A stretch of 64,000 bases of DNA from NCBI GenBank assembly GCA_018066125.1, contig JAGHSA010000050.1, positions 101,862 to 165,861 of the forward strand, read 5' to 3'. The notes under the pieces were generated by a model that searched no databases, was not told the DNA's origin, and saw only the letters and a list, made by a program, of their open reading frames with translations. Made by a program: the position numbers and the translations under genes. This DNA is from Candidatus Cryptobacteroides onthequi. Lineage in GTDB: Bacteria; Bacteroidota; Bacteroidia; Bacteroidales; UBA932. Positions within the stretch are counted from its first letter, which is position 1. The number at the start of each line of letters is the position of its first letter. Below, one piece after another: positions 1 through 64,000 of the stretch.

Positions 1-2
1 CA

Positions 3-650
3 GAACTGATAGACTATGAAGGTCTTGAGAAGGTTTCCGAGTACATAGGCGACGTCACCAGACAATTCGCCACGGACAGCGACTTCGGCCCGTCAGGGCG
101 TCTGTCATTCAAGCACCGCAGCAGGAAGCCTGTCGGAATAGACATCGGTCCGGTATGTGGATTCGACTCAGACATGCTGAGGTACAAAGGCACAAGATTC
201 ACAATGGACGGTAGGAACGGCGTCATGGCAGGAGCCGACGCAAGAATCAGTCTCGGCATGATTTCCATCCACACCCAGGGAACCATAGGAATGGAGAACT
301 ATTACATTCTTGATGACAATGACATCTATGGAAAGGGCACCAGACTTTCTCAGACCGTTGTCAAAGTCCCTGCAGAACTCGTTATAGGCATGAAGAGAAA
401 CGGAACCGCACGCTCAGGTCTGGGTGTGGGCGCATACTGGAGCGAAGTGCTGTCCGAGCGCATGTCCGGAGACTGCAGCCATACAACGGAAAAGAACCCT
501 TGGGGTATCACGGCAAGCTATACGGCACGTCTCTACAACCTGACAGTCGGCATCAGGTACGACTGGCAGATGAACGGCTTCTTTGTGGAAGAAGCCGCTC
601 CGAAGGCAGTCAAGAGAAATTTCGCATTCCAGCTGGGCTGGAGATTCTGA
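3..650 (+). CDS. C-terminal part of an outer-membrane beta-barrel protein (5' truncated)
   Basis: The frame is open from the first complete codon in the window, so the start and any signal peptide lie upstream; 215 residues are visible. The internal ATG at 174 is not a convincing start because the same frame continues unbroken before it. The protein is rich in Gly, aromatic and alternating polar/apolar residues and ends in Gly-Trp-Arg-Phe. A terminal aromatic residue is typical of barrels inserted by the BAM machinery. I see no enzyme motif and cannot name the family. It converges on the DUF4301 gene with only 4 bases between the two stop codons, leaving no room for a separate terminator. Confidence 0.6.
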   Translation, partial: ELIDYEGLEKVSEYIGDVTRQFATDSDFGPSGRLSFKHRSRKPVGIDIGPVCGFDSDMLRYKGTRFTMDGRNGVMAGADARISLGMISIHTQGTIGMENYYILDDNDIYGKGTRLSQTVVKVPAELVIGMKRNGTARSGLGVGAYWSEVLSERMSGDCSHTTEKNPWGITASYTARLYNLTVGIRYDWQMNGFFVEEAAPKAVKRNFAFQLGWRF

Positions 651-654
651 GAAC

Positions 655-2121
655 TCAGGCTTCCTGATGAGCCGGACGAAGCAGGTCATTGGCCACTTTC
701 ACAGGGTTGAAGGTGGCCAGTGGCACTTCTACGAAGGCCGTATTCCAGTCGCTCATCGAGCCGTTCCACAATCCCGGAAGCTCGAGGGCCTTGAGAGGTC
801 TTCCCTGGTAGCTCTTGGAACTGATGAAACCGGCATTGTCATCGACATACTTCGTGAGGTCGAACTTCTCCCCCTTATAGTTCCGTGTGCAGCATACGAG
901 ATCTACAGGATTGAAATGGGTGGCGGAAGCAAGAGCACCTGCTGCCTGCGGATCACCCATGTTTATCTGTGTGCTTTCGAGAATCTGGAGAGAGGTCGAG
1001 CCGTCTGCGTCTGCGATGATGAACGGTCCTCCGCCAGGTTCGCCCTGATTTCTGACCATACCGCAGACCCTTACAGGTCTGTTGAGCTTGGATATGATGG
1101 TCTCCATACGTGCCTTTGGGTCATCCTGTGGTGGAAGGCTGATACAGAGTTCCTTGGAAAGGAATGCCTCCACCTCGTCACAGAGCTGGGCGCAGAACGG
1201 ATCCTCCGGATCAGAAACTATCTCAAAGGTATTCAGGTAAGAGAAGATCCTGTCCCTGAGCATGAGGCACTTGCCCATCAGGGCTTTCTTGTACTCCGCG
1301 ATGACAGGGAGGAAACGCTCGTTGGAGACGTTGTCGATATTCTTGATGGAAATGAGTTCCTCTTCGACATCATTGAGGTTGTAGATAAGGGCTCCATGTC
1401 CGGCAGGCCTGGTGAGAGGGGTGCCATCCTCCTTGAGGAAAAGATTGTTGTCAGGATCCACTGCGACAGTGTTGGTGGCAGGGTCCTGATAAGTGAATCT
1501 GATATTGTAGCTTACCCCGTACTTCTTCTCATAAGTATCCTTCACCTCTGCGAGCGCTGCCTTGAAGAGCTCCAGATGGTCAGGAGATATGGTGACAGTC
1601 AGATTGACGCTGCCGTCTCCGTTGCGCATGTACTCCTGTCCCTCCACCAGATGCTCTGCGAAGGCTGTGCGGCACTCGCCGTCAGGATACCTGTGGAAAC
1701 GGATCACTCCCTTCGGTTTCTCCCCGTATCCGAGTCCTTCGCCGGTAAGTACCTTGGCTGCCACATTGAGGCGGTACTCGCGGCTGTCCTCGACAGGGCC
1801 GAACATCTCCTCTGTATAGAAAGCGAAGCTGCGGATGGCGGCTGCCATCTTGGCTACAGCTGAGTCAGGAGCCACATCATTCCCGGCCTTGAGCTGATCC
1901 AGCCCGGCGAAAATATCCTTGAACATGCGGGACGCAGCACCTGAAGCAGGCACAAACTTGCATTTTCCGGCAACAGGAAACATCGGCACATACGCCTCCG
2001 CCTTGCGGAGGTCATTCTCGTTCATCACCACAATGCCCCTTTCAGGTGTCGCAGGAGCGACAATCTTCATCCATGGGAAACCTGTTCTGAATCTTTCAAT
2101 CTGGGAATCAATGTTATTCAT
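655..2121 (-). CDS. DUF4301 family protein
   Basis: A 488-residue protein that I recognise as DUF4301, a family found mainly in Bacteroidota with no assigned function. Residues 58-68 read PASGAASRMFK, which resembles the glycine-rich nucleotide loop with a following Arg seen in sugar-phosphate nucleotidyltransferases. A second conserved stretch near the C-terminus (around residues 350-375) is rich in Gly, Pro and Asp (EPGGGPFIIAD). A sugar-nucleotide or related transferase activity is therefore inference only. It is the last gene of a leftward run (symporter, recF, DUF721, pdxB-like, DUF4301) and starts 12 bases after the pdxB-like stop codon. No signal peptide or membrane segment is visible, so it is probably cytoplasmic. 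Confidence 0.75.
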   Translation of the reverse strand: MNNIDSQIERFRTGFPWMKIVAPATPERGIVVMNENDLRKAEAYVPMFPVAGKCKFVPASGAASRMFKDIFAGLDQLKAGNDVAPDSAVAKMAAAIRSFAFYTEEMFGPVEDSREYRLNVAAKVLTGEGLGYGEKPKGVIRFHRYPDGECRTAFAEHLVEGQEYMRNGDGSVNLTVTISPDHLELFKAALAEVKDTYEKKYGVSYNIRFTYQDPATNTVAVDPDNNLFLKEDGTPLTRPAGHGALIYNLNDVEEELISIKNIDNVSNERFLPVIAEYKKALMGKCLMLRDRIFSYLNTFEIVSDPEDPFCAQLCDEVEAFLSKELCISLPPQDDPKARMETIISKLNRPVRVCGMVRNQGEPGGGPFIIADADGSTSLQILESTQINMGDPQAAGALASATHFNPVDLVCCTRNYKGEKFDLTKYVDDNAGFISSKSYQGRPLKALELPGLWNGSMSDWNTAFVEVPLATFNPVKVANDLLRPAHQEA

Positions 2122-2133
2122 ATCGTCATGTGA

Positions 2134-3171
2134 TTAATAATCCACGTAAAACTCTCTTCTGTAGCTGTAATTGTGTCTGAGGTACTCGAAGTCCGCCGGA
2201 TTCATCCTGAGCATGAAATCATCGGTGAATATCGGGTAATTGTACTGGAGCATGGAAGCTATCTCTCCCTGCGACTTGTCCTTGAGATCGAGACGTATGG
2301 CTTCCAGCTCCTTTATGTCTGTAGGCGGGAAGAAATCATACAGCTGAGATATCGAGAAATATCTTGCCACCGCCCTGACAACAGTAAGGGCAGCGGTCTG
2401 TTTGCCCTGGTATGAATACCCGGCTATGTGAGGTGTGGCGATGTCCACCATCTCGAGCAGGTCGGCATTGATAACCGGCTCGTTCCTCCAGGCATCGATG
2501 ATCACAGGACCGAGGCGCGGAATCGCCTCCATCAGGGCATTTTCATCCACCAGCTCTCCCCTGGAAGAATTGATGAAGAACGTGCCCGGTGACATCTTGG
2601 CAAAAAACGAAGCGTCGCACATATTCCTGGTCGCATCCGTGAGCGGAATATGGAGGGTGATGATATCGGAATCCGCCAGAAGCTCATCGAGGGTGCAGTA
2701 TGCATCAGGTCCCTCGACCGCTGCCTTCGGCGGGTCGTACTGGAGGACCTTGAATCCGAGATATCTCGCCATCTTGGCGACTCGTCTGCCGGAATTGCCG
2801 AGGCCGATTATGCCCATGGTGGCACCGGAAAGGCTGATGGTCTTGCGCGCGGCCGTCCCGTAGAGAGCCGAGAACACATAGTTCATCACACCGCCGGCAT
2901 TGCAGCCTGTGGCGTTCTGGACGAAGATGCCATGCGCCTCACAGTACTCGATATCGATGTTGTGCATGCCGATGGAAGCCATTGCTATGATCTTGACGGA
3001 AGAACCGTCAAGAAGCGCAGCGTCACAACGGGTGCGGGTGCGTATGATCAGGGCATCGGCATCAAGGACATCCGCATTGCAGATGTCCGCCCCGGCCTTG
3101 TACACGACATCCGCATAAGGCTCAAAAACCCCCTTGACGAAGGCGATGGTATCGTCTATGACAAATTTCAT
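2134..3171 (-). CDS. pdxB: 4-phosphoerythronate dehydrogenase (PdxB-like D-2-hydroxyacid dehydrogenase)
   Basis: 345 residues with the D-2-hydroxyacid dehydrogenase layout. The N-terminal half resembles PdxB (ALIIRTRT, then GCNAGGVMNYVFSAL around residues 90-104). The NAD-binding loop GIIGLGNSG lies near residue 120. The catalytic Arg, Glu and His are present in SSRGELVDE, RNEP and TPHIAGYS. PdxB oxidises 4-phosphoerythronate in the deoxyxylulose-phosphate-dependent route to pyridoxal phosphate, in the cytoplasm. A related serine-pathway dehydrogenase is the main alternative, but the PdxB-type GCNA segment favours this call. Its start overlaps the end of the DUF721 gene by 4 bases, which suggests translational coupling. 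Confidence 0.8.
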   Translation of the reverse strand: MKFVIDDTIAFVKGVFEPYADVVYKAGADICNADVLDADALIIRTRTRCDAALLDGSSVKIIAMASIGMHNIDIEYCEAHGIFVQNATGCNAGGVMNYVFSALYGTAARKTISLSGATMGIIGLGNSGRRVAKMARYLGFKVLQYDPPKAAVEGPDAYCTLDELLADSDIITLHIPLTDATRNMCDASFFAKMSPGTFFINSSRGELVDENALMEAIPRLGPVIIDAWRNEPVINADLLEMVDIATPHIAGYSYQGKQTAALTVVRAVARYFSISQLYDFFPPTDIKELEAIRLDLKDKSQGEIASMLQYNYPIFTDDFMLRMNPADFEYLRHNYSYRREFYVDY

Positions 3172-3506
3172 TTCAATATGATTTCTTCCACAAATCTGAC
3201 TTTGGGATCATCCTTGATGAACAGCTCGTCGTTTTCCAGGATCTGGTTGACAGCAGCCATCAGGGGCTCCTTCTGGAAGGACAGCTGGTTGCGGACCATC
3301 GAGGAATTCAGCGTCACATACAGTTTCCCGTCACGGAAATAGCGCCTTATCGTATAGCGCGCCGCACCCGATGCCTGATCCCATGCCTCGAAGATCCTCC
3401 GGGTATTGAGACCGGCACTCAGATTCATTGATTTGATATACATCTCAATGACCTGAGACATGTCAAGCGCCTTCTTGCGCCCAAGTCCTGACTCGATTAT
3501 CTCCAT
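3168..3506 (-). CDS. DUF721 domain protein (DciA-like)
   Basis: 112 residues matching the DUF721 family, recognised from the central pattern of a conserved Trp in EAWDQASG followed by a basic strand-forming segment (YTIRRYFRDGKLYVTLNSS). DUF721 includes DciA, a loader of the replicative helicase in many bacteria. Whether the short Bacteroidota form has that job is inference. The gene sits directly after recF with one base between them, and recF-DUF721 adjacency is common in bacteria. It overlaps the pdxB-like gene by 4 bases. No membrane segment or signal peptide is present. Confidence 0.75.
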   Translation of the reverse strand: MEIIESGLGRKKALDMSQVIEMYIKSMNLSAGLNTRRIFEAWDQASGAARYTIRRYFRDGKLYVTLNSSMVRNQLSFQKEPLMAAVNQILENDELFIKDDPKVRFVEEIILK

Positions 3507-3507
3507 G

Positions 3508-4608
3508 CTACAACCTGGTAAAAGATCCTGAAGAAGTCTCGAAGTATGCCCTGTCGGCCGTGATCGAATCCACTATGCCTGTGATCCTGACCTTGTTGGA
3601 ATCACTGAGGAAAATCTGGCCGAAATCATTCCCGGCCACCATCTTGAGCAGATTGGACACTCTGGTCATGTCAAGCTTGTCAAACAGGTCGTCGAGGAGC
3701 AGTATGGGAGCAAATCCGTAATTCTCCTTCATGAGCTCATACTGGGCGAACTTCAGCGAGACCAGGAAAGACTTCTGCTGCCCCTGGGAACCGCACTTGC
3801 GTATCGGGTATCCGTTCATGAGGAACACGAAATCATCGCGCTGGACCCCGGCAGAGGTGTACCTCAATGCCATATCTCTCCCCCTGTTGCGTGCAAAGGC
3901 TTCCTCCAGGCTCTCCTTCTGGAGATCCGAGCGGTACTCGATGGACACTGTCTCGTGTCCCCCGGAAACCCTTTCGTAATATGACTGCACCAGAGGGTTG
4001 ATCCTCCTGGTGAATTCATCTCTGGCCTCGAATATCTTCTGGGCCGTCCTGGACATCTGCATGTCTATGGCAGCAAAAAGCGATTCGTCACAGAAGCCTG
4101 CATCCTTCAGCACCTTGTTGCGCTGCATCAGCATGCGGTTGTAATTCTGCGCCGCTGTCAGATACTCCCTGTCCATCTGTGACAGGACCGAATTCACGAA
4201 TTTCCTTCTTTCTTCACCGGAGTCGCTCACCAGAGATATGTCTGACGGCGACACCATGACGATGGGAATCTCCCCTATGTGGTCTGATATCTTCGGATAC
4301 GGCTTGTCATCCCTGCGCATGCGCTTTTCTCCCTGGTCTGTCACCTGCACGGTGAAGCGGGAACTCAGCCCATTCGGCATGGAATATGTCCCGGCAATGG
4401 AAAAGGACTTCTGACCATAACGGAAATTGAACTTCTCCGAAGTGGAGAAGGCGCTTTTGGTCATCGAAAGATAATAGATTGCATCCATGAGATTGGTCTT
4501 CCCCTCACCATTGTTTCCTGATATGCAATTGATGTTGGGTGAGAACTCCAGTTCCTGAAGTTCAATGTTCCTGAAGTCCTGGACGACTATTTTCTCCAAT
4601 ACCGGCAT
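3508..4608 (-). CDS. recF: DNA replication and repair protein RecF
   Basis: An SMC/ABC-type ATPase that helps load RecA at gapped DNA. From the chosen start it has 366 residues. Walker A is GNNGEGKT at residues 32-39, the ABC signature is SQGQQK in the C-terminal third, and Walker B is ILLLDDLFDKLD. The length is normal for RecF. A start three codons upstream (4617) is possible, but the sequence from MPVLEKIVV onward fits the family's N-terminus better. It lies between a symporter gene and a DUF721 gene on the same strand. A gyrB or dnaN neighbour, as in the classic recF cluster, is not present here. Confidence 0.92.
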   Translation of the reverse strand: MPVLEKIVVQDFRNIELQELEFSPNINCISGNNGEGKTNLMDAIYYLSMTKSAFSTSEKFNFRYGQKSFSIAGTYSMPNGLSSRFTVQVTDQGEKRMRRDDKPYPKISDHIGEIPIVMVSPSDISLVSDSGEERRKFVNSVLSQMDREYLTAAQNYNRMLMQRNKVLKDAGFCDESLFAAIDMQMSRTAQKIFEARDEFTRRINPLVQSYYERVSGGHETVSIEYRSDLQKESLEEAFARNRGRDMALRYTSAGVQRDDFVFLMNGYPIRKCGSQGQQKSFLVSLKFAQYELMKENYGFAPILLLDDLFDKLDMTRVSNLLKMVAGNDFGQIFLSDSNKVRITGIVDSITADRAYFETSSGSFTRL

Positions 4609-4626
4609 GATGCACAAATGTAATGC

Positions 4627-6048
4627 TTACCTGCGATTCCCGACAGAACTGATGAGAAGGCCGGCAAAGGTGATTGCGGCATTGATCAGAAGCAGCTCAT
4701 ATCCCACCTGGAATCCGAACCATCTTTCAGCATTGAGTGCAAGCACGAGACAGATGAGCGGAGAGAGCACGCAGATCACAGGGATCCACTTGTCTCTCGG
4801 ATTCATCTTGGTGAACAGTCCGAACACATAGAGTCCGAGCAGAGGTCCGTATGTGTAGCTTGCCAGTACATATACTGCATTGATCACGCTGCCGCTGCCG
4901 ATCAGCTTGAAGCAGTAGATGAGTACACCCATGACCACAGCCACGCAGAAATGCACCAGCTTGCGTGTATGCGTGAGTTCGATGTCCGACTGATACTCGT
5001 TGGCTCTGAGGATATCGATGGTGAAGGATGTGGTAAGGGCCGTGATTGCGGAACCTGCACTGCTGAATGCTGCGCTTATGAGTCCGACCACGAAAACTGC
5101 GCCGACAGTGAGAGGAAGATATCTCACGCCTGTGGCAGGGTCGGAACCGGTGGCCAGGGTAGGATAAAGTTCATCCGGCTTGAGGCCGAGAAGCGAGCCT
5201 GAGGCATCGCAGAGCCCTACGGAAGCTGCATACTGGTAGAGAAGCACTCCGAGCCAGAGGAAGAGCAGGTTGATAGGCAGGAATGAGAAGCCGTAGCTGA
5301 GGACATTCTTCTGGGCCGACTTCAGGTCCTTGCAGGAAAGATTCTTCTGCATCATGTCCTGATCGAGTCCTGTCATGGCCACTGTCGTGAATACTCCGGC
5401 AAGGAACTGCTTCCAGAAGAATTTCTTGTCTGCGGGATCGTCAAAGAACCATATGCGCGACATCGGGCTGTCATTGACAGTAGTGAACAGTCCCCCGAAA
5501 TCAAGCCCGAGAGACTTGGCGACAAACCATATGCTGAGCACCACGGCTGCAACCATACAGAGAGTCTGGACCATATCCACCCACACAAGCGTCTTGACTC
5601 CGCCACGGAAAGTGTAAAGCCATACGATCAGCATGGTGATGGCGACATTGAAGCCGAAAGGTATGCCCAGACGATTGAACAGTATCACCTGGAGCGCCAG
5701 GGCGGTGAGGTACATCCTCACGCCGGCACCGAGAAACTTGGACAGCAGGAAAAACGCGGAGCCTGTCTTGCGGCTGGCTGTTCCATACCTGTCCTGCAGA
5801 TATCCGTAGATGCTGTAGGAGTTGAGCCGGTAATATATCGGAAGGAGGACATATGCGATGGCGAGATATCCGACAAAGAAACCCAACACCATCTGCATGT
5901 AGGACATCGAAGTGGCCGCCACGTTGCCCGGGACGGAGATGAATGTCACTCCCGAGATGGATGTTCCTATCATCGAAATGGCCACCACCGGCCATGGAGA
6001 CTTCCTGTCTCCTGAGAAATATGCGCTGTTTGAGCTGCCTGAAGCCAT
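4627..6048 (-). CDS. Sodium:solute symporter (SSS family)
   Basis: 473 residues made almost wholly of hydrophobic membrane segments, about 13 by eye, with the SSS-family layout. Early sequence (SMIGTSISGVTFISVPG) matches the conserved first helices that line the sodium and substrate sites, and GLDQDMMQKNLS is a family signature in the middle. The substrate cannot be read from the sequence; sugars, sialic acid and small organic acids are typical for this subfamily. It is the first gene of a leftward run of five, with a TATATTTG element about 30 bases upstream of its start. Confidence 0.85.
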   Translation of the reverse strand: MASGSSNSAYFSGDRKSPWPVVAISMIGTSISGVTFISVPGNVAATSMSYMQMVLGFFVGYLAIAYVLLPIYYRLNSYSIYGYLQDRYGTASRKTGSAFFLLSKFLGAGVRMYLTALALQVILFNRLGIPFGFNVAITMLIVWLYTFRGGVKTLVWVDMVQTLCMVAAVVLSIWFVAKSLGLDFGGLFTTVNDSPMSRIWFFDDPADKKFFWKQFLAGVFTTVAMTGLDQDMMQKNLSCKDLKSAQKNVLSYGFSFLPINLLFLWLGVLLYQYAASVGLCDASGSLLGLKPDELYPTLATGSDPATGVRYLPLTVGAVFVVGLISAAFSSAGSAITALTTSFTIDILRANEYQSDIELTHTRKLVHFCVAVVMGVLIYCFKLIGSGSVINAVYVLASYTYGPLLGLYVFGLFTKMNPRDKWIPVICVLSPLICLVLALNAERWFGFQVGYELLLINAAITFAGLLISSVGNRR

Positions 6049-6075
6049 AAATGGTCTGTACTAATCGTTCAAATG

Positions 6076-6083
6076 CAAATATA
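6076..6083 (-). promoter_or_regulatory. -7 promoter element for the symporter-recF run
   Basis: The minus strand reads TATATTTG, a perfect match to the Bacteroidota TAnnTTTG element, 27 bases before the symporter start. I found no good TTTG box at the usual distance. It lies back to back with the rightward promoter at 6107-6138. Confidence 0.5.
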
Positions 6084-6106
6084 CAATGATTAAACATAAA
6101 AATAAA

Positions 6107-6138
6107 TTGTGTTTTTAGGCGAAAATATCGTACTTTTG
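6107..6138 (+). promoter_or_regulatory. Bacteroidota-type promoter for the TPR/YebC pair
   Basis: TTG at 6107-6109, a 21-base spacer, then TACTTTTG at 6131-6138, matching TAnnTTTG. The start codon lies 56 bases downstream of the -7 element. Confidence 0.6.
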
Positions 6139-6194
6139 CGAGCTATAGTGCCCGTAGTGGCATTGACAAGGTAAATAGAAAACATAAACATATC

Positions 6195-6875
6195 ATGGCA
6201 ACAAAGACAAAAGATCAGAACGAACTCCAGCAGGAGAAGATCAACCAGACTGTATCAAAGACTGAGCAGCTCTACAATGAGAACAAGGCGGCTTTCTGGG
6301 GCGTAATCATCGGTGTGATTGCTCTCGGACTCATCATCCTCGCTTACCAGCAGTTCATCACAAAGCCTAAGATGGCTGAGGCACAGGAGCAGATGTATCC
6401 GGCAGAGGCTGCATTCCGCGCTGGCAACTTCGAGGCCGCACTCAACGGAGACGGCAACACACTCGGATTCGCCGAGGTCATCAACGAGTACGGTTCAAAG
6501 GCAGGCAAGGCAGCATACCTCTATGCAGGTATCTGCGAGCTCCAGACCAAGAACTACAGCGAGGCTGTGAACTACCTCAAGAAGTACACTGGAAAGGACG
6601 AGATCCTCTCTGCACGTGCAGCTTCATGCATGGGCGACGCTTATGTCGGACTCGGTGACTACAAGGCAGCTCTCGCACAGTTCGAGAAGGCTGCAGGCAT
6701 CGCTGACAACGCATTCACCGCAGGTTACCTTCTCAAGGCTGCAGTCGTATGCGAGGAGCTTGGCCAGAAGGACAAGGCGCTCAGCATCTACAAGCAGATC
6801 AAGGACAAGTATCCTCAGTCAATCGAGGGATATGATGTAGACAAGTATATCGGTAGAATCGAAGCAGCTGAATAA
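6195..6875 (+). CDS. Membrane-anchored tetratricopeptide repeat protein
   Basis: 226 residues. A charged cytoplasmic N-terminus of about 32 residues is followed by one membrane segment (AFWGVIIGVIALGLIILAY, about 34-52) and then a periplasmic region of helical TPR-like repeats (for example SARAASCMGDAYVGLGDYKAALAQ in pieces, and GYLLKAAVVCEELGQKDKALSIY). This layout resembles YfgM-type proteins, which associate with the secretion and folding machinery, but the equivalence is inference. It has its own promoter and is followed after 2 bases by a YebC gene, so the two are probably cotranscribed and end at the hairpin at 7649-7680. Confidence 0.8.
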   Translation: MATKTKDQNELQQEKINQTVSKTEQLYNENKAAFWGVIIGVIALGLIILAYQQFITKPKMAEAQEQMYPAEAAFRAGNFEAALNGDGNTLGFAEVINEYGSKAGKAAYLYAGICELQTKNYSEAVNYLKKYTGKDEILSARAASCMGDAYVGLGDYKAALAQFEKAAGIADNAFTAGYLLKAAVVCEELGQKDKALSIYKQIKDKYPQSIEGYDVDKYIGRIEAAE

Positions 6876-6877
6876 TC

Positions 6878-7630
6878 ATGGGAAGAGCATTTGAATTCCG
6901 CAAGGAAAGAAAGATGAAGAGATGGGGCCACATGGCCCGCGTATTCACAAAACTCGGAAAGGAAATCACTATCGCCGTCAAGGCCGGCGGACCTGATGTC
7001 ACAGGCAACCCGCGCCTCCGCGCGCTCATGGCTGAGGCTCGTGCAGAGCAGATGCCTAAGGAGAATATTGAGAGAGCCATCAAGAAGGCTACTGACAAGA
7101 CTCTCGGAGACTTCAAGGAGCTTGTCTATGAAGGTTTCGGTCCTCACGGCATCGCCTACCTCGTAGAGGCAGCCACAGACAACAACACCCGCACTGTCGC
7201 CAACGTACGCAGCTACTTCTCAAAGTGCGGCGGTTCGCTCCAGACCAGCGGCTCCGTAAGCTTCATGTTCGACCACAAGTGCGTATTCCGCATCAAGGAG
7301 GCTGAGGGCATGGATATCGAGGAGCTCGAGCTCGAGATGATCGACTACGGCGCAGAAGAGGTATTCGAGCAGATCAGCGTCGATGAGGACGACAACGAGA
7401 CAAAGGAAGTGGTCATCTACGGTGACTATACCGCATACGGCCAGATCCAGAAGTTCATCGAGGACAACAATTACGAGCTCATCTCCGGTGGTTTCGAGAG
7501 AATCCCTAACGTAGACCTCAAGGACGTGGATCCTGACCAGAGGGCAGCTCTCAACAAGCTCACAGACCTCCTCGAGGATGACGAGGATGTGACAAACGTC
7601 TACACGACACTCAAACCAGCTGAAGAATAA
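6878..7630 (+). CDS. YebC/PmpR family protein
   Basis: 250 residues matching the YebC/TACO1 family: an N-terminal basic domain (MGRAFEFRKERKMKRW, then TKLGKEI), the conserved segment MPKENIERAIKKA, and YEGFGPHGIAY. Members bind DNA as transcription regulators in some bacteria. Others act on the ribosome to aid translation of difficult stretches. The sequence alone does not decide which applies. The length is normal for the family and the acidic C-terminus (EDDEDV) is usual. It follows the TPR gene with a 2-base gap and precedes a strong terminator. Confidence 0.9.
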   Translation: MGRAFEFRKERKMKRWGHMARVFTKLGKEITIAVKAGGPDVTGNPRLRALMAEARAEQMPKENIERAIKKATDKTLGDFKELVYEGFGPHGIAYLVEAATDNNTRTVANVRSYFSKCGGSLQTSGSVSFMFDHKCVFRIKEAEGMDIEELELEMIDYGAEEVFEQISVDEDDNETKEVVIYGDYTAYGQIQKFIEDNNYELISGGFERIPNVDLKDVDPDQRAALNKLTDLLEDDEDVTNVYTTLKPAEE

Positions 7631-7648
7631 TCATTTAGCTCCATAGCG

Positions 7649-7681
7649 AGGCGGGGACCCCACAGGTTCCCGCCTTTTTTG
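7649..7681 (+). terminator. Rho-independent terminator after the YebC gene
   Basis: The arms AGGCGGGGACC (7649-7659) and GGTTCCCGCCT (7665-7675) form an 11-pair stem with one mismatch, followed by a run of T. The T run doubles as the upstream box of the next promoter. Confidence 0.85.
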
Positions 7682-7708
7682 TCTTGTGTCAAGTTTTTTC
7701 TAATTTTG
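7678..7708 (+). promoter_or_regulatory. Promoter of the decarboxylase operon
   Basis: TTTG at 7678-7681, a 19-base spacer and TAATTTTG at 7701-7708 give a near-ideal Bacteroidota promoter. It starts inside the T tract of the preceding terminator, so terminator and promoter share bases. Confidence 0.65.
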
Positions 7709-7730
7709 TTGTCTGACAAATTGTTAAGAG

Positions 7731-9293
7731 ATGAGTATCCAGCAAGATAAGATAAAGGAACTTGTAGAACGCCGAGCCTCAGCCCGGATGGGAGGAGGGC
7801 AGAAGAGGATAGATGCCCAGCACCAGAAAGGCAAGCTGACCGCCCGCGAAAGGCTCTCGCTGCTGCTGGACGAGGGAAGCTTCGAGGAATTCGACATGTT
7901 CGTCCAGCACCGCTGCACAAACTTCGGCATGGAGAGGCAGCATTTCGACGGAGACGGAGTCGTGACCGGACAGGGCACCATCGACGGCCGCCTCGTGTAC
8001 GTCTTCGCCCAGGATTTCACGGTAAGCGGAGGTTCTCTTTCCAAGACCATGGCAGAGAAGATCTGCAAGGTCATGGATATGGCTCTCCGCAACGGTGCGC
8101 CGTGCATAGGCCTCAATGACAGCGGCGGAGCGCGCATCCAGGAAGGCATCGACGCTCTTGCAGGTTACGGCGACATATTCGAGAGAAACATCCTCGCTTC
8201 GGGTGTGGTGCCTCAGATCAGCGGCATCTTCGGGCCCTGCGCAGGTGGAGCGGTCTACTCCCCTGCCCTCACCGACTTCACCCTCATGGTGAGAAACAGC
8301 TCGTACATGTTCCTCACAGGACCGGGCGTAGTCAAGCAGGTCACCGGTGAGACAGTGACCCAGGAGCAGCTCGGCGGAGCCAGCGTCCATGCATCCAGGA
8401 GCGGAGTGGCACATTTCGCGGCGGACAGCGAAGAAGAAGGCATCGCCACCATCAGGGAACTGCTCAGCTTCATCCCGCAGAACAACCTCAGCACCGCGCC
8501 GGAACTTCCGACGTCGGATCCCGTATCACGTACTGAGGATATACTCAACGAGATAATCCCCGACAGTCCCAACAAGTCCTACGACATGTACTCGGTCATC
8601 GGGGCCATCGTGGATGACAGCAGGTTCTTCGAGGTGCACAGGGACTTCGCCAAGAACATCATCGTCGGTTTCGCCCACATGAACGGGCAGAGCGTGGGCA
8701 TCGTGGCGAATCAGCCGAAGGTGCTCGCCGGCGTGCTTGACATCAACGCCTCCCGCAAGGCCGCCAGGTTCGTACGCTTCTGCGACGCGTTCAACATTCC
8801 TCTGGTCACCCTCGTGGATGTCCCGGGATTCCTTTGCGGAACGCAGCAGGAGTATGGAGCCATCATCACAAACGGAGCCAAGCTTCTCTACGCCTATGGA
8901 GAAGCCACTGTGCCGAAAGTGACCGTCACACTGCGCAAGAGCTACGGCGGAGCCCATATCGTCATGAGCTGCAAGCAGCTGAGGGGCGACATAAACTACG
9001 CATGGCCGAGCGCCAACATAGCGGTCATGGGAGCCGACGGAGCCGTGGATGTCCTCTACGGCAAGGAGATCAAGGCAGAGACCGACCCTGAAAGACAGGC
9101 GGCCATGGCAGCCGCCAGGAAACAGGAGTACAACGATCTCTTCTGCAATCCTTACCAGGCAGCCCAGAAAGGCTACATCGAGGATGTGATCGAGCCCCGC
9201 AATACAAGATTCCGCGTCATCAGGGCTCTTGAGAGCCTCCGCGGCAAAAGACAGGAGCTTCCTGCCAGGAAGCATGACAATCTCCCACTGTAG
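7731..9293 (+). CDS. mmdA: Methylmalonyl-CoA decarboxylase/acyl-CoA carboxylase, carboxyltransferase subunit
   Basis: 520 residues with the two crotonase-like halves of the biotin-dependent carboxyltransferases. The motifs [20 protein letters not shown] and, in the second half, [14 protein letters not shown] and [13 protein letters not shown] are all present. In a decarboxylase it moves CO2 from methylmalonyl-CoA to the biotin carrier. Because the same operon carries an OadG-like subunit, a biotin carrier and an OadB-type pump, and no biotin carboxylase, a sodium-pumping methylmalonyl-CoA decarboxylase is the best reading. A propionyl-CoA carboxylase is the alternative. It has its own promoter and opens the operon. 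Confidence 0.88.
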
Positions 9294-9296
9294 CCG

Positions 9297-10151
9297 ATGA
9301 AACGTCTGTTCTGCACCATAATGATGGCAGCTGCCGCCCTCGTGATGAAGGCACAGAATGTCACCGACCTCGTCATCTCGGAAGTGATGGTCGACAATCA
9401 CGATTCCGTCACAGACGATTTCGGCAGACATCCGGCATGGATAGAGCTGCTCAATTCATCCTGGGGAAGCGTCAATATCGGCGGCTGCTTCTGGACCGAC
9501 GACATCTCTGACCTCACGAAAAGTCCGATCCTCCGAGGGGACAGCCGCACCAGGATCGGCCCGCGGCAGGTAACTCTGTTCTACGAGGGAGGTGAGGGCG
9601 TATCCGGGGCATTCTACCTCAATTTCACCCTGAAGCCCGGATCAACCCTGTACCTTGTCAGCAGCAACGGGCGCACTGTCATAGACAGCATCCGCATACC
9701 TGGGAACCTGCCGGCAGGCAAGAGCGTAAGCAGGTATTCCACAGACGCCAGAGGCATGGTATTCGACAGGGAGGAGATATCCGACCCGTCCCCGATGGCG
9801 ATGAACGGCGCCGGTCTCGGCAAGAGCGGGGCGGAAAGCATCAGGGAACGTGACCCCCACGGATGGGTACTCACCATCACCTGCGTGACAGTGGTATTCG
9901 CTGCACTCCTGCTCCTCTTTTTCATCTACAGCCTGCTGGGCCGTTTCTTCACCGGAGGGATCTCGCCCAAGAGAGAGAAGGCTCAAACGGAAGACATGAC
10001 CCCGGAAGTCGCCGCTGCCATAGCGATGGCTCTGCACCTCCATCTCGGCGAAGAGATACATGACAGCGAGAGTTTCGTGCTTACCATGAAGCAGTCCGCC
10101 TCGGCATGGAATGACAGAAGCCTTACAATCAGAAAAAAACCACTCAAATGA
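9297..10151 (+). CDS. Lamin-tail domain fused to an OadG-type decarboxylase subunit
   Basis: 284 residues. A signal peptide (about 1-20, ending KAQ) is followed by a lamin-tail-like beta domain (about 22-125; SEVMVDN, WIELLNSS, GGCFWTDD). A linker leads to a single membrane helix (about 190-214) and a short cytoplasmic tail (EVAAAIAMALHLHLGEE) like the end of OadG/MmdD gamma subunits. Gamma subunits anchor the carboxyltransferase to the membrane pump. The gene sits between the carboxyltransferase and the biotin carrier, exactly where a gamma subunit is expected. The extra extracytoplasmic domain is unusual against the short classical OadG, and its role is unknown. It overlaps the next gene by 4 bases. 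Confidence 0.75.
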   Translation: MKRLFCTIMMAAAALVMKAQNVTDLVISEVMVDNHDSVTDDFGRHPAWIELLNSSWGSVNIGGCFWTDDISDLTKSPILRGDSRTRIGPRQVTLFYEGGEGVSGAFYLNFTLKPGSTLYLVSSNGRTVIDSIRIPGNLPAGKSVSRYSTDARGMVFDREEISDPSPMAMNGAGLGKSGAESIRERDPHGWVLTITCVTVVFAALLLLFFIYSLLGRFFTGGISPKREKAQTEDMTPEVAAAIAMALHLHLGEEIHDSESFVLTMKQSASAWNDRSLTIRKKPLK

Positions 10152-10591
10152 AAGAATACAGGTTCAAGATAAACGGAAATGAGTATAACGTCTGCATAAA
10201 CAGCATAGAAGGCACAGAAGCCGATGTGACTGTCAACGGCAGATCGTATTCCGTCGGGATGGAGAGTTCCGCGGCACAGGTTCAGCCAGCTCCAGCCGTC
10301 CATACCGCGCCTGTGGCGCAGACAGCGGCTCCTGTGCGCACCCAGGCTCCTGGCGCACCGGCAAAGGCTGCAGGCGCCGGCAGGGCTGTGACCGCTCCCC
10401 TGCCCGGAGTCATCATTGAAGTCTCTGTATCTGCTGGCCAGACCGTCAAGGCCGGTCAGAAGGTGGCTGTGCTCGAGGCCATGAAGATGGAGAACGAGAT
10501 CCAGGCACTTGAAGACGGCACCGTGACGGCAATCCATGTATCCAAGGGTGATTCCGTACTGGAAGGTGCGGATATAGTGACTATCGCATAA
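10148..10591 (+). CDS. mmdC: Biotin carboxyl carrier subunit of the decarboxylase
   Basis: 147 residues. The N-terminal third is a small folded segment, the middle (about 42-80) is a flexible Ala/Pro-rich linker, and the C-terminal 70 residues are a biotinyl domain. The biotinylated lysine is K113 in EAMKMENEI. It carries CO2 between the carboxyltransferase and the membrane pump. It overlaps the fusion gene by 4 bases and abuts the pump gene by one base, so translational coupling is likely. Confidence 0.92.
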   Translation: MKEYRFKINGNEYNVCINSIEGTEADVTVNGRSYSVGMESSAAQVQPAPAVHTAPVAQTAAPVRTQAPGAPAKAAGAGRAVTAPLPGVIIEVSVSAGQTVKAGQKVAVLEAMKMENEIQALEDGTVTAIHVSKGDSVLEGADIVTIA

Positions 10592-11733
10592 TGGAAAACA
10601 TCATCGACAGCCTCCTCCAGTTCTGGCAGTTCACCGGCTTCGCCAACATGACATGGCAGCATATAGTGATGATCTGCATAGGCATCATCTTCATCACTCT
10701 GGGCATAGTCAAGGAATGGGAACCGCTCCTGCTCGTCCCGATAGGGTTCGGCATCATCATAGGAAACATCCCCATGTTCCCGGGAATGAACATTGGCATC
10801 TACGAAGACGGATCCGTCCTGAACATCCTCTATCAGGGCGTCAGACAGGGCTGGTATCCGCCTCTGATATTCCTGGGCATAGGAGCCATGACCGACTTTT
10901 CTGCCCTGATATCACAGCCGAGGCTTATGCTCATCGGGGCTGCGGCACAGACAGGTATTTTCGGTGCATACCTCCTCGCCCTCGCCTTCGGCTTCGCGCC
11001 GAACGAAGCAGGTGCCATAGGCATCATCGGAGGAGCTGACGGTCCTACCGCCATCTTCCTCTCATCCAAACTGGCTCCTGACCTGATGGGAGCGATCGCA
11101 GTCTGCGCGTACTCATACATGGCTCTCGTGCCTGTCATACAGCGCCCCATCATGCTCATGCTGACCACCAGGAAAGAGCGTATGATCAAGATGCCGAAGC
11201 CGCGCCAGGTGAGCCAGAAGGAAAAGATCATCTTCCCTGTCGTGGGATTCATACTCACAGCTTTCATAGTACCGTCAGGACTCCCTCTGCTCGGAATGCT
11301 GTTCTTCGGCAACCTCCTCAAGGAAAGCGGCGTCACCAGACGCCTCGCAGAGACGGCCAGAGGACCGCTCGTGGATGTGGTCACCATACTGATAGGACTC
11401 ACTGTGGGCGCATCCACACAGGCGGACAGGTTCCTCACTCTGGACTCGGTGAAGATATTCGGCCTCGGACTTCTGTCCTTCATCATCGCGACCACGTCCG
11501 GAGTATTGTTTGTGAAAGTATGGAATCTCTTCCTCAGGGATGGTCACAAGATCAACCCTCTCATAGGAAATGCCGGCGTGTCAGCCGTGCCAGACAGCGC
11601 CCGCGTTTCAGAAACAGTCGGAAGGGAGGCAGATCCGGGCAATCATCTGCTCATGCAGGCCATGGCTCCGAACGTGGCGGGAGTAATAGGATCGGCGGTG
11701 GCTGCCGGAATTCTCCTCGGCTTTCTCGGATAG
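10591..11733 (+). CDS. mmdB: Sodium-pumping decarboxylase beta subunit
   Basis: 380 residues, mostly membrane helices, matching the OadB/MmdB/GcdB family. Family segments include EDGSVLN near the N-terminus, GAMTDFSALI, GIIGGADGPTAIF with the conserved Asp used in sodium transport, and GNAGVSAVPDSARV near the end. It decarboxylates carboxybiotin and exports sodium ions. It is the last gene of the decarboxylase operon, with a terminator hairpin about 40 bases after the stop. Confidence 0.93.
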   Translation: MENIIDSLLQFWQFTGFANMTWQHIVMICIGIIFITLGIVKEWEPLLLVPIGFGIIIGNIPMFPGMNIGIYEDGSVLNILYQGVRQGWYPPLIFLGIGAMTDFSALISQPRLMLIGAAAQTGIFGAYLLALAFGFAPNEAGAIGIIGGADGPTAIFLSSKLAPDLMGAIAVCAYSYMALVPVIQRPIMLMLTTRKERMIKMPKPRQVSQKEKIIFPVVGFILTAFIVPSGLPLLGMLFFGNLLKESGVTRRLAETARGPLVDVVTILIGLTVGASTQADRFLTLDSVKIFGLGLLSFIIATTSGVLFVKVWNLFLRDGHKINPLIGNAGVSAVPDSARVSETVGREADPGNHLLMQAMAPNVAGVIGSAVAAGILLGFLG

Positions 11734-11775
11734 CCATAGACAACACTTATCGCCGGATATCGACCGGCAGAAAAC

Positions 11776-11808
11776 AGCCTGTCAGGACACTGTCAGGCTT
11801 GCTTTTTT
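11776..11808 (+). terminator. Terminator after the decarboxylase operon
   Basis: AGCCTG (11776-11781) pairs with CAGGCT (11794-11799), with a further CAG/CTG pairing inside, followed by TTGCTTTTTT. It separates the decarboxylase operon from the V-ATPase promoter. Confidence 0.65.
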
Positions 11809-11820
11809 ACTATCACGTTA

Positions 11821-11851
11821 TTGACAATTTACAACAGATTGGTTATCTTTA
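11821..11851 (+). promoter_or_regulatory. Promoter of the V-type ATPase operon
   Basis: TTG at 11821-11823, a 20-base spacer, then TATCTTTA at 11844-11851, one base off TAnnTTTG. It lies between the decarboxylase terminator and the subunit E start. Confidence 0.55.
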
Positions 11852-11872
11852 CCCAAATAGATATCAGAAATT

Positions 11873-12478
11873 ATGGACAATAAACTTCAGGAACTTACCG
11901 AGAGACTGTACAACGAAGGCCTCTCAAAAGGCAAGGAAGAGGGCGCACAGATTCTTGAGAATGCAAAGAAGGAAGCGGCAGCCATCATAGCAGCAGCAAG
12001 AGAAGAAGCAAAGGCAGTGGCAGAAGCCGCAGCGAAGGCTGCAGATGACCTCCGGGCAAAGGCTGAGTCGGACATCCGCATGGCTTCGGCACAGAGCCTT
12101 CAGGCCACCAGGAAGGATATCGAGAACATACTCGTCGGCAATATCGCCGGACCGAAGGTTGACGCGGCTCTCGCTTCACCTGACTTCATCAAGGAGATCA
12201 TCAGGACAGTTGCACAGAAATTCAGCGCAGATCAGATGTCCGATCTCGAGATGATTCTCCCCGAGTCGCTCAGGAGCCAGCTTGAGCCTTTCGTATCCGG
12301 AGAGCTTGCAGAGGCCATAGGACATGAGGTCAAGGCAGACTTCTCCAAGAAGATCGCCGGCGGCTTCACCATCGGCCCCAAGGACGGAGGTTATTTCATC
12401 AGTCTCACCGATGAGACATTCAAGGACCTCATCTGCGAGTATCTGAGACCTGTCACCAAGAAACTCCTCTTTGGATGA
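11873..12478 (+). CDS. atpE: V-type ATP synthase subunit E
   Basis: 201 residues. The first 70 are a long alanine/glutamate-rich coiled coil (for example AKKEAAAIIAAAREEAKAVA), followed by a compact C-terminal domain, as in peripheral-stalk subunit E of V/A-type ATPases. It would link the catalytic head to the membrane subunit I. No separate subunit G gene, its usual stalk partner, is seen in the operon. It opens the operon and overlaps the DUF2764 gene by 4 bases. Confidence 0.82.
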   Translation: MDNKLQELTERLYNEGLSKGKEEGAQILENAKKEAAAIIAAAREEAKAVAEAAAKAADDLRAKAESDIRMASAQSLQATRKDIENILVGNIAGPKVDAALASPDFIKEIIRTVAQKFSADQMSDLEMILPESLRSQLEPFVSGELAEAIGHEVKADFSKKIAGGFTIGPKDGGYFISLTDETFKDLICEYLRPVTKKLLFG

Positions 12479-13080
12479 ACAATTACACATACATAGTCAG
12501 CAGCCTGCCAGTCATCGTCAGAGACAGGGTCTCAGCGGACGACATCAGGACAGATGCCGTCATCGAGGAGATCCGGAGCCAGCTCTCCGCCTCTGACTGC
12601 GCAGTCCTGGACTTCACTCTCGGGGGCTTCGATCCTGACAGTCTCTGCGAAGATTTCTACAGGAAGGCGGCAGCCTCACCTGTCCGCTTCGTAAGGGAAT
12701 ACTTCGGCTTCGACCTCAACCTGAGAAACGCCAAGACACGTTATCTCAACACATCACTGGGCAAGCCGTCGGCACAGGACACCATCGTCCTCGACGGGAA
12801 TGAGGATGGAGAATTTGAAGAGGAGAAGGAAGTCGACGCCATCCTGAACGGGAAAGACATCCTTGCCAGAGAGAGAGGCATCGACGACCTCTACTGGCAG
12901 AAGATCGAGGACATCACGACATTCGACTACTTCGATCTGGATGTCATACTCGGATTCGTGGCCAGACTCAAGATTGTGGACAGATGGCTCAGACTTGATG
13001 AAGAGGCGGGACGCGAATACTTCCGCTCTCTCGTCTCACAGGTACGCTCCACCTTCAAGGGAGTCGAATATTCAGAATAA
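12475..13080 (+). CDS. DUF2764 protein of the V-ATPase operon
   Basis: 201 residues that I recognise as DUF2764, a family that travels with V-type ATPases in Bacteroidota and spirochaetes. The protein is mostly acidic and helical, with an EDGEFEEEKEVD insert and conserved aromatic/Arg segments (VREYFGFDLNLRNAKTRYLN in the middle). Its position between E and A is where a subunit C gene often lies in other operons, and no recognisable C gene is present. The idea that DUF2764 takes the place of C (the funnel between rotor shaft and K ring) is inference. It overlaps subunit E by 4 bases. Confidence 0.72.
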   Translation: MNNYTYIVSSLPVIVRDRVSADDIRTDAVIEEIRSQLSASDCAVLDFTLGGFDPDSLCEDFYRKAAASPVRFVREYFGFDLNLRNAKTRYLNTSLGKPSAQDTIVLDGNEDGEFEEEKEVDAILNGKDILARERGIDDLYWQKIEDITTFDYFDLDVILGFVARLKIVDRWLRLDEEAGREYFRSLVSQVRSTFKGVEYSE

Positions 13081-13095
13081 ACAAAAGCAACAGAT

Positions 13096-14850
13096 ATGAA
13101 AAGTACAGGAAAGGTCATCGGCATCGTTTCGAACCTTGTGACAGTACAGACCTTCGGACCTGTGGCGGAGAACGAGCTCTGCTTCATCTCAGTCGGTGAC
13201 ACCAGGCTGCTCGCCGAGGTCATCAAGGTCAGTGCAGGCAAGGCTTCAGTCCAGGTATTCGAAAGTACCCGAGGCCTCAAGAACGGCGACAACGTCGAAT
13301 TCGAGGGAAGGATGCTTGAGGCCACACTCGGCCCGGGCATACTCTCAAGCACCTACGACGGTCTTCAGAACGACCTCACGACCATGCACGGAGTATTCCT
13401 CCAGAGAGGAGAATACACCGACCCTATCAACCGTGAGAAGCTCTGGGATTTCGAGCCGCTCGCAAAGCCGGGCGACAAGGTAGCCGCAGCCGACTGGCTC
13501 GGAGAGGTCAAGGAGGGATGGCTCCCTCACAAGATCATGGTGCCATTCTCATTCAAGGGTGAATACACCGTCAAGAGCATCATTGACGCCGGAAGCTACA
13601 ATGTCGACACCGTCATCGCGACACTCACCGACGAATCAGGCGAGGATGTCCCTGTCACCATGACACAGAAGTGGCCTGTCAAGGTTGCCATCAAGAGCTA
13701 CAGGGAGAAGCCGAGGCCATCCAGGATCATGGAGACCGGAGTCCGCGTGATCGACACATTCAACCCTATCGCCGAAGGTGGAACCGGATTCATCCCGGGA
13801 CCTTTCGGCTGCGGCAAGACTGTCCTTCAGCACGCCATCGCAAAGCAGGGTGAAGCCGACGTGATAGTCATGGCGGCGTGCGGAGAGCGCGCAAACGAGG
13901 TCGTGGAGATCTTCACCGAGTTCCCGGAGCTCATCGACGCACATACCGGACGCTCGCTCATGGAGCGTACCACCATCATATGCAACACCTCCAACATGCC
14001 TGTGGCTGCCCGCGAGGCATCTGTATACACCGCAATGACCATCTGCGAGTACTACCGCGCCATGGGACTGAGGTGCCTGCTTCTCGCCGACTCCACATCG
14101 AGATGGGCACAGGCTCTCCGAGAGATGTCCAACCGCATGGAAGAGCTTCCGGGCGCAGACGCATTCCCTGTGGACCTGTCGGCCATCATCTCCAACTTCT
14201 ATGCCCGCGCCGGCATGGTGGTCCTCAACAACGGCAAGACAGGAGCTGTCACCTTCATCGGTACGGTATCCCCTGCCGGAGGCAACCTCAAGGAGCCTGT
14301 AACCGAATCCACAAAGAAGGCGGCGCGCTGCTTCTATGCCCTCGAGCAGAACAGAGCCGACCAGAAGAGATATCCTGCCGTAAATCCTATCGATTCATAC
14401 TCAAAATACCTCGAGTATCCTGAGATCAGGGAATTCCTTGACGAGTCCGTGGAGAAGGGATGGACAGAGAAGGTCGCAAAGGCGAAGAACCTTGTCAGAA
14501 GAGGCCGCGAGGCACACGAGCAGATCAACATCCTCGGCGATGACGGTGTGCCTATGGGATACCATGAGACTTTCTGGAAATCAGAGCTCATCGACTTCGT
14601 CATCCTGCAGCAGGACGCATTCGACGCGATCGACTGCAACACCCCGATCGAGAGGCAGATGTACATGCTGAATCTGGTACTTGATATCTGCGACCACAGA
14701 TTCAGCTTCGACGACTACGAAGAGTGCCGTACATTCTTCAAGAACCTCATCAACATGCTCAAGCAGATGAACTACACGGAGTTCAAGTCAGAGAAATTCA
14801 ACACATATCTCAGCGAGATACAAAATCTTCTTCAGGAAAATGGCGAATAA
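13096..14850 (+). CDS. atpA: V-type ATP synthase catalytic subunit A
   Basis: 584 residues, the usual length. Walker A is GPFGCGKTV starting at residue 235, and the catalytic segment GERANEVVEIF and arginine-rich LADSTSRWAQALREMS follow. The long non-homologous insert typical of subunit A lies before Walker A. It hydrolyses or makes ATP in the head of the rotary complex. It overlaps subunit B by 11 bases. Confidence 0.96.
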   Translation: MKSTGKVIGIVSNLVTVQTFGPVAENELCFISVGDTRLLAEVIKVSAGKASVQVFESTRGLKNGDNVEFEGRMLEATLGPGILSSTYDGLQNDLTTMHGVFLQRGEYTDPINREKLWDFEPLAKPGDKVAAADWLGEVKEGWLPHKIMVPFSFKGEYTVKSIIDAGSYNVDTVIATLTDESGEDVPVTMTQKWPVKVAIKSYREKPRPSRIMETGVRVIDTFNPIAEGGTGFIPGPFGCGKTVLQHAIAKQGEADVIVMAACGERANEVVEIFTEFPELIDAHTGRSLMERTTIICNTSNMPVAAREASVYTAMTICEYYRAMGLRCLLLADSTSRWAQALREMSNRMEELPGADAFPVDLSAIISNFYARAGMVVLNNGKTGAVTFIGTVSPAGGNLKEPVTESTKKAARCFYALEQNRADQKRYPAVNPIDSYSKYLEYPEIREFLDESVEKGWTEKVAKAKNLVRRGREAHEQINILGDDGVPMGYHETFWKSELIDFVILQQDAFDAIDCNTPIERQMYMLNLVLDICDHRFSFDDYEECRTFFKNLINMLKQMNYTEFKSEKFNTYLSEIQNLLQENGE

Positions 14851-16165
14851 AGCATATCAAAGAGTCTACACACAGCTGGAAGCCATCACAAAGGCTACAG
14901 TGACACTCAAGGCGCAGGGCGTAGCGAATGACGAGCTCGCAGTCGTGCACGGAAGGCTCGCACAGGTCGTCAAGACCAAGGGCGACATGGTCACACTCCA
15001 GGTCTTCTCCGGTACTGAAGGCATCCCTACCGACGCTGAGGTCACATTCCTTGGCAACCCTCCAGTTCTCAAGGTGGGAGAAGGTCTGTCCGGACGCTTC
15101 TTCAACGCTTTCGGAAACCCTATCGACGGCGGCCCGGAAGTGGATGGCGAAGAGAGACAGATCGGAGGTCCTTCCGTGAACCCTTACAAGAGACGCCAGC
15201 CGAGCCAGCTCATCCCTACCGGCATTGCGGGCATCGACCTCAACAACACCCTCGTGTCCGGGCAGAAGATTCCGTTCTTCGCAGACCCTGACCAGCCATA
15301 CAACCAGGTGATGGCTGATGTGGCCCTCAGAGCCGATGTCGACAAGATCATTCTCGGAGGCATGGGTCTCACCAATGACGATTATCTCTTCTTCCGCCAC
15401 TCGTTCGAGAGCGCAGGAGCCCTCGACAAGATTGTCAGCTTCGTGAACACCACAGAGGAGCCTCCTGTAGAGCGTCTCCTCATCCCTGACATGGCACTCA
15501 CCGCAGCGGAATACTTCGCAGTGGACAAGAATGAGAAGGTACTCGTGCTCCTGACCGACATGACACTCTACGCCGATGCGCTGAGTATCGTATCCAACCG
15601 CATGGACCAGATCCCTTCAAAGGACTCGATGCCGGGTTCGCTCTACTCTGACCTTGCAAAGATCTACGAGAAGGCGGTGCAGCTTCCTGACGGAGGTTCC
15701 ATCACCATCATAGCGGTCACCACCCTCAACGACGGCGACATCACCCACGCCATCCCTGACAACACCGGATACATCACCGAAGGACAGCTGTTCCTCCGCG
15801 CTGATTCCGACACAGGAAAGGTCATCATCGATCCGTTCAGGTCACTGAGCCGACTCAAGCAGCTTGTGCAGGGAAAGAAGACCCGCGAGGACCACTCACA
15901 GGTGATGAATGCAGGTGTACGTCTCTATGCCGACGCGCAGAACGCCAAGACCAAGCTTGAAAACGGTTTCGATCTGAGCGACTATGACCTCAGGTGCCTC
16001 GATTATGCAAAGGACTATGCCGTGAAGCTTCTTTCCATCGATGTCAACATCTCGATTGAAGAGATGCTCGACACGGCGTGGAAACTCTTCGCAAAGCATT
16101 TCAGCAAGGCAGAGACCAACATCAAACAGGCAATGATAGACAAATACTGGCCAAATGGCGATTAA
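14840..16165 (+). CDS. atpB: V-type ATP synthase subunit B
   Basis: 441 residues. This is the non-catalytic partner of subunit A: the family fold is clear (GRFFNAFGNPIDGGP, PTGIAGIDLNNTLVSGQK, DMTLYADALS, GSLYSDLAKIYE) but the Walker A lysine loop is absent, as is normal for B. The start overlaps the end of the A gene and the end overlaps the D gene by 11 bases. Confidence 0.95.
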   Translation: MANKAYQRVYTQLEAITKATVTLKAQGVANDELAVVHGRLAQVVKTKGDMVTLQVFSGTEGIPTDAEVTFLGNPPVLKVGEGLSGRFFNAFGNPIDGGPEVDGEERQIGGPSVNPYKRRQPSQLIPTGIAGIDLNNTLVSGQKIPFFADPDQPYNQVMADVALRADVDKIILGGMGLTNDDYLFFRHSFESAGALDKIVSFVNTTEEPPVERLLIPDMALTAAEYFAVDKNEKVLVLLTDMTLYADALSIVSNRMDQIPSKDSMPGSLYSDLAKIYEKAVQLPDGGSITIIAVTTLNDGDITHAIPDNTGYITEGQLFLRADSDTGKVIIDPFRSLSRLKQLVQGKKTREDHSQVMNAGVRLYADAQNAKTKLENGFDLSDYDLRCLDYAKDYAVKLLSIDVNISIEEMLDTAWKLFAKHFSKAETNIKQAMIDKYWPNGD

Positions 16166-16763
16166 GTTCCAATACAACAAGACATCACTCAATCAGCTCG
16201 GCAAACAGCTGAAGGTGAGGAAGAACGCACTCCCTACGCTCAAGAACAAGGAGTCCGCTCTCCGCATCAGCGTGCAGGTGGCCAAGGCTGAGTCAGAGAG
16301 GCTGAAGACGGAGCTGGAAGAAGCCATACGGAAGTATGACTATCTGGCAGCGCTATGGAATGAGTTCGAACCCGGGCTCATCAGCATCACTGATGTCGAT
16401 CTCAAGACCGTCAAGGTGGCCGGCGTGAAGACGCCGCACCTCGAAAGGATCCACTACGAGATCAAGCCGTTCAATGCCTTCGCAAAGCCTGCATGGTATG
16501 CTGACGGCGTCAGCATCCTGAAGGAACTCACCAGGCTCGGCATCGAGTCCGAGGTATATGAGTACAAGAAAAAGCTTCTGGACTGGCAGAGAAAGAAGAC
16601 CACTCAGAAGGTCAACCTCTACGAGAAGGTTCAGATACCGGGATACCAGGAAGCGATAAGAAAGATCAAGCGGTACATGGAAGATGAGGAGAATCTCTCC
16701 AAGGCATCATCCAAGATCGTGAAGGAACGCCATGCGGCAGAAGAAGAGGAGGAAAGCGTATGA
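16155..16763 (+). CDS. atpD: V-type ATP synthase subunit D
   Basis: 202 residues with long helices at both ends and the family start (YNKTSLNQLGKQLKVRKNALPTL in part). Subunit D is the central rotor shaft. The lysine-rich second half (EYKKKLLDWQRKKTTQKVNLYEKVQ in parts) forms the return helix. It overlaps B upstream by 11 bases and I downstream by 4 bases. The usual shaft partner F is not present next to it. Confidence 0.92.
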   Translation: MAIKFQYNKTSLNQLGKQLKVRKNALPTLKNKESALRISVQVAKAESERLKTELEEAIRKYDYLAALWNEFEPGLISITDVDLKTVKVAGVKTPHLERIHYEIKPFNAFAKPAWYADGVSILKELTRLGIESEVYEYKKKLLDWQRKKTTQKVNLYEKVQIPGYQEAIRKIKRYMEDEENLSKASSKIVKERHAAEEEEESV

Positions 16764-18496
16764 TCGAGAAAATGAACAAGTACTCCTTCATCCTGCTCAA
16801 GGATGACACACAGTCTTTCCTCGAAAAGCTTCAGGGAATCGGGCTGATGGACATCAAGCGCTCGTCAAAGGCCGTGGACGAGAAGTCATCGGAAATGATA
16901 CGTGAGGCTGAAGAGCTGCGTACATACATCGGCTGGCTCAAGTCCGGGGACTTCACGAAAGACCCTGCATATGCAGACATCCTGGCAAGACATGCTGCAA
17001 AATCCGCTGAAATCGCAGCCAGGGAGCCATGGGGTGAGTTCGACAGAACTGTGATCGACCGCCTCGAGGCTGCCGGATACAAGACAAGATTCTACTGCGT
17101 CCCTTCAAAGAAATTTGAAGAGGGCTGGTCTTCGATCTGCCCTCTCCAGGTTGTACGCAACGACGGCAGAAACGTCTGGTTCGTGACAGTGACAGGCGAA
17201 GGTGACGCCTCCGTCCCTGCAGCAGAGTGCGACTCCCCTTCAGGATCCGCTGAACAGTCCAGGAAGGAACTTGCCGGGATACAGATGGAACTCGATGCGA
17301 GAGAAAGCGAGCTGAAGGAGATACAGAAGTCTGTCCCACAGCTTGAAAGGGAATACAGACAGAAACTCAGCCTGGCAGAGCTTTACCTCGCCGGTGCCAC
17401 AAGGGAAAGCGCAGCGGCCGACACCGTCGACGTGATGACGGGATTCGCACCCGTGGAGAACGAGGCGGAAATCGACCGTGAGCTGGACGCCATGGGAACA
17501 TTCTACCTCAAGGAGGCCGCCCGGACGACAGACAAGCCTCCGATCAAGCTGCGCAACAACAGTTTCGTGAAGATGTTCGAGCTATTCACAGACATGTATG
17601 GCAGGCCTGAGTACGACGGCTTCGACCCGACCCCGTACATTTCCATATTCTTCCTGCTGTTCTTTGCCATGTGCATGGGCGACTGCGGATATGGATTGGT
17701 ACTCATTGCAGCGGGATTCCTTCTGAAGAAAGTCAAGAGCTTTGCCGACATCTCACCTCTGGTGGTGACTCTCGGCATAGGAACGACCGTCATAGGATTC
17801 TTCTTCCACACATTCTTCTCTGTGGACATGACATCATGGTCCATCATCCCGGATGGTGTGAAGTCGCTGATGGTACCTGCGAAGATTGCCGGATACGACG
17901 GCACGATGGTGGTTGCCATTGCGGTGGGTATCATACACCTCTGCCTTGCCATGATAGTGAAGACCGTCTATGCCACCAGAAACAAGGGCATTCTCAACTC
18001 CCTCAGCATCTGGGGATGGACCGTCCTCATAGTGGGAGGCACCGTCACGGGTGCAGTGGCGCTTGCCGGAGTGATAGACTCGGGAATCACCAAGATCATC
18101 GTGGTGGCGCTCGGAATCGCCTCGGCGGCATGCATCTTCCTCCTCAATGATCTCAAGCGCAACCCACTGATCAACATCGGAGCCGGCCTCTGGGAGACTT
18201 ACAACACTGCGACCGGTCTGCTGGGCGATGTGCTCAGCTACCTGAGAATCTATGCACTCGGTCTTGCCGGATGCATGCTCGGCTTCGCATTCAACGACCT
18301 GGCCAGGATGGCACTCGGAGACGGAGGTTTCGGATGGATACCGTTCGTGCTCATCGTGCTCATCGGCCATACGCTCAATCTCGCCATGGCGGCGCTCGGA
18401 GCATTCGTCCACCCGCTCCGACTCAACTTCCTCGAGTTCTTCAAGAACTCAGGATATGAGGGAACAGGACACAGATACAATCCATTGAAAAAATAG
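16760..18496 (+). CDS. atpI: V-type ATP synthase subunit I
   Basis: 578 residues. The N-terminal half is cytoplasmic with helical hairpins (about 1-280), and the C-terminal half has about seven membrane helices from residue 295 (ISIFFLLFFAMCMGDCGYG). The conserved GDVLSYLRIYALGLAG helix holds the arginine that faces the K ring, and a second family segment is GHTLNLAMAALGAFVHPLRL. It forms the ion path and anchors the stator. The length is a little below the usual 600-650. It overlaps D by 4 bases. Confidence 0.93.
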   Translation: MIEKMNKYSFILLKDDTQSFLEKLQGIGLMDIKRSSKAVDEKSSEMIREAEELRTYIGWLKSGDFTKDPAYADILARHAAKSAEIAAREPWGEFDRTVIDRLEAAGYKTRFYCVPSKKFEEGWSSICPLQVVRNDGRNVWFVTVTGEGDASVPAAECDSPSGSAEQSRKELAGIQMELDARESELKEIQKSVPQLEREYRQKLSLAELYLAGATRESAAADTVDVMTGFAPVENEAEIDRELDAMGTFYLKEAARTTDKPPIKLRNNSFVKMFELFTDMYGRPEYDGFDPTPYISIFFLLFFAMCMGDCGYGLVLIAAGFLLKKVKSFADISPLVVTLGIGTTVIGFFFHTFFSVDMTSWSIIPDGVKSLMVPAKIAGYDGTMVVAIAVGIIHLCLAMIVKTVYATRNKGILNSLSIWGWTVLIVGGTVTGAVALAGVIDSGITKIIVVALGIASAACIFLLNDLKRNPLINIGAGLWETYNTATGLLGDVLSYLRIYALGLAGCMLGFAFNDLARMALGDGGFGWIPFVLIVLIGHTLNLAMAALGAFVHPLRLNFLEFFKNSGYEGTGHRYNPLKK

Positions 18497-18499
18497 TAA

Positions 18500-18949
<450 letters not shown>

Positions 18950-18953
18950 GCTT

Positions 18954-20129
18954 ATGAGAAAAGTTGCCCTTCTGGCTGCAGCTGCAGCCGTAATCATGTC
19001 CTGCACAGAAAAGCAGGAGTCTCTGGATGCACTGGCATCCAGAGTATTCAGCACAGCCGTTGATCAGTGCAAGGTCCTCGGAGCAGCAACCCCCGATGAC
19101 GGCATTGCAAACTCATACGACCACCTCGGGAAACACAAAAAGAGCGACATCACCGACTGGGTCAGCGGATTCTTTCCCGGCACCTGCTGGCTTGTTTACG
19201 AGCATACTGGCAATGAAGAGATAAAGGCTCTCGCAGAAAAGACTACGCTCAAGCTGGCCAGCCTCCCTGAGCCCGGCATGGTCACACACCACGATATCGG
19301 CTTCATGGTCAACTGCAGTTACGGCAACGCCCTGCGTGTGACAGGCGACCAGTCATACAGACAGACGATAATCGACGCAGCCGGCAAGCTCTGCGAGCGT
19401 TTCAGCCCGACCGTGGGATGCATCATGAGCTGGAATCCGAATGCAAAATGGCAGTATCCAGTCATCATAGACAACATGATGAATCTGGAAATCCTCTGCA
19501 ACGCTACAAAGCTCAGCGGTGACAAGTCTTTCGAAGAAGTGGCTCTCACCCACGCCCGCACCACCATCAAGAACCATTTCAGACCTGATTTCTCTACATG
19601 GCATGTAGTCAGCTATGTACCGGAGACCGGAGAGATTGAAGCAAAGAATACGGCGCAGGGTCTCAATGACGATTCCGCATGGGCAAGAGGTCAGGCATGG
19701 GGTCTTTACGGATACACCATGATGTACAGGGAAACCGGCGAAGCAGATTTTCTCGCCCAGGCAGAGAACATAGCAAGATACCTCCTCGGCAGACTCCCTG
19801 AGGATGGAATACCATACTGGGACTTCGACTGCCCACTGATTCCTGACACATTCAGAGACTCATCCGCAGGAGCGATCATGGCGTCAGCCTTTGTTGAGCT
19901 CAGCACCTTCACCAAGGACGTGGCTCTCGCAGACAAGTGTCTCAAGATGGCAGAGAAGCAGATCCGCACTCTCGCATCGGACGAGTATCTCGCAGCACCC
20001 GGAAAGAACGGAGGTTTCCTTCTCCGCCATGGTGTAGGACATCTTCCGGCAAATTCTCAGATAGATGTGCCGCTCTCATACGGCGACTACTATTTCCTTG
20101 AGGCCATAAGCAGGTATATAGCCCTCTAG
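18954..20129 (+). CDS. Glycoside hydrolase family 88 lipoprotein (unsaturated glucuronyl hydrolase)
   Basis: 391 residues. A lipoprotein signal ends in VIMSC (Cys17). The (alpha/alpha)6-barrel family motifs are present with the two acidic residues expected from unsaturated glucuronyl hydrolases: Asp114 in THHDIGFM and Asp173 in IIDNMMNLEI. Such enzymes remove the 4,5-unsaturated uronic acid left on oligosaccharides by polysaccharide lyases. The exact substrate is unknown. It begins only 4 bases after the V-ATPase K stop with no terminator between, so it probably reads through from that operon, which is an odd functional pairing. Confidence 0.85.
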   Translation: MRKVALLAAAAAVIMSCTEKQESLDALASRVFSTAVDQCKVLGAATPDDGIANSYDHLGKHKKSDITDWVSGFFPGTCWLVYEHTGNEEIKALAEKTTLKLASLPEPGMVTHHDIGFMVNCSYGNALRVTGDQSYRQTIIDAAGKLCERFSPTVGCIMSWNPNAKWQYPVIIDNMMNLEILCNATKLSGDKSFEEVALTHARTTIKNHFRPDFSTWHVVSYVPETGEIEAKNTAQGLNDDSAWARGQAWGLYGYTMMYRETGEADFLAQAENIARYLLGRLPEDGIPYWDFDCPLIPDTFRDSSAGAIMASAFVELSTFTKDVALADKCLKMAEKQIRTLASDEYLAAPGKNGGFLLRHGVGHLPANSQIDVPLSYGDYYFLEAISRYIAL

Positions 20130-20149
20130 ACACAGGACTGATTTCGGAT

Positions 20150-20178
20150 TGCAGCTGGTTCTTTCGAATCAGCTGCAT
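20150..20178. terminator. Terminator between convergent genes
   Basis: TGCAGCTG (20150-20157) and CAGCTGCA (20170-20177) form a perfect 8-pair stem around a 12-base loop, then TTTATTTC. It lies between the GH88 stop and the lipid kinase stop and could serve both directions. Confidence 0.6.
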
Positions 20179-21102
20179 TTATTTCAAGACATTGATCTGC
20201 TGCCCGGTCATGGTGATATGAAGTGGAAGAGCCCCCTTCACTTCACCATCCACCTCCACTACGCCTTCTCCCCTGACTGAGATCTCCCGGCACTTTCCCA
20301 TCTTCAGACAAGTCGCCCTGTCTATATGCCCGTTGAAAAGCCGTGGAAGCTCCCTGGCGATGCGCGGGAGGGACACGCAAGGGACTATCATGAAATCCAG
20401 CAGACCGTCATCTATCTCCGAGAGAGGAACCTGACGCATGCCTCCGCCGCTGTACCGGCCGTTGCCGAAGGCGATGCTGTACCCTTCGCCGTCAAATACC
20501 GTCTGCCCATCCGCCACGACGGTATACCGCGATCTTTTCAGATTGAGGATGGTGAGGATAAGGGATTTCAGGTAGATGAAGCGGTTCCTGAGGCCCTGAT
20601 CTTTCTGATGATTGACTGTGACACAGACCTCCGAATCAAAACCCACACCTCCAATGTTTGCCATATAGCACCTTCCCGATGCTGTTTCGACCCTGACTAT
20701 ATCCTGGCGTGAAAAAGAACCGGCGGATATAAGGGAAATGATCTTCTTCTTGTCACGAGGCAGGCCGAGGGACTTGATCCAGTCATTTCCTGAACCTATA
20801 GGAATCACTGTCAAGGTAAAATCGGACGGATCGGCATGCGTGTCGTCACAGAAACGCATGATTCCGTTGAGTATCTCATGCACAGAACCGTCACCACCTA
20901 CGGCCATCACACGGCGGAATCCGTCCATGGCCGCTTCATAGGCAAGCTTGGTGGCATGCGCACGGTAGGAAGTGAGTACTTCGACAAAAGGGACTGACTT
21001 GCTGCGGAGAATATCCGAAGCAGTTTCCCATTCAGGCATGGTTTTTCCTGAACCGGCATGTGGATTGACTATGCAATACCATTCGTTCCTGATTGAAGGC
21101 AT
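20179..21102 (-). CDS. Diacylglycerol/sphingoid lipid kinase family protein
   Basis: 307 residues with the DAGK catalytic motifs: NPHAGSGKT near the N-terminus, VGGDGSVHEILNG for the nucleotide, and PIGSGNDW. The C-terminal half is the beta-sandwich lipid-binding part (IAFGNGRYSGGGM). It would phosphorylate a membrane lipid. The bacterial family includes diacylglycerol kinases, sphingosine kinases and others, and the sequence does not choose between them. It is a single gene, divergent from parA. Confidence 0.85.
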   Translation of the reverse strand: MPSIRNEWYCIVNPHAGSGKTMPEWETASDILRSKSVPFVEVLTSYRAHATKLAYEAAMDGFRRVMAVGGDGSVHEILNGIMRFCDDTHADPSDFTLTVIPIGSGNDWIKSLGLPRDKKKIISLISAGSFSRQDIVRVETASGRCYMANIGGVGFDSEVCVTVNHQKDQGLRNRFIYLKSLILTILNLKRSRYTVVADGQTVFDGEGYSIAFGNGRYSGGGMRQVPLSEIDDGLLDFMIVPCVSLPRIARELPRLFNGHIDRATCLKMGKCREISVRGEGVVEVDGEVKGALPLHITMTGQQINVLK

Positions 21103-21124
21103 ATGGGCTGTCTGGTTGATTCAC

Positions 21125-21132
21125 AAAAGTAG
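21125..21132 (-). promoter_or_regulatory. -7 element for the lipid kinase gene
   Basis: The minus strand reads TACTTTTG, matching TAnnTTTG, 22 bases before the start. No clear upstream box is visible. Confidence 0.45.
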
Positions 21133-21165
21133 GAAATAAAATCGGTGTTGTGGATTAATTTTCGT

Positions 21166-21173
21166 ACTTTTGC
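21166..21173 (+). promoter_or_regulatory. -7 element for the parAB run
   Basis: TACTTTTG matches TAnnTTTG, 22 bases before the parA start and mirrored by the same octamer for the divergent kinase gene. The nearest TTG box is spaced at 14 bases, which is short. Confidence 0.45.
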
Positions 21174-21195
21174 TAAATAAGCGTCATATGTCCAT

Positions 21196-21966
21196 ATGGG
21201 AAAAGTAATAGCCATAGCGAACCAGAAAGGTGGTGTGGGAAAGACCACTACCGCGATCAACCTTGCAGCTTCACTGGCTGTCCTTGAAAAGAAAGTGCTT
21301 GTCATCGATGCGGATCCGCAGGCAAACACGACTTCCGGTCTGAACTTCTCTCCTGAAGATGACCAGAAAAGGACACTCTATGAAGTCATGATAGGCGAAA
21401 TCGGCATACAGGATGCCCTCATCCAGACTGAGATCGCCAAGCTTCACATGGTCCCTTCACACATCAACCTTGTCGGCGTCGAGATAGAGATGCTCGAAGC
21501 AGATGACAGGGAATCCATCATGAAGAAGGTGCTTGCCCCTGTCAGAGACGAGTATGACTACATCATCATCGACTGCTCCCCTTCTCTGGGGCTCATCACC
21601 ATCAACTCCCTCACGGCAGCGGATTCCGTGATCATCCCTGTACAGCCGGAGTTCTTTGCACTGGAAGGTCTCGGCAAGCTGCTCCAGACCATACGCCTGG
21701 TCCAGAACAGCGTCAATCCGCGCCTCTCGATCGAGGGTTTCGTGGTCACAATGTTCGACGGAAGGACCAAGGTGCACACACAGGTGGTCGGAGAGCTCAG
21801 GGATCATTTCGGAGACATGGTGTTCAACACGGTCATCCAGAGGAATATCAGACTCAGCGAAGCCCCTTCGCACGGAAAGCCTATCATCCTCTATGATGTC
21901 ATGAGCAACGGCTCAAGCAACTACCTCAACCTCGCCAAGGAAGTCCTTGACAAGAACGAATCCTAA
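21196..21966 (+). CDS. parA: Chromosome partitioning ATPase ParA (Soj)
   Basis: 256 residues. The deviant Walker A is KGGVGKTT at residues 11-18, with the second lysine signature in Lys11, followed by DADPQAN and the late motif IPVQPEFFALEGL. The size and lack of an N-terminal DNA-binding domain fit chromosomal Soj/ParA. It works with ParB to segregate origins. parB starts 5 bases after its stop codon. Confidence 0.95.
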   Translation: MGKVIAIANQKGGVGKTTTAINLAASLAVLEKKVLVIDADPQANTTSGLNFSPEDDQKRTLYEVMIGEIGIQDALIQTEIAKLHMVPSHINLVGVEIEMLEADDRESIMKKVLAPVRDEYDYIIIDCSPSLGLITINSLTAADSVIIPVQPEFFALEGLGKLLQTIRLVQNSVNPRLSIEGFVVTMFDGRTKVHTQVVGELRDHFGDMVFNTVIQRNIRLSEAPSHGKPIILYDVMSNGSSNYLNLAKEVLDKNES

Positions 21967-21971
21967 ACGCA

Positions 21972-22904
21972 ATGCCAACTAAAACAGCAAGAGGACTGGG
22001 CAAAGGTCTCAGCGCCCTCCTGGGTGAAACATCCGATATCGAAAGCTTCCGCAAACCTGTCGGATACGTAAATAAGGAAATCGCCGGAAGCCAGAATGAC
22101 AGGGCCAATGCCGATGTCCTGCGCATCCCTGCAGGCCAGATCGAGCCCAACCCTTATCAGCCGCGACTGAGCTTCGACCCCGAAGCGCTCGAAGAGCTTG
22201 CCGAGTCCATCAGGACTCTCGGCCTCATCCAGCCTATCACCGTGCGCAAGATATCTGAAGGCAGATACCAGATCATCAGCGGCGAGAGAAGGTTCAGGGC
22301 TTCAAAGCTCGCAGGCATGGATCTCATCCCGGCATATATCCGCACTGCAGATGACCAGGGCATGATGGAAATGGCCATCGTGGAGAATGTCCAGAGAGCA
22401 GATCTCGACCCTATCGAGACGGCACTCGGCTACCAGAGACTCATAGATGAATGCAAGCTCACTCAGGAGCAGATGGCTCTCAGAGTGGGAAAGAAGAGAG
22501 CATCCGTCACCAATTTCCTCCGTCTCCTCAAGCTTCCGACCAAAGTGCAGCATGACCTCAAGGCCGGCCTGATCAGTGTAGGCCATGCAAAGGTCCTGCT
22601 CGGTATAGATGAGCCCGAAGTCCAGTCAGACCTCTGCAACCTCATCATCAAAGAGGACCTTTCGGTGCGTCAGCTCGAGGACAAGGTCCGCAGACTTGAG
22701 AAGGAAGCCCAGCCGCAGCCGTATGACGACAGCAAGGACCTTCCGGAGGAGTACTATAAGGTGCTCGAGTACATGGGACGGTTCTTCGGGGACAACATAT
22801 CACTCAAGAGAAGTGCATCGGGAAAGGGCAGCATGACTCTGCGTTTCGACTCAGACGAGGAGATGAAGAACTTCCTCAAGGCACTCGGCGACTCACTGAA
22901 CTGA
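21972..22904 (+). CDS. parB: Chromosome partitioning protein ParB (Spo0J)
   Basis: 310 residues. The CTP-binding ParB domain shows GERRFRASKLAG and ENVQRADLDPIETA. A helix-turn-helix region follows (LTQEQMALRVGKKRASVTNFLRL in parts), and a C-terminal dimerisation segment ends the protein. ParB binds parS sites, usually near the origin. I saw no parS palindrome in the window by eye, but I could not search systematically. Confidence 0.95.
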   Translation: MPTKTARGLGKGLSALLGETSDIESFRKPVGYVNKEIAGSQNDRANADVLRIPAGQIEPNPYQPRLSFDPEALEELAESIRTLGLIQPITVRKISEGRYQIISGERRFRASKLAGMDLIPAYIRTADDQGMMEMAIVENVQRADLDPIETALGYQRLIDECKLTQEQMALRVGKKRASVTNFLRLLKLPTKVQHDLKAGLISVGHAKVLLGIDEPEVQSDLCNLIIKEDLSVRQLEDKVRRLEKEAQPQPYDDSKDLPEEYYKVLEYMGRFFGDNISLKRSASGKGSMTLRFDSDEEMKNFLKALGDSLN

Positions 22905-22912
22905 AACATCGG

Positions 22913-23860
22913 ATGAAAAAGGCCCTGATTTTCATATTCACAGCCGTACTCTGCATTACGGTTTTCCAGACGCGCTCTTACGCTCAGTTCAAGAGCGAGG
23001 CGTTCTCGCAGAGTTATGCCACAGAAGACAGTGCCGACACGACTGAATCCTCGGTGTTTTCCCTCAAGGATTTCTACAGGCAGCTCACACACAAGGATTC
23101 GATTGCAAAGGTGGGTACACTCTTCGCAGGATCCACAGTGCTGATCGGAGGACAGCAGATATACCAGAGACAGTATTGGAAGCTTCCTGTCATCTATGGC
23201 GGCATAGGAGCCGGCATTGGGATGGGTATCCACTACCGCGGCCTGTACAACAAGTCCCTGGACGCGTACAACGCAGCATTTGAACTGGACCCCGAAACCA
23301 CCCTCGCAGTGGACACAAAGTCCAGGAATCTCAGCAGATTGATGTTCGCAGCCAGCGGAGCCATCTACTGGGCCACCCTCATGGACGGCGTGTACAACTT
23401 CGAGCGCGACACCTATCCTCACGCAGGCAAGGCGGCCATCTACTCGCTGCTTCTCCCCGGACTCGGACAGGCATACAATCACGAATACTGGAAAATACCG
23501 ATTTACTGGGGCGGACTGCTCGGGGCAGGTCATTTCTGGAGTCTCAACAGGACAAACTTCCAGAGATTCAGAAGAATCTATCTCGAAGCTTCAGACCCCG
23601 AGTCCGGCTATAATGGATCCATCAGCGCATCCACAGCACAATATTACAGAGACGTCTACAGACGCTACAGGGACTACTCAGTCCTTGCATTTGCAGCCGT
23701 TTACCTGATTCAGGTCATAGATGCCAACATCTTTGCCTACATGCAGGACTTTGAAATCACAGACGATCTCTCATTAAACATATCTCCGACCATCATCACA
23801 CCTGACCTGCAGTTCGCATCGAATTTCGGTCTGGGCATGAGTGTGGGATTCAGATTTTAG
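22913..23860 (+). CDS. DUF5683 domain protein
   Basis: 315 residues with a signal peptide ending near residue 24 (RSYAQ). The motif SLLLPGLGQAYNHEYWKIP marks the DUF5683 family of Bacteroidota. Hydrophobic segments on each side of it (GSTVLIGGQQI, IYWGGLLGAGHFW, VLAFAAVYLIQVIDANIFAYM) suggest an envelope protein with several membrane or barrel segments. The function is unknown. It follows parB by 8 bases and precedes a lytic transglycosylase by 3 bases, so a cell-cycle or envelope role is plausible but unproven. Confidence 0.75.
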   Translation: MKKALIFIFTAVLCITVFQTRSYAQFKSEAFSQSYATEDSADTTESSVFSLKDFYRQLTHKDSIAKVGTLFAGSTVLIGGQQIYQRQYWKLPVIYGGIGAGIGMGIHYRGLYNKSLDAYNAAFELDPETTLAVDTKSRNLSRLMFAASGAIYWATLMDGVYNFERDTYPHAGKAAIYSLLLPGLGQAYNHEYWKIPIYWGGLLGAGHFWSLNRTNFQRFRRIYLEASDPESGYNGSISASTAQYYRDVYRRYRDYSVLAFAAVYLIQVIDANIFAYMQDFEITDDLSLNISPTIITPDLQFASNFGLGMSVGFRF

Positions 23861-23863
23861 CGA

Positions 23864-25750
23864 ATGAAGAAATTTCTGGCAATACTGGCAGCAACGCTGT
23901 CATTCATGACAGGCGTATCCGCTCAGGAGACGGTAGAGCACCGCCTCTTCCCCGGCAGCAGCCAGGGCCAGAGAGCGCCAAGACAGAGCAAGGACGAACT
24001 CAAGGCGCAGATCGACTCTCTGAATGCAGTCATCAGGGCACTTGAAAGCGAACTCGGAATAAGGGACAGCCTCCACGCAAAGATGGCTGAAAGAGTCGAG
24101 GATGCCGAGAGGAAAGCCAGTCAGATGGCTACTCCTGTCTATTCGGTCGAAATGACGGACAGCCTTCTCAATGTCTATTATGTAAACAAGCAGATGTCCG
24201 ACTTCCAGGACATCCAGGAAGTGAGCATGTTCATGAATGACAGCGTCAGGTTCACGACCGATGTGGCCGACTCCGTCCTGATCGAAAGGCTCAAGGCCAT
24301 GAATTCATACATCACGCTCCCCTTCAACGGAACCGTGAAGAACTACATGGTCCTCTACTCCGAAAAGAATCAGGCGAAGATGCGCAGGATGCTTTCCCTG
24401 GCCGCCTACTACTTCCCTCTGTTTGAGGAGACACTGAGCAGATATGACATGCCGCTGGAGCTCAAGTACATGTCCATCATCGAATCGGCTCTCAATCCTG
24501 TGGCAAAGTCCAGAGCCGGAGCGAGGGGCATCTGGCAGTTCATGTACAACACCGGAAAGCAGTACGGCCTGAAGATAAACTCATTCGTCGATGAACGTCT
24601 GGATGTGGAGAAAGCTGCAGATGCAGCGGCACGTTACATGATGGACGCCTACAATATCTTCGGAGACTGGGCACTGGCCATCTCATCATACAACTGTGGA
24701 GCCGGCAACGTCAACAAGGCCATCCACAGAAGCGGAAGGAGAGACTTCTGGTCCATCTACCCGTACCTCCCGAGAGAGACACGAGGATATGTCCCGGCGT
24801 TCGTGGGAGCGATGTACGGAATGACCTACTACAAGGAGTATGGCATAGTGCCGGACGCGCCTATGATGCCGGCACAGACAGACACATTCCACATCGGGAG
24901 GAATCTCCACTTCGAACAGATCAGAGACCTCGTCGGCGTACCTGTCGAACTCCTGAGGGAACTCAATCCGCAATACATCCATGACATTATCCCCGGAAAC
25001 GACGGGGAATACATACTCAAGCTTCCATTCAACTACTCCAACGCTTTCCTTGACGTCCAGGACACAATCTACACCCACAGACTGGATTCTCTGATGAGCC
25101 CTGCCATTCTCAAGAGCATCGAGAGCGGTTCCGGAGTGATCGGAGGAAACGGCGAGATGATACGATACAAGGTCAAGAGCGGAGACTACCTCGGCAAGCT
25201 TGCAAGCAGGTATCATGTATCGGTGGCACAGATCAAGAAATGGAATCACCTCAAGAGCAACGACCTGAGGGTGGGTCAGGTACTTACCATCTACAAGGGC
25301 GGTGTGATGCCATCACCTAAGCCGACACCAGCGCCTGCACCTGCTCCAAAACAGGAATCCAAGCCTGAACCGCAGACGGAAGCCCCTGCCCCGGCTGCAG
25401 ACAGCAGCCAGACCGCGGTTCCTGCTGACTCTTCGGCGATGCAGCCGGTCGTCCCTGACAGCACATCAGTACAGGTTGAAATGGTTCCGGACAGCACCTC
25501 TGCAGGAGCGGCAGCAGTCAATCAGGGAGAATCGGCACCGGAGCAGACTGTCAAGCCGACAGAATCCGAAGAAGCAAAGTCTGAAGAACCGAAAGAGGAA
25601 TTCACCATATATACAGTCAAGAAAGGTGACTCCCTCTACGGTATCACCAAGAAGTTCCCTGGCGTGACAATGGATGAGATCAAGGAGCTCAACGGCATCA
25701 AGGGGAACCAGATCAATATCGGGGCGAAATTGAAAATCCCTGTAAGGTGA
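23864..25750 (+). CDS. Membrane-bound lytic murein transglycosylase with two LysM domains (MltD-like)
   Basis: 628 residues. Signal peptide to about residue 20 (VSAQE), then a coiled coil (about 45-85), then a lysozyme-like SLT domain with the catalytic Glu207 in MSIIESALNP and the family segments RAGARGIWQFM and SSYNCGAGNVNKAI. LysM domains lie at about 435-478 and 582-628, separated by a long Pro/Ala/Ser/Glu-rich linker. It cleaves peptidoglycan glycan strands in the periplasm. It is the last gene of the parA-parB-DUF5683 run and abuts the convergent PAP2 gene with no gap. Confidence 0.92.
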   Translation: MKKFLAILAATLSFMTGVSAQETVEHRLFPGSSQGQRAPRQSKDELKAQIDSLNAVIRALESELGIRDSLHAKMAERVEDAERKASQMATPVYSVEMTDSLLNVYYVNKQMSDFQDIQEVSMFMNDSVRFTTDVADSVLIERLKAMNSYITLPFNGTVKNYMVLYSEKNQAKMRRMLSLAAYYFPLFEETLSRYDMPLELKYMSIIESALNPVAKSRAGARGIWQFMYNTGKQYGLKINSFVDERLDVEKAADAAARYMMDAYNIFGDWALAISSYNCGAGNVNKAIHRSGRRDFWSIYPYLPRETRGYVPAFVGAMYGMTYYKEYGIVPDAPMMPAQTDTFHIGRNLHFEQIRDLVGVPVELLRELNPQYIHDIIPGNDGEYILKLPFNYSNAFLDVQDTIYTHRLDSLMSPAILKSIESGSGVIGGNGEMIRYKVKSGDYLGKLASRYHVSVAQIKKWNHLKSNDLRVGQVLTIYKGGVMPSPKPTPAPAPAPKQESKPEPQTEAPAPAADSSQTAVPADSSAMQPVVPDSTSVQVEMVPDSTSAGAAAVNQGESAPEQTVKPTESEEAKSEEPKEEFTIYTVKKGDSLYGITKKFPGVTMDEIKELNGIKGNQINIGAKLKIPVR

Positions 25751-26344
25751 TCATCTCTTATCCATGCGCCGCATGACCATGCGCGCAACGGAACCGGAAA
25801 CATACCCAATGGCGATGCCGACTGCAGCTCCCGCCGCAATGTCACCCACAAAGTGCTTTGCCAGAAATACACGGCTGAGTGCGACCAGGAAAGCCCAGAA
25901 AAAAATCAGCACGGCATAAGAGCCATACCTCCTGAAACGGTCTGCCCTCAACAGGAGCAGAGAAGCCATGGCAAAGGCGAACGCATTTGCTGAATGCGCA
26001 GAATAGAAACCGTACATACCACCTTTGGAAACCGGCACATTCAGGCCCGAAACCAGCATGCGGTAGTCGTGACACGGACGGAGACGTCCTGTCGCCTCCT
26101 TCACGAGATTGCCTAGCTGATCTACGGACAGAATGGCGAATACAAGAGCCAGCAGAGCCACAAGAGCCATTTTCCAGCCCAGACGCCACACGATGACCGC
26201 CAGAACGGCAAGATACAGCGGGATCCATACTGCCGTGTCGGAAATCAGTTTCCAGAAAGAATCCGTGAAAGGAGTATGAAAAGAATTGACAAGGAGTGTG
26301 AGCTCCCTGTCAAAATCGATTACTCCTTGTGCAAAGCCTTCCAT
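25751..26344 (-). CDS. PAP2 family phosphatase
   Basis: 197 residues, five or six membrane helices. The three phosphatase motifs are readable: KEATGRLRP, then SAHSANAF (the PSGH-type loop with its His), then [12 protein letters not shown] with the second His and Asp. Members remove phosphate from undecaprenyl pyrophosphate, phosphatidic acid or lipid A; which one is not decided here. Its start lies 25 bases inside the end of obg, the longest same-strand overlap in this group. Confidence 0.88.
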
Positions 26345-27315
26345 AATTCATCCTTGAGTTCCTTGAGGCCCTGACCGTTTACAGATGATATGAAGACGTG
26401 CGGAATGCCTTTCGGCAGAGTCGGGAGTATTTCATTCTCGATCTCACTGTCGATAAGGTCGCATTTGGTGACTGCAAGCACCCTCTCTTTCACGAGAAGT
26501 TCTGGGTTGAACTCCTGGAGTTCGTTGAGAAGCGTCTGGTATCCTGCCGCGATGTCATCTTCCTCTGCGGAAACCATGAAGAGAAGGACAGAGTTGCGTT
26601 CGATATGTCTGAGGAAGCGTATACCGATACCCTTTCCTTCATGGGCACCTTCGATGATACCAGGAATGTCCGCCATCACAAAAGACTGGTCATCGTAGTA
26701 GCTGACAATGCCGAGATTAGGCTCAAGTGTCGTGAATGCGTACGATGCGATCTTCGGCTTTGCGGCGGTGATGGACGAAAGCAGCGTGGACTTGCCGGCA
26801 TTCGGGAATCCGACGAGACCTACATCTGCGAGAAGCTTCAGTTCAAGAATGAACCAGCCCTCCTGGCCGTCCTCACCAGGCTGGGCGTAACGCGGAGTCT
26901 GCTGAGTGGCTGTCTTGAAATGATCATTTCCCCAGCCTCCCCGGCCTCCTTTACAGAGGATCTTTTCCTCCCCTGCCTCAACCATCTCGAAAAGCACCTC
27001 CTGTGTCTCGGCATCTTTTACGACTGTCCCCAGCGGCACGTCAAGGTAGATGTCCGCACCATTCTTTCCATGGCACAGGGCCGCTCCACCTTTTTCTCCG
27101 TCGTCCGCCTTCACATGCTTGCGGTACTTGAGATGAATGAGAGTCCAGAACTGCGGATTCGCTCTAAGGACGATGTGACCTCCCCTGCCGCCGTCTCCGC
27201 CGTCAGGTCCACCCTTCGGAACATATTTCGCTCTGTGAAGATGGACAGATCCTGCGCCTCCGTGACCGGAGGCACAGAATATCTTCACATAGTCTATAAA
27301 GTTGCTGTCCGCCAT
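26320..27315 (-). CDS. obg: GTPase ObgE/CgtA
   Basis: 331 residues. The glycine-rich Obg fold fills about 1-158 ([24 protein letters not shown]), followed by the G domain with G1 at [10 protein letters not shown]3 at DIPGIIEGA and G4 near TKCDLID. It is a ribosome-assembly and stress GTPase. The protein stops right after the G domain, so the extra C-terminal domain present in some Obg proteins is missing. It lies 3 bases after adk. Confidence 0.95.
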
Positions 27316-27318
27316 AAA

Positions 27319-27891
27319 CTAAAGATTGTCCATTACAGAGAAAACAAGCTCACGCACCTCTTCGATGGTGCCCATGCTCTCGACCTCATAGTACTTGTCT
27401 GCCTCCTGATAGAAAGCGATGAGAGGTTCGGTCTTCTCGTGATATGTCTTGATACGGTTGTTGATGGTCTCGATGTTGGCATCGTCTGCACGTCCCTCGA
27501 TAGCGGCACGGTGCGCGATACGCTCCTTGATCATCTCATCAGGAATCATGAGGGAAACGACGCCTGTCACAGACTCGCCTCTGCCCTCGAGCATCTTGTC
27601 AAGAGCCTCTGCCTGAGCGATGGTTCTAGGGAAGCCGTCGAGAAGGAAGCCGTTGACATCCTTGACGGTATTGAACTTTGACTCGATCATACCCTCAACC
27701 ACCTCATCAGGTACGAGAGAACCGGCATCGATAAGAGCCTTGGCCTTGAGGCCGAGCTCTGTACCTGCAGCGATCTCGCTTCTGAGAAGCTCACCTGTAG
27801 AGATGTGCTTGAGGTTATACTTTTCTACCATAGCACCAGCCTGGGTGCCCTTGCCGGCTCCCGGAGGGCCGAAAAGAATGAAATACTTCAT
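27319..27891 (-). CDS. adk: Adenylate kinase
   Basis: 190 residues. The P-loop is GPPGAGKGT near the N-terminus, the AMP-binding Arg lies in STGELLR, and DGFPRTIAQ is the other signature. The LID is the short form without a zinc site, which explains the length below the usual 214. It interconverts ATP, AMP and ADP in the cytoplasm. It stands between hpt and obg in a leftward run. Confidence 0.97.
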   Translation of the reverse strand: MKYFILFGPPGAGKGTQAGAMVEKYNLKHISTGELLRSEIAAGTELGLKAKALIDAGSLVPDEVVEGMIESKFNTVKDVNGFLLDGFPRTIAQAEALDKMLEGRGESVTGVVSLMIPDEMIKERIAHRAAIEGRADDANIETINNRIKTYHEKTEPLIAFYQEADKYYEVESMGTIEEVRELVFSVMDNL

Positions 27892-27903
27892 GATATATTG
27901 ATA

Positions 27904-28452
27904 TTATTCGTCAAGGATATATATATCCTTAAGATTTCTGCCTATCTCGTTGTAATCGAGACCGAATCCAACGATGAACTGATTCTGGATCTCACGCGCT
28001 ATGTAGTCCACATTGATGACGTCCTTGAATCTGTATGACTCCGGTTTATAGAACAGAGTGCATATCCTGGAATCCACCGCACCCTTCTCAGAGAGATAGC
28101 TCTTCATGAGCTTCATGGTGTAACCTGTATCGACGATATCCTCGACAATTATCACTCTCCTGCCTGTGACGTCGCAGAGCATCGGCTGCTTCACCTGAAC
28201 GACTCCTGTGGTCTGCGTGCCTGAATAGGATGACACCTTGATGGTGGCGAACTCGCATTTGAAAGTGATACGCTTCATGAGCTCCGCGCAGAACATTACA
28301 GCTCCGTTGAGAGTACAGAGAATGATAGGGATGTCATCGCCTCCGGAATAATCCCGGTTGAGCTCTTCAGCCACTCTGTCAATATCCCCGATGAACTCGT
28401 CATAAGGGATGTAAGTCTTGAAAGTCTTGTCAAAAATCGTAATTTTCTCCAT
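27904..28452 (-). CDS. hpt: Hypoxanthine phosphoribosyltransferase
   Basis: 182 residues from the start chosen here (MEKITIFDKTF); an alternative ATG lies two codons upstream. The PRPP-binding loop is VIIVEDIVDTGYTM, and the purine end has FIVGFGLDYNEIGRNL, both typical of HPRT. It salvages hypoxanthine, and often guanine, to the nucleotide. It begins a leftward run hpt-adk-obg-PAP2 with a promoter just upstream. Confidence 0.95.
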   Translation of the reverse strand: MEKITIFDKTFKTYIPYDEFIGDIDRVAEELNRDYSGGDDIPIILCTLNGAVMFCAELMKRITFKCEFATIKVSSYSGTQTTGVVQVKQPMLCDVTGRRVIIVEDIVDTGYTMKLMKSYLSEKGAVDSRICTLFYKPESYRFKDVINVDYIAREIQNQFIVGFGLDYNEIGRNLKDIYILDE

Positions 28453-28473
28453 AACCATAAGAAATCCAATTCA

Positions 28474-28506
28474 CAAATTTACGTTTTTTAATCGAATAGT
28501 CCACAA
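28474..28506 (-). promoter_or_regulatory. Promoter for the hpt-adk-obg run
   Basis: The minus strand has TTG (28504-28506), a 22-base spacer, then TAAATTTG (28474-28481), a full match to TAnnTTTG. The spacer is one base longer than usual. Confidence 0.5.
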
Positions 28507-28545
28507 TCCCCCATAAATTGCCGCTCACAAACATACATTTTGACT

Positions 28546-30249
28546 ATGAGGGACTTTTGGAGGGGAGCTGCAGCAGTCGCAATCTGCATTATGGCATACT
28601 GCAGCAGGCTTTCGGCACAGGACGAACACATGCTTGCTCTGACCGGGGCCGAGGGTATAGAGGAACTGGACGAAAGCGTCACAGAAAAATATGAAGCGCT
28701 CGCCAGACATCCGGTAAAGATCAACACCGCATCACTCACAAGCCTGGTTTCCTGCGGCCTGTTCACAGCATTCCAGGCCGCGGCTCTGGATGACTGGAGA
28801 CGCAGTTCCGGGGACATCCTCTCGCTTACGGAGCTTGGCCTCATAGACGGATTCAACCCTGCACTTGTCTCACACATTGCACCCTACATCGACCTCAGTT
28901 CCAAGACAGGGATAGGAAGGTCGTCCACAGATCACAGGAGCACTGACGAGGCGGTCGCGCGACTGCAGCGTCGCAGGGACGAGGGAAGCAGTGCGGACTC
29001 GGCGTGGGGATTCAAGTACAGGCACATCAGCGACAACAGAGGCAGCATATGCGCCGCTGTCCGCAGCAGCTACGGACAGAAAGGAATGAGTCCCGACACC
29101 TGGTCTGCAAGCGGCATGATCCAGGGCAGAGGACTCATCGACAGAATCATCGTCGGCGACTTCAATGCACGGTTCGGTCAGGGGCTGGCGATGTGGAGCG
29201 GGTTCTCGATGAGTGGCGCAGGGACAGTGGATGCGTTCTGCAAGAGAGCCACCGGGATATCGCCGACATGGTCATATGGCGCCACGAGCTACCGTGGAGC
29301 AGCCGCCATTCTCAGCAGGGGCAGATGGACTGCAAGCGGAATGATGGCACTGCCTGGACTTCGGACCAGAATGGAAGGAGGACGGGCCGATGTCGGCTTC
29401 CTGCCGGCGGCAGACATCTCATGGCTCGGAAAGAGCAGCCAATTCTCCCTCACCGGATACGCACACAGCGCCGGTGAGGCCAAGATATCGGCAGATGCAC
29501 GCCTCCACGTGCGAAGCATGGACTTATACGGAGAAGCGGCACTGGATGCCGTGACGGGTGCTGTTGCCGGCATAGGAGGGATGGTCTGGACACCCGGATG
29601 GCAGCACAGCTTCGCCATAATGGCCAGAGCCTACCCCGCAAGCTACTCTCCCGGGCAGGCTGGATCCATGAGGGCAGGATCGAAGGTGACTGACGAAAAC
29701 GGCATCACCTTAGGTCTGCGTATCCCGTGGCTGAGCCTCACGTCCGATTTCGCAGTCTTCCCATCCAGGGGTGGCGGCCAGATGAAGGTCGTCGCGCTGT
29801 CGGACATACCTCTGTCCGGAAATCTCGCCATCGCCCCACGCATCACTTTCAGGGTGAAAGACAGAACCTCAAGGACAGACCTGAGGGCAGACTGCAGATG
29901 GACGTCCGGTCCCTGGAATGTCACGATCCGCAGCAACTGGCTCAGGCAGAGGGCATGGGCGCGGCTTCACTACGGCGAATGCGGCTACAGGTCCGTCAGG
30001 ATCGGCCTATGGATGAGAGCCACCACCTTCCGCATCGACAACTGGGATGACAGGATATACGTATACGAGCGGGATGCACCCGGAAGCTTCAACGTCCCGG
30101 CATACTACGGACGGGGATATGCAGTCAGCGCGGTCTGCAGCAGGAAATGGGGAAAAGGCAAGCTCCACCTTCGGGCTTCCGCGGTGCATTACACATCCGA
30201 CAAGCCGGCGAGGGTGGAGCTGAGATGTCAGTATTCGATCCAGCTATAG
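28546..30249 (+). CDS. Secreted helix-hairpin-helix domain protein
   Basis: 567 residues from the ATG at 28546; an in-frame TTG two codons earlier is less likely. The signal peptide ends near RLSAQ (about residue 23). A ComEA-like helix-hairpin-helix region follows (about 45-110; INTASLTSLVSCG, LSLTELGLIDGF). The rest is beta-rich with many Trp, Arg and Gly residues and resembles an outer-membrane barrel, ending CQYSIQL. Similar HhH-plus-barrel proteins occur in Bacteroidota without a proven role; DNA contact is only suggested by the HhH motif. Its 3' end overlaps murF by 6 bases. Confidence 0.7.
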   Translation: MRDFWRGAAAVAICIMAYCSRLSAQDEHMLALTGAEGIEELDESVTEKYEALARHPVKINTASLTSLVSCGLFTAFQAAALDDWRRSSGDILSLTELGLIDGFNPALVSHIAPYIDLSSKTGIGRSSTDHRSTDEAVARLQRRRDEGSSADSAWGFKYRHISDNRGSICAAVRSSYGQKGMSPDTWSASGMIQGRGLIDRIIVGDFNARFGQGLAMWSGFSMSGAGTVDAFCKRATGISPTWSYGATSYRGAAAILSRGRWTASGMMALPGLRTRMEGGRADVGFLPAADISWLGKSSQFSLTGYAHSAGEAKISADARLHVRSMDLYGEAALDAVTGAVAGIGGMVWTPGWQHSFAIMARAYPASYSPGQAGSMRAGSKVTDENGITLGLRIPWLSLTSDFAVFPSRGGGQMKVVALSDIPLSGNLAIAPRITFRVKDRTSRTDLRADCRWTSGPWNVTIRSNWLRQRAWARLHYGECGYRSVRIGLWMRATTFRIDNWDDRIYVYERDAPGSFNVPAYYGRGYAVSAVCSRKWGKGKLHLRASAVHYTSDKPARVELRCQYSIQL

Positions 30250-31569
30250 CTCCGGAATGGCAGTTTCCATTCTGATGCCTCTGGATCCCTTGACCAGAAT
30301 GGTGGCTCCGGTGACAGGGTGCTCACGGAGCTCTGCCGCAAGCGCCTGCGAGTCCGGGAACCATTCGGCTGCGGATGCAGCCTCGGGAGCCTCAGCCATG
30401 GCCTTGTGGAACTCCTCTCCGACGAGGCACACACGGCATCCCATGGCACAGGCTCGGGTCATGATGGCCACATGCTCTCTGAGCGAATCGGCACCGAGCT
30501 CGCGCATGTCGCCGAGCAGGGCTATCTTGAATGGCGCCTCCATCGAAGAGAAGTTGTCGAGAGCGGCATTCATGCTGGATGGGTTTGCATTGTAGGCGTC
30601 TGCGATGAGCACATTGCGCTCCGTACGCATCATCTGCGAACGGCTGTTGGCAGGTGTGTACTCCGATATCGCCCTGACAGCATCCTCGACCGGCACGCCG
30701 AACTGCTTTCCGACCGCAAGGGCAGCCAGCACATTGGTGGCGTTGTATGCACCCACAAGCCTGGTCTTCACTATCCTGTGGCCGAGACGTATCTTGAGGA
30801 ATGGTTCCTCAGGGATGGATGCAAGCACAGTCGCATGGTCATACGCGATGCCGTATGGGATAAGGCTCATGCCCTGCCTTTCCTCAGCCATACCCACGAG
30901 GTCGTCATCATCCGCATTGATGAATGCCTGTCCCTCATGCGCGGCGATGTAGTCGTAGAGGCATCCCTTTGCGGCCTTCACGCCCTCAAAGCTGCCGAAT
31001 CCGAGAAGATGCGCCTTGCCGACATTGGTGATCAGGCCGTAGTCGGGCTGCGACACGGTCACAAGCCTGGCTATGTCATCGGGATGGTTGGCTCCCATCT
31101 CTATGACGGCAAGCTCGGTATCGGAGTTTATCTTCAAGAGGGAAAGCGGCACGCCGATGTCGTTGTTGAGGTTGCCCTCAGTCGCAGTCACACGGTATTT
31201 CGCCGCCAGCACTGCACGTATGAGCTCCTTGGTGGTCGTCTTGCCGTTGGTACCGGTGAGGCCTATCACTGTCAGGCGCCTGCCGTCCACGAAAGTATGG
31301 TTGCGATGCCAGCATGCCAGATCCTTCAGGGTCTGGAAAGTATCCGGCACCGCAATGACGCGTGCGTCACCTGAAGCTGCAGCCTCAGTGCCCTCATCGA
31401 CCAAAGCGAAAGCGGCGCCGGCCTCGAGAGACTTGAGCGCATAGCTGTTGCCGTCAAAATTCTCGCCCTTGAGGGCGATGAACATCTCTCCTCCCCTGAC
31501 GGCGCGGCTGTCCGTGGTGACGCGCCCCGAGCACTGGAGGTATAATGAATGGATTTCTTCTATTGTCAT
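30244..31569 (-). CDS. murF: UDP-N-acetylmuramoyl-tripeptide--D-alanyl-D-alanine ligase
   Basis: 441 residues with the Mur ligase architecture: an N-terminal UDP-binding part (GRVTTDSRAVRGGEMFIALKG in parts), the ATP loop GLTGTNGKTTTKELI (about 104-118), a central domain with GANHPDDIARL, and a C-terminal domain starting near YNANPSSMNAAL. It adds D-Ala-D-Ala to the peptidoglycan precursor in the cytoplasm. It is placed with dut, an Lpt permease and tgt rather than with the other mur genes. Confidence 0.95.
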   Translation of the reverse strand: MTIEEIHSLYLQCSGRVTTDSRAVRGGEMFIALKGENFDGNSYALKSLEAGAAFALVDEGTEAAASGDARVIAVPDTFQTLKDLACWHRNHTFVDGRRLTVIGLTGTNGKTTTKELIRAVLAAKYRVTATEGNLNNDIGVPLSLLKINSDTELAVIEMGANHPDDIARLVTVSQPDYGLITNVGKAHLLGFGSFEGVKAAKGCLYDYIAAHEGQAFINADDDDLVGMAEERQGMSLIPYGIAYDHATVLASIPEEPFLKIRLGHRIVKTRLVGAYNATNVLAALAVGKQFGVPVEDAVRAISEYTPANSRSQMMRTERNVLIADAYNANPSSMNAALDNFSSMEAPFKIALLGDMRELGADSLREHVAIMTRACAMGCRVCLVGEEFHKAMAEAPEAASAAEWFPDSQALAAELREHPVTGATILVKGSRGIRMETAIPEL

Positions 31570-31571
31570 GG

Positions 31572-32006
31572 CTATTTTGTACCTGTGCTTCCGAATCCTC
31601 CGGTCCCACGCTCCGTCTCATCCAGAGTCTCGGCCGGCTCCCACTGAGCCGTCTCATGACGGGCAAAGACCATCTGTGCCACCCTCTCTCCCGGATCTAT
31701 CGTGAAAGCCTCGTTCGAGAGGTTCACAAGGATCACCTTGATCTCACCGCGATAATCGGCATCTATGGTGCCTGGCGAGTTGAGAACTGTGAGGCCGTGC
31801 TTGGCTGCGAGACCGCTGCGCGGGCGAACCTGCCCCTCGAAACCTGCCGGAATGGCCATGAAGAGGCCTGTAGGAATCATTGCCCTCTCAAGAGGGGCAA
31901 GAGTGACTGGATCTGTGAGATTTGCCCTGAGGTCCACTCCTGCGGACTGCGGGGTTGCATAGGAAGGGAGATCCCATGGGGACTTGTTGACGATCTTTAC
32001 TGTCAT
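31572..32006 (-). CDS. dut: dUTP diphosphatase
   Basis: 144 residues, the usual trimeric dUTPase size. All five motifs are visible: [38 protein letters not shown] and the C-terminal [10 protein letters not shown]. It hydrolyses dUTP to dUMP, keeping uracil out of DNA. It lies 2 bases upstream of the murF start and 8 bases after the permease gene. Confidence 0.97.
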
Positions 32007-32014
32007 ATGTCGGA

Positions 32015-33103
32015 TTATTTAGATGCCTTCCTGTAGATGAAGGCTGCAACTATCGTGAACAGGACATTCGGCAGCCACAGGGCCACCATAGGCGTCATGG
32101 TGCCGGTGAACACAAACATCTGGCTGAACTTGAGGAACAGGATGTATGAAAAGCCGAGTCCGATGCCGAGTCCGATATTCCAGCCTATGCCTCCACGACG
32201 CTTCCTGGACGAGAGGCTCACTCCGATGATGGTAAGGATGATTGCAGAGAAAGGCATTGCGAACCTGGTCTGCTTCTCGATCTTGGCATACATGACATTC
32301 GCGTCTCCTCTCATTTCCTGGGTCTTGATCAGATCATCGAGCTGATCCTGAGACAGGGTCTGGACGGTCTGCTTGTTGCGGTAGAAGTCCGACACGGTGA
32401 GGTTGATGACAGTATCCATCTCAGCAGCAGTGAATACCTTGTCGCCGAGCCCCTCATTGAAATCACGGACAAAGCATTTCTTGAGATGCCAACCCTGCTT
32501 GAGGCTGTCCCAGGCGGCCGTCTCTGCAGTGAGCTTGCTGACAAGCTTATTCTCCTCGATGCTCTCGAGGGTGAATTTATAGGCCGTATTGTTCCATGTG
32601 CTGAAACTCTCCACATACACGAATGTACCTGGATCTATCTGATAGTGCACGTCCCTGACACTTGTTGCCTTGTTCTTGACATACCGGGCCTCGAACCTGA
32701 GCCGCGTGGCATTCGCTTCGGGTATGACGTAGAGGTTCAGGCCAAGCGACAGAAGGGCTATCATCACCGTGGCGACCATGTAAGGCAGCATCATGCGGTG
32801 GTAGCTGATGCCTCCGGACAGGATGGCTATGATCTCCGAGTTCGCGGCCATCTTGGAGGTGAAGAAGATCACCGTGATGAACACGAACATCGGGCTGTAC
32901 ATGTTTATGAAGAATGGTATGAAATTGACGTAGTAGTTGAAAATGATGGCCTTCAGAGGTGCCTCATTCGCCACGAAGTCGTCAATTTTCTCACTTATGT
33001 CGAAGATGATCACGATGCCGATGATGAGCAGCAGCGCGATGAAGAACGAGAAGATGAACTTCTTGAATATGTAGAGGTCTATTTTCTTCAGATAGAAATC
33101 CAT
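32015..33103 (-). CDS. LptF/LptG family lipopolysaccharide export permease
   Basis: 362 residues. Three membrane helices at the N-terminus (from about 15, [19 protein letters not shown]), a periplasmic beta-jellyroll region (about 125-260), and three C-terminal helices ending [17 protein letters not shown] and [12 protein letters not shown]. This is the YjgP/YjgQ layout of LptF and LptG, which draw lipopolysaccharide from the inner membrane. Which of the two it is cannot be told from one copy. Adjacent to tgt, a common Bacteroidota pairing. Confidence 0.85.
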
Positions 33104-33107
33104 GATG

Positions 33108-34238
33108 CTACAATCTGCTTGTGACCTTCCTTACGGCCTCCTCCTTCCACTCCGCGAAATCCCCGGCCTCTATGTGCATGCGGCTCTGGCGCACGACATC
33201 CAGGTAGAATGCCAGGTTGTGTTCGCTGGCTATCATGCCTGCAAACATCTCCTTGGCCACGAAAAGATGACGGAGATATGCCTTGGAATACTGATGATCC
33301 ACGAACGATGTGCCGTATGGGTCAAGTTCGGAGAAATCATTCTCCCACTTGGCATTGCGCATGTTCATGATGCCGTTCCATGTGAAAAGCATGCCGTTGC
33401 GTCCGTTTCTGGTCGGCATGACACAGTCGAACATATCGATACCCCTGGCTATGCCTTCGAGAAGATTTGCAGGAGTCCCGACACCCATGAGGTATCTCGC
33501 CTTGTCAGCCGGGATCACAGGACACACCGTCTCAAGCATCTCGTACATCTTCTCCGTAGGCTCGCCCACCGCAAGACCGCCTATGGCGATGCCGGCATCT
33601 GCGAACCTGAGGGCATGCTCTGCAGCCTGGATACGGAGCTCCGGATATACGCAGCCCTGGATGATAGGAAAAAACGTCTGGTCGTACCCGTAGAGCGGTT
33701 CCGTCTCGTGGAAACGCTTCGCGTATCTTTCCAGCCAGCCCTGTGTAAGCTTGAGCGACTTGGCCGCATACCTGTAGTCCGCGTCACCCGGGCAGCACTC
33801 GTCGAGCGCCATCATGATGTCGGCACCGATGACACGCTGGGTATCGACATTGTTCTCAGGTGTAAAGATATGGCGGGAACCGTCGATATGGGACTGGAAG
33901 GTGCACCCCTCCTCAGTGATCTTCCTGATCTGCGTAAGCGAGAACACCTGGAAACCGCCGCTGTCCGTGAGTATCGGTCTGTCCCACGACTCAAACCTGT
34001 GAAGTCCGCCTGCCGCCCTGAGGGTCTTCAGACCCGGGCGGAGATAAAGATGATAGGTATTGCCCAGGATGATTTCCGCGTTGATGTCATCCTTGAGTTC
34101 CTTATGGTAGACACCCTTGACCGACCCTACCGTGCCCACCGGCATGAAGATAGGGGTGCGGATCTCACCATGGTCAGTGGTGATCAGGCCGCATCTGGCA
34201 TTTGAGTGCGGGTCTGCTGCTGTCTGTACGAACTTCAT
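33108..34238 (-). CDS. tgt: tRNA-guanine(34) transglycosylase
   Basis: 376 residues from the ATG at 34238. An earlier ATG at 34259 would overlap the promoter at 34257-34264, so the inner start is preferred. Family motifs are clear: TPIFMPVGTVGSVKG, NTYHLYLRPG, the substrate-binding LTDSGGFQVFSL, and the zinc-site region near the C-terminus (CDCVMP-like FDCVMPTRNGRNG). It inserts preQ1 at tRNA position 34 on the way to queuosine. It heads the leftward run tgt-lpt-dut-murF. Confidence 0.96.
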   Translation of the reverse strand: MKFVQTAADPHSNARCGLITTDHGEIRTPIFMPVGTVGSVKGVYHKELKDDINAEIILGNTYHLYLRPGLKTLRAAGGLHRFESWDRPILTDSGGFQVFSLTQIRKITEEGCTFQSHIDGSRHIFTPENNVDTQRVIGADIMMALDECCPGDADYRYAAKSLKLTQGWLERYAKRFHETEPLYGYDQTFFPIIQGCVYPELRIQAAEHALRFADAGIAIGGLAVGEPTEKMYEMLETVCPVIPADKARYLMGVGTPANLLEGIARGIDMFDCVMPTRNGRNGMLFTWNGIMNMRNAKWENDFSELDPYGTSFVDHQYSKAYLRHLFVAKEMFAGMIASEHNLAFYLDVVRQSRMHIEAGDFAEWKEEAVRKVTSRL

Positions 34239-34256
34239 CTCTTTACAATAAGAATC

Positions 34257-34264
34257 CAAAGATA
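34257..34264 (-). promoter_or_regulatory. -7 element for the tgt run
   Basis: The minus strand reads TATCTTTG, matching TAnnTTTG, 19 bases before the chosen tgt start. It decides the start, since the outer ATG would fall inside it. Confidence 0.55.
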
Positions 34265-34296
34265 GAAAAAATCGGGCTGAAATCCTTTCTTTTTCG

Positions 34297-34304
34297 TACC
34301 TTCG
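34297..34304 (+). promoter_or_regulatory. -7 element for the nucleoside permease gene
   Basis: TACCTTCG, one base off TAnnTTTG, 34 bases before the permease start. No clear upstream TTTG box is seen. Confidence 0.35.
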
Positions 34305-34338
34305 CGCATCCGCATCGATTAATACGCATTACACTGAT

Positions 34339-35634
34339 ATGAAAAACAACAACATCACACTTAGACTCATCGTGATGAACTTCCTGGAGTTCGCTGTCTG
34401 GGGAGCTTATCTCACATCCATGGGCAGTTTCCTCGCAGGATCCGGAATGGGTCCCAGGATCTGGCTTTTCTTCGCCACACAGGGATTTGTATCCATCTTC
34501 ATGCCGGCTCTCATGGGCATCGTCGCTGACAAGTGGATCCCGGCCCAGAAGGTGCTCTCGCTCTGCCAGGGCCTGGCAGGCATATTCATGATCGGTGCCG
34601 GATGGTATGCCATGAATGCAGGCTCCGCCATCCAGTTCGGTCCTTTCTACACCATGTATCTCATGAGCGTGGCATTCTTCATGCCGACCATCGCCATCGC
34701 GAACTCTGTGGCATTCAATGCCCTTGAAGTCAGCGGCAAGGATCCGGTGAAGGACTTCCCTCCTATCCGTGTCTTCGGCACAGTGGGATTCATCTGCAGC
34801 ATGCTCTTCGTGAACTTCATGAAGAACGGACAGGGCGTCCAGTTCCAGCACTCATATGAGCAGTTCTTCGTATCAGGCATCCTCGGCCTCGTGCTCTGCG
34901 CGTACGCCCTTACCATGCCAAACTGCCCATGCAAGCCTAAGAGCGCAGGATCGCAGTCATTCGCAGAGGCAACCGGCCTCTCGGCATTCAGGCTTTTCAA
35001 GCAGGGTCAGTTCGCCGTATTCTTCATCTTCTCGATGCTTCTCGGAGCCTCTCTCCAGATCACCAACGGATATGCGAACACATTCATCTCTTCATTTGCA
35101 GAGCAGCCTGAGTTTGCCAATGCATGGGGTGCCAAGAATGCAAATGCGCTGATTTCCCTCTCACAGATTTCCGAGACTCTCTGCATCCTCCTCATCCCAT
35201 TCTGCATGAAGAAGTTCGGTATCAAGAAGGTGATGCTCATCGCGATGTTCGCATGGGTATTCAGATTCGGGTTCTTCGGCCTCGGAAACCCTGGTTCCGG
35301 TGTATGGCTGTTCATCCTCAGCTGCATAGTCTACGGTGTCGCATTCGACTTCTTCAACATTTCCGGCTCCCTCTATGTGAATGAGAACACATCGAAGGAC
35401 ATACGTTCCAGCGCCCAGGGTCTCTTCATGCTCATGACCAACGGTCTCGGAGCATCAGTCGGCACCTATGTTGCCGGTAGAGTCGTGAATGCACTCGTCT
35501 ACAACCCGCAGGCTTCAGGCCTTGCAGGCAACTGGTCCCTTACCTGGTACATATTCGCAGGGTACGCCCTTGTGGTCGGCATCCTCTTCGCCATCCTTTT
35601 CAAGGACCCCCAGAAGCAGCAGAAGGCCGCATAA
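34339..35634 (+). CDS. Nucleoside permease (NupG-like, MFS)
   Basis: 431 residues with 12 membrane helices by eye. The start LRLIVMNFLEFAVWGAYLTSMG matches the NupG/XapB nucleoside:H+ symporter group, with PPIRVFGTVGFI in the first half and SSAQGLFMLMTNGLGASVG in the second. It would import nucleosides across the inner membrane. It is a single gene transcribed divergently from tgt and followed by an inverted-repeat element. Confidence 0.85.
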   Translation: MKNNNITLRLIVMNFLEFAVWGAYLTSMGSFLAGSGMGPRIWLFFATQGFVSIFMPALMGIVADKWIPAQKVLSLCQGLAGIFMIGAGWYAMNAGSAIQFGPFYTMYLMSVAFFMPTIAIANSVAFNALEVSGKDPVKDFPPIRVFGTVGFICSMLFVNFMKNGQGVQFQHSYEQFFVSGILGLVLCAYALTMPNCPCKPKSAGSQSFAEATGLSAFRLFKQGQFAVFFIFSMLLGASLQITNGYANTFISSFAEQPEFANAWGAKNANALISLSQISETLCILLIPFCMKKFGIKKVMLIAMFAWVFRFGFFGLGNPGSGVWLFILSCIVYGVAFDFFNISGSLYVNENTSKDIRSSAQGLFMLMTNGLGASVGTYVAGRVVNALVYNPQASGLAGNWSLTWYIFAGYALVVGILFAILFKDPQKQQKAA

Positions 35635-35638
35635 GCGT

Positions 35639-35810
35639 TTCAGACCATTGCCCCGGGAGGGACGTGCCCCCCGCTGCACGGAGCGGGTGTCGGCATCCGC
35701 GATTTTGCGGAGCAAAACGTGATGGCGACAGGGCTGAAAGAAATCGGAGATTATTGTTTTCAGGCAATAATCTCCGATTCTTTATGCTCCCGACGGGGCA
35801 ATGGTCTGAA
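35639..35810. repeat. 172-base inverted-repeat element with internal hairpin
   Basis: The ends TTCAGACCATTGCCCCG (35639-35655) and CGGGGCAATGGTCTGAA (35794-35810) are a perfect 17-base inverted repeat, extended by GGAG/CTCC after a 3-base bulge. Inside lies a second strong hairpin whose arms (35742-35756 and 35765-35779) pair perfectly over 15 bases with an 8-base loop, plus smaller stems around CGATTTTGC/GCAAAACG. It starts just after the nucleoside permease stop and ends 26 bases before the symporter stop. It may be a MITE or REP-like element, or a structured 3' region that ends transcription from both sides. Confidence 0.6.
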
Positions 35811-35836
35811 CCGCGCGGCATGTGCGGCATGTGCGG

Positions 35837-37261
35837 CTATTCCCAAGAGTCAAGGTCAAGTTCCGGCATGGAACTGCGGTGGAATTCAGGGTTGCTCACA
35901 CCGGCCCTGCGCTGAGCGAGATAGTCATCCAGCAGTCGGTACGCATACTTGCCGAGCTGCACTATGGCGATGAGGTTGACAGCAGTCAGGAGCGCCATGC
36001 AAATATCACAGAGCGCCCAAAGAAGATTGAGGCCGGAAATGGCACCGAGCATCACGACGACGCCCGCAGACAGGAGCCTGAACACAAACAATACCGCTTT
36101 GCTGTCGGTCAGATAGCGGATATTCGCCTCACCGCTGTAATAGTTGCCGATGATGGAGCTGAAGGCGAACATGAATATCGCCACGGCGATGAATACCGCT
36201 CCGACAGGACCCACCTCCGACACCAGGGCTGCCTGAGTCAGCGCCACGCCATTGAGGCCTGAGCTCCAGTCCACACCGCTGAAAAGGATGATGAACGCAG
36301 TACAGCTGCAGACCACCAGGGTATCGGTAAATACCCCCAGTGCCTGGACAATGCCCTGCTTGACCGGATGGCTCACGCTCGCGGTGGCTGCGATATTCGG
36401 GGTCGAGCCTTCGCCCGCCTCATTGGAGAACAGTCCCCTCTTGATGCCGTAAGACATGGCGGCGCCCACACCTCCGCCGACCGCCTGATCAAAGCCGAAT
36501 GCGTTGTCGATGATAAGCCTGAGCACCTGCGGCAGCATGCCGATGTGGCAGCAGATGATGTATATCGCCAGAATGAGATAGCCTACGGCCATCAGCGGCA
36601 CAAAGATGCTGCTGAATCTGGCAATCCTCTGTATGCCGCCGAACACGATGGCCAGCGCCATTACGGTGAGCACGATTCCCATGACGGTCTTGTCGATGCC
36701 GAATGCGACATTCATGGCATCACAGATGGTATTTGACTGTATGGAATTGTATGAGAAGCCGAAGGTGATGGAGATTAGTACAGCGAAAAGAGCGGCCATC
36801 CAACGTGACTTGAGTCCCTTGACTATATAATATGCAGGACCACCGATGAAAGAGTCTTCCGATGGTTTTTTGAAGAGCTGTGCCAGAGTGGACTCCACAA
36901 ACGATGTGGCAGCCCCGAACAGCGCTATGAGCCACATCCAAAAGACTGAGCCTGGTCCTCCGACAGCGATTGCAGTCGCCACTCCGGCAAGATTCCCCGT
37001 ACCGACGCGGCTGGCTATGGACACTGCAAAGGCCTGGAATGAAGAGACATGCCTTCCGGACTTATCCCTCGTGGTCGCCGAATCGCCCAAAAGGCGGAAC
37101 GACTCCCGGATAAGACGGAACTGCACTCCCTTGGTACGGATGGTAAACCATATGGCGCAACCGAGAAGGACTGCCACCATGACATAAGACCATATCGTAT
37201 CACCGACATATGTGATTCCCCAGAGCAGGGACTCCTTTATCGTGGATTCAAGAACCATCAT
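35837..37261 (-). CDS. Alanine/glycine:cation symporter (AgcS family)
   Basis: 474 residues, about 11 membrane helices. The family segments GVQFRLIRESFRLL, VGTGNLAGVATAIAVGGPGSVFWMW (in parts) and MSYGIKRGLFSNEAGEGSTPNIAATA are unmistakable for sodium:alanine/glycine symporters. It imports small neutral amino acids with sodium. Given the sodium-pumping decarboxylase in the same window, sodium is the likely coupling ion. Its promoter lies within the left 47-base repeat. Confidence 0.93.
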   Translation of the reverse strand: MMVLESTIKESLLWGITYVGDTIWSYVMVAVLLGCAIWFTIRTKGVQFRLIRESFRLLGDSATTRDKSGRHVSSFQAFAVSIASRVGTGNLAGVATAIAVGGPGSVFWMWLIALFGAATSFVESTLAQLFKKPSEDSFIGGPAYYIVKGLKSRWMAALFAVLISITFGFSYNSIQSNTICDAMNVAFGIDKTVMGIVLTVMALAIVFGGIQRIARFSSIFVPLMAVGYLILAIYIICCHIGMLPQVLRLIIDNAFGFDQAVGGGVGAAMSYGIKRGLFSNEAGEGSTPNIAATASVSHPVKQGIVQALGVFTDTLVVCSCTAFIILFSGVDWSSGLNGVALTQAALVSEVGPVGAVFIAVAIFMFAFSSIIGNYYSGEANIRYLTDSKAVLFVFRLLSAGVVVMLGAISGLNLLWALCDICMALLTAVNLIAIVQLGKYAYRLLDDYLAQRRAGVSNPEFHRSSMPELDLDSWE

Positions 37262-37318
37262 CTGAGCAAAAACACACTGACTAACCTTACCACCCCCGCT
37301 TTTACCGTCCCTTCCCCA

Positions 37319-37351
37319 TAAAAATACGAAATATGGCAGTCAATTGCAAAA
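37319..37351 (-). promoter_or_regulatory. Promoter of the alanine/glycine symporter gene, inside the left repeat
   Basis: The minus strand shows TTTTG (37347-37351), a 20-base spacer and TATTTTTA (37319-37326). Nearly all of it is part of the 47-base repeat, so the other repeat copy carries a nearly identical box pair. Confidence 0.45.
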
Positions 37352-37367
37352 CATGGTATGAAAAAGC
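37321..37367. repeat. Left 47-base direct repeat
   Basis: Identical to 40167-40213 at 45 of 47 positions (differences at 37341 and 37354). It starts AAAATACGAAATATGGCAGT and ends GGTATGAAAAAGC. The two copies bracket an AT-rich three-gene cassette. Confidence 0.85.
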
Positions 37368-37400
37368 CATGACAGCCGGGCCCCCGTCATTATAAAAAAC

Positions 37401-37422
37401 GCCGGCCCGGACGGGTCGGCGG
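37401..37422 (-). terminator. Terminator of the cassette's barrel-protein gene (repeat copy A)
   Basis: A GC-rich stem (GCCGGCCCG ... CGGGTCGGC) followed on the minus strand by GTTTTTT. It lies about 23 bases past the stop of the 37445-37966 gene. The 22 bases are identical to 44229-44250. Confidence 0.7.
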
Positions 37423-37444
37423 CAATCAAGTCGTTATCATATTG

Positions 37445-37966
37445 TTAAAAACAGACAGAGAAGATTAACGCAGTCTTCATCCACTGATATTTGAAATACG
37501 TATTCCTTTGGCATTCCGAGTCGGCCATTACCCCAAGTCCCAGAGATAGATTATTATATTTGAGGCCATATTCTGGCATGAGCATTGCGCCGATCTGATT
37601 ATCTCCATGATTTCCGTATGACATGCCGAATTTGCACTTTACATATGAGTCAATTCGTCCATGGTCAATGTCGTAACCACATGAAAGATACAAATACTGC
37701 ACACCCGACCCATCTGTCTTATACATGGGAACATCTATCCCAAGCCCTGCGCCAATAAACAAATTGTTGTCAAATGTATAGCCATGTGTCGTGAACACTA
37801 CTGGCCTGTTTTCATATCCTCCTCCTGGGAAATGAAGGACTCCCATGGAGACATCTCCAGTGTAGCCTTTGCTCCTGTGTGATTCACAATCTGCATTCTG
37901 GCCGAAAACTGATGGGGCCATACAAAACAGAGTTAAAACCCATGTAATAAATTGTTTCATGCTCAT
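37445..37966 (-). CDS. Small secreted outer-membrane-type beta-barrel protein
   Basis: 173 residues. A signal peptide (FITWVLTLFCMAPSVFGQ) is followed by alternating beta strands rich in Gly and Tyr (LFIGAGLGIDVPMY, YLYLSCGYDIDHG, LSLGLGVMAD) and a terminal VCF. This looks like a small eight-strand barrel. I do not recognise the family. It overlaps the upstream lipoprotein gene by 4 bases (ATGA type), so the two are probably made together. Base composition is more AT-rich than the core. Confidence 0.6.
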   Translation of the reverse strand: MSMKQFITWVLTLFCMAPSVFGQNADCESHRSKGYTGDVSMGVLHFPGGGYENRPVVFTTHGYTFDNNLFIGAGLGIDVPMYKTDGSGVQYLYLSCGYDIDHGRIDSYVKCKFGMSYGNHGDNQIGAMLMPEYGLKYNNLSLGLGVMADSECQRNTYFKYQWMKTALIFSVCF

Positions 37967-39081
37967 TGCTGTATATGCATTTTCAAGTATGTTTTTCCAT
38001 CAGATGTTACGTATTCATGAGACGGACTCTGTGCCAAGAGAACATCTCTATAATAGAGCCATTGATTAATAATATCATCTTCGTCTTCATAGGTAACGCT
38101 TTGACTAACCGTAGTCACGTTTCCTTGACCATCGGAGATCTGGTTCCCAAATGTTATTGTCTGTTCTGTGCCACCATCTGTCTCTACCATAAGCATGTGA
38201 TTTGTGTACTGTTCAGGAATCCAATTGTCATTCAATGTCCTATTAATAGCGACCCATGTACCATCCCCTTTTGCGTATTTCCTAAGAATCGTAAAGAATA
38301 CTGCATTAGTACCTCCTAAGGAGCCGGTTGTGGGAGGTATTGTTATCGTTATTTTGACGTTATTTCCAGCACTAAAAATACCATCATATTGTTTCGTCAT
38401 TTTGACCTGGTCCAGAATCCAAGGGTGAAAGTCGCTGGATTTTGTGATTATCTGATTATGAGTCGAAGCATTCTCTCTTATAGTCTGTATATATTCATAT
38501 GGGATAACATTTTTATTGATGACCCATACCGGATTGGTTATAGCATAACTCTCATCAACCATAACTATCCTTGAATTAACATCATCGTTACCTGGCATAT
38601 ATTTTATCCCCCAATTCCAGTTCTGATCTTCATCTTCTGGTAAATATGTTATCGTTGGGAGAGAAACTCCGTCCCAGTTATCAGAGTATGGCCAATAAAT
38701 CTGAAGCGTAGGGTCATTGAAAATATTCGTGAAATTTTCAGATTTTGTTTCAGCTGAAACTGATTTAATTTTCGACAGAAGCATAGGACAATTGTAGCTG
38801 TTATTGCCTGCTTTCGTTGCAGAAAAAAGGTCCGCCAAGATAAGGCTTTCATCAAATCCCAAAGAAATAGACTTTTCAATCACACTCTTAACTTCCTTAC
38901 AGGTTGCGACATCAATGTCAGCCGCACATAGCAACTTGGCAAAAACAAGTTGCCTGCTTTCGCTTTTTTCGTTTGGGAATAATGTACTATTTGATGTTTG
39001 GATAGTCTCTGCTTGATAATCAGACATCTTACACGAGATAAGCATGCAGAAACTCAATAGAAAAAAAGCAATTTTTTTCAT
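37963..39081 (-). CDS. Lipoprotein of unknown function
   Basis: 372 residues. The lipoprotein signal ends in LISC (Cys17). The mature part begins with a helical region (about 40-110), then a beta-rich region around YWPYSDNWDG and PVWVINKNVIPYEY, and further strands to the end. I do not recognise the family and see no catalytic motif. It is cotranscribed with a small barrel protein, which suggests a surface-exposed pair. It is divergent from the AraC regulator, which could control it. AT-rich relative to the core. Confidence 0.6.
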   Translation of the reverse strand: MKKIAFFLLSFCMLISCKMSDYQAETIQTSNSTLFPNEKSESRQLVFAKLLCAADIDVATCKEVKSVIEKSISLGFDESLILADLFSATKAGNNSYNCPMLLSKIKSVSAETKSENFTNIFNDPTLQIYWPYSDNWDGVSLPTITYLPEDEDQNWNWGIKYMPGNDDVNSRIVMVDESYAITNPVWVINKNVIPYEYIQTIRENASTHNQIITKSSDFHPWILDQVKMTKQYDGIFSAGNNVKITITIPPTTGSLGGTNAVFFTILRKYAKGDGTWVAINRTLNDNWIPEQYTNHMLMVETDGGTEQTITFGNQISDGQGNVTTVSQSVTYEDEDDIINQWLYYRDVLLAQSPSHEYVTSDGKTYLKMHIQQ

Positions 39082-39153
39082 GGTTAGTTATTAATTAAAT
39101 TTGATTAAACCAGTATAGGTTATTACTTAAAAAATAGCGCTACAATCAAAGGT

Positions 39154-40122
39154 ATGCATTTTCAATTACATCGATTCTCGGGAAGTGCTCAACATTTCTC
39201 AAAATTTGCTTATCTTACGGCAGATGGAATGACATATGGAAGATTTCGTAACTGTAATGAACGATCGCTAATGAATAAAAGAATACTATCCATGCTCTGT
39301 AGTGACGAGCAACAGATATGTCTGAACGATGAATACGTGATAGTCGAAGATGCTGAGGTAAAGTCATTGGAGGGAAGGATTCTCAAAAGCGAGTCATATG
39401 TTGTCATCAATTGTTCAGAGGGGGTCCTAAACTTCGCCGTAGACATGCGCGAAATGAGTATCATGGCAGGGAGTGTCGTATATTTGATGCCGAGACAGTT
39501 GTATGAGATCATGCATGTTTCTGAAGACTTCAGGGCTACGTTACTATGTATGTCCGAGTCATTCTTACAATGGCTTGATTTGAAGCAAACTATGTTTTAT
39601 AGGGATCTTAGCGGCCTTCCAATTCGAGCTACATCATATGGTTCCTTCGAGAAATATATCGATATCTGCAAGGATATCATCCGCATAGATCAGAATCCTG
39701 AAAAAAAGGAGGTCATTTATTACCTGACAAAGGCATACCTTCTGGCTATGTCTCATTTCAGGATTCTCGAACCAGGCAATGCGAGGGAACGCAATGCTTC
39801 TTCCGAAATTATGGAAAGGTTCATGAATATGCTGCATCCTGATGACATATTTCACAGATCGGTTGGATATTATGCATGTGCTCTTTGCATATCGCCAAAA
39901 CATCTGTCATCTGTTTCAAGAAAGATAACGGGGTTTGGAGCAACATATTGGATTGACCGGACCGCGATCCTTAACGCTAAACGTCTTCTGACATCGACTT
40001 GTCTCCCGATTTCCGAAATATCAAGCCAACTTGAATTCTCAAATCAAAGTTCATTCGGGAGTTTCTTCAAGCAGCACACAGGGATGACTCCATCAGAATA
40101 CCGGAAGACTGCGAGTATCTAA
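39154..40122 (+). CDS. AraC family transcriptional regulator
   Basis: Up to 322 residues. The C-terminal 100 residues hold two helix-turn-helix units (YYACALCISPKHLSSVSRKI and LPISEISSQLEFSNQSSFGSFF in parts, ending GMTPSEYRK), the AraC signature. The N-terminal part looks like a cupin sensor domain. AAAGG six bases before the ATG at 39154 supports that start; the ATG at 39271 (MNKRILS) is a reasonable alternative. A TAAATTTG element at 39096-39103 could be its promoter. It is divergent from the lipoprotein gene of the same cassette and is its likely regulator. Confidence 0.8.
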   Translation: MHFQLHRFSGSAQHFSKFAYLTADGMTYGRFRNCNERSLMNKRILSMLCSDEQQICLNDEYVIVEDAEVKSLEGRILKSESYVVINCSEGVLNFAVDMREMSIMAGSVVYLMPRQLYEIMHVSEDFRATLLCMSESFLQWLDLKQTMFYRDLSGLPIRATSYGSFEKYIDICKDIIRIDQNPEKKEVIYYLTKAYLLAMSHFRILEPGNARERNASSEIMERFMNMLHPDDIFHRSVGYYACALCISPKHLSSVSRKITGFGATYWIDRTAILNAKRLLTSTCLPISEISSQLEFSNQSSFGSFFKQHTGMTPSEYRKTASI

Positions 40123-40166
40123 AGACCAAAGTGTCATGGTGATTGTCGGTCGTGAACCGACCGCAT

Positions 40167-40213
40167 AAAATACGAAATATGGCAGTGAATTGCAAAACAC
40201 GGTATGAAAAAGC
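40167..40213. repeat. Right 47-base direct repeat
   Basis: Second copy of the 37321-37367 repeat, with two mismatches. It lies 45 bases after the AraC stop and directly before a terminator hairpin. Its minus strand still carries the TTTTG-20-TATTTTAT pair but faces into the end of the AraC gene. Confidence 0.85.
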
Positions 40214-40223
40214 AACGTTTATG

Positions 40224-40258
40224 AAAAACGCCCGCCGGAATCATCCGGTGGGCGTTTT
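40224..40258. terminator. Bidirectional terminator between AraC and BACON genes
   Basis: AAAAACGCCC with CCGGA forms a stem with TCCGG and GGGCGTTTT around a short loop. There is an A run on the left and a T run on the right, so it can end transcripts of both the AraC gene and the leftward BACON gene. Confidence 0.75.
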
Positions 40259-40275
40259 ACTTATGCATTATTGCC

Positions 40276-43200
40276 CTATGGGTTATATGGGGAGAAGACA
40301 GGACGGATCGGAGCACCGAGGTAGCGTTCGCGTGCTGCTCCGCTGATCTGTTCACTGTCGCCGATGACCATTACAGCCTCGAGCTTGTTTCCGTAGCGGC
40401 TGTTGGTCCAGAGTGAAAGACCATTGCCCTTGCCCTTCACAGCAGTACTGTCCATGTAGCCGGTGTAAGGGATGAAGATGCTCTTGCTGCTGTCCTTCTT
40501 GTTCGAGATTCTGAGACCCTTGACGCCGTTGAGGGTTTCCTCAGCGAGGTTACAGTTCTCCTCAAGCTCGATGAAGTCATAGATTGTCGGCATCCTGTAG
40601 TCGAAGCTCAAGAATCTGGCTGCAGGGTCGTCAAGCATCTCGAGAGTGCCGGTTTCATCGTACTTCATCTGATCAGGCTTCCACATGTAGTTATCCCAAG
40701 TGTAGCTGCTCTTGCCCCCTATCTCACCCCAAGCATAGAAGGTACCAGAATCTGAAGGCTTGGAAGCTCCCATGTTCATGGTGGTCCAGAGCTTGCCTGA
40801 AGGAAGTCCGAGATCCACCACATCAGCAGGGAGGTTTTCTGAAATTCCCTTCTGGGTTACCGGGATATAAACATCTGCATGGTGGTGATAAGAGAATACA
40901 AGTGTAGCGCTTCTGCTTGCAGCACTTTCGTTCTTGGCAATCTTCAGGGTGATATTGTCACCGCTTCTGCTGGTGGTGATCCAGCCAGGAGCACCCTTCA
41001 CAGATACATAGTCATCAAATCTGGTCTCAGGAGTGAATCTGATCACTACGGTGTTCTCTTCAGAATTGACATTGACCTCGTTCTTATCGTGACTGAGGAT
41101 GAGATCCCTGGCCTGCTGAACGATCTTGATGGTCGAGCTGAGCTTCTTGCCGCTCTTCAGTGTCAAAGTCACGGTGAAGTCAAGCTCTCTGTCCGCTCCG
41201 GTGGTGTTCTGTTCAGCTCTGATGGTCATGGTCTTCTTAGCGAAATCATAGCCGTCGACAGCTGCCCAGCCGCTGCTTATACTGAAGGAACTGAAGTCGT
41301 TCACATCGAAGTTCTCCAGGTTGATCTTCACGGTCACAAGATCACCGAACTTGTTCATGGTCACCTTCTGATCGACGAAGCTGAAGAATGGATCTGGAAC
41401 CCAAGGATCCTGCTCGAATGTGATGCCTACAGGATCTGCATCCGCGTACTTGAGGTATACGGTGGCACTACGTGCAGAAGGATCTGAGTTAGGATCGACA
41501 TTGAAGAAGATCTCGTAGTCAGTTATGCTGGCTGTCTTGATCCAGGATGCCTTCGAATCGACTGTGAGCTTAGCACCTGCTGCAGGGTTGGTGATCTCGT
41601 ATCTGAATCTATGTCCGATCACACCTGAGAACGGTACATGGATCTTGTTGGTCTCAGGGTTGATGACAGGCTTTTCTGTAGAGAACTGCTCGATGGCGAG
41701 GACATGAGTCAGGTCGCCATATTTCAGCGTGATGTTAGCCTTGCGGTCTGAGTGGGTAGGGTTAGCGGATACCGTGTACCGTACCTCATACTCGTCAATG
41801 TCCTCATACTGTTTCACGAGCACTACGTTGTTGATGTGACATACTTCATCATTGCTTGATGTTGCCGTCAGCTGGTACTCATCCCAAGGATAGATGATGG
41901 TGACTCTGGTCACACCATTCTCCGTTCCCTGCTGAGGATGGTACTTGGTATGCTCATCAATCTGGATCCTATAATCCCAGCGTGGCTGAGCCTCCTGAGT
42001 GATAGTCAATACGGCATCGTCAGCACCCTCGTACGAGACTTTGATATGGCCTGTTCTCGTAGTGTAATCTGGATTTTCATCCAGGAAGTACTCAAGATTG
42101 CTCTCATCATACTTGCCGATCTTGATCCAGTCAGAGTCAGAGGTGATCTTCAGGAGACTGAGTTCTGTGAAGTTCTCAATAGTATATGAAAGACCATATG
42201 ACCTAGATGTATAAGAAGCATCTGGGAATGAATTGTATCCAAGGGTAATCACAGGCTTGAGGTACTTGTATGCTTCCTGCCTGAATGTGACGGTCACGTC
42301 ATCAGCTCCAGGATATGAGAGTGTCAGATGTGCGGTTCTTTCCTCTCCATAAGGATTCTTGTCATAGTTGACCTCGATATGGTCACGAGTCTTCTCCGAC
42401 ACTGTGAGCCATGGCTGATCGCTCCTGCATGTGAGTTCTGATACAGAATCACTGTTCGCGACACTATAGACCAGCCACATCGAACCGCCTCGGTTGCTGA
42501 GGTTGTCCCAGAGGTTTTCATTGACGTATATCCAAGGCTTGTACAGTTCCTCGCCGCCCTGGGTCACTTCTATGACCTTTGGCTCAGAGTAATAGCCATA
42601 GCTCATAGTGAAATGCGCCGTCCTGGCTTCTTTTTCATAGTTTGGATCGACATCAAGCCTGCATCTCTTCTCAGCCTGAAGTACATGAACATAGATCCAT
42701 GGTGAGTCGGCACTGGCCCGGAGATCCTGGTACAATTCCTCAGCGCTCATGCCCGCGGCAGAGACTTCGAAATAATACTGCTCACCCTTCCATGAAGCAT
42801 TGTACCTGTCCTGAGGGATGCTTGTCATGATGACAGGCTTGTAGTCTGGTACTCCCTCCTGTGTGACAGGGAAGTACATGGCCGCTGCGTCCGGGTATGT
42901 AACAGTGAGTATTCCCGTTCTCTTCGGACCGGTATTTGCGCGAGCCACACAGTAGATATATCCACCTTCGATTCGCTCCACTTCGAGCCATTCCTGGTCG
43001 GACTTGACATCAATGTCCGCACCCGCATGAGGGTTCTCGATGTAGTAGCCGATATTGAAGTATATCTCCCTGAATGGGAAGTTGGCATCATCATAAGCAA
43101 ATCGTATGACGGGCTTCTGTGGTTCAGGATCAGTACCCTTTCCAGCCTCCTGCCATACGCTTACAGAATAATGTGCAGCTCCCTCATAGTAGAAGTCCAC

Positions 43201-44106
43201 AGAACCCATGAGGGTGTAGTCATGCGGATTGGCCAGACATGAACCGACGATCTTCTCATCACTCACGCTCTCTATCTTGATCCAGTCAGGAGCACTTTCC
43301 AGCACCACATGCACTCCTTCTGCAGGATTATCAACTTTCAGAAGGATCTCGAAGTTTCCGCCTTCAGCCGGGACGTTCACCTTTTCGGTGAGGACATTGA
43401 CCCATGGTGGCAATGGAATCGAGCCCTGCTCGATGGTGACTGTCTGTGATTCCGCACCAGGGTAGCTCAATGTGATCACTCCAGACCTGGCTTCATCGGT
43501 ATAATTGGCGTCGCAGTATCCTACGACCTTATTGTCCGAAACATTGTCGATCTTGATCCACCACTCGCTGCTCTGTACATCGAGCTTTGCACCCTCCGAA
43601 GGGTTCTCTATCTGCAGCTGAAGCTCGAACTGCCCTCCGCTGAAGGCAAGTTTGACATTCGGAGTCATCAGGTTTATGTGAGGCGTCTTTGGCTCTTCGG
43701 TGACGGCTGCACCGGCCTGACGGACTGTGAACACCTTGGCCTGAGCCTTGCCATAGCTGACGGTGATATTCGCGCTTCTGCTGTCCTTCAGAGTATTCTC
43801 ATCATATCTGTAGGCAACGGAGCTGTTTGTCGTACCGGTGACTGCGAGCCACGAAGCGTCCGACGACGCTTTGGCTGTCTCTCCGCTCACTGCATTCTCT
43901 ATGCTGATGCTCAGCGTACCGGTACCGGCCTGCGCAGTGACATCGGCACTCGCTGCTGCCAGTGTCACGACAGGGTCCTTTGGAGGAGCCGGGGGCGGAG
44001 TCGGGGTCGGAGCGGGGTCCGGTTGAGGATTCTCTACGCAGCCTATGGCCAGCACAAATGCCGACATGACTGCGAGAAGTCTTCTGCCAAACTTGTAGTT
44101 ATTCAT
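40276..44106 (-). CDS. Giant lipoprotein with eleven BACON-type repeats
   Basis: 1276 residues from the ATG at 44106, giving a clear lipoprotein signal (LLAVMSAFVLAIGC). An upstream ATG at 44217 would precede the promoter at 44162-44191 and is rejected. A Pro/Thr linker (PAPTPTPPPAPP) is followed by about eleven repeats of 85-100 residues, each with a Trp-Ile/Leu core, a middle SRSA or RTAHLTLSY strand and a closing QEA/QEG strand. This is the BACON fold, an immunoglobulin-like domain that binds carbohydrate or mucin in some proteins. The last 180 residues (VDLGLPSGKLW, YAWGEIGG, RMPTIYDF) are a separate globular domain of a type common in secreted Bacteroidota and Fibrobacter proteins. Probably a surface adhesin or spacer; the ligand is unknown. 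Confidence 0.85.
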   Translation of the reverse strand: MNNYKFGRRLLAVMSAFVLAIGCVENPQPDPAPTPTPPPAPPKDPVVTLAAASADVTAQAGTGTLSISIENAVSGETAKASSDASWLAVTGTTNSSVAYRYDENTLKDSRSANITVSYGKAQAKVFTVRQAGAAVTEEPKTPHINLMTPNVKLAFSGGQFELQLQIENPSEGAKLDVQSSEWWIKIDNVSDNKVVGYCDANYTDEARSGVITLSYPGAESQTVTIEQGSIPLPPWVNVLTEKVNVPAEGGNFEILLKVDNPAEGVHVVLESAPDWIKIESVSDEKIVGSCLANPHDYTLMGSVDFYYEGAAHYSVSVWQEAGKGTDPEPQKPVIRFAYDDANFPFREIYFNIGYYIENPHAGADIDVKSDQEWLEVERIEGGYIYCVARANTGPKRTGILTVTYPDAAAMYFPVTQEGVPDYKPVIMTSIPQDRYNASWKGEQYYFEVSAAGMSAEELYQDLRASADSPWIYVHVLQAEKRCRLDVDPNYEKEARTAHFTMSYGYYSEPKVIEVTQGGEELYKPWIYVNENLWDNLSNRGGSMWLVYSVANSDSVSELTCRSDQPWLTVSEKTRDHIEVNYDKNPYGEERTAHLTLSYPGADDVTVTFRQEAYKYLKPVITLGYNSFPDASYTSRSYGLSYTIENFTELSLLKITSDSDWIKIGKYDESNLEYFLDENPDYTTRTGHIKVSYEGADDAVLTITQEAQPRWDYRIQIDEHTKYHPQQGTENGVTRVTIIYPWDEYQLTATSSNDEVCHINNVVLVKQYEDIDEYEVRYTVSANPTHSDRKANITLKYGDLTHVLAIEQFSTEKPVINPETNKIHVPFSGVIGHRFRYEITNPAAGAKLTVDSKASWIKTASITDYEIFFNVDPNSDPSARSATVYLKYADADPVGITFEQDPWVPDPFFSFVDQKVTMNKFGDLVTVKINLENFDVNDFSSFSISSGWAAVDGYDFAKKTMTIRAEQNTTGADRELDFTVTLTLKSGKKLSSTIKIVQQARDLILSHDKNEVNVNSEENTVVIRFTPETRFDDYVSVKGAPGWITTSRSGDNITLKIAKNESAASRSATLVFSYHHHADVYIPVTQKGISENLPADVVDLGLPSGKLWTTMNMGASKPSDSGTFYAWGEIGGKSSYTWDNYMWKPDQMKYDETGTLEMLDDPAARFLSFDYRMPTIYDFIELEENCNLAEETLNGVKGLRISNKKDSSKSIFIPYTGYMDSTAVKGKGNGLSLWTNSRYGNKLEAVMVIGDSEQISGAARERYLGAPIRPVFSPYNP

Positions 44107-44161
44107 ATACTGTCTGTTGTTGATTGTTTCCCAGGTGATATGCCAAAGCATGTATAAAACT

Positions 44162-44191
44162 TTAAGATAGGCAGAATCCTCGGATAAACAA
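44162..44191 (-). promoter_or_regulatory. Promoter of the BACON lipoprotein gene
   Basis: The minus strand shows TTG (44189-44191), a 19-base spacer and TATCTTAA (44162-44169), leaving an untranslated leader of about 50 bases before the ATG at 44106. It decides the start. Confidence 0.45.
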
Positions 44192-44226
44192 GCGATTATC
44201 AGGGTTTTTGCTTCCACAACGCAAAA

Positions 44227-44250
44227 CCGCCGGCCCGGACGGGTCGGCGG
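44227..44250 (-). terminator. Terminator downstream of the fimbrillin-like gene (repeat copy B)
   Basis: The same GC-rich stem as at 37401-37422 (22 bases identical), here lengthened by two further pairs and followed on the minus strand by GGTTTTGC. It lies about 100 bases past the fimbrillin-like stop. Confidence 0.6.
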
Positions 44251-44352
44251 TAATGCTTATGTAGAACGACTGTAATTGGTCCCTGTGTGAAAGAATAACT
44301 GTCACATGAGCCGGCTGTCATGGATTAAACCGCCAGGCCTATCTGATCAGGA

Positions 44353-46476
44353 TTATTTGGTGTACAATATCTTTACTGTCTTGAAACCGGCAGTCGCCTT
44401 AACGCTGCAGACCACAGGTTTTGAGCCATCTGAAGGAACTACAGCCGCCGTCGATCCGGACACGCTTGCACTCGCATTAGTCCAAGAGCTTGTAGTACCG
44501 ATAGCTGTTGCATAGCCATCTGTCGTAGCATAGAAGTCGATCTCACTTATCGTCGCGCCACTGGCCGGAGTGATGGTAAGGGTCATCCCGCTATATACTC
44601 GTGACGAAGTACGATTGTTTGCATCGCCACCAAGATAATTGTTGGCAGATACCTGACTGGTTCCCTTGACAGATGTAATGGTGAATCCATCAACAGACCA
44701 CTCAACTTTGTCTGCAGTGGCAGATATCTCTGTGGCCTTGGCCAGATCGAACACGGCCTCGTATGTTCCTGCTGCTGGCGTTCCGTTCTGATGGATTGTA
44801 ATCTCGAATTCCTTAGTCGCAGCTGCAGCTGATGTCTCCACAGATATTGTATATTCTACAGCTTCGTTTGTATTGTTAACCGGGAAAGATGCTGTTACTG
44901 TCGCCTTGCCGTTTCCTGAAGTGACATCGAGAGAAAGACCTGTACTCAGAGAGGTTGCTGTCCAATCAACATTTCCATATACGGTAAATGTTGCTGAAGT
45001 TGCATTGTAATCGACAACAATGTTTTCAGATGAGACTCCAAACTGTGGTTTCGATGAATCGACATACTCCTTGACGGAAACATGAACGATGCTGGCGTTG
45101 CCCTTGGATGCAGCCCAACCTGTAAGGTATCCTGACACCTCAACTACCTTGCCGATATTGGATGTCTGTTTGCTAGGAAGATATACTGCCGCACCGTCAT
45201 CTGCTGTCACAAGTCGTGCATCCTCTGCAAGAGTTCCGATGACATGAACGTACTTCACACAAGGAGCAGCCGAATATGCTGTCTGGAAAGCTGCAGTGTA
45301 CTCCTCAGGTGTACCATGATCAACAGAGGCAACTTCACCGGTCTTCGTGAATGTACCATCTGTGAACTCATATGCTCCATTATAAAGCTTGGCTGTACCT
45401 TCCACAATATCAATTACATCCTTAACCTTGAGACCATGGCTGCTCTTGTATATGAACCCGAGACCTGTTGCATCCTTGATGATTGCGTAACTGCCGTTCG
45501 TAGCGACTACAGTTACGTTTCTTACCGTATAAGTTCCCTCCGCGGTGACATCTGAGAGAGTCTGAGCGGCAGCAGCTGTGAGCGAAGTCACAGGGACATT
45601 TACAGTCTTAACCTTGCCTGCAGCGAAAGTGGCAGGGGCTGTGACGTCGATGGTCTTCTCGAACGAACCTGAGGTTGCCTCTACCTTGACCTTGATTGAC
45701 GAACCTGCGGCTGCGGTGAATGGCTTTACAGCAGCATAATATGTTGCCGACTGGCCTGCAGGGATAGGCTCAGCATTCTTGACCTCGACAACCGATGTAT
45801 TGACTACATAGCCCTCGGATGGGAGAAGGGTCACATTGTCGATGTCGGCGAAGTTCACATAATATGATCCGACAATATCGACTCCGGCATCGAGAGTGAC
45901 CTTTGCCACTGTGATAGGAGAAGAAGTCGAGTTGGTGACCTTGATGGCAGCGAGAGACGCCACGTTCTTCATCTGGAGTGAAGGGACTTCAGCGGCAGCT
46001 ACAGCCGATGTCTTGCCGACAAGAGTGAAAGAAGAACCGCATACATGCGACATGCTGTCATTGCCGGCCTGAGAAAGACCCTTTGCACGGTTTCCTATGT
46101 ATGAGTAGGTAGTGGTGTTGGCCGGAGTCGTGAACTTTGAGTTGTACGGATAGATCATGTACCAGTCATAAGACTTTCCTGCATCGAGAGCTGATGTGAG
46201 GGTACCTGTGAACTTGCCGTCGCCTTCAGCGGTGACAAATTTGCCGTCAAAGACATAATCAGAAGTGCCGGCCACCGCATGGAACACTGCAACTGAGTCG
46301 TTTGCGGACCATTTTGTGTTCATGCCGTCATTGGTTGTCTTCGTCTCGATTTCAGACGCAACAATGGTGAATTCATTCGAAGCAGGGAGTACAACCTCTG
46401 CATTCTCCTTGTTACAGTTTGTGAGGGAGAGGGTGGCTGCCACCATCATTCCCAGGGTGATGAAGAATCTTTTCAT
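44353..46476 (-). CDS. Fimbrillin-like lipoprotein with OB-fold and BACON domains
   Basis: 707 residues. A lipoprotein signal ends in LTNC (Cys21). Residues about 30-300 resemble the fimbrillin/Mfa-like fold (TKWSANDSVAVFH, YDWYMIYPYNS, MKNVASLAAIKVTN). An OB-like domain (about 305-480; VRNVTVVATNGSYAIIKD, GKVVEVSGYLTGW) and a BACON-type domain (about 480-565) follow. The C-terminal beta domain (FDLAKATEIS to the end) resembles a carbohydrate-binding module. Likely surface exposed; whether it polymerises into a fimbria is unknown. A 52-residue peptide gene lies 21 bases upstream on the same strand. Confidence 0.72.
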   Translation of the reverse strand: MKRFFITLGMMVAATLSLTNCNKENAEVVLPASNEFTIVASEIETKTTNDGMNTKWSANDSVAVFHAVAGTSDYVFDGKFVTAEGDGKFTGTLTSALDAGKSYDWYMIYPYNSKFTTPANTTTYSYIGNRAKGLSQAGNDSMSHVCGSSFTLVGKTSAVAAAEVPSLQMKNVASLAAIKVTNSTSSPITVAKVTLDAGVDIVGSYYVNFADIDNVTLLPSEGYVVNTSVVEVKNAEPIPAGQSATYYAAVKPFTAAAGSSIKVKVEATSGSFEKTIDVTAPATFAAGKVKTVNVPVTSLTAAAAQTLSDVTAEGTYTVRNVTVVATNGSYAIIKDATGLGFIYKSSHGLKVKDVIDIVEGTAKLYNGAYEFTDGTFTKTGEVASVDHGTPEEYTAAFQTAYSAAPCVKYVHVIGTLAEDARLVTADDGAAVYLPSKQTSNIGKVVEVSGYLTGWAASKGNASIVHVSVKEYVDSSKPQFGVSSENIVVDYNATSATFTVYGNVDWTATSLSTGLSLDVTSGNGKATVTASFPVNNTNEAVEYTISVETSAAAATKEFEITIHQNGTPAAGTYEAVFDLAKATEISATADKVEWSVDGFTITSVKGTSQVSANNYLGGDANNRTSSRVYSGMTLTITPASGATISEIDFYATTDGYATAIGTTSSWTNASASVSGSTAAVVPSDGSKPVVCSVKATAGFKTVKILYTK

Positions 46477-46497
46477 TTTTCTGTCCGGTTTTGATGG

Positions 46498-46656
46498 TTA
46501 GAAATTCCTCGGTGCGCCAAGCACATCGCCATCGTTTTCCCATGGATCGATGTTTCCGTTGGCACTGTCACAGATGACCCCCTCTGAAAGGGCCTCGATG
46601 ACGCAGATCTCAGGCATCTGATATGCTTCCTGAGCATTCTTGCTGTTAGAATTCAT
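46498..46656 (-). CDS. 52-residue peptide upstream of the fimbrillin-like gene
   Basis: A short gene, ATG at 46656 to TAA at 46498. The product starts MNSNSKNAQEAYQMPEICVI, then has ALSEGVICDS, WENDG and ends GAPRNF. It is acidic, with two Cys and no signal peptide or membrane segment. A well-formed promoter lies about 40 bases upstream and the fimbrillin-like start follows 21 bases downstream, so the two are very likely cotranscribed. I do not know its function; I recall short peptides of this general kind next to surface-protein genes in Bacteroidales, but cannot cite a role. Confidence 0.6.
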   Translation of the reverse strand: MNSNSKNAQEAYQMPEICVIEALSEGVICDSANGNIDPWENDGDVLGAPRNF

Positions 46657-46698
46657 GATGGATTTGTATTTGATTGATAATAATTACACTTGATATCG

Positions 46699-46731
46699 CA
46701 AAATTAGCAAATTATGGGGATTATTTTACAA
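46699..46731 (-). promoter_or_regulatory. Promoter of the small-peptide/fimbrillin-like pair
   Basis: The minus strand shows TTG (46729-46731), a 22-base spacer and TAATTTTG (46699-46706), a full -7 match. Confidence 0.5.
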
Positions 46732-46765
46732 TTTTCCCCGTTTCTCAATAATTATGGCAGAAAAA

Positions 46766-46797
46766 TTTGCCTGTTCCAAAATTTATACTCATATTTG
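46766..46797 (+). promoter_or_regulatory. Promoter of tRNA-Ala
   Basis: TTTG at 46766-46769, a 20-base spacer and CATATTTG at 46790-46797, one base off TAnnTTTG, 11 bases before the tRNA. Confidence 0.55.
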
Positions 46798-46808
46798 CAT
46801 CCGCATTC

Positions 46809-46881
46809 GGGGGTATAGCTCAGTTGGTAGAGCACCTGCTTTGCAAGCAGGGGGTCAAGAGTTCGAATCTCTTTATCTCCA
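46809..46881 (+). tRNA. tRNA-Ala (anticodon TGC)
   Basis: A 73-base cloverleaf. The acceptor GGGGGTA pairs with TATCTCC (two G-U pairs), the D arm has GCTCAGTTGGTAGAGC, the anticodon loop is TTTGCAA with anticodon TGC, and the T arm contains GTTCGAATC. The 3' CCA is not encoded. It is a lone tRNA with its own promoter and a terminator 6 bases after. Confidence 0.93.
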
Positions 46882-46886
46882 CTCGA

Positions 46887-46913
46887 AGCTCCAGACACAG
46901 TCTGGGGCTTTTT
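46887..46913 (+). terminator. Terminator of tRNA-Ala
   Basis: AGCTCCAGAC and GTCTGGGGCT form a 10-pair stem (one G-T pair) with a 3-base loop, followed by TTTTT. Confidence 0.85.
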
Positions 46914-46954
46914 CCGTATGTGACACCTTCACTGAGAAAACTTGTAGGAACAAA

Positions 46955-46979
46955 AAAAGCGGCATCATCTGCCGCTTTT
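46955..46979. terminator. Terminator of the alkaline phosphatase gene
   Basis: AAAAGCGGCA and TGCCGCTTTT form a perfect 10-pair stem with a 5-base loop, with A and T runs on both sides. It lies 29 bases past the phosphatase stop. Confidence 0.8.
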
Positions 46980-47007
46980 CTGTCATCTTCTACAGATGAT
47001 GCAATGA

Positions 47008-48654
47008 TCACTTCATCATCTCTCCAAGCCTTGAAGCGACGTAGAAAGATTTGTTCTTCTTCATGTAGACTGTGGAGATCTCAAGATCTACACGCTCGTC
47101 ATTAAGAGTCACATAAGCCTTGTATGCAGGGAGAACCATAGTCTTGTCACCGTTCTTCACGGTCAGGACAGGGTTCACAGGATCACTTGAATCGACTGAC
47201 ATCTCACAGCCGTCAAAAACCTTCTCTGCAGGTGAGAACTGCCTGTCACTTTCAGCCACAAGACCACTCTTGAGACCAATCACCTGACACAGGTATCTGC
47301 CAAGCTCTTCGTTTGTATGCACGCCCTCAAGACGCTTCCCCGAAGGTGAGTAGATTGACAGGAACACGTCTTCTATGGTGTGGTTGCCGCTGACAAATCC
47401 GAAATACGTGCGTGAACTGAGGATACGACTGACGACATGATTGAGAGAACCTCCAATGTTCATATAGTCGGTCACCTGCTTGTCGAAGTGAGACCTCACC
47501 TGCGCCTCTTCCTCAGGAGTGATATCCACATTCGCCCACTCCTTGAATACAGACGGGATCTCATCCGGGCTCTTGATGGCGCGGAGCTTGTCAGAGAGAG
47601 CAGACACCGTGCACTTGAAATCAACCACACCGGAATATGCATCCTTCAGTCCCCTGGATGAATAGCCACCGTAATTCTCTGAACCGATGGTGATGCCGCT
47701 GTTTCCGTGATCCGGCATGATGACGACAGTGGTGTTGCCATCCTTCTTCGCAAAGTCAAACGCCACCTTCACAGCCTCATCGAATGCAAGGAAGTCCCCT
47801 ATCGTGCCTACAGGATCATTGGCATGCGCAGCATGATCCACATTGCTGCCCTCGACCATGAGCACGAATCCGTTCTTTTTCTTTGAAAGGATGCCGATGG
47901 CCTTCGCCGTCATCTCCGCAAGCGAAGGCTGTGTTTCCGGGTCACGGTCTGCCTCGTAATCCATGTCGTTCCTGTCAAAGAGTGCCCATACCTTGCCGTC
48001 GCCATTGTAGCTGCGGAACGCCTTGACGTCATCCTCGATATATTCCGTGCCGTTGTCATCAAGGATGGACTTGATATACGGAGTCACATGCTTTGTACCG
48101 CCACCGAACAGCACATCATGGCCGAAAGATGCCGTCTGTGCACCTATGGCCTGATCATCGTTCCTGGAATAGGAATGAGACGTGCACGCCGCAGGTGTGG
48201 CATGGGTGAAATAGCAGGTGACCACAAGACCCGTCGCCTTGCCCAGCTGAGTCCTGGCCGCCTCCATCACTGTAGCGTGAGGCTGGAAAGTCCTTGTCGT
48301 GTCTACGGGATAGAAATCATTCTCCGGGTTGGCCTTCGGGAAGATGCTGATATTGGGGCTCTGCTGGCAGAGACCTGTCATATATGCCGACATGGCTCCA
48401 GCAGATCCTGAGATAGGGGCGTCAGACATGTATGAACGCACAAGACCGCACAAGCCCTCATCGACTGCAAGCTCAGCCTCGCCGCCCTTGGCAAGCTTGT
48501 ACCACCTTGAGCAGGCCAGCACACTGGTCGATGTGCCGTCAGGCACCATGATTATCAGATTCTTTGTCTGCTTCACATCAGACGGACCGCCGCATGAAGT
48601 CAACCCGGCCAATGCGGCAAAAGCAAGTGCGATAAAAAAGCGTATCTGTTTCAT
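47008..48654 (-). CDS. Alkaline phosphatase lipoprotein
   Basis: 548 residues. The lipoprotein signal ends in LTSC (about Cys21). The metal-binding Asp lies in IIMVPDGTS, and the serine nucleophile in the PISGSAGAMSAYMTG loop, a variant of the DSAASAT context of E. coli PhoA. Further metal ligands are in LMVEGSNVDHAAHAND and MPDHGNSG. It hydrolyses phosphate esters outside the inner membrane. It has its own promoter overlapping the trpA stop and does not belong to the trp operon. An insert with GNHTIEDVFLSIYSP lies in the crown region. Confidence 0.92.
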   Translation of the reverse strand: MKQIRFFIALAFAALAGLTSCGGPSDVKQTKNLIIMVPDGTSTSVLACSRWYKLAKGGEAELAVDEGLCGLVRSYMSDAPISGSAGAMSAYMTGLCQQSPNISIFPKANPENDFYPVDTTRTFQPHATVMEAARTQLGKATGLVVTCYFTHATPAACTSHSYSRNDDQAIGAQTASFGHDVLFGGGTKHVTPYIKSILDDNGTEYIEDDVKAFRSYNGDGKVWALFDRNDMDYEADRDPETQPSLAEMTAKAIGILSKKKNGFVLMVEGSNVDHAAHANDPVGTIGDFLAFDEAVKVAFDFAKKDGNTTVVIMPDHGNSGITIGSENYGGYSSRGLKDAYSGVVDFKCTVSALSDKLRAIKSPDEIPSVFKEWANVDITPEEEAQVRSHFDKQVTDYMNIGGSLNHVVSRILSSRTYFGFVSGNHTIEDVFLSIYSPSGKRLEGVHTNEELGRYLCQVIGLKSGLVAESDRQFSPAEKVFDGCEMSVDSSDPVNPVLTVKNGDKTMVLPAYKAYVTLNDERVDLEISTVYMKKNKSFYVASRLGEMMK

Positions 48655-48675
48655 CCTGTCAATCTCCTATCCCTG

Positions 48676-48706
48676 CAAATATAGCAAAAAAACTGCTCTT
48701 ACTCAA
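48676..48706 (-). promoter_or_regulatory. Promoter of the alkaline phosphatase gene
   Basis: The minus strand shows TTG (48704-48706), a 20-base spacer and TATATTTG (48676-48683). The upstream box overlaps the trpA stop region. No phosphate-box pattern was recognised. Confidence 0.6.
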
Positions 48707-49478
48707 CACCGACCGCCTCCTTGAGCTCCTTGATGGCCGCATCCGCATCACCCCCATGCTGAGAAAGCAGGGTCACGAAACGGCTGCCGATGATGCCTCC
48801 GGCCGCATGGGCGCAAGCAGCGTCAAAGGTCTGCCTGTTGCTGATGCCGAAACCCACCATGCGTGGGATACGGAGATTCATGTCCTCGATTTTCTGGAAA
48901 TATGCCTGCTTGGATGCATTGAAATCGCTCTGGGCTCCGGTAGTGGATGCCGATGATACCATGTATATGAATCCGCTTGTATGCTCGTCGATAAGACGCA
49001 CCCTCTCCTCGCTGGTCTCAGGTGTGATCAGCATGATGAAACGCAGGTCATATCTGTCCGCAATGGCCTTGTATGTCTCCATATAGTCTTTGAACGGCAG
49101 GTCCGGAATGATCATTCCGTCTATGCCGCACTCCACGCATGACTTGCAGAATTCCTCAAAGCCATAACGGAATACCGGATTGAGATATCCCATGAGCACA
49201 AGAGGGATATCCACATCTTTCCTGATATCCCTGAGCTGAGAGAAAAGTGTCTTCAGCGTCATGCCGTTGCGCAGAGCCTGAGTGGCCGCATCCTGTATGA
49301 CAGGACCGTCAGCCATCGGATCGCTGAACGGGATGCCGATTTCAATCATGCTCACACCGTTGTCGGCGAGAGACTTAATCACGCCAGCTGTACCTTCGAG
49401 CGTAGGTGCACCGGCGCAGAAATATATGGAAAGGACCCTCTGAGGGTTGCTTCCGAAAAGTTTGTCGATTCTATTCAT
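48699..49478 (-). CDS. trpA: Tryptophan synthase alpha chain
   Basis: 259 residues forming a TIM barrel. The signature is IGIPFSDPMADGPVIQDA with its catalytic acid, plus MIIPDLPFKD and the phosphate loop VGFGISNRQ. It splits indole-3-glycerol phosphate to indole for the beta chain. It is the last gene of the trp operon, far from trpB, which is first. It overlaps trpF by 8 bases. Confidence 0.97.
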   Translation of the reverse strand: MNRIDKLFGSNPQRVLSIYFCAGAPTLEGTAGVIKSLADNGVSMIEIGIPFSDPMADGPVIQDAATQALRNGMTLKTLFSQLRDIRKDVDIPLVLMGYLNPVFRYGFEEFCKSCVECGIDGMIIPDLPFKDYMETYKAIADRYDLRFIMLITPETSEERVRLIDEHTSGFIYMVSSASTTGAQSDFNASKQAYFQKIEDMNLRIPRMVGFGISNRQTFDAACAHAAGGIIGSRFVTLLSQHGGDADAAIKELKEAVGVE

Positions 49479-50097
49479 CAGTATGTTCTTTAATTGTCTT
49501 CAAAAATGAACTGATCGCGGCTGCGTCCTTGACAGCCGGGGCGGTCTCGAACCTGCTGTTGAGATCGTATCCTGCAAGATACGGGTGCCTGAATGCCAGA
49601 AGCTGCGATGCCGACTCAGGACCTATGCCACCGCTCAGGAGGAAAGGGACCGGACCGTCATACGCGTCGAGCAGGGACCAGTCGAAACTGCGGCCGCTGC
49701 CCCCGACTCCGGGACATTTGGTATCAAACACAAACATGTCACAGCATCCGGCATATGCCGCCACCCCCTCAAGGTCCTGCGGACCGGCAATGCTGAACGC
49801 CTTCATCACCTTCAGACCCTCAGCCCTGAGATCGCTGCAGAGCTGCGGGCTTTCGGCACCATGAAGCTGCACATGGCTCAATCCCATCAGCCCTGCCTTC
49901 TCCAGGATAAACGCCTTGTCTTCATTGACGAACACTCCTGTCCTGGCAGCCGCCGACGGCAGGTACTGGGGAATCACCTCCACATTGCGGGGTGACTTGC
50001 GGAAGAAGATGAACCCCATGAGATCGATGCCGAGCGCCTCGACCTCGCGGATGTTCTCCGCATCCCTCATGCCGCAGACCTTGATCAGCTTACTCAT
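49471..50097 (-). CDS. trpF: Phosphoribosylanthranilate isomerase
   Basis: 208 residues from MSKLIKVCGM. The catalytic Cys lies in KVCGMRD, and the Asp in FDTKCPGVGGSGRSFDW; the phosphate-binding end is LSGGIGPES. An ATG four codons earlier lies deeper in the trpC gene and is less likely. It overlaps trpC by 8 bases and trpA by 8 bases. It catalyses the Amadori rearrangement in tryptophan synthesis. Confidence 0.95.
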   Translation of the reverse strand: MSKLIKVCGMRDAENIREVEALGIDLMGFIFFRKSPRNVEVIPQYLPSAAARTGVFVNEDKAFILEKAGLMGLSHVQLHGAESPQLCSDLRAEGLKVMKAFSIAGPQDLEGVAAYAGCCDMFVFDTKCPGVGGSGRSFDWSLLDAYDGPVPFLLSGGIGPESASQLLAFRHPYLAGYDLNSRFETAPAVKDAAAISSFLKTIKEHTDE

Positions 50098-50887
50098 CCA
50101 GCGCCGCAATGAAAGACCTGAGCGCAGCGCCCGGATCGTCGTTCTTCATGAAATTCTCGCCCATCAGGAAGCCGCGGAATCCCTCATTGCGGAGGGCCCT
50201 GACGGTATCCGGCTGAGATATTCCGCTCTCCGATACAAGCACAGGCGCATCCGCAGAGGCGCGGAGCGCAGAGGCCAGATCGAAGGAGTTCTGCACATCG
50301 GTATGGAAGGTGCCGAGGTTGCGGTTGTTGATGCCGACCATATCGGCACCGAGAGATGCGTACTCCATTTCCGCGAGAGAATGGGTCTCCAGCAGCACCT
50401 CCAGCCCGAGTTCATGGGCCTTGTCCATCAGAGACCTGCACTCTTCCAGGCTGAGGCACGCCGCGATCAGGAGAACGGCATCCGCACCCACAAGCCTGGC
50501 TTCATAGAGCTGGTACTCGTCGATGATGAAATCCTTTCGGAGAATGGGTATGTCCACCAGCGGGCGGACTTCCTGGATGAACTCGAGAGTACCGCCGAAA
50601 TACTTCATGTCAGTGAGGATGCTGAGTGCCGAGGCACCTGCTTCCTGATACGACGGGATGACATCCAATGGATCCGCATCTTCGTGTATCCATCCCTTCG
50701 AAGGAGACTTGCGCTTGAATTCGGAGATGATGCCATACGGCGAAGAGGCCAGAGCCCTGCTCATGCTCCTGGCTGAGGCGGGAGTCTCCATGGCCATGGC
50801 GGCGAGGCGCTCCAGAGGGAGAGCCTGGCGTGCGGCAGCCACTTCAATGCGCTTGTCAGCGACTATGTCGGCGAGAATATCGTGCAT
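50090..50887 (-). CDS. trpC: Indole-3-glycerol phosphate synthase
   Basis: 265 residues. The signature FKRKSPSKG holds a catalytic Lys, with LRKDFIIDEYQLYEAR and ETHSLAEMEYA later, and the phosphate loop SESGISQPDTVRAL near the end. It closes the indole ring. It is a separate gene from trpF, as usual in this order, and its start touches the trpD stop. Confidence 0.96.
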   Translation of the reverse strand: MHDILADIVADKRIEVAAARQALPLERLAAMAMETPASARSMSRALASSPYGIISEFKRKSPSKGWIHEDADPLDVIPSYQEAGASALSILTDMKYFGGTLEFIQEVRPLVDIPILRKDFIIDEYQLYEARLVGADAVLLIAACLSLEECRSLMDKAHELGLEVLLETHSLAEMEYASLGADMVGINNRNLGTFHTDVQNSFDLASALRASADAPVLVSESGISQPDTVRALRNEGFRGFLMGENFMKNDDPGAALRSFIAALDE

Positions 50888-51882
50888 TATGAGTTGATCT
50901 CTACAAATTTCTTGAATGCCGCAAGTGCCTTGCCGCTGTCCAGCGACTCACGCGCGATGGCAATAGACTCCTCTACTGAGAGGTTGCGGTCCATGACTGA
51001 TATGCCGCAGGCTGCATTGGCGAGTATGACATTCTTCTGCGACTCGGTCGCTGTGCCCTCAAGCACGGCATCAAAGATCTTCATCGCCTCTTCAGGAGTC
51101 GAGCCGCCATAGATCTCAGCCGGGTCTACATAATTGAAGCCCATATCCTTAGGCGTGAACACCTTCTCGAAATCATTCGTCACAAGCTTGAAACCGCTGG
51201 TCAGAGATATCTCGTCATAGCCGTCATAGCTGGTGACCACGCCGAAGTTGTCGCCTATCTTCTGGTGAGCATTGACATAGAGACGCAGCTGGGCCTGATT
51301 GGCTGTACCGTGAAGTGAGTTCTTCGGATGTCCAGGGTTCACGAGCGGTCCGAGGAGATTGAAGCATGTAGGGACAGCAAGAGCCTTGCGGATAGGTCCG
51401 ACGAACTTCATGCCGTATGCGAACAGAGGGGCGTGGAAGTAGCATATGCCGGCCTCATCCAGTGACTTGCGGAGCTTATCCGGATCGTCTGTGAACTTCA
51501 CCCCATGCCCCTGGAGCACGTTGCTGGCACCGCTTACCGACGAGCTGCCGCCGTTGCCGTGCTTGGTCACCTTGTACCCGGCTCCCGCAATCACGAATGC
51601 GGAGCAGGTGGAGATGTTGAAAGTGTTCTTTCCGTCACCTCCGGTACCCACGATGTCAAGGGTATTGTAATCGCTGATGTCCACTCTCTTTCCTGTCTCG
51701 AGGAGACCGTCACGGAAGCCGAGAAGTTCATCCACAGTCACGCCTCTCGCCTGAAGAGCCATGAGCATGGCGGCAATCTGCGAGTCATTGTATTTCTGGG
51801 CGATGATGCCCAGCATGATTTCGTGGGTCTCCTCGCGGGTGAGGGTCTCGCCTCCGATGAGTTTGAGAAGAAATGCTTTCAT
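50887..51882 (-). CDS. trpD: Anthranilate phosphoribosyltransferase
   Basis: 331 residues from the ATG at 51882 (MKAFLLKLIGGE), the start that best fits the family; an ATG four codons upstream is possible. The PRPP loop is DIVGTGGDGKNTFNIST, followed by KHGNGGSSSVSGASNVL. It joins anthranilate to PRPP. It begins 26 bases after the trpG stop. Confidence 0.95.
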   Translation of the reverse strand: MKAFLLKLIGGETLTREETHEIMLGIIAQKYNDSQIAAMLMALQARGVTVDELLGFRDGLLETGKRVDISDYNTLDIVGTGGDGKNTFNISTCSAFVIAGAGYKVTKHGNGGSSSVSGASNVLQGHGVKFTDDPDKLRKSLDEAGICYFHAPLFAYGMKFVGPIRKALAVPTCFNLLGPLVNPGHPKNSLHGTANQAQLRLYVNAHQKIGDNFGVVTSYDGYDEISLTSGFKLVTNDFEKVFTPKDMGFNYVDPAEIYGGSTPEEAMKIFDAVLEGTATESQKNVILANAACGISVMDRNLSVEESIAIARESLDSGKALAAFKKFVEINS

Positions 51883-51908
51883 TGTTATGTCCATTATATC
51901 GTTATCTT

Positions 51909-52472
51909 TCAATGTCTGAGCCAGTTTTCGATCATCTGGCGGCCATCCGGCGTCAGGACGCTTTCAGGATGGAACTGTATGCCTCGCACATCCATGCTGC
52001 GGTGGCGGAGAGCCATGACCTGTCCCTCGTCGCTGAGAGCCGTGGCCTCAAGGCAGTCGGGCATGGTGACTGCATCGACCACCCAGGAGTGGTAACGTCC
52101 CACACTGATATTCTCCGGCAGTCCGGCGAAAATGTAATCGTCTGCCACGATTCGGCAAGGGGTCTGCACTCCGTGGAACACTTCACTTAGATTCACCAGA
52201 GTGCCGCCGAACACCTCTCCCATGGCCTGCTCGCCGAGACAGATGCCCAGCAGCGGCTTCTTGCCGGCGTAGCAGCGTATCACATCGAGGAGAAGTCCAG
52301 CCTCGGACGGGATGCCCGGTCCCGGGGAGAGCATGATCTTGTCGAATCCTTCCAGATCCGAAAGTTCAAACTGGTCATTGCGGTACACCGTGATGTCCGC
52401 CCCCAGCTCTCTGACCAGATGCACGAGATTGTAGGTGAACGAATCGTAGTTGTCTATCATTGCTATCTTCAT
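51909..52472 (-). CDS. trpG: Anthranilate synthase glutamine amidotransferase component
   Basis: 187 residues, class I amidotransferase. The nucleophile Cys lies in LLGICLGEQAMG, and the His-Glu pair in IQFHPESVLT. The oxyanion region is MLSPGPGIPSEAG. It supplies ammonia to TrpE. The related PabA is excluded by its place in a complete trp operon. It starts 14 bases after trpE. Confidence 0.95.
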   Translation of the reverse strand: MKIAMIDNYDSFTYNLVHLVRELGADITVYRNDQFELSDLEGFDKIMLSPGPGIPSEAGLLLDVIRCYAGKKPLLGICLGEQAMGEVFGGTLVNLSEVFHGVQTPCRIVADDYIFAGLPENISVGRYHSWVVDAVTMPDCLEATALSDEGQVMALRHRSMDVRGIQFHPESVLTPDGRQMIENWLRH

Positions 52473-52486
52473 ATCCCTTTCCTCCC

Positions 52487-53896
52487 TTACATTTCAGATG
52501 CCAGCACTATCGCCTTGCGCAGTGCGCCGAGTTTGTTGTTGACCTCCTGGAGCTCATATTCCGGATCGCTCTTGGCCACAATGCCGCCCCCGGCCTGGAA
52601 CCAGAGTTCCTGGTTGCGGCTCACGAAAGAGCGGATGGTGATGGCCTGGTTGAGTGAGCCGTCAAAGGAGATGCTTCCCACACAGCCGCCGTATGCACCG
52701 CGGTTGTGAGGTTCATATTCGGATATCAGCTGCATGGCACGCACCTTCGGAGCGCCGCTGAGGGTGCCTGCAGGGAAAGTGTCGATGAAAGCCTTTACCG
52801 GATCTGCCCCCTCATCCAGGGTGCCGCTGACACGGCTGACGAGATGGATGACATGGGAGTAATACTGAAGCTCCTTGTAGAAATCCACCTTCACCCCGTG
52901 ACAATTGCGCGAGAGGTCATTGCGCGCAAGGTCCACGAGCATGACATGCTCCGCATTCTCCTTCGGGTCATTGCGGAGGTAGTCCGCGTTGGCTGCATCC
53001 TGTTCGTCATTGCCGGTACGCCTGGTGGTGCCGGCTATAGGATCGATGTACGCCTTGCCGCCCTCGATGCGGCAATGGGTCTCCGGCGAAGAACCGAATA
53101 TGCGGAAACCGCCGAAATCCATATAGAAGAGGTATGGAGACGGATTGATGCTTCTCAATGCCCTGTACAGCTTGAAATCATCACCCTCGTATCGCTGTAT
53201 GAACCTGCGCGAGAGGACGATCTGGAACACGTCTCCCCTCTTGCAATGCGCTATGCCGCGCCTGATGTTCTCCTTGTGCTGCTCATCGGTCAGAGGAGAC
53301 ATCACCTCGCCCACAGGATGGAACGGGAAAGTGACAGCGAGCGGACGGCTGAGCATGCGCTCCACGGCCTCCAGATCCGGTTTGCCGCCTTCCGGCACGA
53401 TCTCATGGATGGACATCCGGTTCTTGAAATGATCGAACTCGATGACATACCTGAACAGGATGTACATCATGTCCGGAGCGTCATTCTTCTCCTGAGTCTC
53501 ATCCTTCACCGGAATGTCCTCGAAATAGCGCACGGCATTGAATGAGGTAAAGCCCCAGAGCTGGCAGCATGCCAGGGCCTCCCTGTCGCTTCCTTCGAAT
53601 CGGAACGCGCTCATGAACTTCCCTATGATGGCGTCGCTGCGGTATCCAGAGCCGATCTCGTGCTCGAATGTCTCCCCGTCGGGGAATTCACACCTTCCCA
53701 CCCCGTGGGAAATGCTCACCTGCGCTATCGGATCCATGGCGATGAATGAACGCGAATCCCGCCCCGTATGATAGTCGGAGCTCTCCATCAGAATGGACTG
53801 GGTGAAGCTGTCCCTGAGCCTGAGGTAGGCAGACACCGGAGTGTAGAGGTCGCCCAGGATTGATTTTGACGCTGTCGTATATTTATATGTGCCCAT
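52487..53896 (-). CDS. trpE: Anthranilate synthase component I
   Basis: 469 residues from the ATG at 53896, one base after the trpB stop; the longer frame runs into trpB. The N-terminal regulatory part carries the ILMESSDYHTG segment, matching the LLES motif that binds tryptophan for feedback inhibition. Chorismate-binding motifs are YIDPIAGTTRRTG, HVMLVDLARNDLSRN and FPAGTLSGAPKVRAM. It makes anthranilate from chorismate with TrpG. Confidence 0.96.
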   Translation of the reverse strand: MGTYKYTTASKSILGDLYTPVSAYLRLRDSFTQSILMESSDYHTGRDSRSFIAMDPIAQVSISHGVGRCEFPDGETFEHEIGSGYRSDAIIGKFMSAFRFEGSDREALACCQLWGFTSFNAVRYFEDIPVKDETQEKNDAPDMMYILFRYVIEFDHFKNRMSIHEIVPEGGKPDLEAVERMLSRPLAVTFPFHPVGEVMSPLTDEQHKENIRRGIAHCKRGDVFQIVLSRRFIQRYEGDDFKLYRALRSINPSPYLFYMDFGGFRIFGSSPETHCRIEGGKAYIDPIAGTTRRTGNDEQDAANADYLRNDPKENAEHVMLVDLARNDLSRNCHGVKVDFYKELQYYSHVIHLVSRVSGTLDEGADPVKAFIDTFPAGTLSGAPKVRAMQLISEYEPHNRGAYGGCVGSISFDGSLNQAITIRSFVSRNQELWFQAGGGIVAKSDPEYELQEVNNKLGALRKAIVLASEM

Positions 53897-53897
53897 A

Positions 53898-55079
53898 TTA
53901 TCTGTTGTAATAGTTGAGATAGGTCTCGATATCCTTGTCTCCTCTGCCGGAAACCGTAAGCACGACCACATCTTCCGGCCTGAATTTCATCTTCGGAAGC
54001 GCACCGAGGGCATGGGCGCTCTCAAGTGCCGGGATGATGCCCTCCAGACGGGTCAGCTCGTATGCCGCAGCCACGGCCTCATCGTCGTTGACCGGTATGA
54101 TCTGCGCGCGCCTGTGAGCCGCCATATTCGCATGCATGGGACCGATGCCCGGATAGTCAAGACCGGCACTGATGCTGTACGGCTCTTCGATCTGACCGTC
54201 TTCGCTCTGGATCACATAGCTCTTTGCTCCATGAAGGATGCCGACCTGGCCGAGAGCGATGGTCGCCGCTGTCTTGCCGCTGTCCACTCCCATTCCGCCG
54301 GCCTCGGCGAGAACGATTTTCACCCTCTCGTCATCGATATAATGGTACACGGTGCCGCCGGCATTGGAGCCGCCACCGACGCAGGCCATGAGATAATCCG
54401 GGTAGTCTCTGCCCTCTTTTTCCATGATCTGCTCCTTGATCTCCTTGGATATGACAGACTGAAGCCTGGCCACCATGTCCGGATAAGGGTGAGGTCCCAC
54501 AGTAGAGCCGATGATATAGAATGTATCAGAAGGATGGCAACACCAGTCACGGATGGCCTCATTCGTGGCATCCTTGAGAGTCTTGTTGCCGGATTCGACA
54601 GGTACGACCGTGGCACCGAGCATCTTCATCTTCTCCACATTGATGTGCTGACGCTTCACATCAGTCGCTCCCATATAGACGACGCACTGCATGTTCATCA
54701 GGGCGCACACTGTGGCTGTCGCCACTCCGTGCTGGCCGGCACCGGTCTCGGCGATGATGCGGGTCTTGCCCATGTGGCGTGCTATGAGGATCTGCCCCAC
54801 AGTGTTGTTGATCTTGTGCGCACCGGTATGGTTGAGGTCTTCACGCTTCAGATAGATCCTGGCGCCATACTTCTCGCTGAGCCTGTTTGCGTAATACAGA
54901 GGGCTCGGTCTGCCCACGTAATCCCTGAGGAGCTGATTGTACTCTTTCTGGAAACTCTCACTTTCAATGACTTTGAGATACTCCTTCTGGAGATTCTCCA
55001 CGCACTGATGCAGGATTTCAGGCACATACGCACCTCCGAACTCACCGTAATAACCGTCTTTGTCTACTAAATAACTCAT
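53898..55079 (-). CDS. trpB: Tryptophan synthase beta chain
   Basis: 393 residues. The PLP lysine lies in [14 protein letters not shown], and the phosphate-binding loop is [10 protein letters not shown]. All subclass-1 TrpB features are present ([12 protein letters not shown] at the start, [13 protein letters not shown]). It joins indole to serine. It is the first structural gene after the leader and attenuator. Confidence 0.97.
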
Positions 55080-55104
55080 ATTTCAAGTAATACTTTTTCT
55101 ATAT

Positions 55105-55143
55105 GAAAAGAGCCCTGTCGTAATCTACGGCAGAGCTCTTTTC
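55105..55143 (-). terminator. trpL: Attenuator terminator of the trp operon
   Basis: Read on the minus strand, GAAAAGAGC and GCTCTTTTC pair perfectly over 9 bases, with seven more pairs inside after one mismatch, and a 5-base loop. It lies between the leader peptide and trpB. The loop-side segment TTACGAC can also pair with GTCGTAA at the leader stop codon (55175-55181), an alternative that would break this hairpin. Confidence 0.75.
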
Positions 55144-55174
55144 ATGTATGTGTACACATACGGAGCTTGTCCCC

Positions 55175-55225
55175 TTACGACTGTCTGAGTTGTAACGGGC
55201 GCCACCACCAATATGCGTTCATCAT
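55175..55225 (-). CDS. trpL: trp operon leader peptide
   Basis: A 16-residue peptide, MMNAYWWWRPLQLRQS, with three Trp codons in a row (55202-55210 on the minus strand), ending in TAA at 55175. ATGs at 55231 and 55222 are also in frame, but 55231 would lie at the predicted transcript start. Ribosome stalling at the Trp codons would control the attenuator hairpin downstream. The ORF is too short for usual gene callers. Confidence 0.8.
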   Translation of the reverse strand: MMNAYWWWRPLQLRQS

Positions 55226-55237
55226 ATACATCAAGAG

Positions 55238-55268
55238 CAAAGTTAAATCATCATCCTGAATAATCAAA
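55238..55268 (-). promoter_or_regulatory. Promoter of the trp operon
   Basis: The minus strand shows TTTG (55265-55268), a 19-base spacer and TAACTTTG (55238-55245): an exact match to the Bacteroidota consensus. It lies directly after the stop of the small AraC-type gene. Confidence 0.75.
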
Positions 55269-55284
55269 TAATTTAACAACTTTT

Positions 55285-55653
55285 TTACTTTCCTGCCAGG
55301 ATGCCGTTTTCAAACATGCTGTGACGGAAGTCTGAAGGGGTCTTGCCTGTCTCCAGCTTGAATGCCTGGTAGAAAGTGCGGCGATTGTTGAATCCGCTCT
55401 GAGAGGACAAAGTCTCGAACGGCATGAAAGGATGCTCCTTAAGGATGCCGATCGCATGACGGATGCGGTATCCATTTATCAGAGCATTGAATGAAGGGGC
55501 TATCGTCTTGATGGCCCGCGAAGCATAGGTCCTGTTGGTGCCAAGAGAATAACACACATAATCAAGACGGAGGTCTGCATCAAGATAACACTTTGAGGAT
55601 TCTAAAAATTCTACGACTTTTGCTGCTATCAGTTGTTCTGTTTTCACCATCAC
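55285..55653 (-). CDS. Small AraC-type helix-turn-helix protein
   Basis: 122 residues consisting almost only of the AraC DNA-binding domain: LDYVCYSLGTNRTYASRAI is the first HTH, and FETLSSQSGFNNRRTFYQAF the second, ending KTPSDFRHSM. A sensor domain is absent. It lies just upstream of the trp promoter on the same strand and divergent from the fucosidase gene. It could regulate either, or act as a stand-alone factor; nothing in the sequence decides. Confidence 0.8.
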   Translation of the reverse strand: MMVKTEQLIAAKVVEFLESSKCYLDADLRLDYVCYSLGTNRTYASRAIKTIAPSFNALINGYRIRHAIGILKEHPFMPFETLSSQSGFNNRRTFYQAFKLETGKTPSDFRHSMFENGILAGK

Positions 55654-55689
55654 AAATAAGGGGGAATAATGGTTTTTCGTTTATTTTGC

Positions 55690-55697
55690 TATATTTG
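55690..55697 (+). promoter_or_regulatory. -7 element for the fucosidase gene
   Basis: TATATTTG, a full TAnnTTTG match, 43 bases before the start. The upstream box at the expected distance is poor, which could mean an activator is needed. Confidence 0.45.
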
Positions 55698-55740
55698 TAC
55701 AAAGACAAATCCGTGCTAATTTATTAATAATTATCAAATA

Positions 55741-57069
55741 ATGAAAAAATTTATTGCATCCATCCTCCTATCTCTTGCAATATCAGGAGCTTTGAGGGCT
55801 CAGGGATATGTCCCTACAGAAGAGAATCTTCAGAACAGAAAGGAATTCGCAGAATCCCGATTTGGCATATTTATTCACTGGGGCGTATATTCTATGCTCG
55901 GTGACGGTGAATGGGCGATGAACACCAAGCCTCTCACCTACGATGAGTACAAGCACCTCGCAGCAGGATTCTACCCGTCAAAGTTCAATGCCGAAGAATG
56001 GGCAAGCCTCTTCAAGGAGGCCGGTGCGAAATACATCACCATCACCTCAAGGCACCATGATGGATTCTCGATGTTCGACTCCAAGGTCACAGACTATGAC
56101 ATCATGGACGCATCCCCTTTCAAGAGAGATATCCTGAAGGAACTCTCTCAGGCTTGCGCCAAGGAGGGCATCAAGCTCAATTTCTACTACTCACACCTTG
56201 ATTGGGGACGCAACGACTACTTCCCTCTCGGCACCACCGGCAAGAACTCCGGACGCCCTGAGGGCGGCGACTGGAACAGCTACCTGAACTTCATGAACGC
56301 CCAGCTCACCGAGCTCCTGACCAACTACGGTCCTATCGGATGCATCTGGTTCGACGGAGTCTGGGACAAGAAGGGAAACAGCCGCGAGGAACTCGAGAAC
56401 ACCTGGAAGCTGGTCGAGCAGTACAAGCTCATCCACTCTATCCAGCCAGGCTGCATGGTAGGAAACAACCACCACCTCCCTGTATTCGACGGAGAAGACA
56501 TGCAGATGTTCGAGAAGGACCTCCCGGGCAAGAACACATCAGGATTCTCAGGAGACTCCCAGGTGTCCGACAGCCTTCCTCTCGAGACCTGCGAGACCAT
56601 GAACCACAACTGGGGATACAAGCCTACAGACCATGACTACAAGTCAGTCGAGACTCTTATCAGATATCTCGTACGCGCTGCAAGCAACAACGCAAACCTT
56701 CTCCTCAACATCGGCCCGCGTCCGGACGGAACAATTCCTGACGAGGCTGTAGAGAGACTCAGAGAGATGGGCAAGTGGCTCGACAAGAACGGCGAGACAG
56801 TATATGCCACCAAGGGCGGATGCGTCCCTGAGCAGGCATGGGGTGTCACCACACAGAAGGACAACACACTCTACGTGCATGTCTTCGAGCATTCAGACGC
56901 CATCCTTGTTCCAATCAAGGGCAACAAGCTCGTCAGCGCAGTGGCATTTGACAACGGAGAGAAGGTTCCTTTCACCCAGGTAAGCGAAGGTATCGTGCTT
57001 TCTCTTCCTGCAGCGGCCGAGGGCACAATCGACCAGATCATCACCCTCAGATTCAAGAACAACCTCTAA
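55741..57069 (+). CDS. Alpha-L-fucosidase (GH29)
   Basis: 442 residues. The signal peptide ends near GALRAQG (about residue 21). GH29 motifs include FGIFIHWGVYSMLG, ITSRHHDGFSMFDSK and CIWFDGVWD with the nucleophile Asp, followed by the MNHNWGYKP and LLLNIGPRPDGTIP segments. It removes alpha-linked fucose from host or plant glycans in the periplasm. A short C-terminal beta domain follows the barrel. It is a single gene with a terminator after it. Confidence 0.93.
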   Translation: MKKFIASILLSLAISGALRAQGYVPTEENLQNRKEFAESRFGIFIHWGVYSMLGDGEWAMNTKPLTYDEYKHLAAGFYPSKFNAEEWASLFKEAGAKYITITSRHHDGFSMFDSKVTDYDIMDASPFKRDILKELSQACAKEGIKLNFYYSHLDWGRNDYFPLGTTGKNSGRPEGGDWNSYLNFMNAQLTELLTNYGPIGCIWFDGVWDKKGNSREELENTWKLVEQYKLIHSIQPGCMVGNNHHLPVFDGEDMQMFEKDLPGKNTSGFSGDSQVSDSLPLETCETMNHNWGYKPTDHDYKSVETLIRYLVRAASNNANLLLNIGPRPDGTIPDEAVERLREMGKWLDKNGETVYATKGGCVPEQAWGVTTQKDNTLYVHVFEHSDAILVPIKGNKLVSAVAFDNGEKVPFTQVSEGIVLSLPAAAEGTIDQIITLRFKNNL

Positions 57070-57090
57070 CGGCTCAACAATACAATGATA

Positions 57091-57118
57091 AAGGCTGGCC
57101 CGATCGGACCAGCCTTTT
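57091..57118. terminator. Terminator after the fucosidase gene
   Basis: AAGGCTGG and CCAGCCTT enclose a second small palindrome (CCGATCGG), then TTTTAT. The left A pair allows weak use by the convergent DUF1080 gene. Confidence 0.75.
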
Positions 57119-57140
57119 ATCGTCTGCGGGAATCCCGAAC

Positions 57141-57785
57141 CTATCGGGTGATGCGTACGTTGCGGAACTTGATAGGGCCGCCTTCGCTCTGAAGAGCGAC
57201 ATATCCCTCCTTGACAGGGTCTGTACCCTCATTCTGGAGGACGCCGTTGATATAGACGGTGATGTGTCCGTCCTTCACCTCTATGCGGGCCTGATTCCAT
57301 TCGCCGACAGGCTTCTCGCTCGACGCCTCCTTCTTGATGATTTTTGGGAACTTAGGTCTCCCCTCTCCTTCGGGTGCGACATATTCCTCCATGTCAGAGC
57401 CGCCGAGGAGCACGAAATCTCCGGCATTTCCGGCCATGAGCTGGCATTCGATACCGTTAGGGAAAGGATTGGCAGTCTCCGCAATGAGAAGGAAGATACC
57501 GCTGTTCTTCGGCTCGTCGAACCAGCTCCATTCTGCCTCGAGGGTGTAGTTGCTGAACTTCTCTGCCGCATAGTACATGTAGCCAAAAGGCTCGCCGGTG
57601 ATGTGGATCTCTCCGTCCACTGCCGAGAACACCTGCGATGCAGGCACTGCGTCATCGGCTACCACGAACTCCCAGCCCGTGAGGTCCGTACCGTTGAAAA
57701 GGTCGATGGTCTCCGTCTTCGGAGCGTTGCTGCATGCGGCAAGCGCAAAGAGTGCAGCCGATGCTGCGATGATGTTTCTTTTCAT
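57141..57785 (-). CDS. DUF1080 (3-keto-disaccharide hydrolase type) lipoprotein
   Basis: 214 residues. The lipoprotein signal ends in LAAC (Cys18). The family start DLFNGTDLTGWEFV is followed by a concanavalin-like beta sandwich (YTLEAEWSWFDEPKNSGIFL in parts, IECQLMAGNAGDF) and the close KFRNVRITR. Members cleave 3-keto-disaccharides or bind sugars; no specific substrate is visible. It follows the CBM9-like gene by 7 bases and is probably cotranscribed with it. Confidence 0.88.
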   Translation of the reverse strand: MKRNIIAASAALFALAACSNAPKTETIDLFNGTDLTGWEFVVADDAVPASQVFSAVDGEIHITGEPFGYMYYAAEKFSNYTLEAEWSWFDEPKNSGIFLLIAETANPFPNGIECQLMAGNAGDFVLLGGSDMEEYVAPEGEGRPKFPKIIKKEASSEKPVGEWNQARIEVKDGHITVYINGVLQNEGTDPVKEGYVALQSEGGPIKFRNVRITR

Positions 57786-57792
57786 ATGGCGA

Positions 57793-58515
57793 TTATTCTA
57801 AAACAAGTGTACCGAAGAACTCTGGAAGGTGGAAGTTAGGCTTTGGATTGTCTATCCTGTTCCAGCTGATGTAGTGAGGCTTGTCTGTCTTGTCACCGCA
57901 CTTGTAGAAGTTTGCATTGAGGCACTCAGGGCAGCCATCCAGGCCGAGAACCTCGAACGGAACCTCAAGCTCGAGAGCCCAGGCAGTGGTCTCTTTGATA
58001 TCGAGCGGCTGGCAGCCGAGGGTCGAGCGGCGGATGACCTTTGCCATCTTCTCATCATCGAAATGAACGCAATCCTCGCGGGAGGTGCGCTTTGCGGCAA
58101 GACCCGCACCGATGCAGTTGGTCTCGAAGTTGAAATAGCCCGGCTGGCCAGGGATTGAAACGAAGAACTCGCAGCAGCTGTCTTCCCAGACAGGACCGTT
58201 GTTTTCCGTTGTCACAGCCTTTGGATTGTCTTCTGTGACATCGAAGCGGACAAGAAGACGGTCTGCAGTGTGAGCCACAGAGAGTTTCACTTCCGGAGCG
58301 TACGGGAAGGCATCCGGCCAGTTGACAGAGGCTATGCTCGCCTTTGCAAACTTGTCAAGGTCAGCGAAACCGCCGACTGAAGGTACTTTGAGTGTATTCA
58401 TATCTGTTGTTTCTGTATTGATTTCCTGATTGGCGGAGGCATTTCTCCTTGGCGCGCAGCAGACAGCGCATGCGAGTATGGCTGCCATAGCAGCGAGAAG
58501 CAGTGTTCGTGACAT
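57793..58515 (-). CDS. Carbohydrate-binding family 9-like lipoprotein
   Basis: 240 residues. An N-terminal hydrophobic signal (LLLAAMAAILACAVCC) suggests lipid attachment. The family segments WEDSCCEFFVS, NCIGAGLAAKR and ALELEVPFEVLG fit the CBM9-like domain common in Bacteroidota. It would bind sugar at the cell surface or in the periplasm. Together with DUF1080 and the nearby GH29 it suggests glycan use. It starts 42 bases from the terminator of tRNA-Val. Confidence 0.8.
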   Translation of the reverse strand: MSRTLLLAAMAAILACAVCCAPRRNASANQEINTETTDMNTLKVPSVGGFADLDKFAKASIASVNWPDAFPYAPEVKLSVAHTADRLLVRFDVTEDNPKAVTTENNGPVWEDSCCEFFVSIPGQPGYFNFETNCIGAGLAAKRTSREDCVHFDDEKMAKVIRRSTLGCQPLDIKETTAWALELEVPFEVLGLDGCPECLNANFYKCGDKTDKPHYISWNRIDNPKPNFHLPEFFGTLVLE

Positions 58516-58557
58516 GGTGATTGAGCATTAAAAACACTCAAAGATAGAAATAAAACG

Positions 58558-58587
58558 AAAAAGTCCGGTCGTTCTGACCGGACTTTT
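58558..58587. terminator. Terminator of tRNA-Val
   Basis: AAGTCCGGTC and GACCGGACTT form a perfect 10-pair stem with a 5-base loop, with A and T runs on both sides. It lies 6 bases past the tRNA 3' end. Confidence 0.85.
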
Positions 58588-58593
58588 CTTTTG

Positions 58594-58668
58594 TGGGAGC
58601 TGAGGGAGTCGAACCCCCGACCCTCTGCTTGTAAGGCAGACGCTCTGAACCAACTGAGCTAAGCTCCC
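58594..58668 (-). tRNA. tRNA-Val (anticodon TAC)
   Basis: A 75-base cloverleaf on the minus strand. The acceptor GGGAGCT pairs with AGCTCCC, the D arm has GCTCAGTTGGTTCAGAGC, the anticodon loop reads CTTACAA with anticodon TAC, and the T arm has GGGGGTTCGACTCCC. CCA is not encoded. Confidence 0.95.
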
Positions 58669-58679
58669 TAAAGCGAATG

Positions 58680-58710
58680 CAAAGGTACAGCTTTTTCTGT
58701 AATCTGCAAA
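58680..58710 (-). promoter_or_regulatory. Promoter of tRNA-Val
   Basis: The minus strand shows TTTG (58707-58710), a 19-base spacer and TACCTTTG (58680-58687), an exact consensus match 11 bases before the tRNA. Confidence 0.75.
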
Positions 58711-58769
58711 TTTTTTCTGCAAAATCGTTACCAACACAGGGCTGTTGATTTCTTTTCTGCCGCATTCAA

Positions 58770-58800
58770 TTGGATAATAATGGCATATGACCTAACTTTA
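58770..58800 (+). promoter_or_regulatory. Promoter of the xpt operon
   Basis: TTG at 58770-58772, a 20-base spacer and TAACTTTA at 58793-58800, one base off consensus, 23 bases before the start. The short leader leaves no room for a purine riboswitch. Confidence 0.55.
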
Positions 58801-58823
58801 CGAATCATTAAACACCCACTCAC

Positions 58824-59405
58824 ATGAATTTCCTGGAAGAAAAGATACTCAAGGACGGTATCATCAAGGAGGGAAACATCCTCAAAGTCGACAGTTTCCT
58901 CAATCATCAGATCGACATCGACATCATGGACCAGATCGCGAAGGAGTTCCAGCACCGCTTTGCAGGCGAGCAGATCACCAAGATCCTCACCATCGAAGCC
59001 AGCGGTATCGCCATCGCCAGTGTGGCAGCCATGCGTTTCAATGTCCCTGTCCTTTTCGCCAAGAAGAGCCCGAGCGTGAATGTCGATGACGACAAATACG
59101 CCGCCATGGCATATTCCTTCACCCACAAATGCAACAACCAGGTATTTGTCTCCAAGAAGTACCTGTCTCCCGATGACAAGGTGCTCATCGTAGACGACTT
59201 CATGGCACTTGGATCCGCAATGCTTGCACTCACCGACATCGTAGAGCAGGCCGGAGCCAAGGTGGTCGGCATAGGAATCGCCATCGAGAAGGGCATCCAG
59301 GATGGCGGTGACATCATCCGCAAGAAAGGTTATCATCTGGAATCCATCGCCATCGTAGATGAGATGGATGCATCGACCCATACCATTAAATTCCGTGAGC
59401 AATGA
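58824..59405 (+). CDS. xpt: Xanthine phosphoribosyltransferase
   Basis: 193 residues matching Xpt of the Bacillus type: MNFLEEKILKDG start, LNHQIDIDIMDQI, the PRPP loop VLIVDDFMALGSAML, and TIEASGIAIA. It salvages xanthine to XMP in the cytoplasm. It overlaps the permease gene by 4 bases, making a xanthine uptake and salvage unit. Confidence 0.95.
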   Translation: MNFLEEKILKDGIIKEGNILKVDSFLNHQIDIDIMDQIAKEFQHRFAGEQITKILTIEASGIAIASVAAMRFNVPVLFAKKSPSVNVDDDKYAAMAYSFTHKCNNQVFVSKKYLSPDDKVLIVDDFMALGSAMLALTDIVEQAGAKVVGIGIAIEKGIQDGGDIIRKKGYHLESIAIVDEMDASTHTIKFREQ

Positions 59406-60709
59406 GCAAATCTGAAAACCTCTACAAGCTTGACGGCACTGTGCCGGTAGGCCAGGCCATCCCGTTCGGACTCCAGCACGTGCTGGCAATGTTCGTATCC
59501 AACATCACCCCTATCATCATCATCGCCAACGTAGTCGGCATTGAGAGCGGCATCTCCGCAAGCCTCGTCCAGAACGCGATGATCATCGCCGGTATCGGCA
59601 CACTTATCCAGCTCTATCCTGCATGGAAGATCGGATCGAAGCTCCCTATCGTCATGGGTATCAGCTTCACCTTCCTTTCACTGGCGATCAGCATCGGCCT
59701 CAGCAAGGGTATGGGCACTCTCATGGGAGCAGTCATCATCGGTGGTATCGTCGAAGGTCTCCTCGGCCTCTTCGCCAAGCACTGGATCAAGATCATCGCC
59801 CCTATCGTGGCAGCTACAGTCGTGACCGCCATCGGATTCTCACTCCTCCCTGTCGGCGCCAACTCATTCGCCGGAGGCCAGGGTGCAGCCGAGTTCGGAA
59901 CATCACAGAACTGGATCGTCGGTACCGTCACACTCCTGACCTGCCTCGGCTTCCAGGTATTCGCCAAGGGCTATATCCGCTCACTCTCCGTCCTCTTCGG
60001 ACTCATCGTGGGATACATCCTCTCAGCATGCATGGGCATGGTGGATCTTTCCGGACTTCACGGCTGCGGCATCGTCTCACTTCCGAAGTTCATGCCTTTC
60101 AAGCCGGTATTCGACCTCGGCGCCATCCTCTCAGTAGTGGCCATCTTCCTCGTATCGGCTACCGAGACCATCGGTGACACCTCTGCTCTCGCATCTTCTG
60201 CACTCCACAGAGACGTGACCACCAAGGAAGTCTCAGGATCCATCGCATGCGACGGTTTCGTCAGCACCATCGCAGGATGCTTCGGCTGTACCCCTATCAC
60301 CAGCTTCAGCCAGAATGTCGGTCTCGCATCGATGAGCGGCGTCGTGAACCGCTTCACCATCGCTACCGGTGCCGCAATCATGATTCTCGCAGGTATCTTC
60401 CCTTCAGTCGGCGTCATCCTGACATCCATCCCTCAGGCTGTACTCGGCGGCTGCACCATCATGATGTTCGGTGCCATCATGTTCGCCGGTTTCAACATGA
60501 TAGCAAAGTGCGGATTCGGCCAGAGGAACCTCCTCATAGTATCCCTCTCCCTGAGCATCGGCCTCGGCTTCACCTCTGTCTCTGACATCTTCAACATCTT
60601 CCCTGACATCGTGAAGACCGTATTCGCAGACAACTGCGTGGCAGTAGTGTTCATCCTCGCTCTCCTTCTCAACCTCATTCTCCCGAAGGAGACCGAAGAA
60701 AAGGCATAA
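59402..60709 (+). CDS. pbuX: Xanthine/uracil permease (NCS2 family)
   Basis: 435 residues with 12-14 membrane helices. The start FGLQHVLAMFVSNITPIIII and the mid-protein signature SATETIGDTSALAS belong to NCS2 nucleobase transporters. The coupling to xpt points to xanthine as substrate. It follows xpt with a 4-base overlap and ends 6 bases before the SLOG gene. Confidence 0.92.
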   Translation: MSKSENLYKLDGTVPVGQAIPFGLQHVLAMFVSNITPIIIIANVVGIESGISASLVQNAMIIAGIGTLIQLYPAWKIGSKLPIVMGISFTFLSLAISIGLSKGMGTLMGAVIIGGIVEGLLGLFAKHWIKIIAPIVAATVVTAIGFSLLPVGANSFAGGQGAAEFGTSQNWIVGTVTLLTCLGFQVFAKGYIRSLSVLFGLIVGYILSACMGMVDLSGLHGCGIVSLPKFMPFKPVFDLGAILSVVAIFLVSATETIGDTSALASSALHRDVTTKEVSGSIACDGFVSTIAGCFGCTPITSFSQNVGLASMSGVVNRFTIATGAAIMILAGIFPSVGVILTSIPQAVLGGCTIMMFGAIMFAGFNMIAKCGFGQRNLLIVSLSLSIGLGFTSVSDIFNIFPDIVKTVFADNCVAVVFILALLLNLILPKETEEKA

Positions 60710-60715
60710 CAGTAC

Positions 60716-61297
60716 ATGAAAAAAATCATTGCGGTGCTGGGTGACGCTTCGGCGGCACACGGCACCGATAGATATAAGCTCGCCTTCGACACAGGGCGCA
60801 TGCTCATAGACGAAGGCTACAGAGTCATCTGCGGCGGCATGGCGGGTGTCATGGAAGCCGTTTGTGCAGGAGCGCGTTCATCCTCCAGCTACCGTGAAGG
60901 CGACACCATCGCCCTGATACCCTCATTCGACCATGACAAGGTCAACGAATTTGTCGACATTGTCATCCCTACAGGAATGGATGTTGTCCGAAACGCCCTC
61001 ACGGGCAATGCCGACGCCGTCATAGCCATAGGAGGCGGAGCCGGCACGCTGTCCGAGATGGCGTTCGCATGGACCTACTACCGCCTGATCATCGCATACA
61101 GGTCCATCCCAGGATGGGCTCAGAAGCTCGCAGACACACGCATCGACGGCCGCATGAGATACGAGAACATCCCCGACGACAGGGTCTACGGTGCAGACTC
61201 CCCTGCCGAGGCCGCAGAGATCCTGCGGGAAAAGATTAGCCTTTACACCAAAGGCTTCGAAGGCATCTCTTGGAGGAATCCTAAGAGAGACAAATAA
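60716..61297 (+). CDS. TIGR00725-type SLOG-fold protein
   Basis: 193 residues. The nucleotide-binding motifs are VICGGMAGVMEAVCAGA, and AVIAIGGGAGTLSEMAFAW, as in LOG/TIGR00725 proteins (the group once called possible lysine decarboxylases). Cytokinin-type nucleotide hydrolysis is known for relatives, but the catalytic PGGxGT motif here reads GGGAGTLSE, so the substrate is open. It ends the xpt operon, which suggests a nucleotide-related job. Its stop lies 6 bases from the tmRNA promoter. Confidence 0.75.
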   Translation: MKKIIAVLGDASAAHGTDRYKLAFDTGRMLIDEGYRVICGGMAGVMEAVCAGARSSSSYREGDTIALIPSFDHDKVNEFVDIVIPTGMDVVRNALTGNADAVIAIGGGAGTLSEMAFAWTYYRLIIAYRSIPGWAQKLADTRIDGRMRYENIPDDRVYGADSPAEAAEILREKISLYTKGFEGISWRNPKRDK

Positions 61298-61303
61298 TTT
61301 TGC

Positions 61304-61311
61304 TATATTTG
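61304..61311 (+). promoter_or_regulatory. -7 element of the tmRNA gene
   Basis: TATATTTG, a full TAnnTTTG match, 11 bases before the mature tmRNA start. No proper upstream box is seen at 19-21 bases. Confidence 0.5.
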
Positions 61312-61322
61312 CAGCATCATCT

Positions 61323-61718
61323 GGGGATGTTTTGGTTTTGACAGCATCGATGTCGGATGGTAAGCACGCCGGGGGTCGTGGCCTTCCCCGTAAATCTCAG
61401 ACCTCAAAAAACTAGTTGGCAACAACAATTACGCACTCGCTGCCTAATCTACATGTAGTTTAGCTTAATCCGTGTCGCCAAGGCTGCGGCACCGACGAGT
61501 ATCCCGCCATTCTTCAGGCCGGTCATGAATGGCACCCGGGGTATCATCCAGACCGGATGCACGGCTCAGACGCCTCTAAGAGCCGCAAAGACACAGAGGA
61601 TAAGCTGCGGTCAAGGGCGTCTTCCCTCATGCCGCCGCCGACAACCAAAGGAAGACTAAACGTGTAGAAAGCCCTCTGGTGCGTTGTTTGGACGGCGGTT
61701 CGAGTCCGCCCATCTCCA
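61323..61718 (+). ncRNA. ssrA: Transfer-messenger RNA (tmRNA)
   Basis: About 396 bases. The tRNA-like ends GGGGATG and CATCTCC pair, and the T arm is GGCGGTTCGAGTCCGCC in outline with the GTTCGAGTC loop. The tag frame at 61418-61447 reads GNNNYALAA then stop, close to known Bacteroidota tags. Pseudoknot-like complementary segments follow. It rescues stalled ribosomes together with SmpB. Its 3' end is a probable integration site, since a diverged copy lies 367 bases downstream. Confidence 0.95.
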
Positions 61719-61721
61719 CTG

Positions 61722-61755
61722 AAAAATGCCTCTCAGATATCTGGGAGGCATTTTT
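61722..61755 (+). terminator. Terminator of tmRNA
   Basis: AAAAATGCCTC and GAGGCATTTTT enclose a CAG/CTG inner stem around ATAT; a perfect outer 11-pair stem with a T run. The same hairpin, diverged, occurs at 62091-62121. Confidence 0.85.
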
Positions 61756-62070
61756 CCATTTGGTTACCCCATTTTGTACCCCATTATTTGAAGCCGGAAG
61801 TGCGTTTGAGATTATATGAATGTATGTAACGGATACTAAGGGAATGTCTATATCTTCTTTAAACGGGTAGACCCCTTAGGGAAGGAAAGAAAAAATACTC
61901 GCTTTACATTAATGATTCCCGCCCGAGGCACGGAATTAAGAGCTAACTTATTGATTTTCAATGGTTAGCTCTTTTTGTATCTCTATTTTTGGCGACATTT
62001 TGGCGAGTTAGCGACATGCCAAAGAATATTGTAGCTTTCGTGGCCGGCTCAATTATGCTATATTGATAAA
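61756..62070. other. Gene-free segment between two tmRNA 3' ends, likely element relic
   Basis: No credible gene in about 315 bases. It holds TACCCCATT twice at 61765 and 61777 (12-base step), a strong hairpin AAGAGCTAAC/GTTAGCTCTT at 61938-61976 with a T run, and GGCGACATTTTGGCGA with a further GCGACAT at 61991-62017. Short direct repeats beside an att-like duplication resemble integrase arm sites, which is inference. The composition is more AT-rich than the core. Confidence 0.45.
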
Positions 62071-62121
62071 GTTCGCCCATGTTCATAAAAAGATGCCTCC
62101 AAGTTAACTGAGAGGCATCTT
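62071..62121 (+). repeat. Diverged copy of the tmRNA 3' end and terminator (att-like)
   Basis: Aligns without gaps to 61704-61754 at 38 of 51 positions, including CGCCCAT of the acceptor arm and both arms of the terminator (ATGCCTC and GAGGCAT, with inner AGTTAACT). The hairpin is still intact by paired changes. This is what a second attachment site from an integration at tmRNA would look like. Confidence 0.65.
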
Positions 62122-62171
62122 TGTGCTTTGTTTCCCAATTTTAGTATCAAAAGAACCTTTCTTGTAGATTT

Positions 62172-62354
62172 CTATTTCGCTTGTTGTTGCTTAGGTTCAA
62201 TAATGGGACTCTTCTTTAATTGTTCATTAATGATCTTACTAGCCTCCTTTGTCATTTTCTCAACGGCCTTCCTATCTACATACTGGTTTCTTTCTACATA
62301 ACCTCCATACAAAGTAGTATCCATTGTTGTATAATTATTTATTGTTTGTTTCAT
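62172..62354 (-). CDS. 60-residue protein downstream of the Ntn hydrolase
   Basis: 60 residues from MKQTINNYTT (an ATG four codons upstream also exists). It has a YGGYVERNQYVDRKA middle part and a lysine/glutamate-rich helix (VEKMTKEASKIINEQLKK), ending in KQQQAK. No signal or membrane segment. Its start overlaps the end of the Ntn hydrolase gene by 20 bases, so the two are probably translated together. Function unknown; a partner or substrate-like small protein is a guess. Confidence 0.5.
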   Translation of the reverse strand: MKQTINNYTTMDTTLYGGYVERNQYVDRKAVEKMTKEASKIINEQLKKSPIIEPKQQQAK

Positions 62355-63618
62355 AGTAGTTATCAAAAAAGCATTTATTTAATTTTGGATCAAAATAGTG
62401 TTTCCTTTTCATCCAAATGAATCCATCACCTTTTGATACGACTGCTACATCTACAGGCCCTCCAACACTTTCCAGATTTGGAGTAATGTGCCTTTTTAGC
62501 GAGGTCATATATATCAAATTCTCTGCCAACTCTGCTAAATCTTCTTTTGCCATAGTAGATACTATGTTGATGAGTGGTTGGATGTTTTTGTTTTGTTTGA
62601 AAGACTGAATATCACGGTAGTGCTGATCTATCAAAGGCTTAACATCGAATTTTGAAATATTTTCAGCGATTAATTTATTATGCGGCCTAATAGCAGATGC
62701 AAGTTGAATAATCAATTGCTTCATAATAGCTTCGGTTCCTGATATCAACGTATTTTCAATCTCTGGATTAATACCTGTAATATACGTAAGCATTTCGTCT
62801 TTTTGGGCCATTGGACAAATATAGGCAGTATGACCGGCGTTCTCCACCCTATCATATTCAATCTCTCTATAGAATAGAAGACCATTGATACAATTGTAAA
62901 TGTGTATATGGTATAGAGACGGATAAATATCTTCTTTCCCGTATCCAAAGAATGAAATACCCGCGAACTCGCTCCTTTTCTCTCGAATATCCGTTGCTTT
63001 TGTGAAGAGATTGAAGAAAGTATCAACAACTAGATTATATAATGATTCATCACCTCCGGCATCACCAATCTCCTTTTTTATCTGTGAAAACGCTTGACTA
63101 TAGCATTGAATAAAAGCTGCTTTGTCGATTTTCGAAAGATCCGCCAAAACAGGCTTAGAAGCAATGTTACCATTGACATCAGTCAAGAATTTTTGTAATT
63201 CTGCAACATCTGCCTTATTGAGACCATGTTCTGGATCGCTATTGGGCATTTGTTTCAAAACATCAAAAGACCATAATCTGGATATCTCTCCGGAAGTAAA
63301 AAAATTAAGTTCTTCTACAGTAGTTTTCTTTTGCTTGAATTGTTCAAGATAAGCGAGAAATTTATCTGCATACTCTTTCACGGAGTCTAGTTCCTCGTCC
63401 CCGATTTCTCTTCGAAACATCTTTATGATGATTTCCCAAGGAACGCATGAGTTGAAAGATGCGTTGCTATATATGGCAATTCCAACAGGATGGCGTTTTG
63501 ACAAAGTGAAAATCTTGTTGGCCTTGTCATAAACCTTAACACCAGAGCCAATTGTAACCGCACTATCCGCGGCCACTGCTATAGCTTGTTTATTCAATAC
63601 TCCTACAATTGCCGTCAT
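62335..63618 (-). CDS. Proteasome/HslV-like Ntn hydrolase of unknown role
   Basis: 427 residues. Removing Met leaves Thr1, and counted from it the segment VAADSAVT places Asp at 17 and KIFTL places a Lys at 34, close to the Thr1-Asp17-Lys33 triad of proteasome beta subunits and HslV. Later family-like strands are GYGKEDIYPSLYHIHI (about 226-240) and SVGGPVDVAVVSKGDGF (about 384-400), near the C-terminus. Between residues 60 and 215 lies a largely helical insert, so the protein is more than twice the length of HslV. It has no signal peptide. An ATPase partner is not visible in the window. The peptidase call is inference from motifs; activity and target are unknown. Confidence 0.65.
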   Translation of the reverse strand: MTAIVGVLNKQAIAVAADSAVTIGSGVKVYDKANKIFTLSKRHPVGIAIYSNASFNSCVPWEIIIKMFRREIGDEELDSVKEYADKFLAYLEQFKQKKTTVEELNFFTSGEISRLWSFDVLKQMPNSDPEHGLNKADVAELQKFLTDVNGNIASKPVLADLSKIDKAAFIQCYSQAFSQIKKEIGDAGGDESLYNLVVDTFFNLFTKATDIREKRSEFAGISFFGYGKEDIYPSLYHIHIYNCINGLLFYREIEYDRVENAGHTAYICPMAQKDEMLTYITGINPEIENTLISGTEAIMKQLIIQLASAIRPHNKLIAENISKFDVKPLIDQHYRDIQSFKQNKNIQPLINIVSTMAKEDLAELAENLIYMTSLKRHITPNLESVGGPVDVAVVSKGDGFIWMKRKHYFDPKLNKCFFDNYYETNNK

Positions 63619-63666
63619 AAGCTTATTCTATTCTAAATACTAAATATCCAAATTAGTGCGATAACT

Positions 63667-63939
63667 TTATTTCTCAACTGTCACTTTAATCTTATTTCCG
63701 CAGTGCGGGCATACCAGTGTTCCTGGCTCAACTGTAACAGTAGCCTTGTAATCAGAGAAGAGTTCAGGAATTGTTACGCCTAAGATATTTGCGATTTCCT
63801 GGAGCCTTGGGATAGAAATACTAGCTTCTCCGCGAATGATGGCACTGACATACTGTGGGGTCGTACCTAGTTTATCTGCCAACTCTTTTGCTTTCCAGCC
63901 TTTCTGTTCCAGTATTTCTTTTATTCTGAAGACTTCCAT
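63667..63939 (-). CDS. XRE-family regulator with a C-terminal CxxC knuckle
   Basis: 90 residues from MEVFRIKEI. An ATG six codons upstream coincides with the -7 promoter element and is rejected. The HTH is clear (WKAKELADKLGTTPQYVSAI, then PRLQEIANILGV). A short C-terminal tail has VCPHCGNKIKV, a single CxxC pair that could bind zinc in a dimer. It precedes the Ntn hydrolase gene by 48 bases on the same strand and is its likely regulator. Confidence 0.8.
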   Translation of the reverse strand: MEVFRIKEILEQKGWKAKELADKLGTTPQYVSAIIRGEASISIPRLQEIANILGVTIPELFSDYKATVTVEPGTLVCPHCGNKIKVTVEK

Positions 63940-63956
63940 TATAAATTGATTTTCCA

Positions 63957-63964
63957 CAAAAATA
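63957..63964 (-). promoter_or_regulatory. -7 element for the island regulator
   Basis: The minus strand reads TATTTTTG, matching TAnnTTTG, 17 bases before the chosen start. The upstream box is unclear near the window edge. Confidence 0.4.
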
Positions 63965-64000
63965 GTAGGTATTTTCGTAGTTAAGCTATTTAGTTTAAAT

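What the first reader, a model, noticed from the sequence alone, without database searches (positions are those of the whole stretch)
62335..63618. A proteasome-like Ntn hydrolase in an AT-rich island
The protein starts Met-Thr and, numbered from Thr1, has Asp17 exactly where proteasome beta subunits and HslV have it, and a Lys at 34 near their Lys33. Later strands (GYGKEDIYPSLYHIHI and VGGPVDVAVVSKGDGF) also read like this fold. It is 427 residues long with a helical insert of about 150 residues, so it is neither HslV nor a normal beta subunit. It sits on a mobile island with a regulator and a small overlapping protein, a setting typical of defence or stress cassettes.
Basis: partly seen in the sequence, partly recalled or inferred. 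Interest (0 to 1): 0.85.

Follow-up and report, generated by a model that had tools for sequence, protein, structure and literature searches.

The report
Mobile proteasome-like enzyme with tiny partner
This is a distant bacterial cousin of the proteasome's cutting subunit, often carried by prophages, phage satellites and plasmids, and usually encoded together with a tiny fast-evolving partner protein whose role is still unknown.

Summary
Window 62335-63618, on the MINUS strand, encodes a 427-aa protein of phrog_5990 (unknown function). In 146 distinct relatives the residue after the start is Thr in 142 and Ser in 4; Asp17 and the Lys near 33 are invariant (146 of 146). The family profile's best PDB hits are archaeal proteasome beta subunits, weakly but in register. 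It is therefore a proteasome-like Ntn hydrolase, most likely the published family PMI-4 (PMC8665760), of unknown function; its authors found no informative gene context. I add two things. First, a partner: a coupled downstream ORF of 32-80 aa in 112 of 120 tested loci, against 62 of 436 control genes, under purifying selection; in the window it is 62172-62354 (-). Second, recurrent accessory-gene positions on prophages, phage satellites and plasmids: near repressors, near lysis genes, or behind a Gp49/HTH pair. Best guess: a Thr protease or peptide ligase controlled by its small partner, used in conflict between mobile elements. Function, binding and fold are not shown; the structure server was busy at all 35 requests.

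The parts
62335..63618 (-). Proteasome-like Ntn hydrolase, 427 aa (phrog_5990; probably PMI-4)
   Evidence: Open frame; phrog_5990 E 1.4e-88, residues 1-421 on profile 1-427 of 427; Pfam PF00227 E 0.019, below cut-off
63613..63615 (-). Thr2 codon: the N-terminal nucleophile (Thr1) once the initiator Met is removed
   Evidence: Thr 142, Ser 4 of 146 distinct relatives
63565..63567 (-). Asp18 codon (Asp17 in proteasome numbering)
   Evidence: Asp in 146 of 146
63514..63516 (-). Lys35 codon (Lys34 from Thr1; equivalent of proteasome Lys33)
   Evidence: Lys in 146 of 146; aligned with Lys33 of T. acidophilum proteasome beta
62977..63342 (-). Poorly conserved stretch 1, residues about 93-214 (proposed insert after H1/H2)
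   Evidence: Mean majority-residue frequency 0.26, against 0.70 (residues 1-60) and 0.58 (61-92); Pro/Gly 5%; helix content not shown
62563..62763 (-). Poorly conserved stretch 2, residues about 286-352 (proposed insert between H3/H4)
   Evidence: Mean majority-residue frequency 0.26; Pro/Gly 5%
62422..62472 (-). C-terminal motif ESVGGPVDVAVVSKGDG, equivalent of proteasome beta SGGMIDVAVITRKDG
   Evidence: Profile A2 against PDB, profile positions 386-404 on T. acidophilum beta 167-185, 12.5 bits
62172..62354 (-). Small partner gene, 60 aa, overlapping the hydrolase gene by 20 nt (a second ATG at 62324 would give 50 aa)
   Evidence: coupled small ORF in 112 of 120 loci against 62 of 436 control genes; purifying selection in relatives
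63667..63957 (-). XRE/HTH_3 regulator, 96 aa, CxxC zinc-ribbon-like tail, 48 nt upstream of the hydrolase gene
   Evidence: HTH_3 E 3.9e-17; a neighbour, not a general partner of the family
61323..61719 (+). tmRNA gene; possible boundary of the AT-rich island
   Evidence: ARAGORN; by eye the sequence just downstream differs in each of 11 congeneric loci read; no att repeat or integrase shown

Best explanation
A two-gene module. Gene 1 is a proteasome-like Ntn hydrolase without propeptide: removal of the initiator Met would free Thr1 (in a few relatives Ser1), which with Asp17 and the Lys near position 33 forms the catalytic centre. Gene 2, placed for translational coupling, makes a small protein that binds the enzyme (inferred) and sets when or what it cuts: inhibitor, lid or specificity subunit. 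Mobile elements carry the pair as an accessory gene ('moron'), expressed from the lysogen at least where it sits beside the repressor gene (inferred), and use it most likely against competing phages or other elements. Shown here: the family, the invariant catalytic residues, the partner gene and its selection, the recurrent positions on mobile elements. Inferred: catalysis, binding, regulation, defence.
For: Asp18 and Lys35 fixed in 146 of 146, nucleophile only Thr/Ser. Best PDB profile hits are archaeal proteasome beta, E 0.0082-0.01, both ends in register; hhalign against seven archaeal beta sequences E 1.4e-4 (inserts cut out) against 0.049 for alpha and 0.07-0.52 for eight column-shuffled controls. 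PF00227 in 20 of 101 members at E 0.1, best 2.4e-4. Partner ORF 112 of 120 against 62 of 436 control genes and 16% of shuffles; dN/dS 0.07-0.31 in the pairs with usable dS, e.g. 0.138/0.974, 0.179/1.315, 0.152/0.564. Position: among 131 neighbours at 38 viral loci the most frequent families shown are repressors (phrog_4 in 12), endolysins, holins and Q; in two E. coli copies directly after an HTH gene before recE; in six of seven Streptococcus satellite records the match ends within 221 bases of the record end, and an HTH gene precedes it in those opened. Defence families near chromosomal copies: 90 PADLOC models matched among 135 neighbours against 2 among 50 control proteins. Patchy: 4 of 101 congeneric genomes and 5 of 295 of the class, the window's own included in both; 22 of 5426 E. 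coli genomes by one DNA query.
Against: No structure could be predicted, so the Ntn sandwich is not shown. Profile similarity is carried by the first 32 residues; the middle and C-terminal blocks alone score E 0.13 and 0.01, changing the order of the blocks does not lower the score, and a reversed alignment reached 0.019. In the PDB search chance hits of the helical stretches (Cullin-3, a designed protein) follow closely at E 0.015-0.05. The small proteins of different clades could not all be linked. The family matches no PADLOC system. Flanking genes are mostly unrelated from locus to locus. In four Flavobacteriaceae it lies beside an ALAD (hemB) gene (4 of 135 neighbours), a shared chromosomal place that suggests a resident role. 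The tree follows phyla in the main (35 Bacteroidota rows need 4 changes against 19.9 by chance). No control was run for the viral neighbourhoods. No effect on any phage, and no binding of the partner, is shown.
Confidence: 0.4

Rival explanations
1. The small protein is the enzyme's substrate, not its regulator: the enzyme cuts it, or like connectase transfers part of it onto a target protein, so that the pair is a minimal tagging or maturation system.
For: The pairing is near-universal in the loci tested (112 of 120); by my reading the small protein has a short element (FFP, FFxLP or FNP) in several clades but is otherwise free to vary; a monomeric ligase exists in the same superfamily (connectase, PMC8665760).
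Against: The short element is not seen in the Bacteroidota versions, including the window's; the N-terminal block shows no long insert such as connectase has between S3 and S4, though without a structure S3/S4 is not located; I noticed no shared cleavage site.
Confidence: 0.2
2. Toxin-antitoxin module for maintenance of the element: a harmful protease held by a small antitoxin.
For: Two coupled genes, small fast-evolving second gene, mobile elements; in satellite Javan421 the pair follows a Gp49-like and an HTH gene; the window copy follows an HTH gene.
Against: Toxicity untested; the Gp49/HTH pair would be a unit of its own, and HTH_3 is found in only 2 of 135 chromosomal neighbours; shared chromosomal place in Flavobacteriaceae.
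Confidence: 0.2
3. A housekeeping or quality-control protease without a role in conflict, picked up by chance by phages.
For: Present in chromosomes of Bacteria and Archaea including ANME and Methanosarcinales; shared ALAD neighbourhood in Flavobacteriaceae.
Against: Rare and patchy; recurrent accessory positions in prophages and satellites.
Confidence: 0.15

Closest known systems
PMI-4 (Proteasome homolog with Multiple Insertions 4; Fuchs, Alva and Lupas 2021, PMC8665760, five of six text parts read)
   Same: Proteasome-like catalytic residues; variable stretches where PMI-4 has inserts after H1/H2 and between H3/H4; many bacterial phyla, Euryarchaeota and phages
   Different: Identity with the PMI-4 reference sequence could not be tested (not held). 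The 2021 paper reports no informative gene context; the coupled small gene and the positions on mobile elements are additions here
PHROG 5990
   Same: Full-length match, E 1.4e-88
   Different: Only a family label; function unknown
Archaeal 20S proteasome beta subunit (e.g. 3c91_H)
   Same: Thr1, Lys33 and the SGGMIDVAVITRKDG strand align; at position 17 T. acidophilum has Glu where this family has Asp
   Different: About twice as long (427 against 203 aa in that chain); start directly before Thr1, so no propeptide
HslV
   Same: Asp17 and Lys33-like residues, no or short propeptide (HslV features recalled)
   Different: 427 aa against about 175 (recalled); two long variable stretches
Connectase
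   Same: Same superfamily; a precedent for a non-degrading monomer (PMC8665760)
   Different: No long insert in the N-terminal block here; connectase occurs in some methanogenic archaea only (PMC8665760)
phrog_1040, 'peptidase HslV family' of phages
   Same: Weak hit to residues 1-43, E 0.016
   Different: A different, shorter family (profile length 277)

Membership tests
Proteasome-like (Ntn hydrolase) family | Thr/Ser as N-terminal nucleophile | tested here: met
   Thr 142, Ser 4 of 146 distinct relatives; the codon before it is ATG 133, TTG 8, GTG 4, TTA 1
Proteasome-like (Ntn hydrolase) family | Asp17 and Lys33 equivalents | tested here: met
   Asp18 and Lys35 in 146 of 146
Proteasome-like (Ntn hydrolase) family | Gly47 (oxyanion hole) | tested here: inconclusive
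   Position 51, aligned with it by hhalign, is Gly in 75, Asn in 54, Ser in 10 of 146; the alignment there is uncertain
Proteasome-like (Ntn hydrolase) family | Significant profile similarity | tested here: inconclusive
   PDB profile search E 0.0082; hhalign 1.4e-4, N-terminus only, reversed control 0.019; PF00227 below cut-off for the window protein
Proteasome-like (Ntn hydrolase) family | Alpha-beta-beta-alpha sandwich fold | not tested
   Structure prediction always answered 'busy' (35 requests)
PMI-4 | Inserts after H1/H2 and between H3/H4 | tested here: inconclusive
   Two poorly conserved stretches at the expected places, judged from the alignment, not from a structure; PMI-3 has the same two sites (PMC8665760)
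PMI-4 | Taxonomic spread with phages | tested here: met
   Bacteroidota, Bacillota, Pseudomonadota, Cyanobacteriota, archaea and phages; Actinobacteria and PVC not seen in the loci kept
PMI-4 | Sequence match to the published PMI-4 set | not testable with these tools
   Reference HDY66466.1 and the Mendeley alignments are not held
Connectase | Two-helix insert between S3 and S4 | tested here: inconclusive
   N-terminal block (residues 1-92) has only short gaps in 16 members, but S3/S4 was not located by a structure
HslV | Compact subunit without inserts | tested here: not met
   427 aa; full-length match to a 427-position family
HslV | HslU partner | not tested
   No targeted search for HslU or other unfoldases was made
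Known anti-phage systems (PADLOC 2023) | Match to a listed model | tested here: not met
   0 families for the enzyme and for the small protein
Type II toxin-antitoxin | Two coupled genes, one small | tested here: met
   112 of 120 loci
Type II toxin-antitoxin | One protein toxic, the other neutralising | not testable with these tools
   Needs expression tests

The most novel reading that the evidence does not exclude
A mobile, minimal proteasome-like protein-modification system: a monomeric or small-ring threonine enzyme that cuts or conjugates its own co-encoded small protein, or uses it as an adaptor, to inactivate proteins of competing phages. It would be a two-gene counterpart of tagged proteolysis, used in conflict between mobile elements.
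Probability: 0.12. Interest if true: 0.85.

Novelty: new variant of a known kind. Interest (0 to 1): 0.55.

Why it matters
Fuchs et al. 2021 listed 22 new proteasome-like families and found no gene context that pointed to a function; PMI-4 is the largest of the 22 by their count (501 sequences at 90%). A partner gene found at nearly every locus tested gives a direct handle on it: co-express the two proteins, look for a complex, look for cleavage. The prophage and satellite positions suggest a concrete assay (phage challenge of lysogens), so a long-open question becomes testable.

Tried and rejected
Rejected: HslV or an ordinary beta subunit (length, variable stretches). Rejected: the HTH gene as a conserved partner; HTH_3 is in 2 of 135 chromosomal neighbours and in 9 of 131 viral neighbours, where many repressor families match. 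Rejected as a general rule: the ubiquitin-like cassette, seen in 4 of the 9 plasmid records opened out of 10 hits, all rhizobial; one of the nine has no annotation, and in the Mesorhizobium record only ThiF and multiubiquitin are annotated. Not reached: a structure, so no fold search was run. Literature: ten searches, seen as listings, gave no paper on the function of this family or on a proteasome-like anti-phage system; only open-licence PMC papers are held. Of PMC8665760 I read parts 1-5 of 6. Of PMC13022661 I saw only 12 passages, all in its reference list; the 'PMI' hits shown there were database numbers ('pmid').

Limits of my counts. Selection: relatives were found through C-terminal patterns and ranked by similarity to the window protein, 80 kept per collection. 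Of 184 loci with a match, 9 were dropped as short or interrupted (L022, L023, L025, L036, L041, L047, L051, L071, L102), leaving 175 loci and 146 distinct proteins. One of these (L032) has TTA where the start should be. A2 holds only ATG-started members of 396-469 aa under 75% identity. In one search, 120 of 136 loci passed the length conditions; the set is not fully dereplicated. Of its eight misses, five have a GTG-started small ORF near the stop and one an earlier ATG; L019 and L007 show nothing convincing; 60 of 61 pairs printed, many sharing loci; ten pairs involve L169 or L173, where an 81-aa start was chosen; several close pairs have no synonymous change in the small ORF and cannot be judged; seeds from Bacilli and from the second enterobacterial group found one and no further member, so one origin of all the small proteins is not shown. 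The A5 profile contains sequences from several of the genomes then searched. The PADLOC comparison counts models, not neighbours, with the top 25 shown; its control is 50 proteins of one genome. The E. coli count comes from a single DNA query, and 13 of the 22 matches cover under 80% of it.

Full report
1. What is there. The gene lies on the minus strand, 62335-63618, 427 aa. Downstream and overlapping it by 20 nt is a 60-aa ORF, 62172-62354 (-); upstream, 48 nt away, an HTH_3 protein, 63667-63957 (-). GC falls to 0.356-0.377 here. A tmRNA gene ends at 61719. In 11 congeneric loci the sequence after the tmRNA end differs, by eye, from this one and from each other, as expected of an insertion hot spot, but I found no att repeat and no integrase. 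The contig ends where the window ends, so the other border cannot be seen.

2. Family. phrog_5990 matches over its full length (E 1.4e-88). Pfam PF00227 gives E 0.019, below its cut-off; PADLOC gives nothing; a single-sequence PDB search gives nothing. tblastn finds relatives in 13 of 50,697 phage records and 10 of 72,556 plasmid records. Hosts include Bacteroidota, Bacillota, Pseudomonadota, Cyanobacteriota and several archaea.

3. Catalytic residues. Of 184 loci with a match, 175 hold a protein of at least 380 aa, 146 of them distinct; nine short or interrupted copies were left out. The residue after the start is Thr in 142 and Ser in 4, the exchange an Ntn nucleophile allows; Asp18, Ser19 and Lys35 do not vary; the position aligned with Gly47 is Gly in 75 and Asn in 54. 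The codon before it is ATG in 133, TTG in 8, GTG in 4 and TTA in 1, so there is no propeptide; Met removal before Thr is the usual rule (recalled). The relatives were found through C-terminal patterns, so the N-terminal conservation is not a product of the search itself. In A2 (101 members) the picture is the same. Two E. coli annotations opened (WP_225893418.1, WP_113844875.1) add an N-terminal extension that would hide the nucleophile.

4. Link to proteasomes. The A2 profile's best PDB hits are the T. acidophilum proteasome beta subunit (E 0.0082 to 0.01), with Thr on Thr1, Asp on Glu17, Lys on Lys33 and VGGPxDVAVISKGDG on SGGMIDVAVITRKDG; the two segments score only 4.1 and 12.5 bits, and chance hits to the helical stretches (Cullin-3 and others) follow from E 0.015. 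PF00227 reaches E 0.1 or better in 20 of 101 members. hhalign against seven archaeal beta sequences gives E 1.4e-4 with the inserts cut out, 0.049 for alpha sequences, 0.07-0.52 for eight column-shuffled controls; a reversed alignment gave 0.019. The score comes from the first 32 residues: reordering the blocks leaves it unchanged, the C-terminal block alone gives 0.01 and the middle 0.13. A search of the own genome (85% complete) for PF00227 returns only this gene (E 0.0144), while the same search rings in 11 of 14 control genomes.

5. Name. Fuchs, Alva and Lupas 2021 (PMC8665760; parts 1-5 of 6) describe 22 new proteasome-like families. PMI-4 has inserts after H1/H2 and between H3/H4, 501 sequences at 90%, and occurs in Proteobacteria, Firmicutes, Actinobacteria, Bacteroidetes, PVC, Cyanobacteria, other bacteria, Euryarchaeota and phages. 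Our family has poorly conserved stretches at residues about 93-214 and 286-352 and a like distribution. I therefore take it to be PMI-4; a direct sequence match could not be tested. The paper states that no genomic contexts suggestive of a specific function were found.

6. The partner. Of 136 loci, 120 have an intact gene and at least 350 bases downstream; 112 of these have an ATG-started ORF of 32-80 aa beginning within -30 to +60 of the stop. The same test is met by 62 of 436 other long ORFs in these loci and by 16% of shuffled downstream sequences. Of the eight misses, five have a GTG-started and one an earlier ATG-started small ORF. The ORF is selected as protein: where both values are usable dN/dS is 0.07-0.31, e.g. 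L029/L033 0.138/0.974, L073/L081 0.179/1.315, L049/L054 0.152/0.564; close pairs such as L134/L139 or L057/L120 have too few changes to judge (60 of 61 pairs printed). It evolves faster than the enzyme in most pairs. The Bacteroidota HMM (11 seeds) finds 27 of the other 119 small proteins at E 0.01, against 11 of 2600 shuffled sequences; those 27 are mostly Bacteroidota. The archaeal/deltaproteobacterial seed finds 16, the Bacilli seed 1, the two enterobacterial seeds 3 and 0, so a single origin is not shown. By my reading the common elements are a helix-like stretch and, outside Bacteroidota, FFP, FFxLP or FNP. In 101 congeneric genomes the small-protein profile gives clear hits only in two genomes that also have the close enzyme (G000, G066); three weak hits lie inside long frames; the two genomes with divergent enzymes (G016, G090) are missed. 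In ten other genomes, several of which gave sequences to the profile, each had one clear hit, and three a second weak one inside a long frame; in the two I checked (L040, L043) the clear hit lies next to the enzyme.

7. Where it sits. The closest relative found (G066, 50% identical) is in a tailed prophage, among terminase, portal, HNH, RusA-like and recombinase-like genes by my reading. Nine Streptococcus phage records have it, seven of them satellites; in six of the seven the match ends within 221 bases of the record end. In the three satellites opened an HTH gene and a 121-aa gene precede it; in Javan421 these are HTH_3 and Gp49, a pair that resembles HigBA (recalled). E. coli: 22 of 5426 genomes by one DNA query, 9 with at least 80% coverage. 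Of three contexts read, two show it directly after an HTH gene beside recE, the third between antiterminator Q and a methylase near the lysis genes. Around 38 of the 80 viral loci, 131 of 154 neighbours were scanned: among the 25 of 194 families shown, repressors (phrog_4 in 12), endolysins, holins and Q are the most frequent; no control was run for this. Such places are known for genes expressed in lysogens (recalled; lambda rexAB lies beside cI). Around the 80 chromosomal loci, 135 of 140 nearest neighbours were scanned (five were fragments of the gene itself): 127 Pfam families, the most frequent ALAD in 4; 90 PADLOC models, among the 25 shown type I restriction, Septu PtuA and PtuB, SoFic and several candidate systems, against 2 models among 50 proteins of the window's own first 58 kb. 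On rhizobial plasmids the gene lies near a Multi_ubiq/Prok-E2_E, ThiF, DUF6527 and ClpP-like cassette (4 of 9 records opened), which I take as island neighbourhood.

8. Spread. 4 of 101 congeneric genomes and 5 of 295 of the class, the own genome counted in both; one of the five is broken by stops. The tree of A2 follows phyla in the main: 35 Bacteroidota rows need 4 changes, 19.9 by chance. So in this sample transfer between phyla looks uncommon; the patchiness suggests gain and loss within them.

9. Verdict. The enzyme identification is about as sure as sequence allows. The two-gene module is new as far as my ten literature searches go. The function is a guess: a Thr enzyme governed by its partner and used between mobile elements, 0.4; substrate or ligation, 0.2; toxin-antitoxin, 0.2; housekeeping, 0.15.

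Noticed in passing
L011:8624-10502; also L012, L013: In Streptococcus satellite Javan421 the enzyme gene directly follows a Gp49-like gene and an HTH gene; the other two satellites opened have genes of the same kind and size there. Whether the protease acts on that pair is untested.
   Followed up: partly
L019:2733-7437, L020:6001-12484, L021, L022: On rhizobial plasmids the gene lies near a multiubiquitin/E2, ThiF E1, DUF6527 and ClpP-like cassette (in L019 only ThiF and multiubiquitin are annotated).
   Followed up: partly
L194:8787-10190, L195:6790-8190: RefSeq start of these E. coli copies is placed upstream of the Met-Thr start, which would hide the nucleophile; the 34-aa downstream ORF is not annotated.
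   Followed up: partly
L022, L023, L036, L041, L047, L051, L071, L102; G122:C16:138177-138671: Copies interrupted in the assembly or by stops; broken genes or assembly errors, left as they are.
   Followed up: no
window 37001-40000 and 55001-56000: Further AT-rich stretches (GC 0.385-0.459 and 0.426).
   Followed up: no
window 1-58000: PADLOC models mad3 and HEC-02A each match one of 50 window proteins at E below 1e-10; which ones was not resolved.
   Followed up: no
L038, L040, L043, L044: In four Flavobacteriaceae the module shares an upstream ALAD (hemB) gene, and some share downstream genes too: a common chromosomal place.
   Followed up: partly
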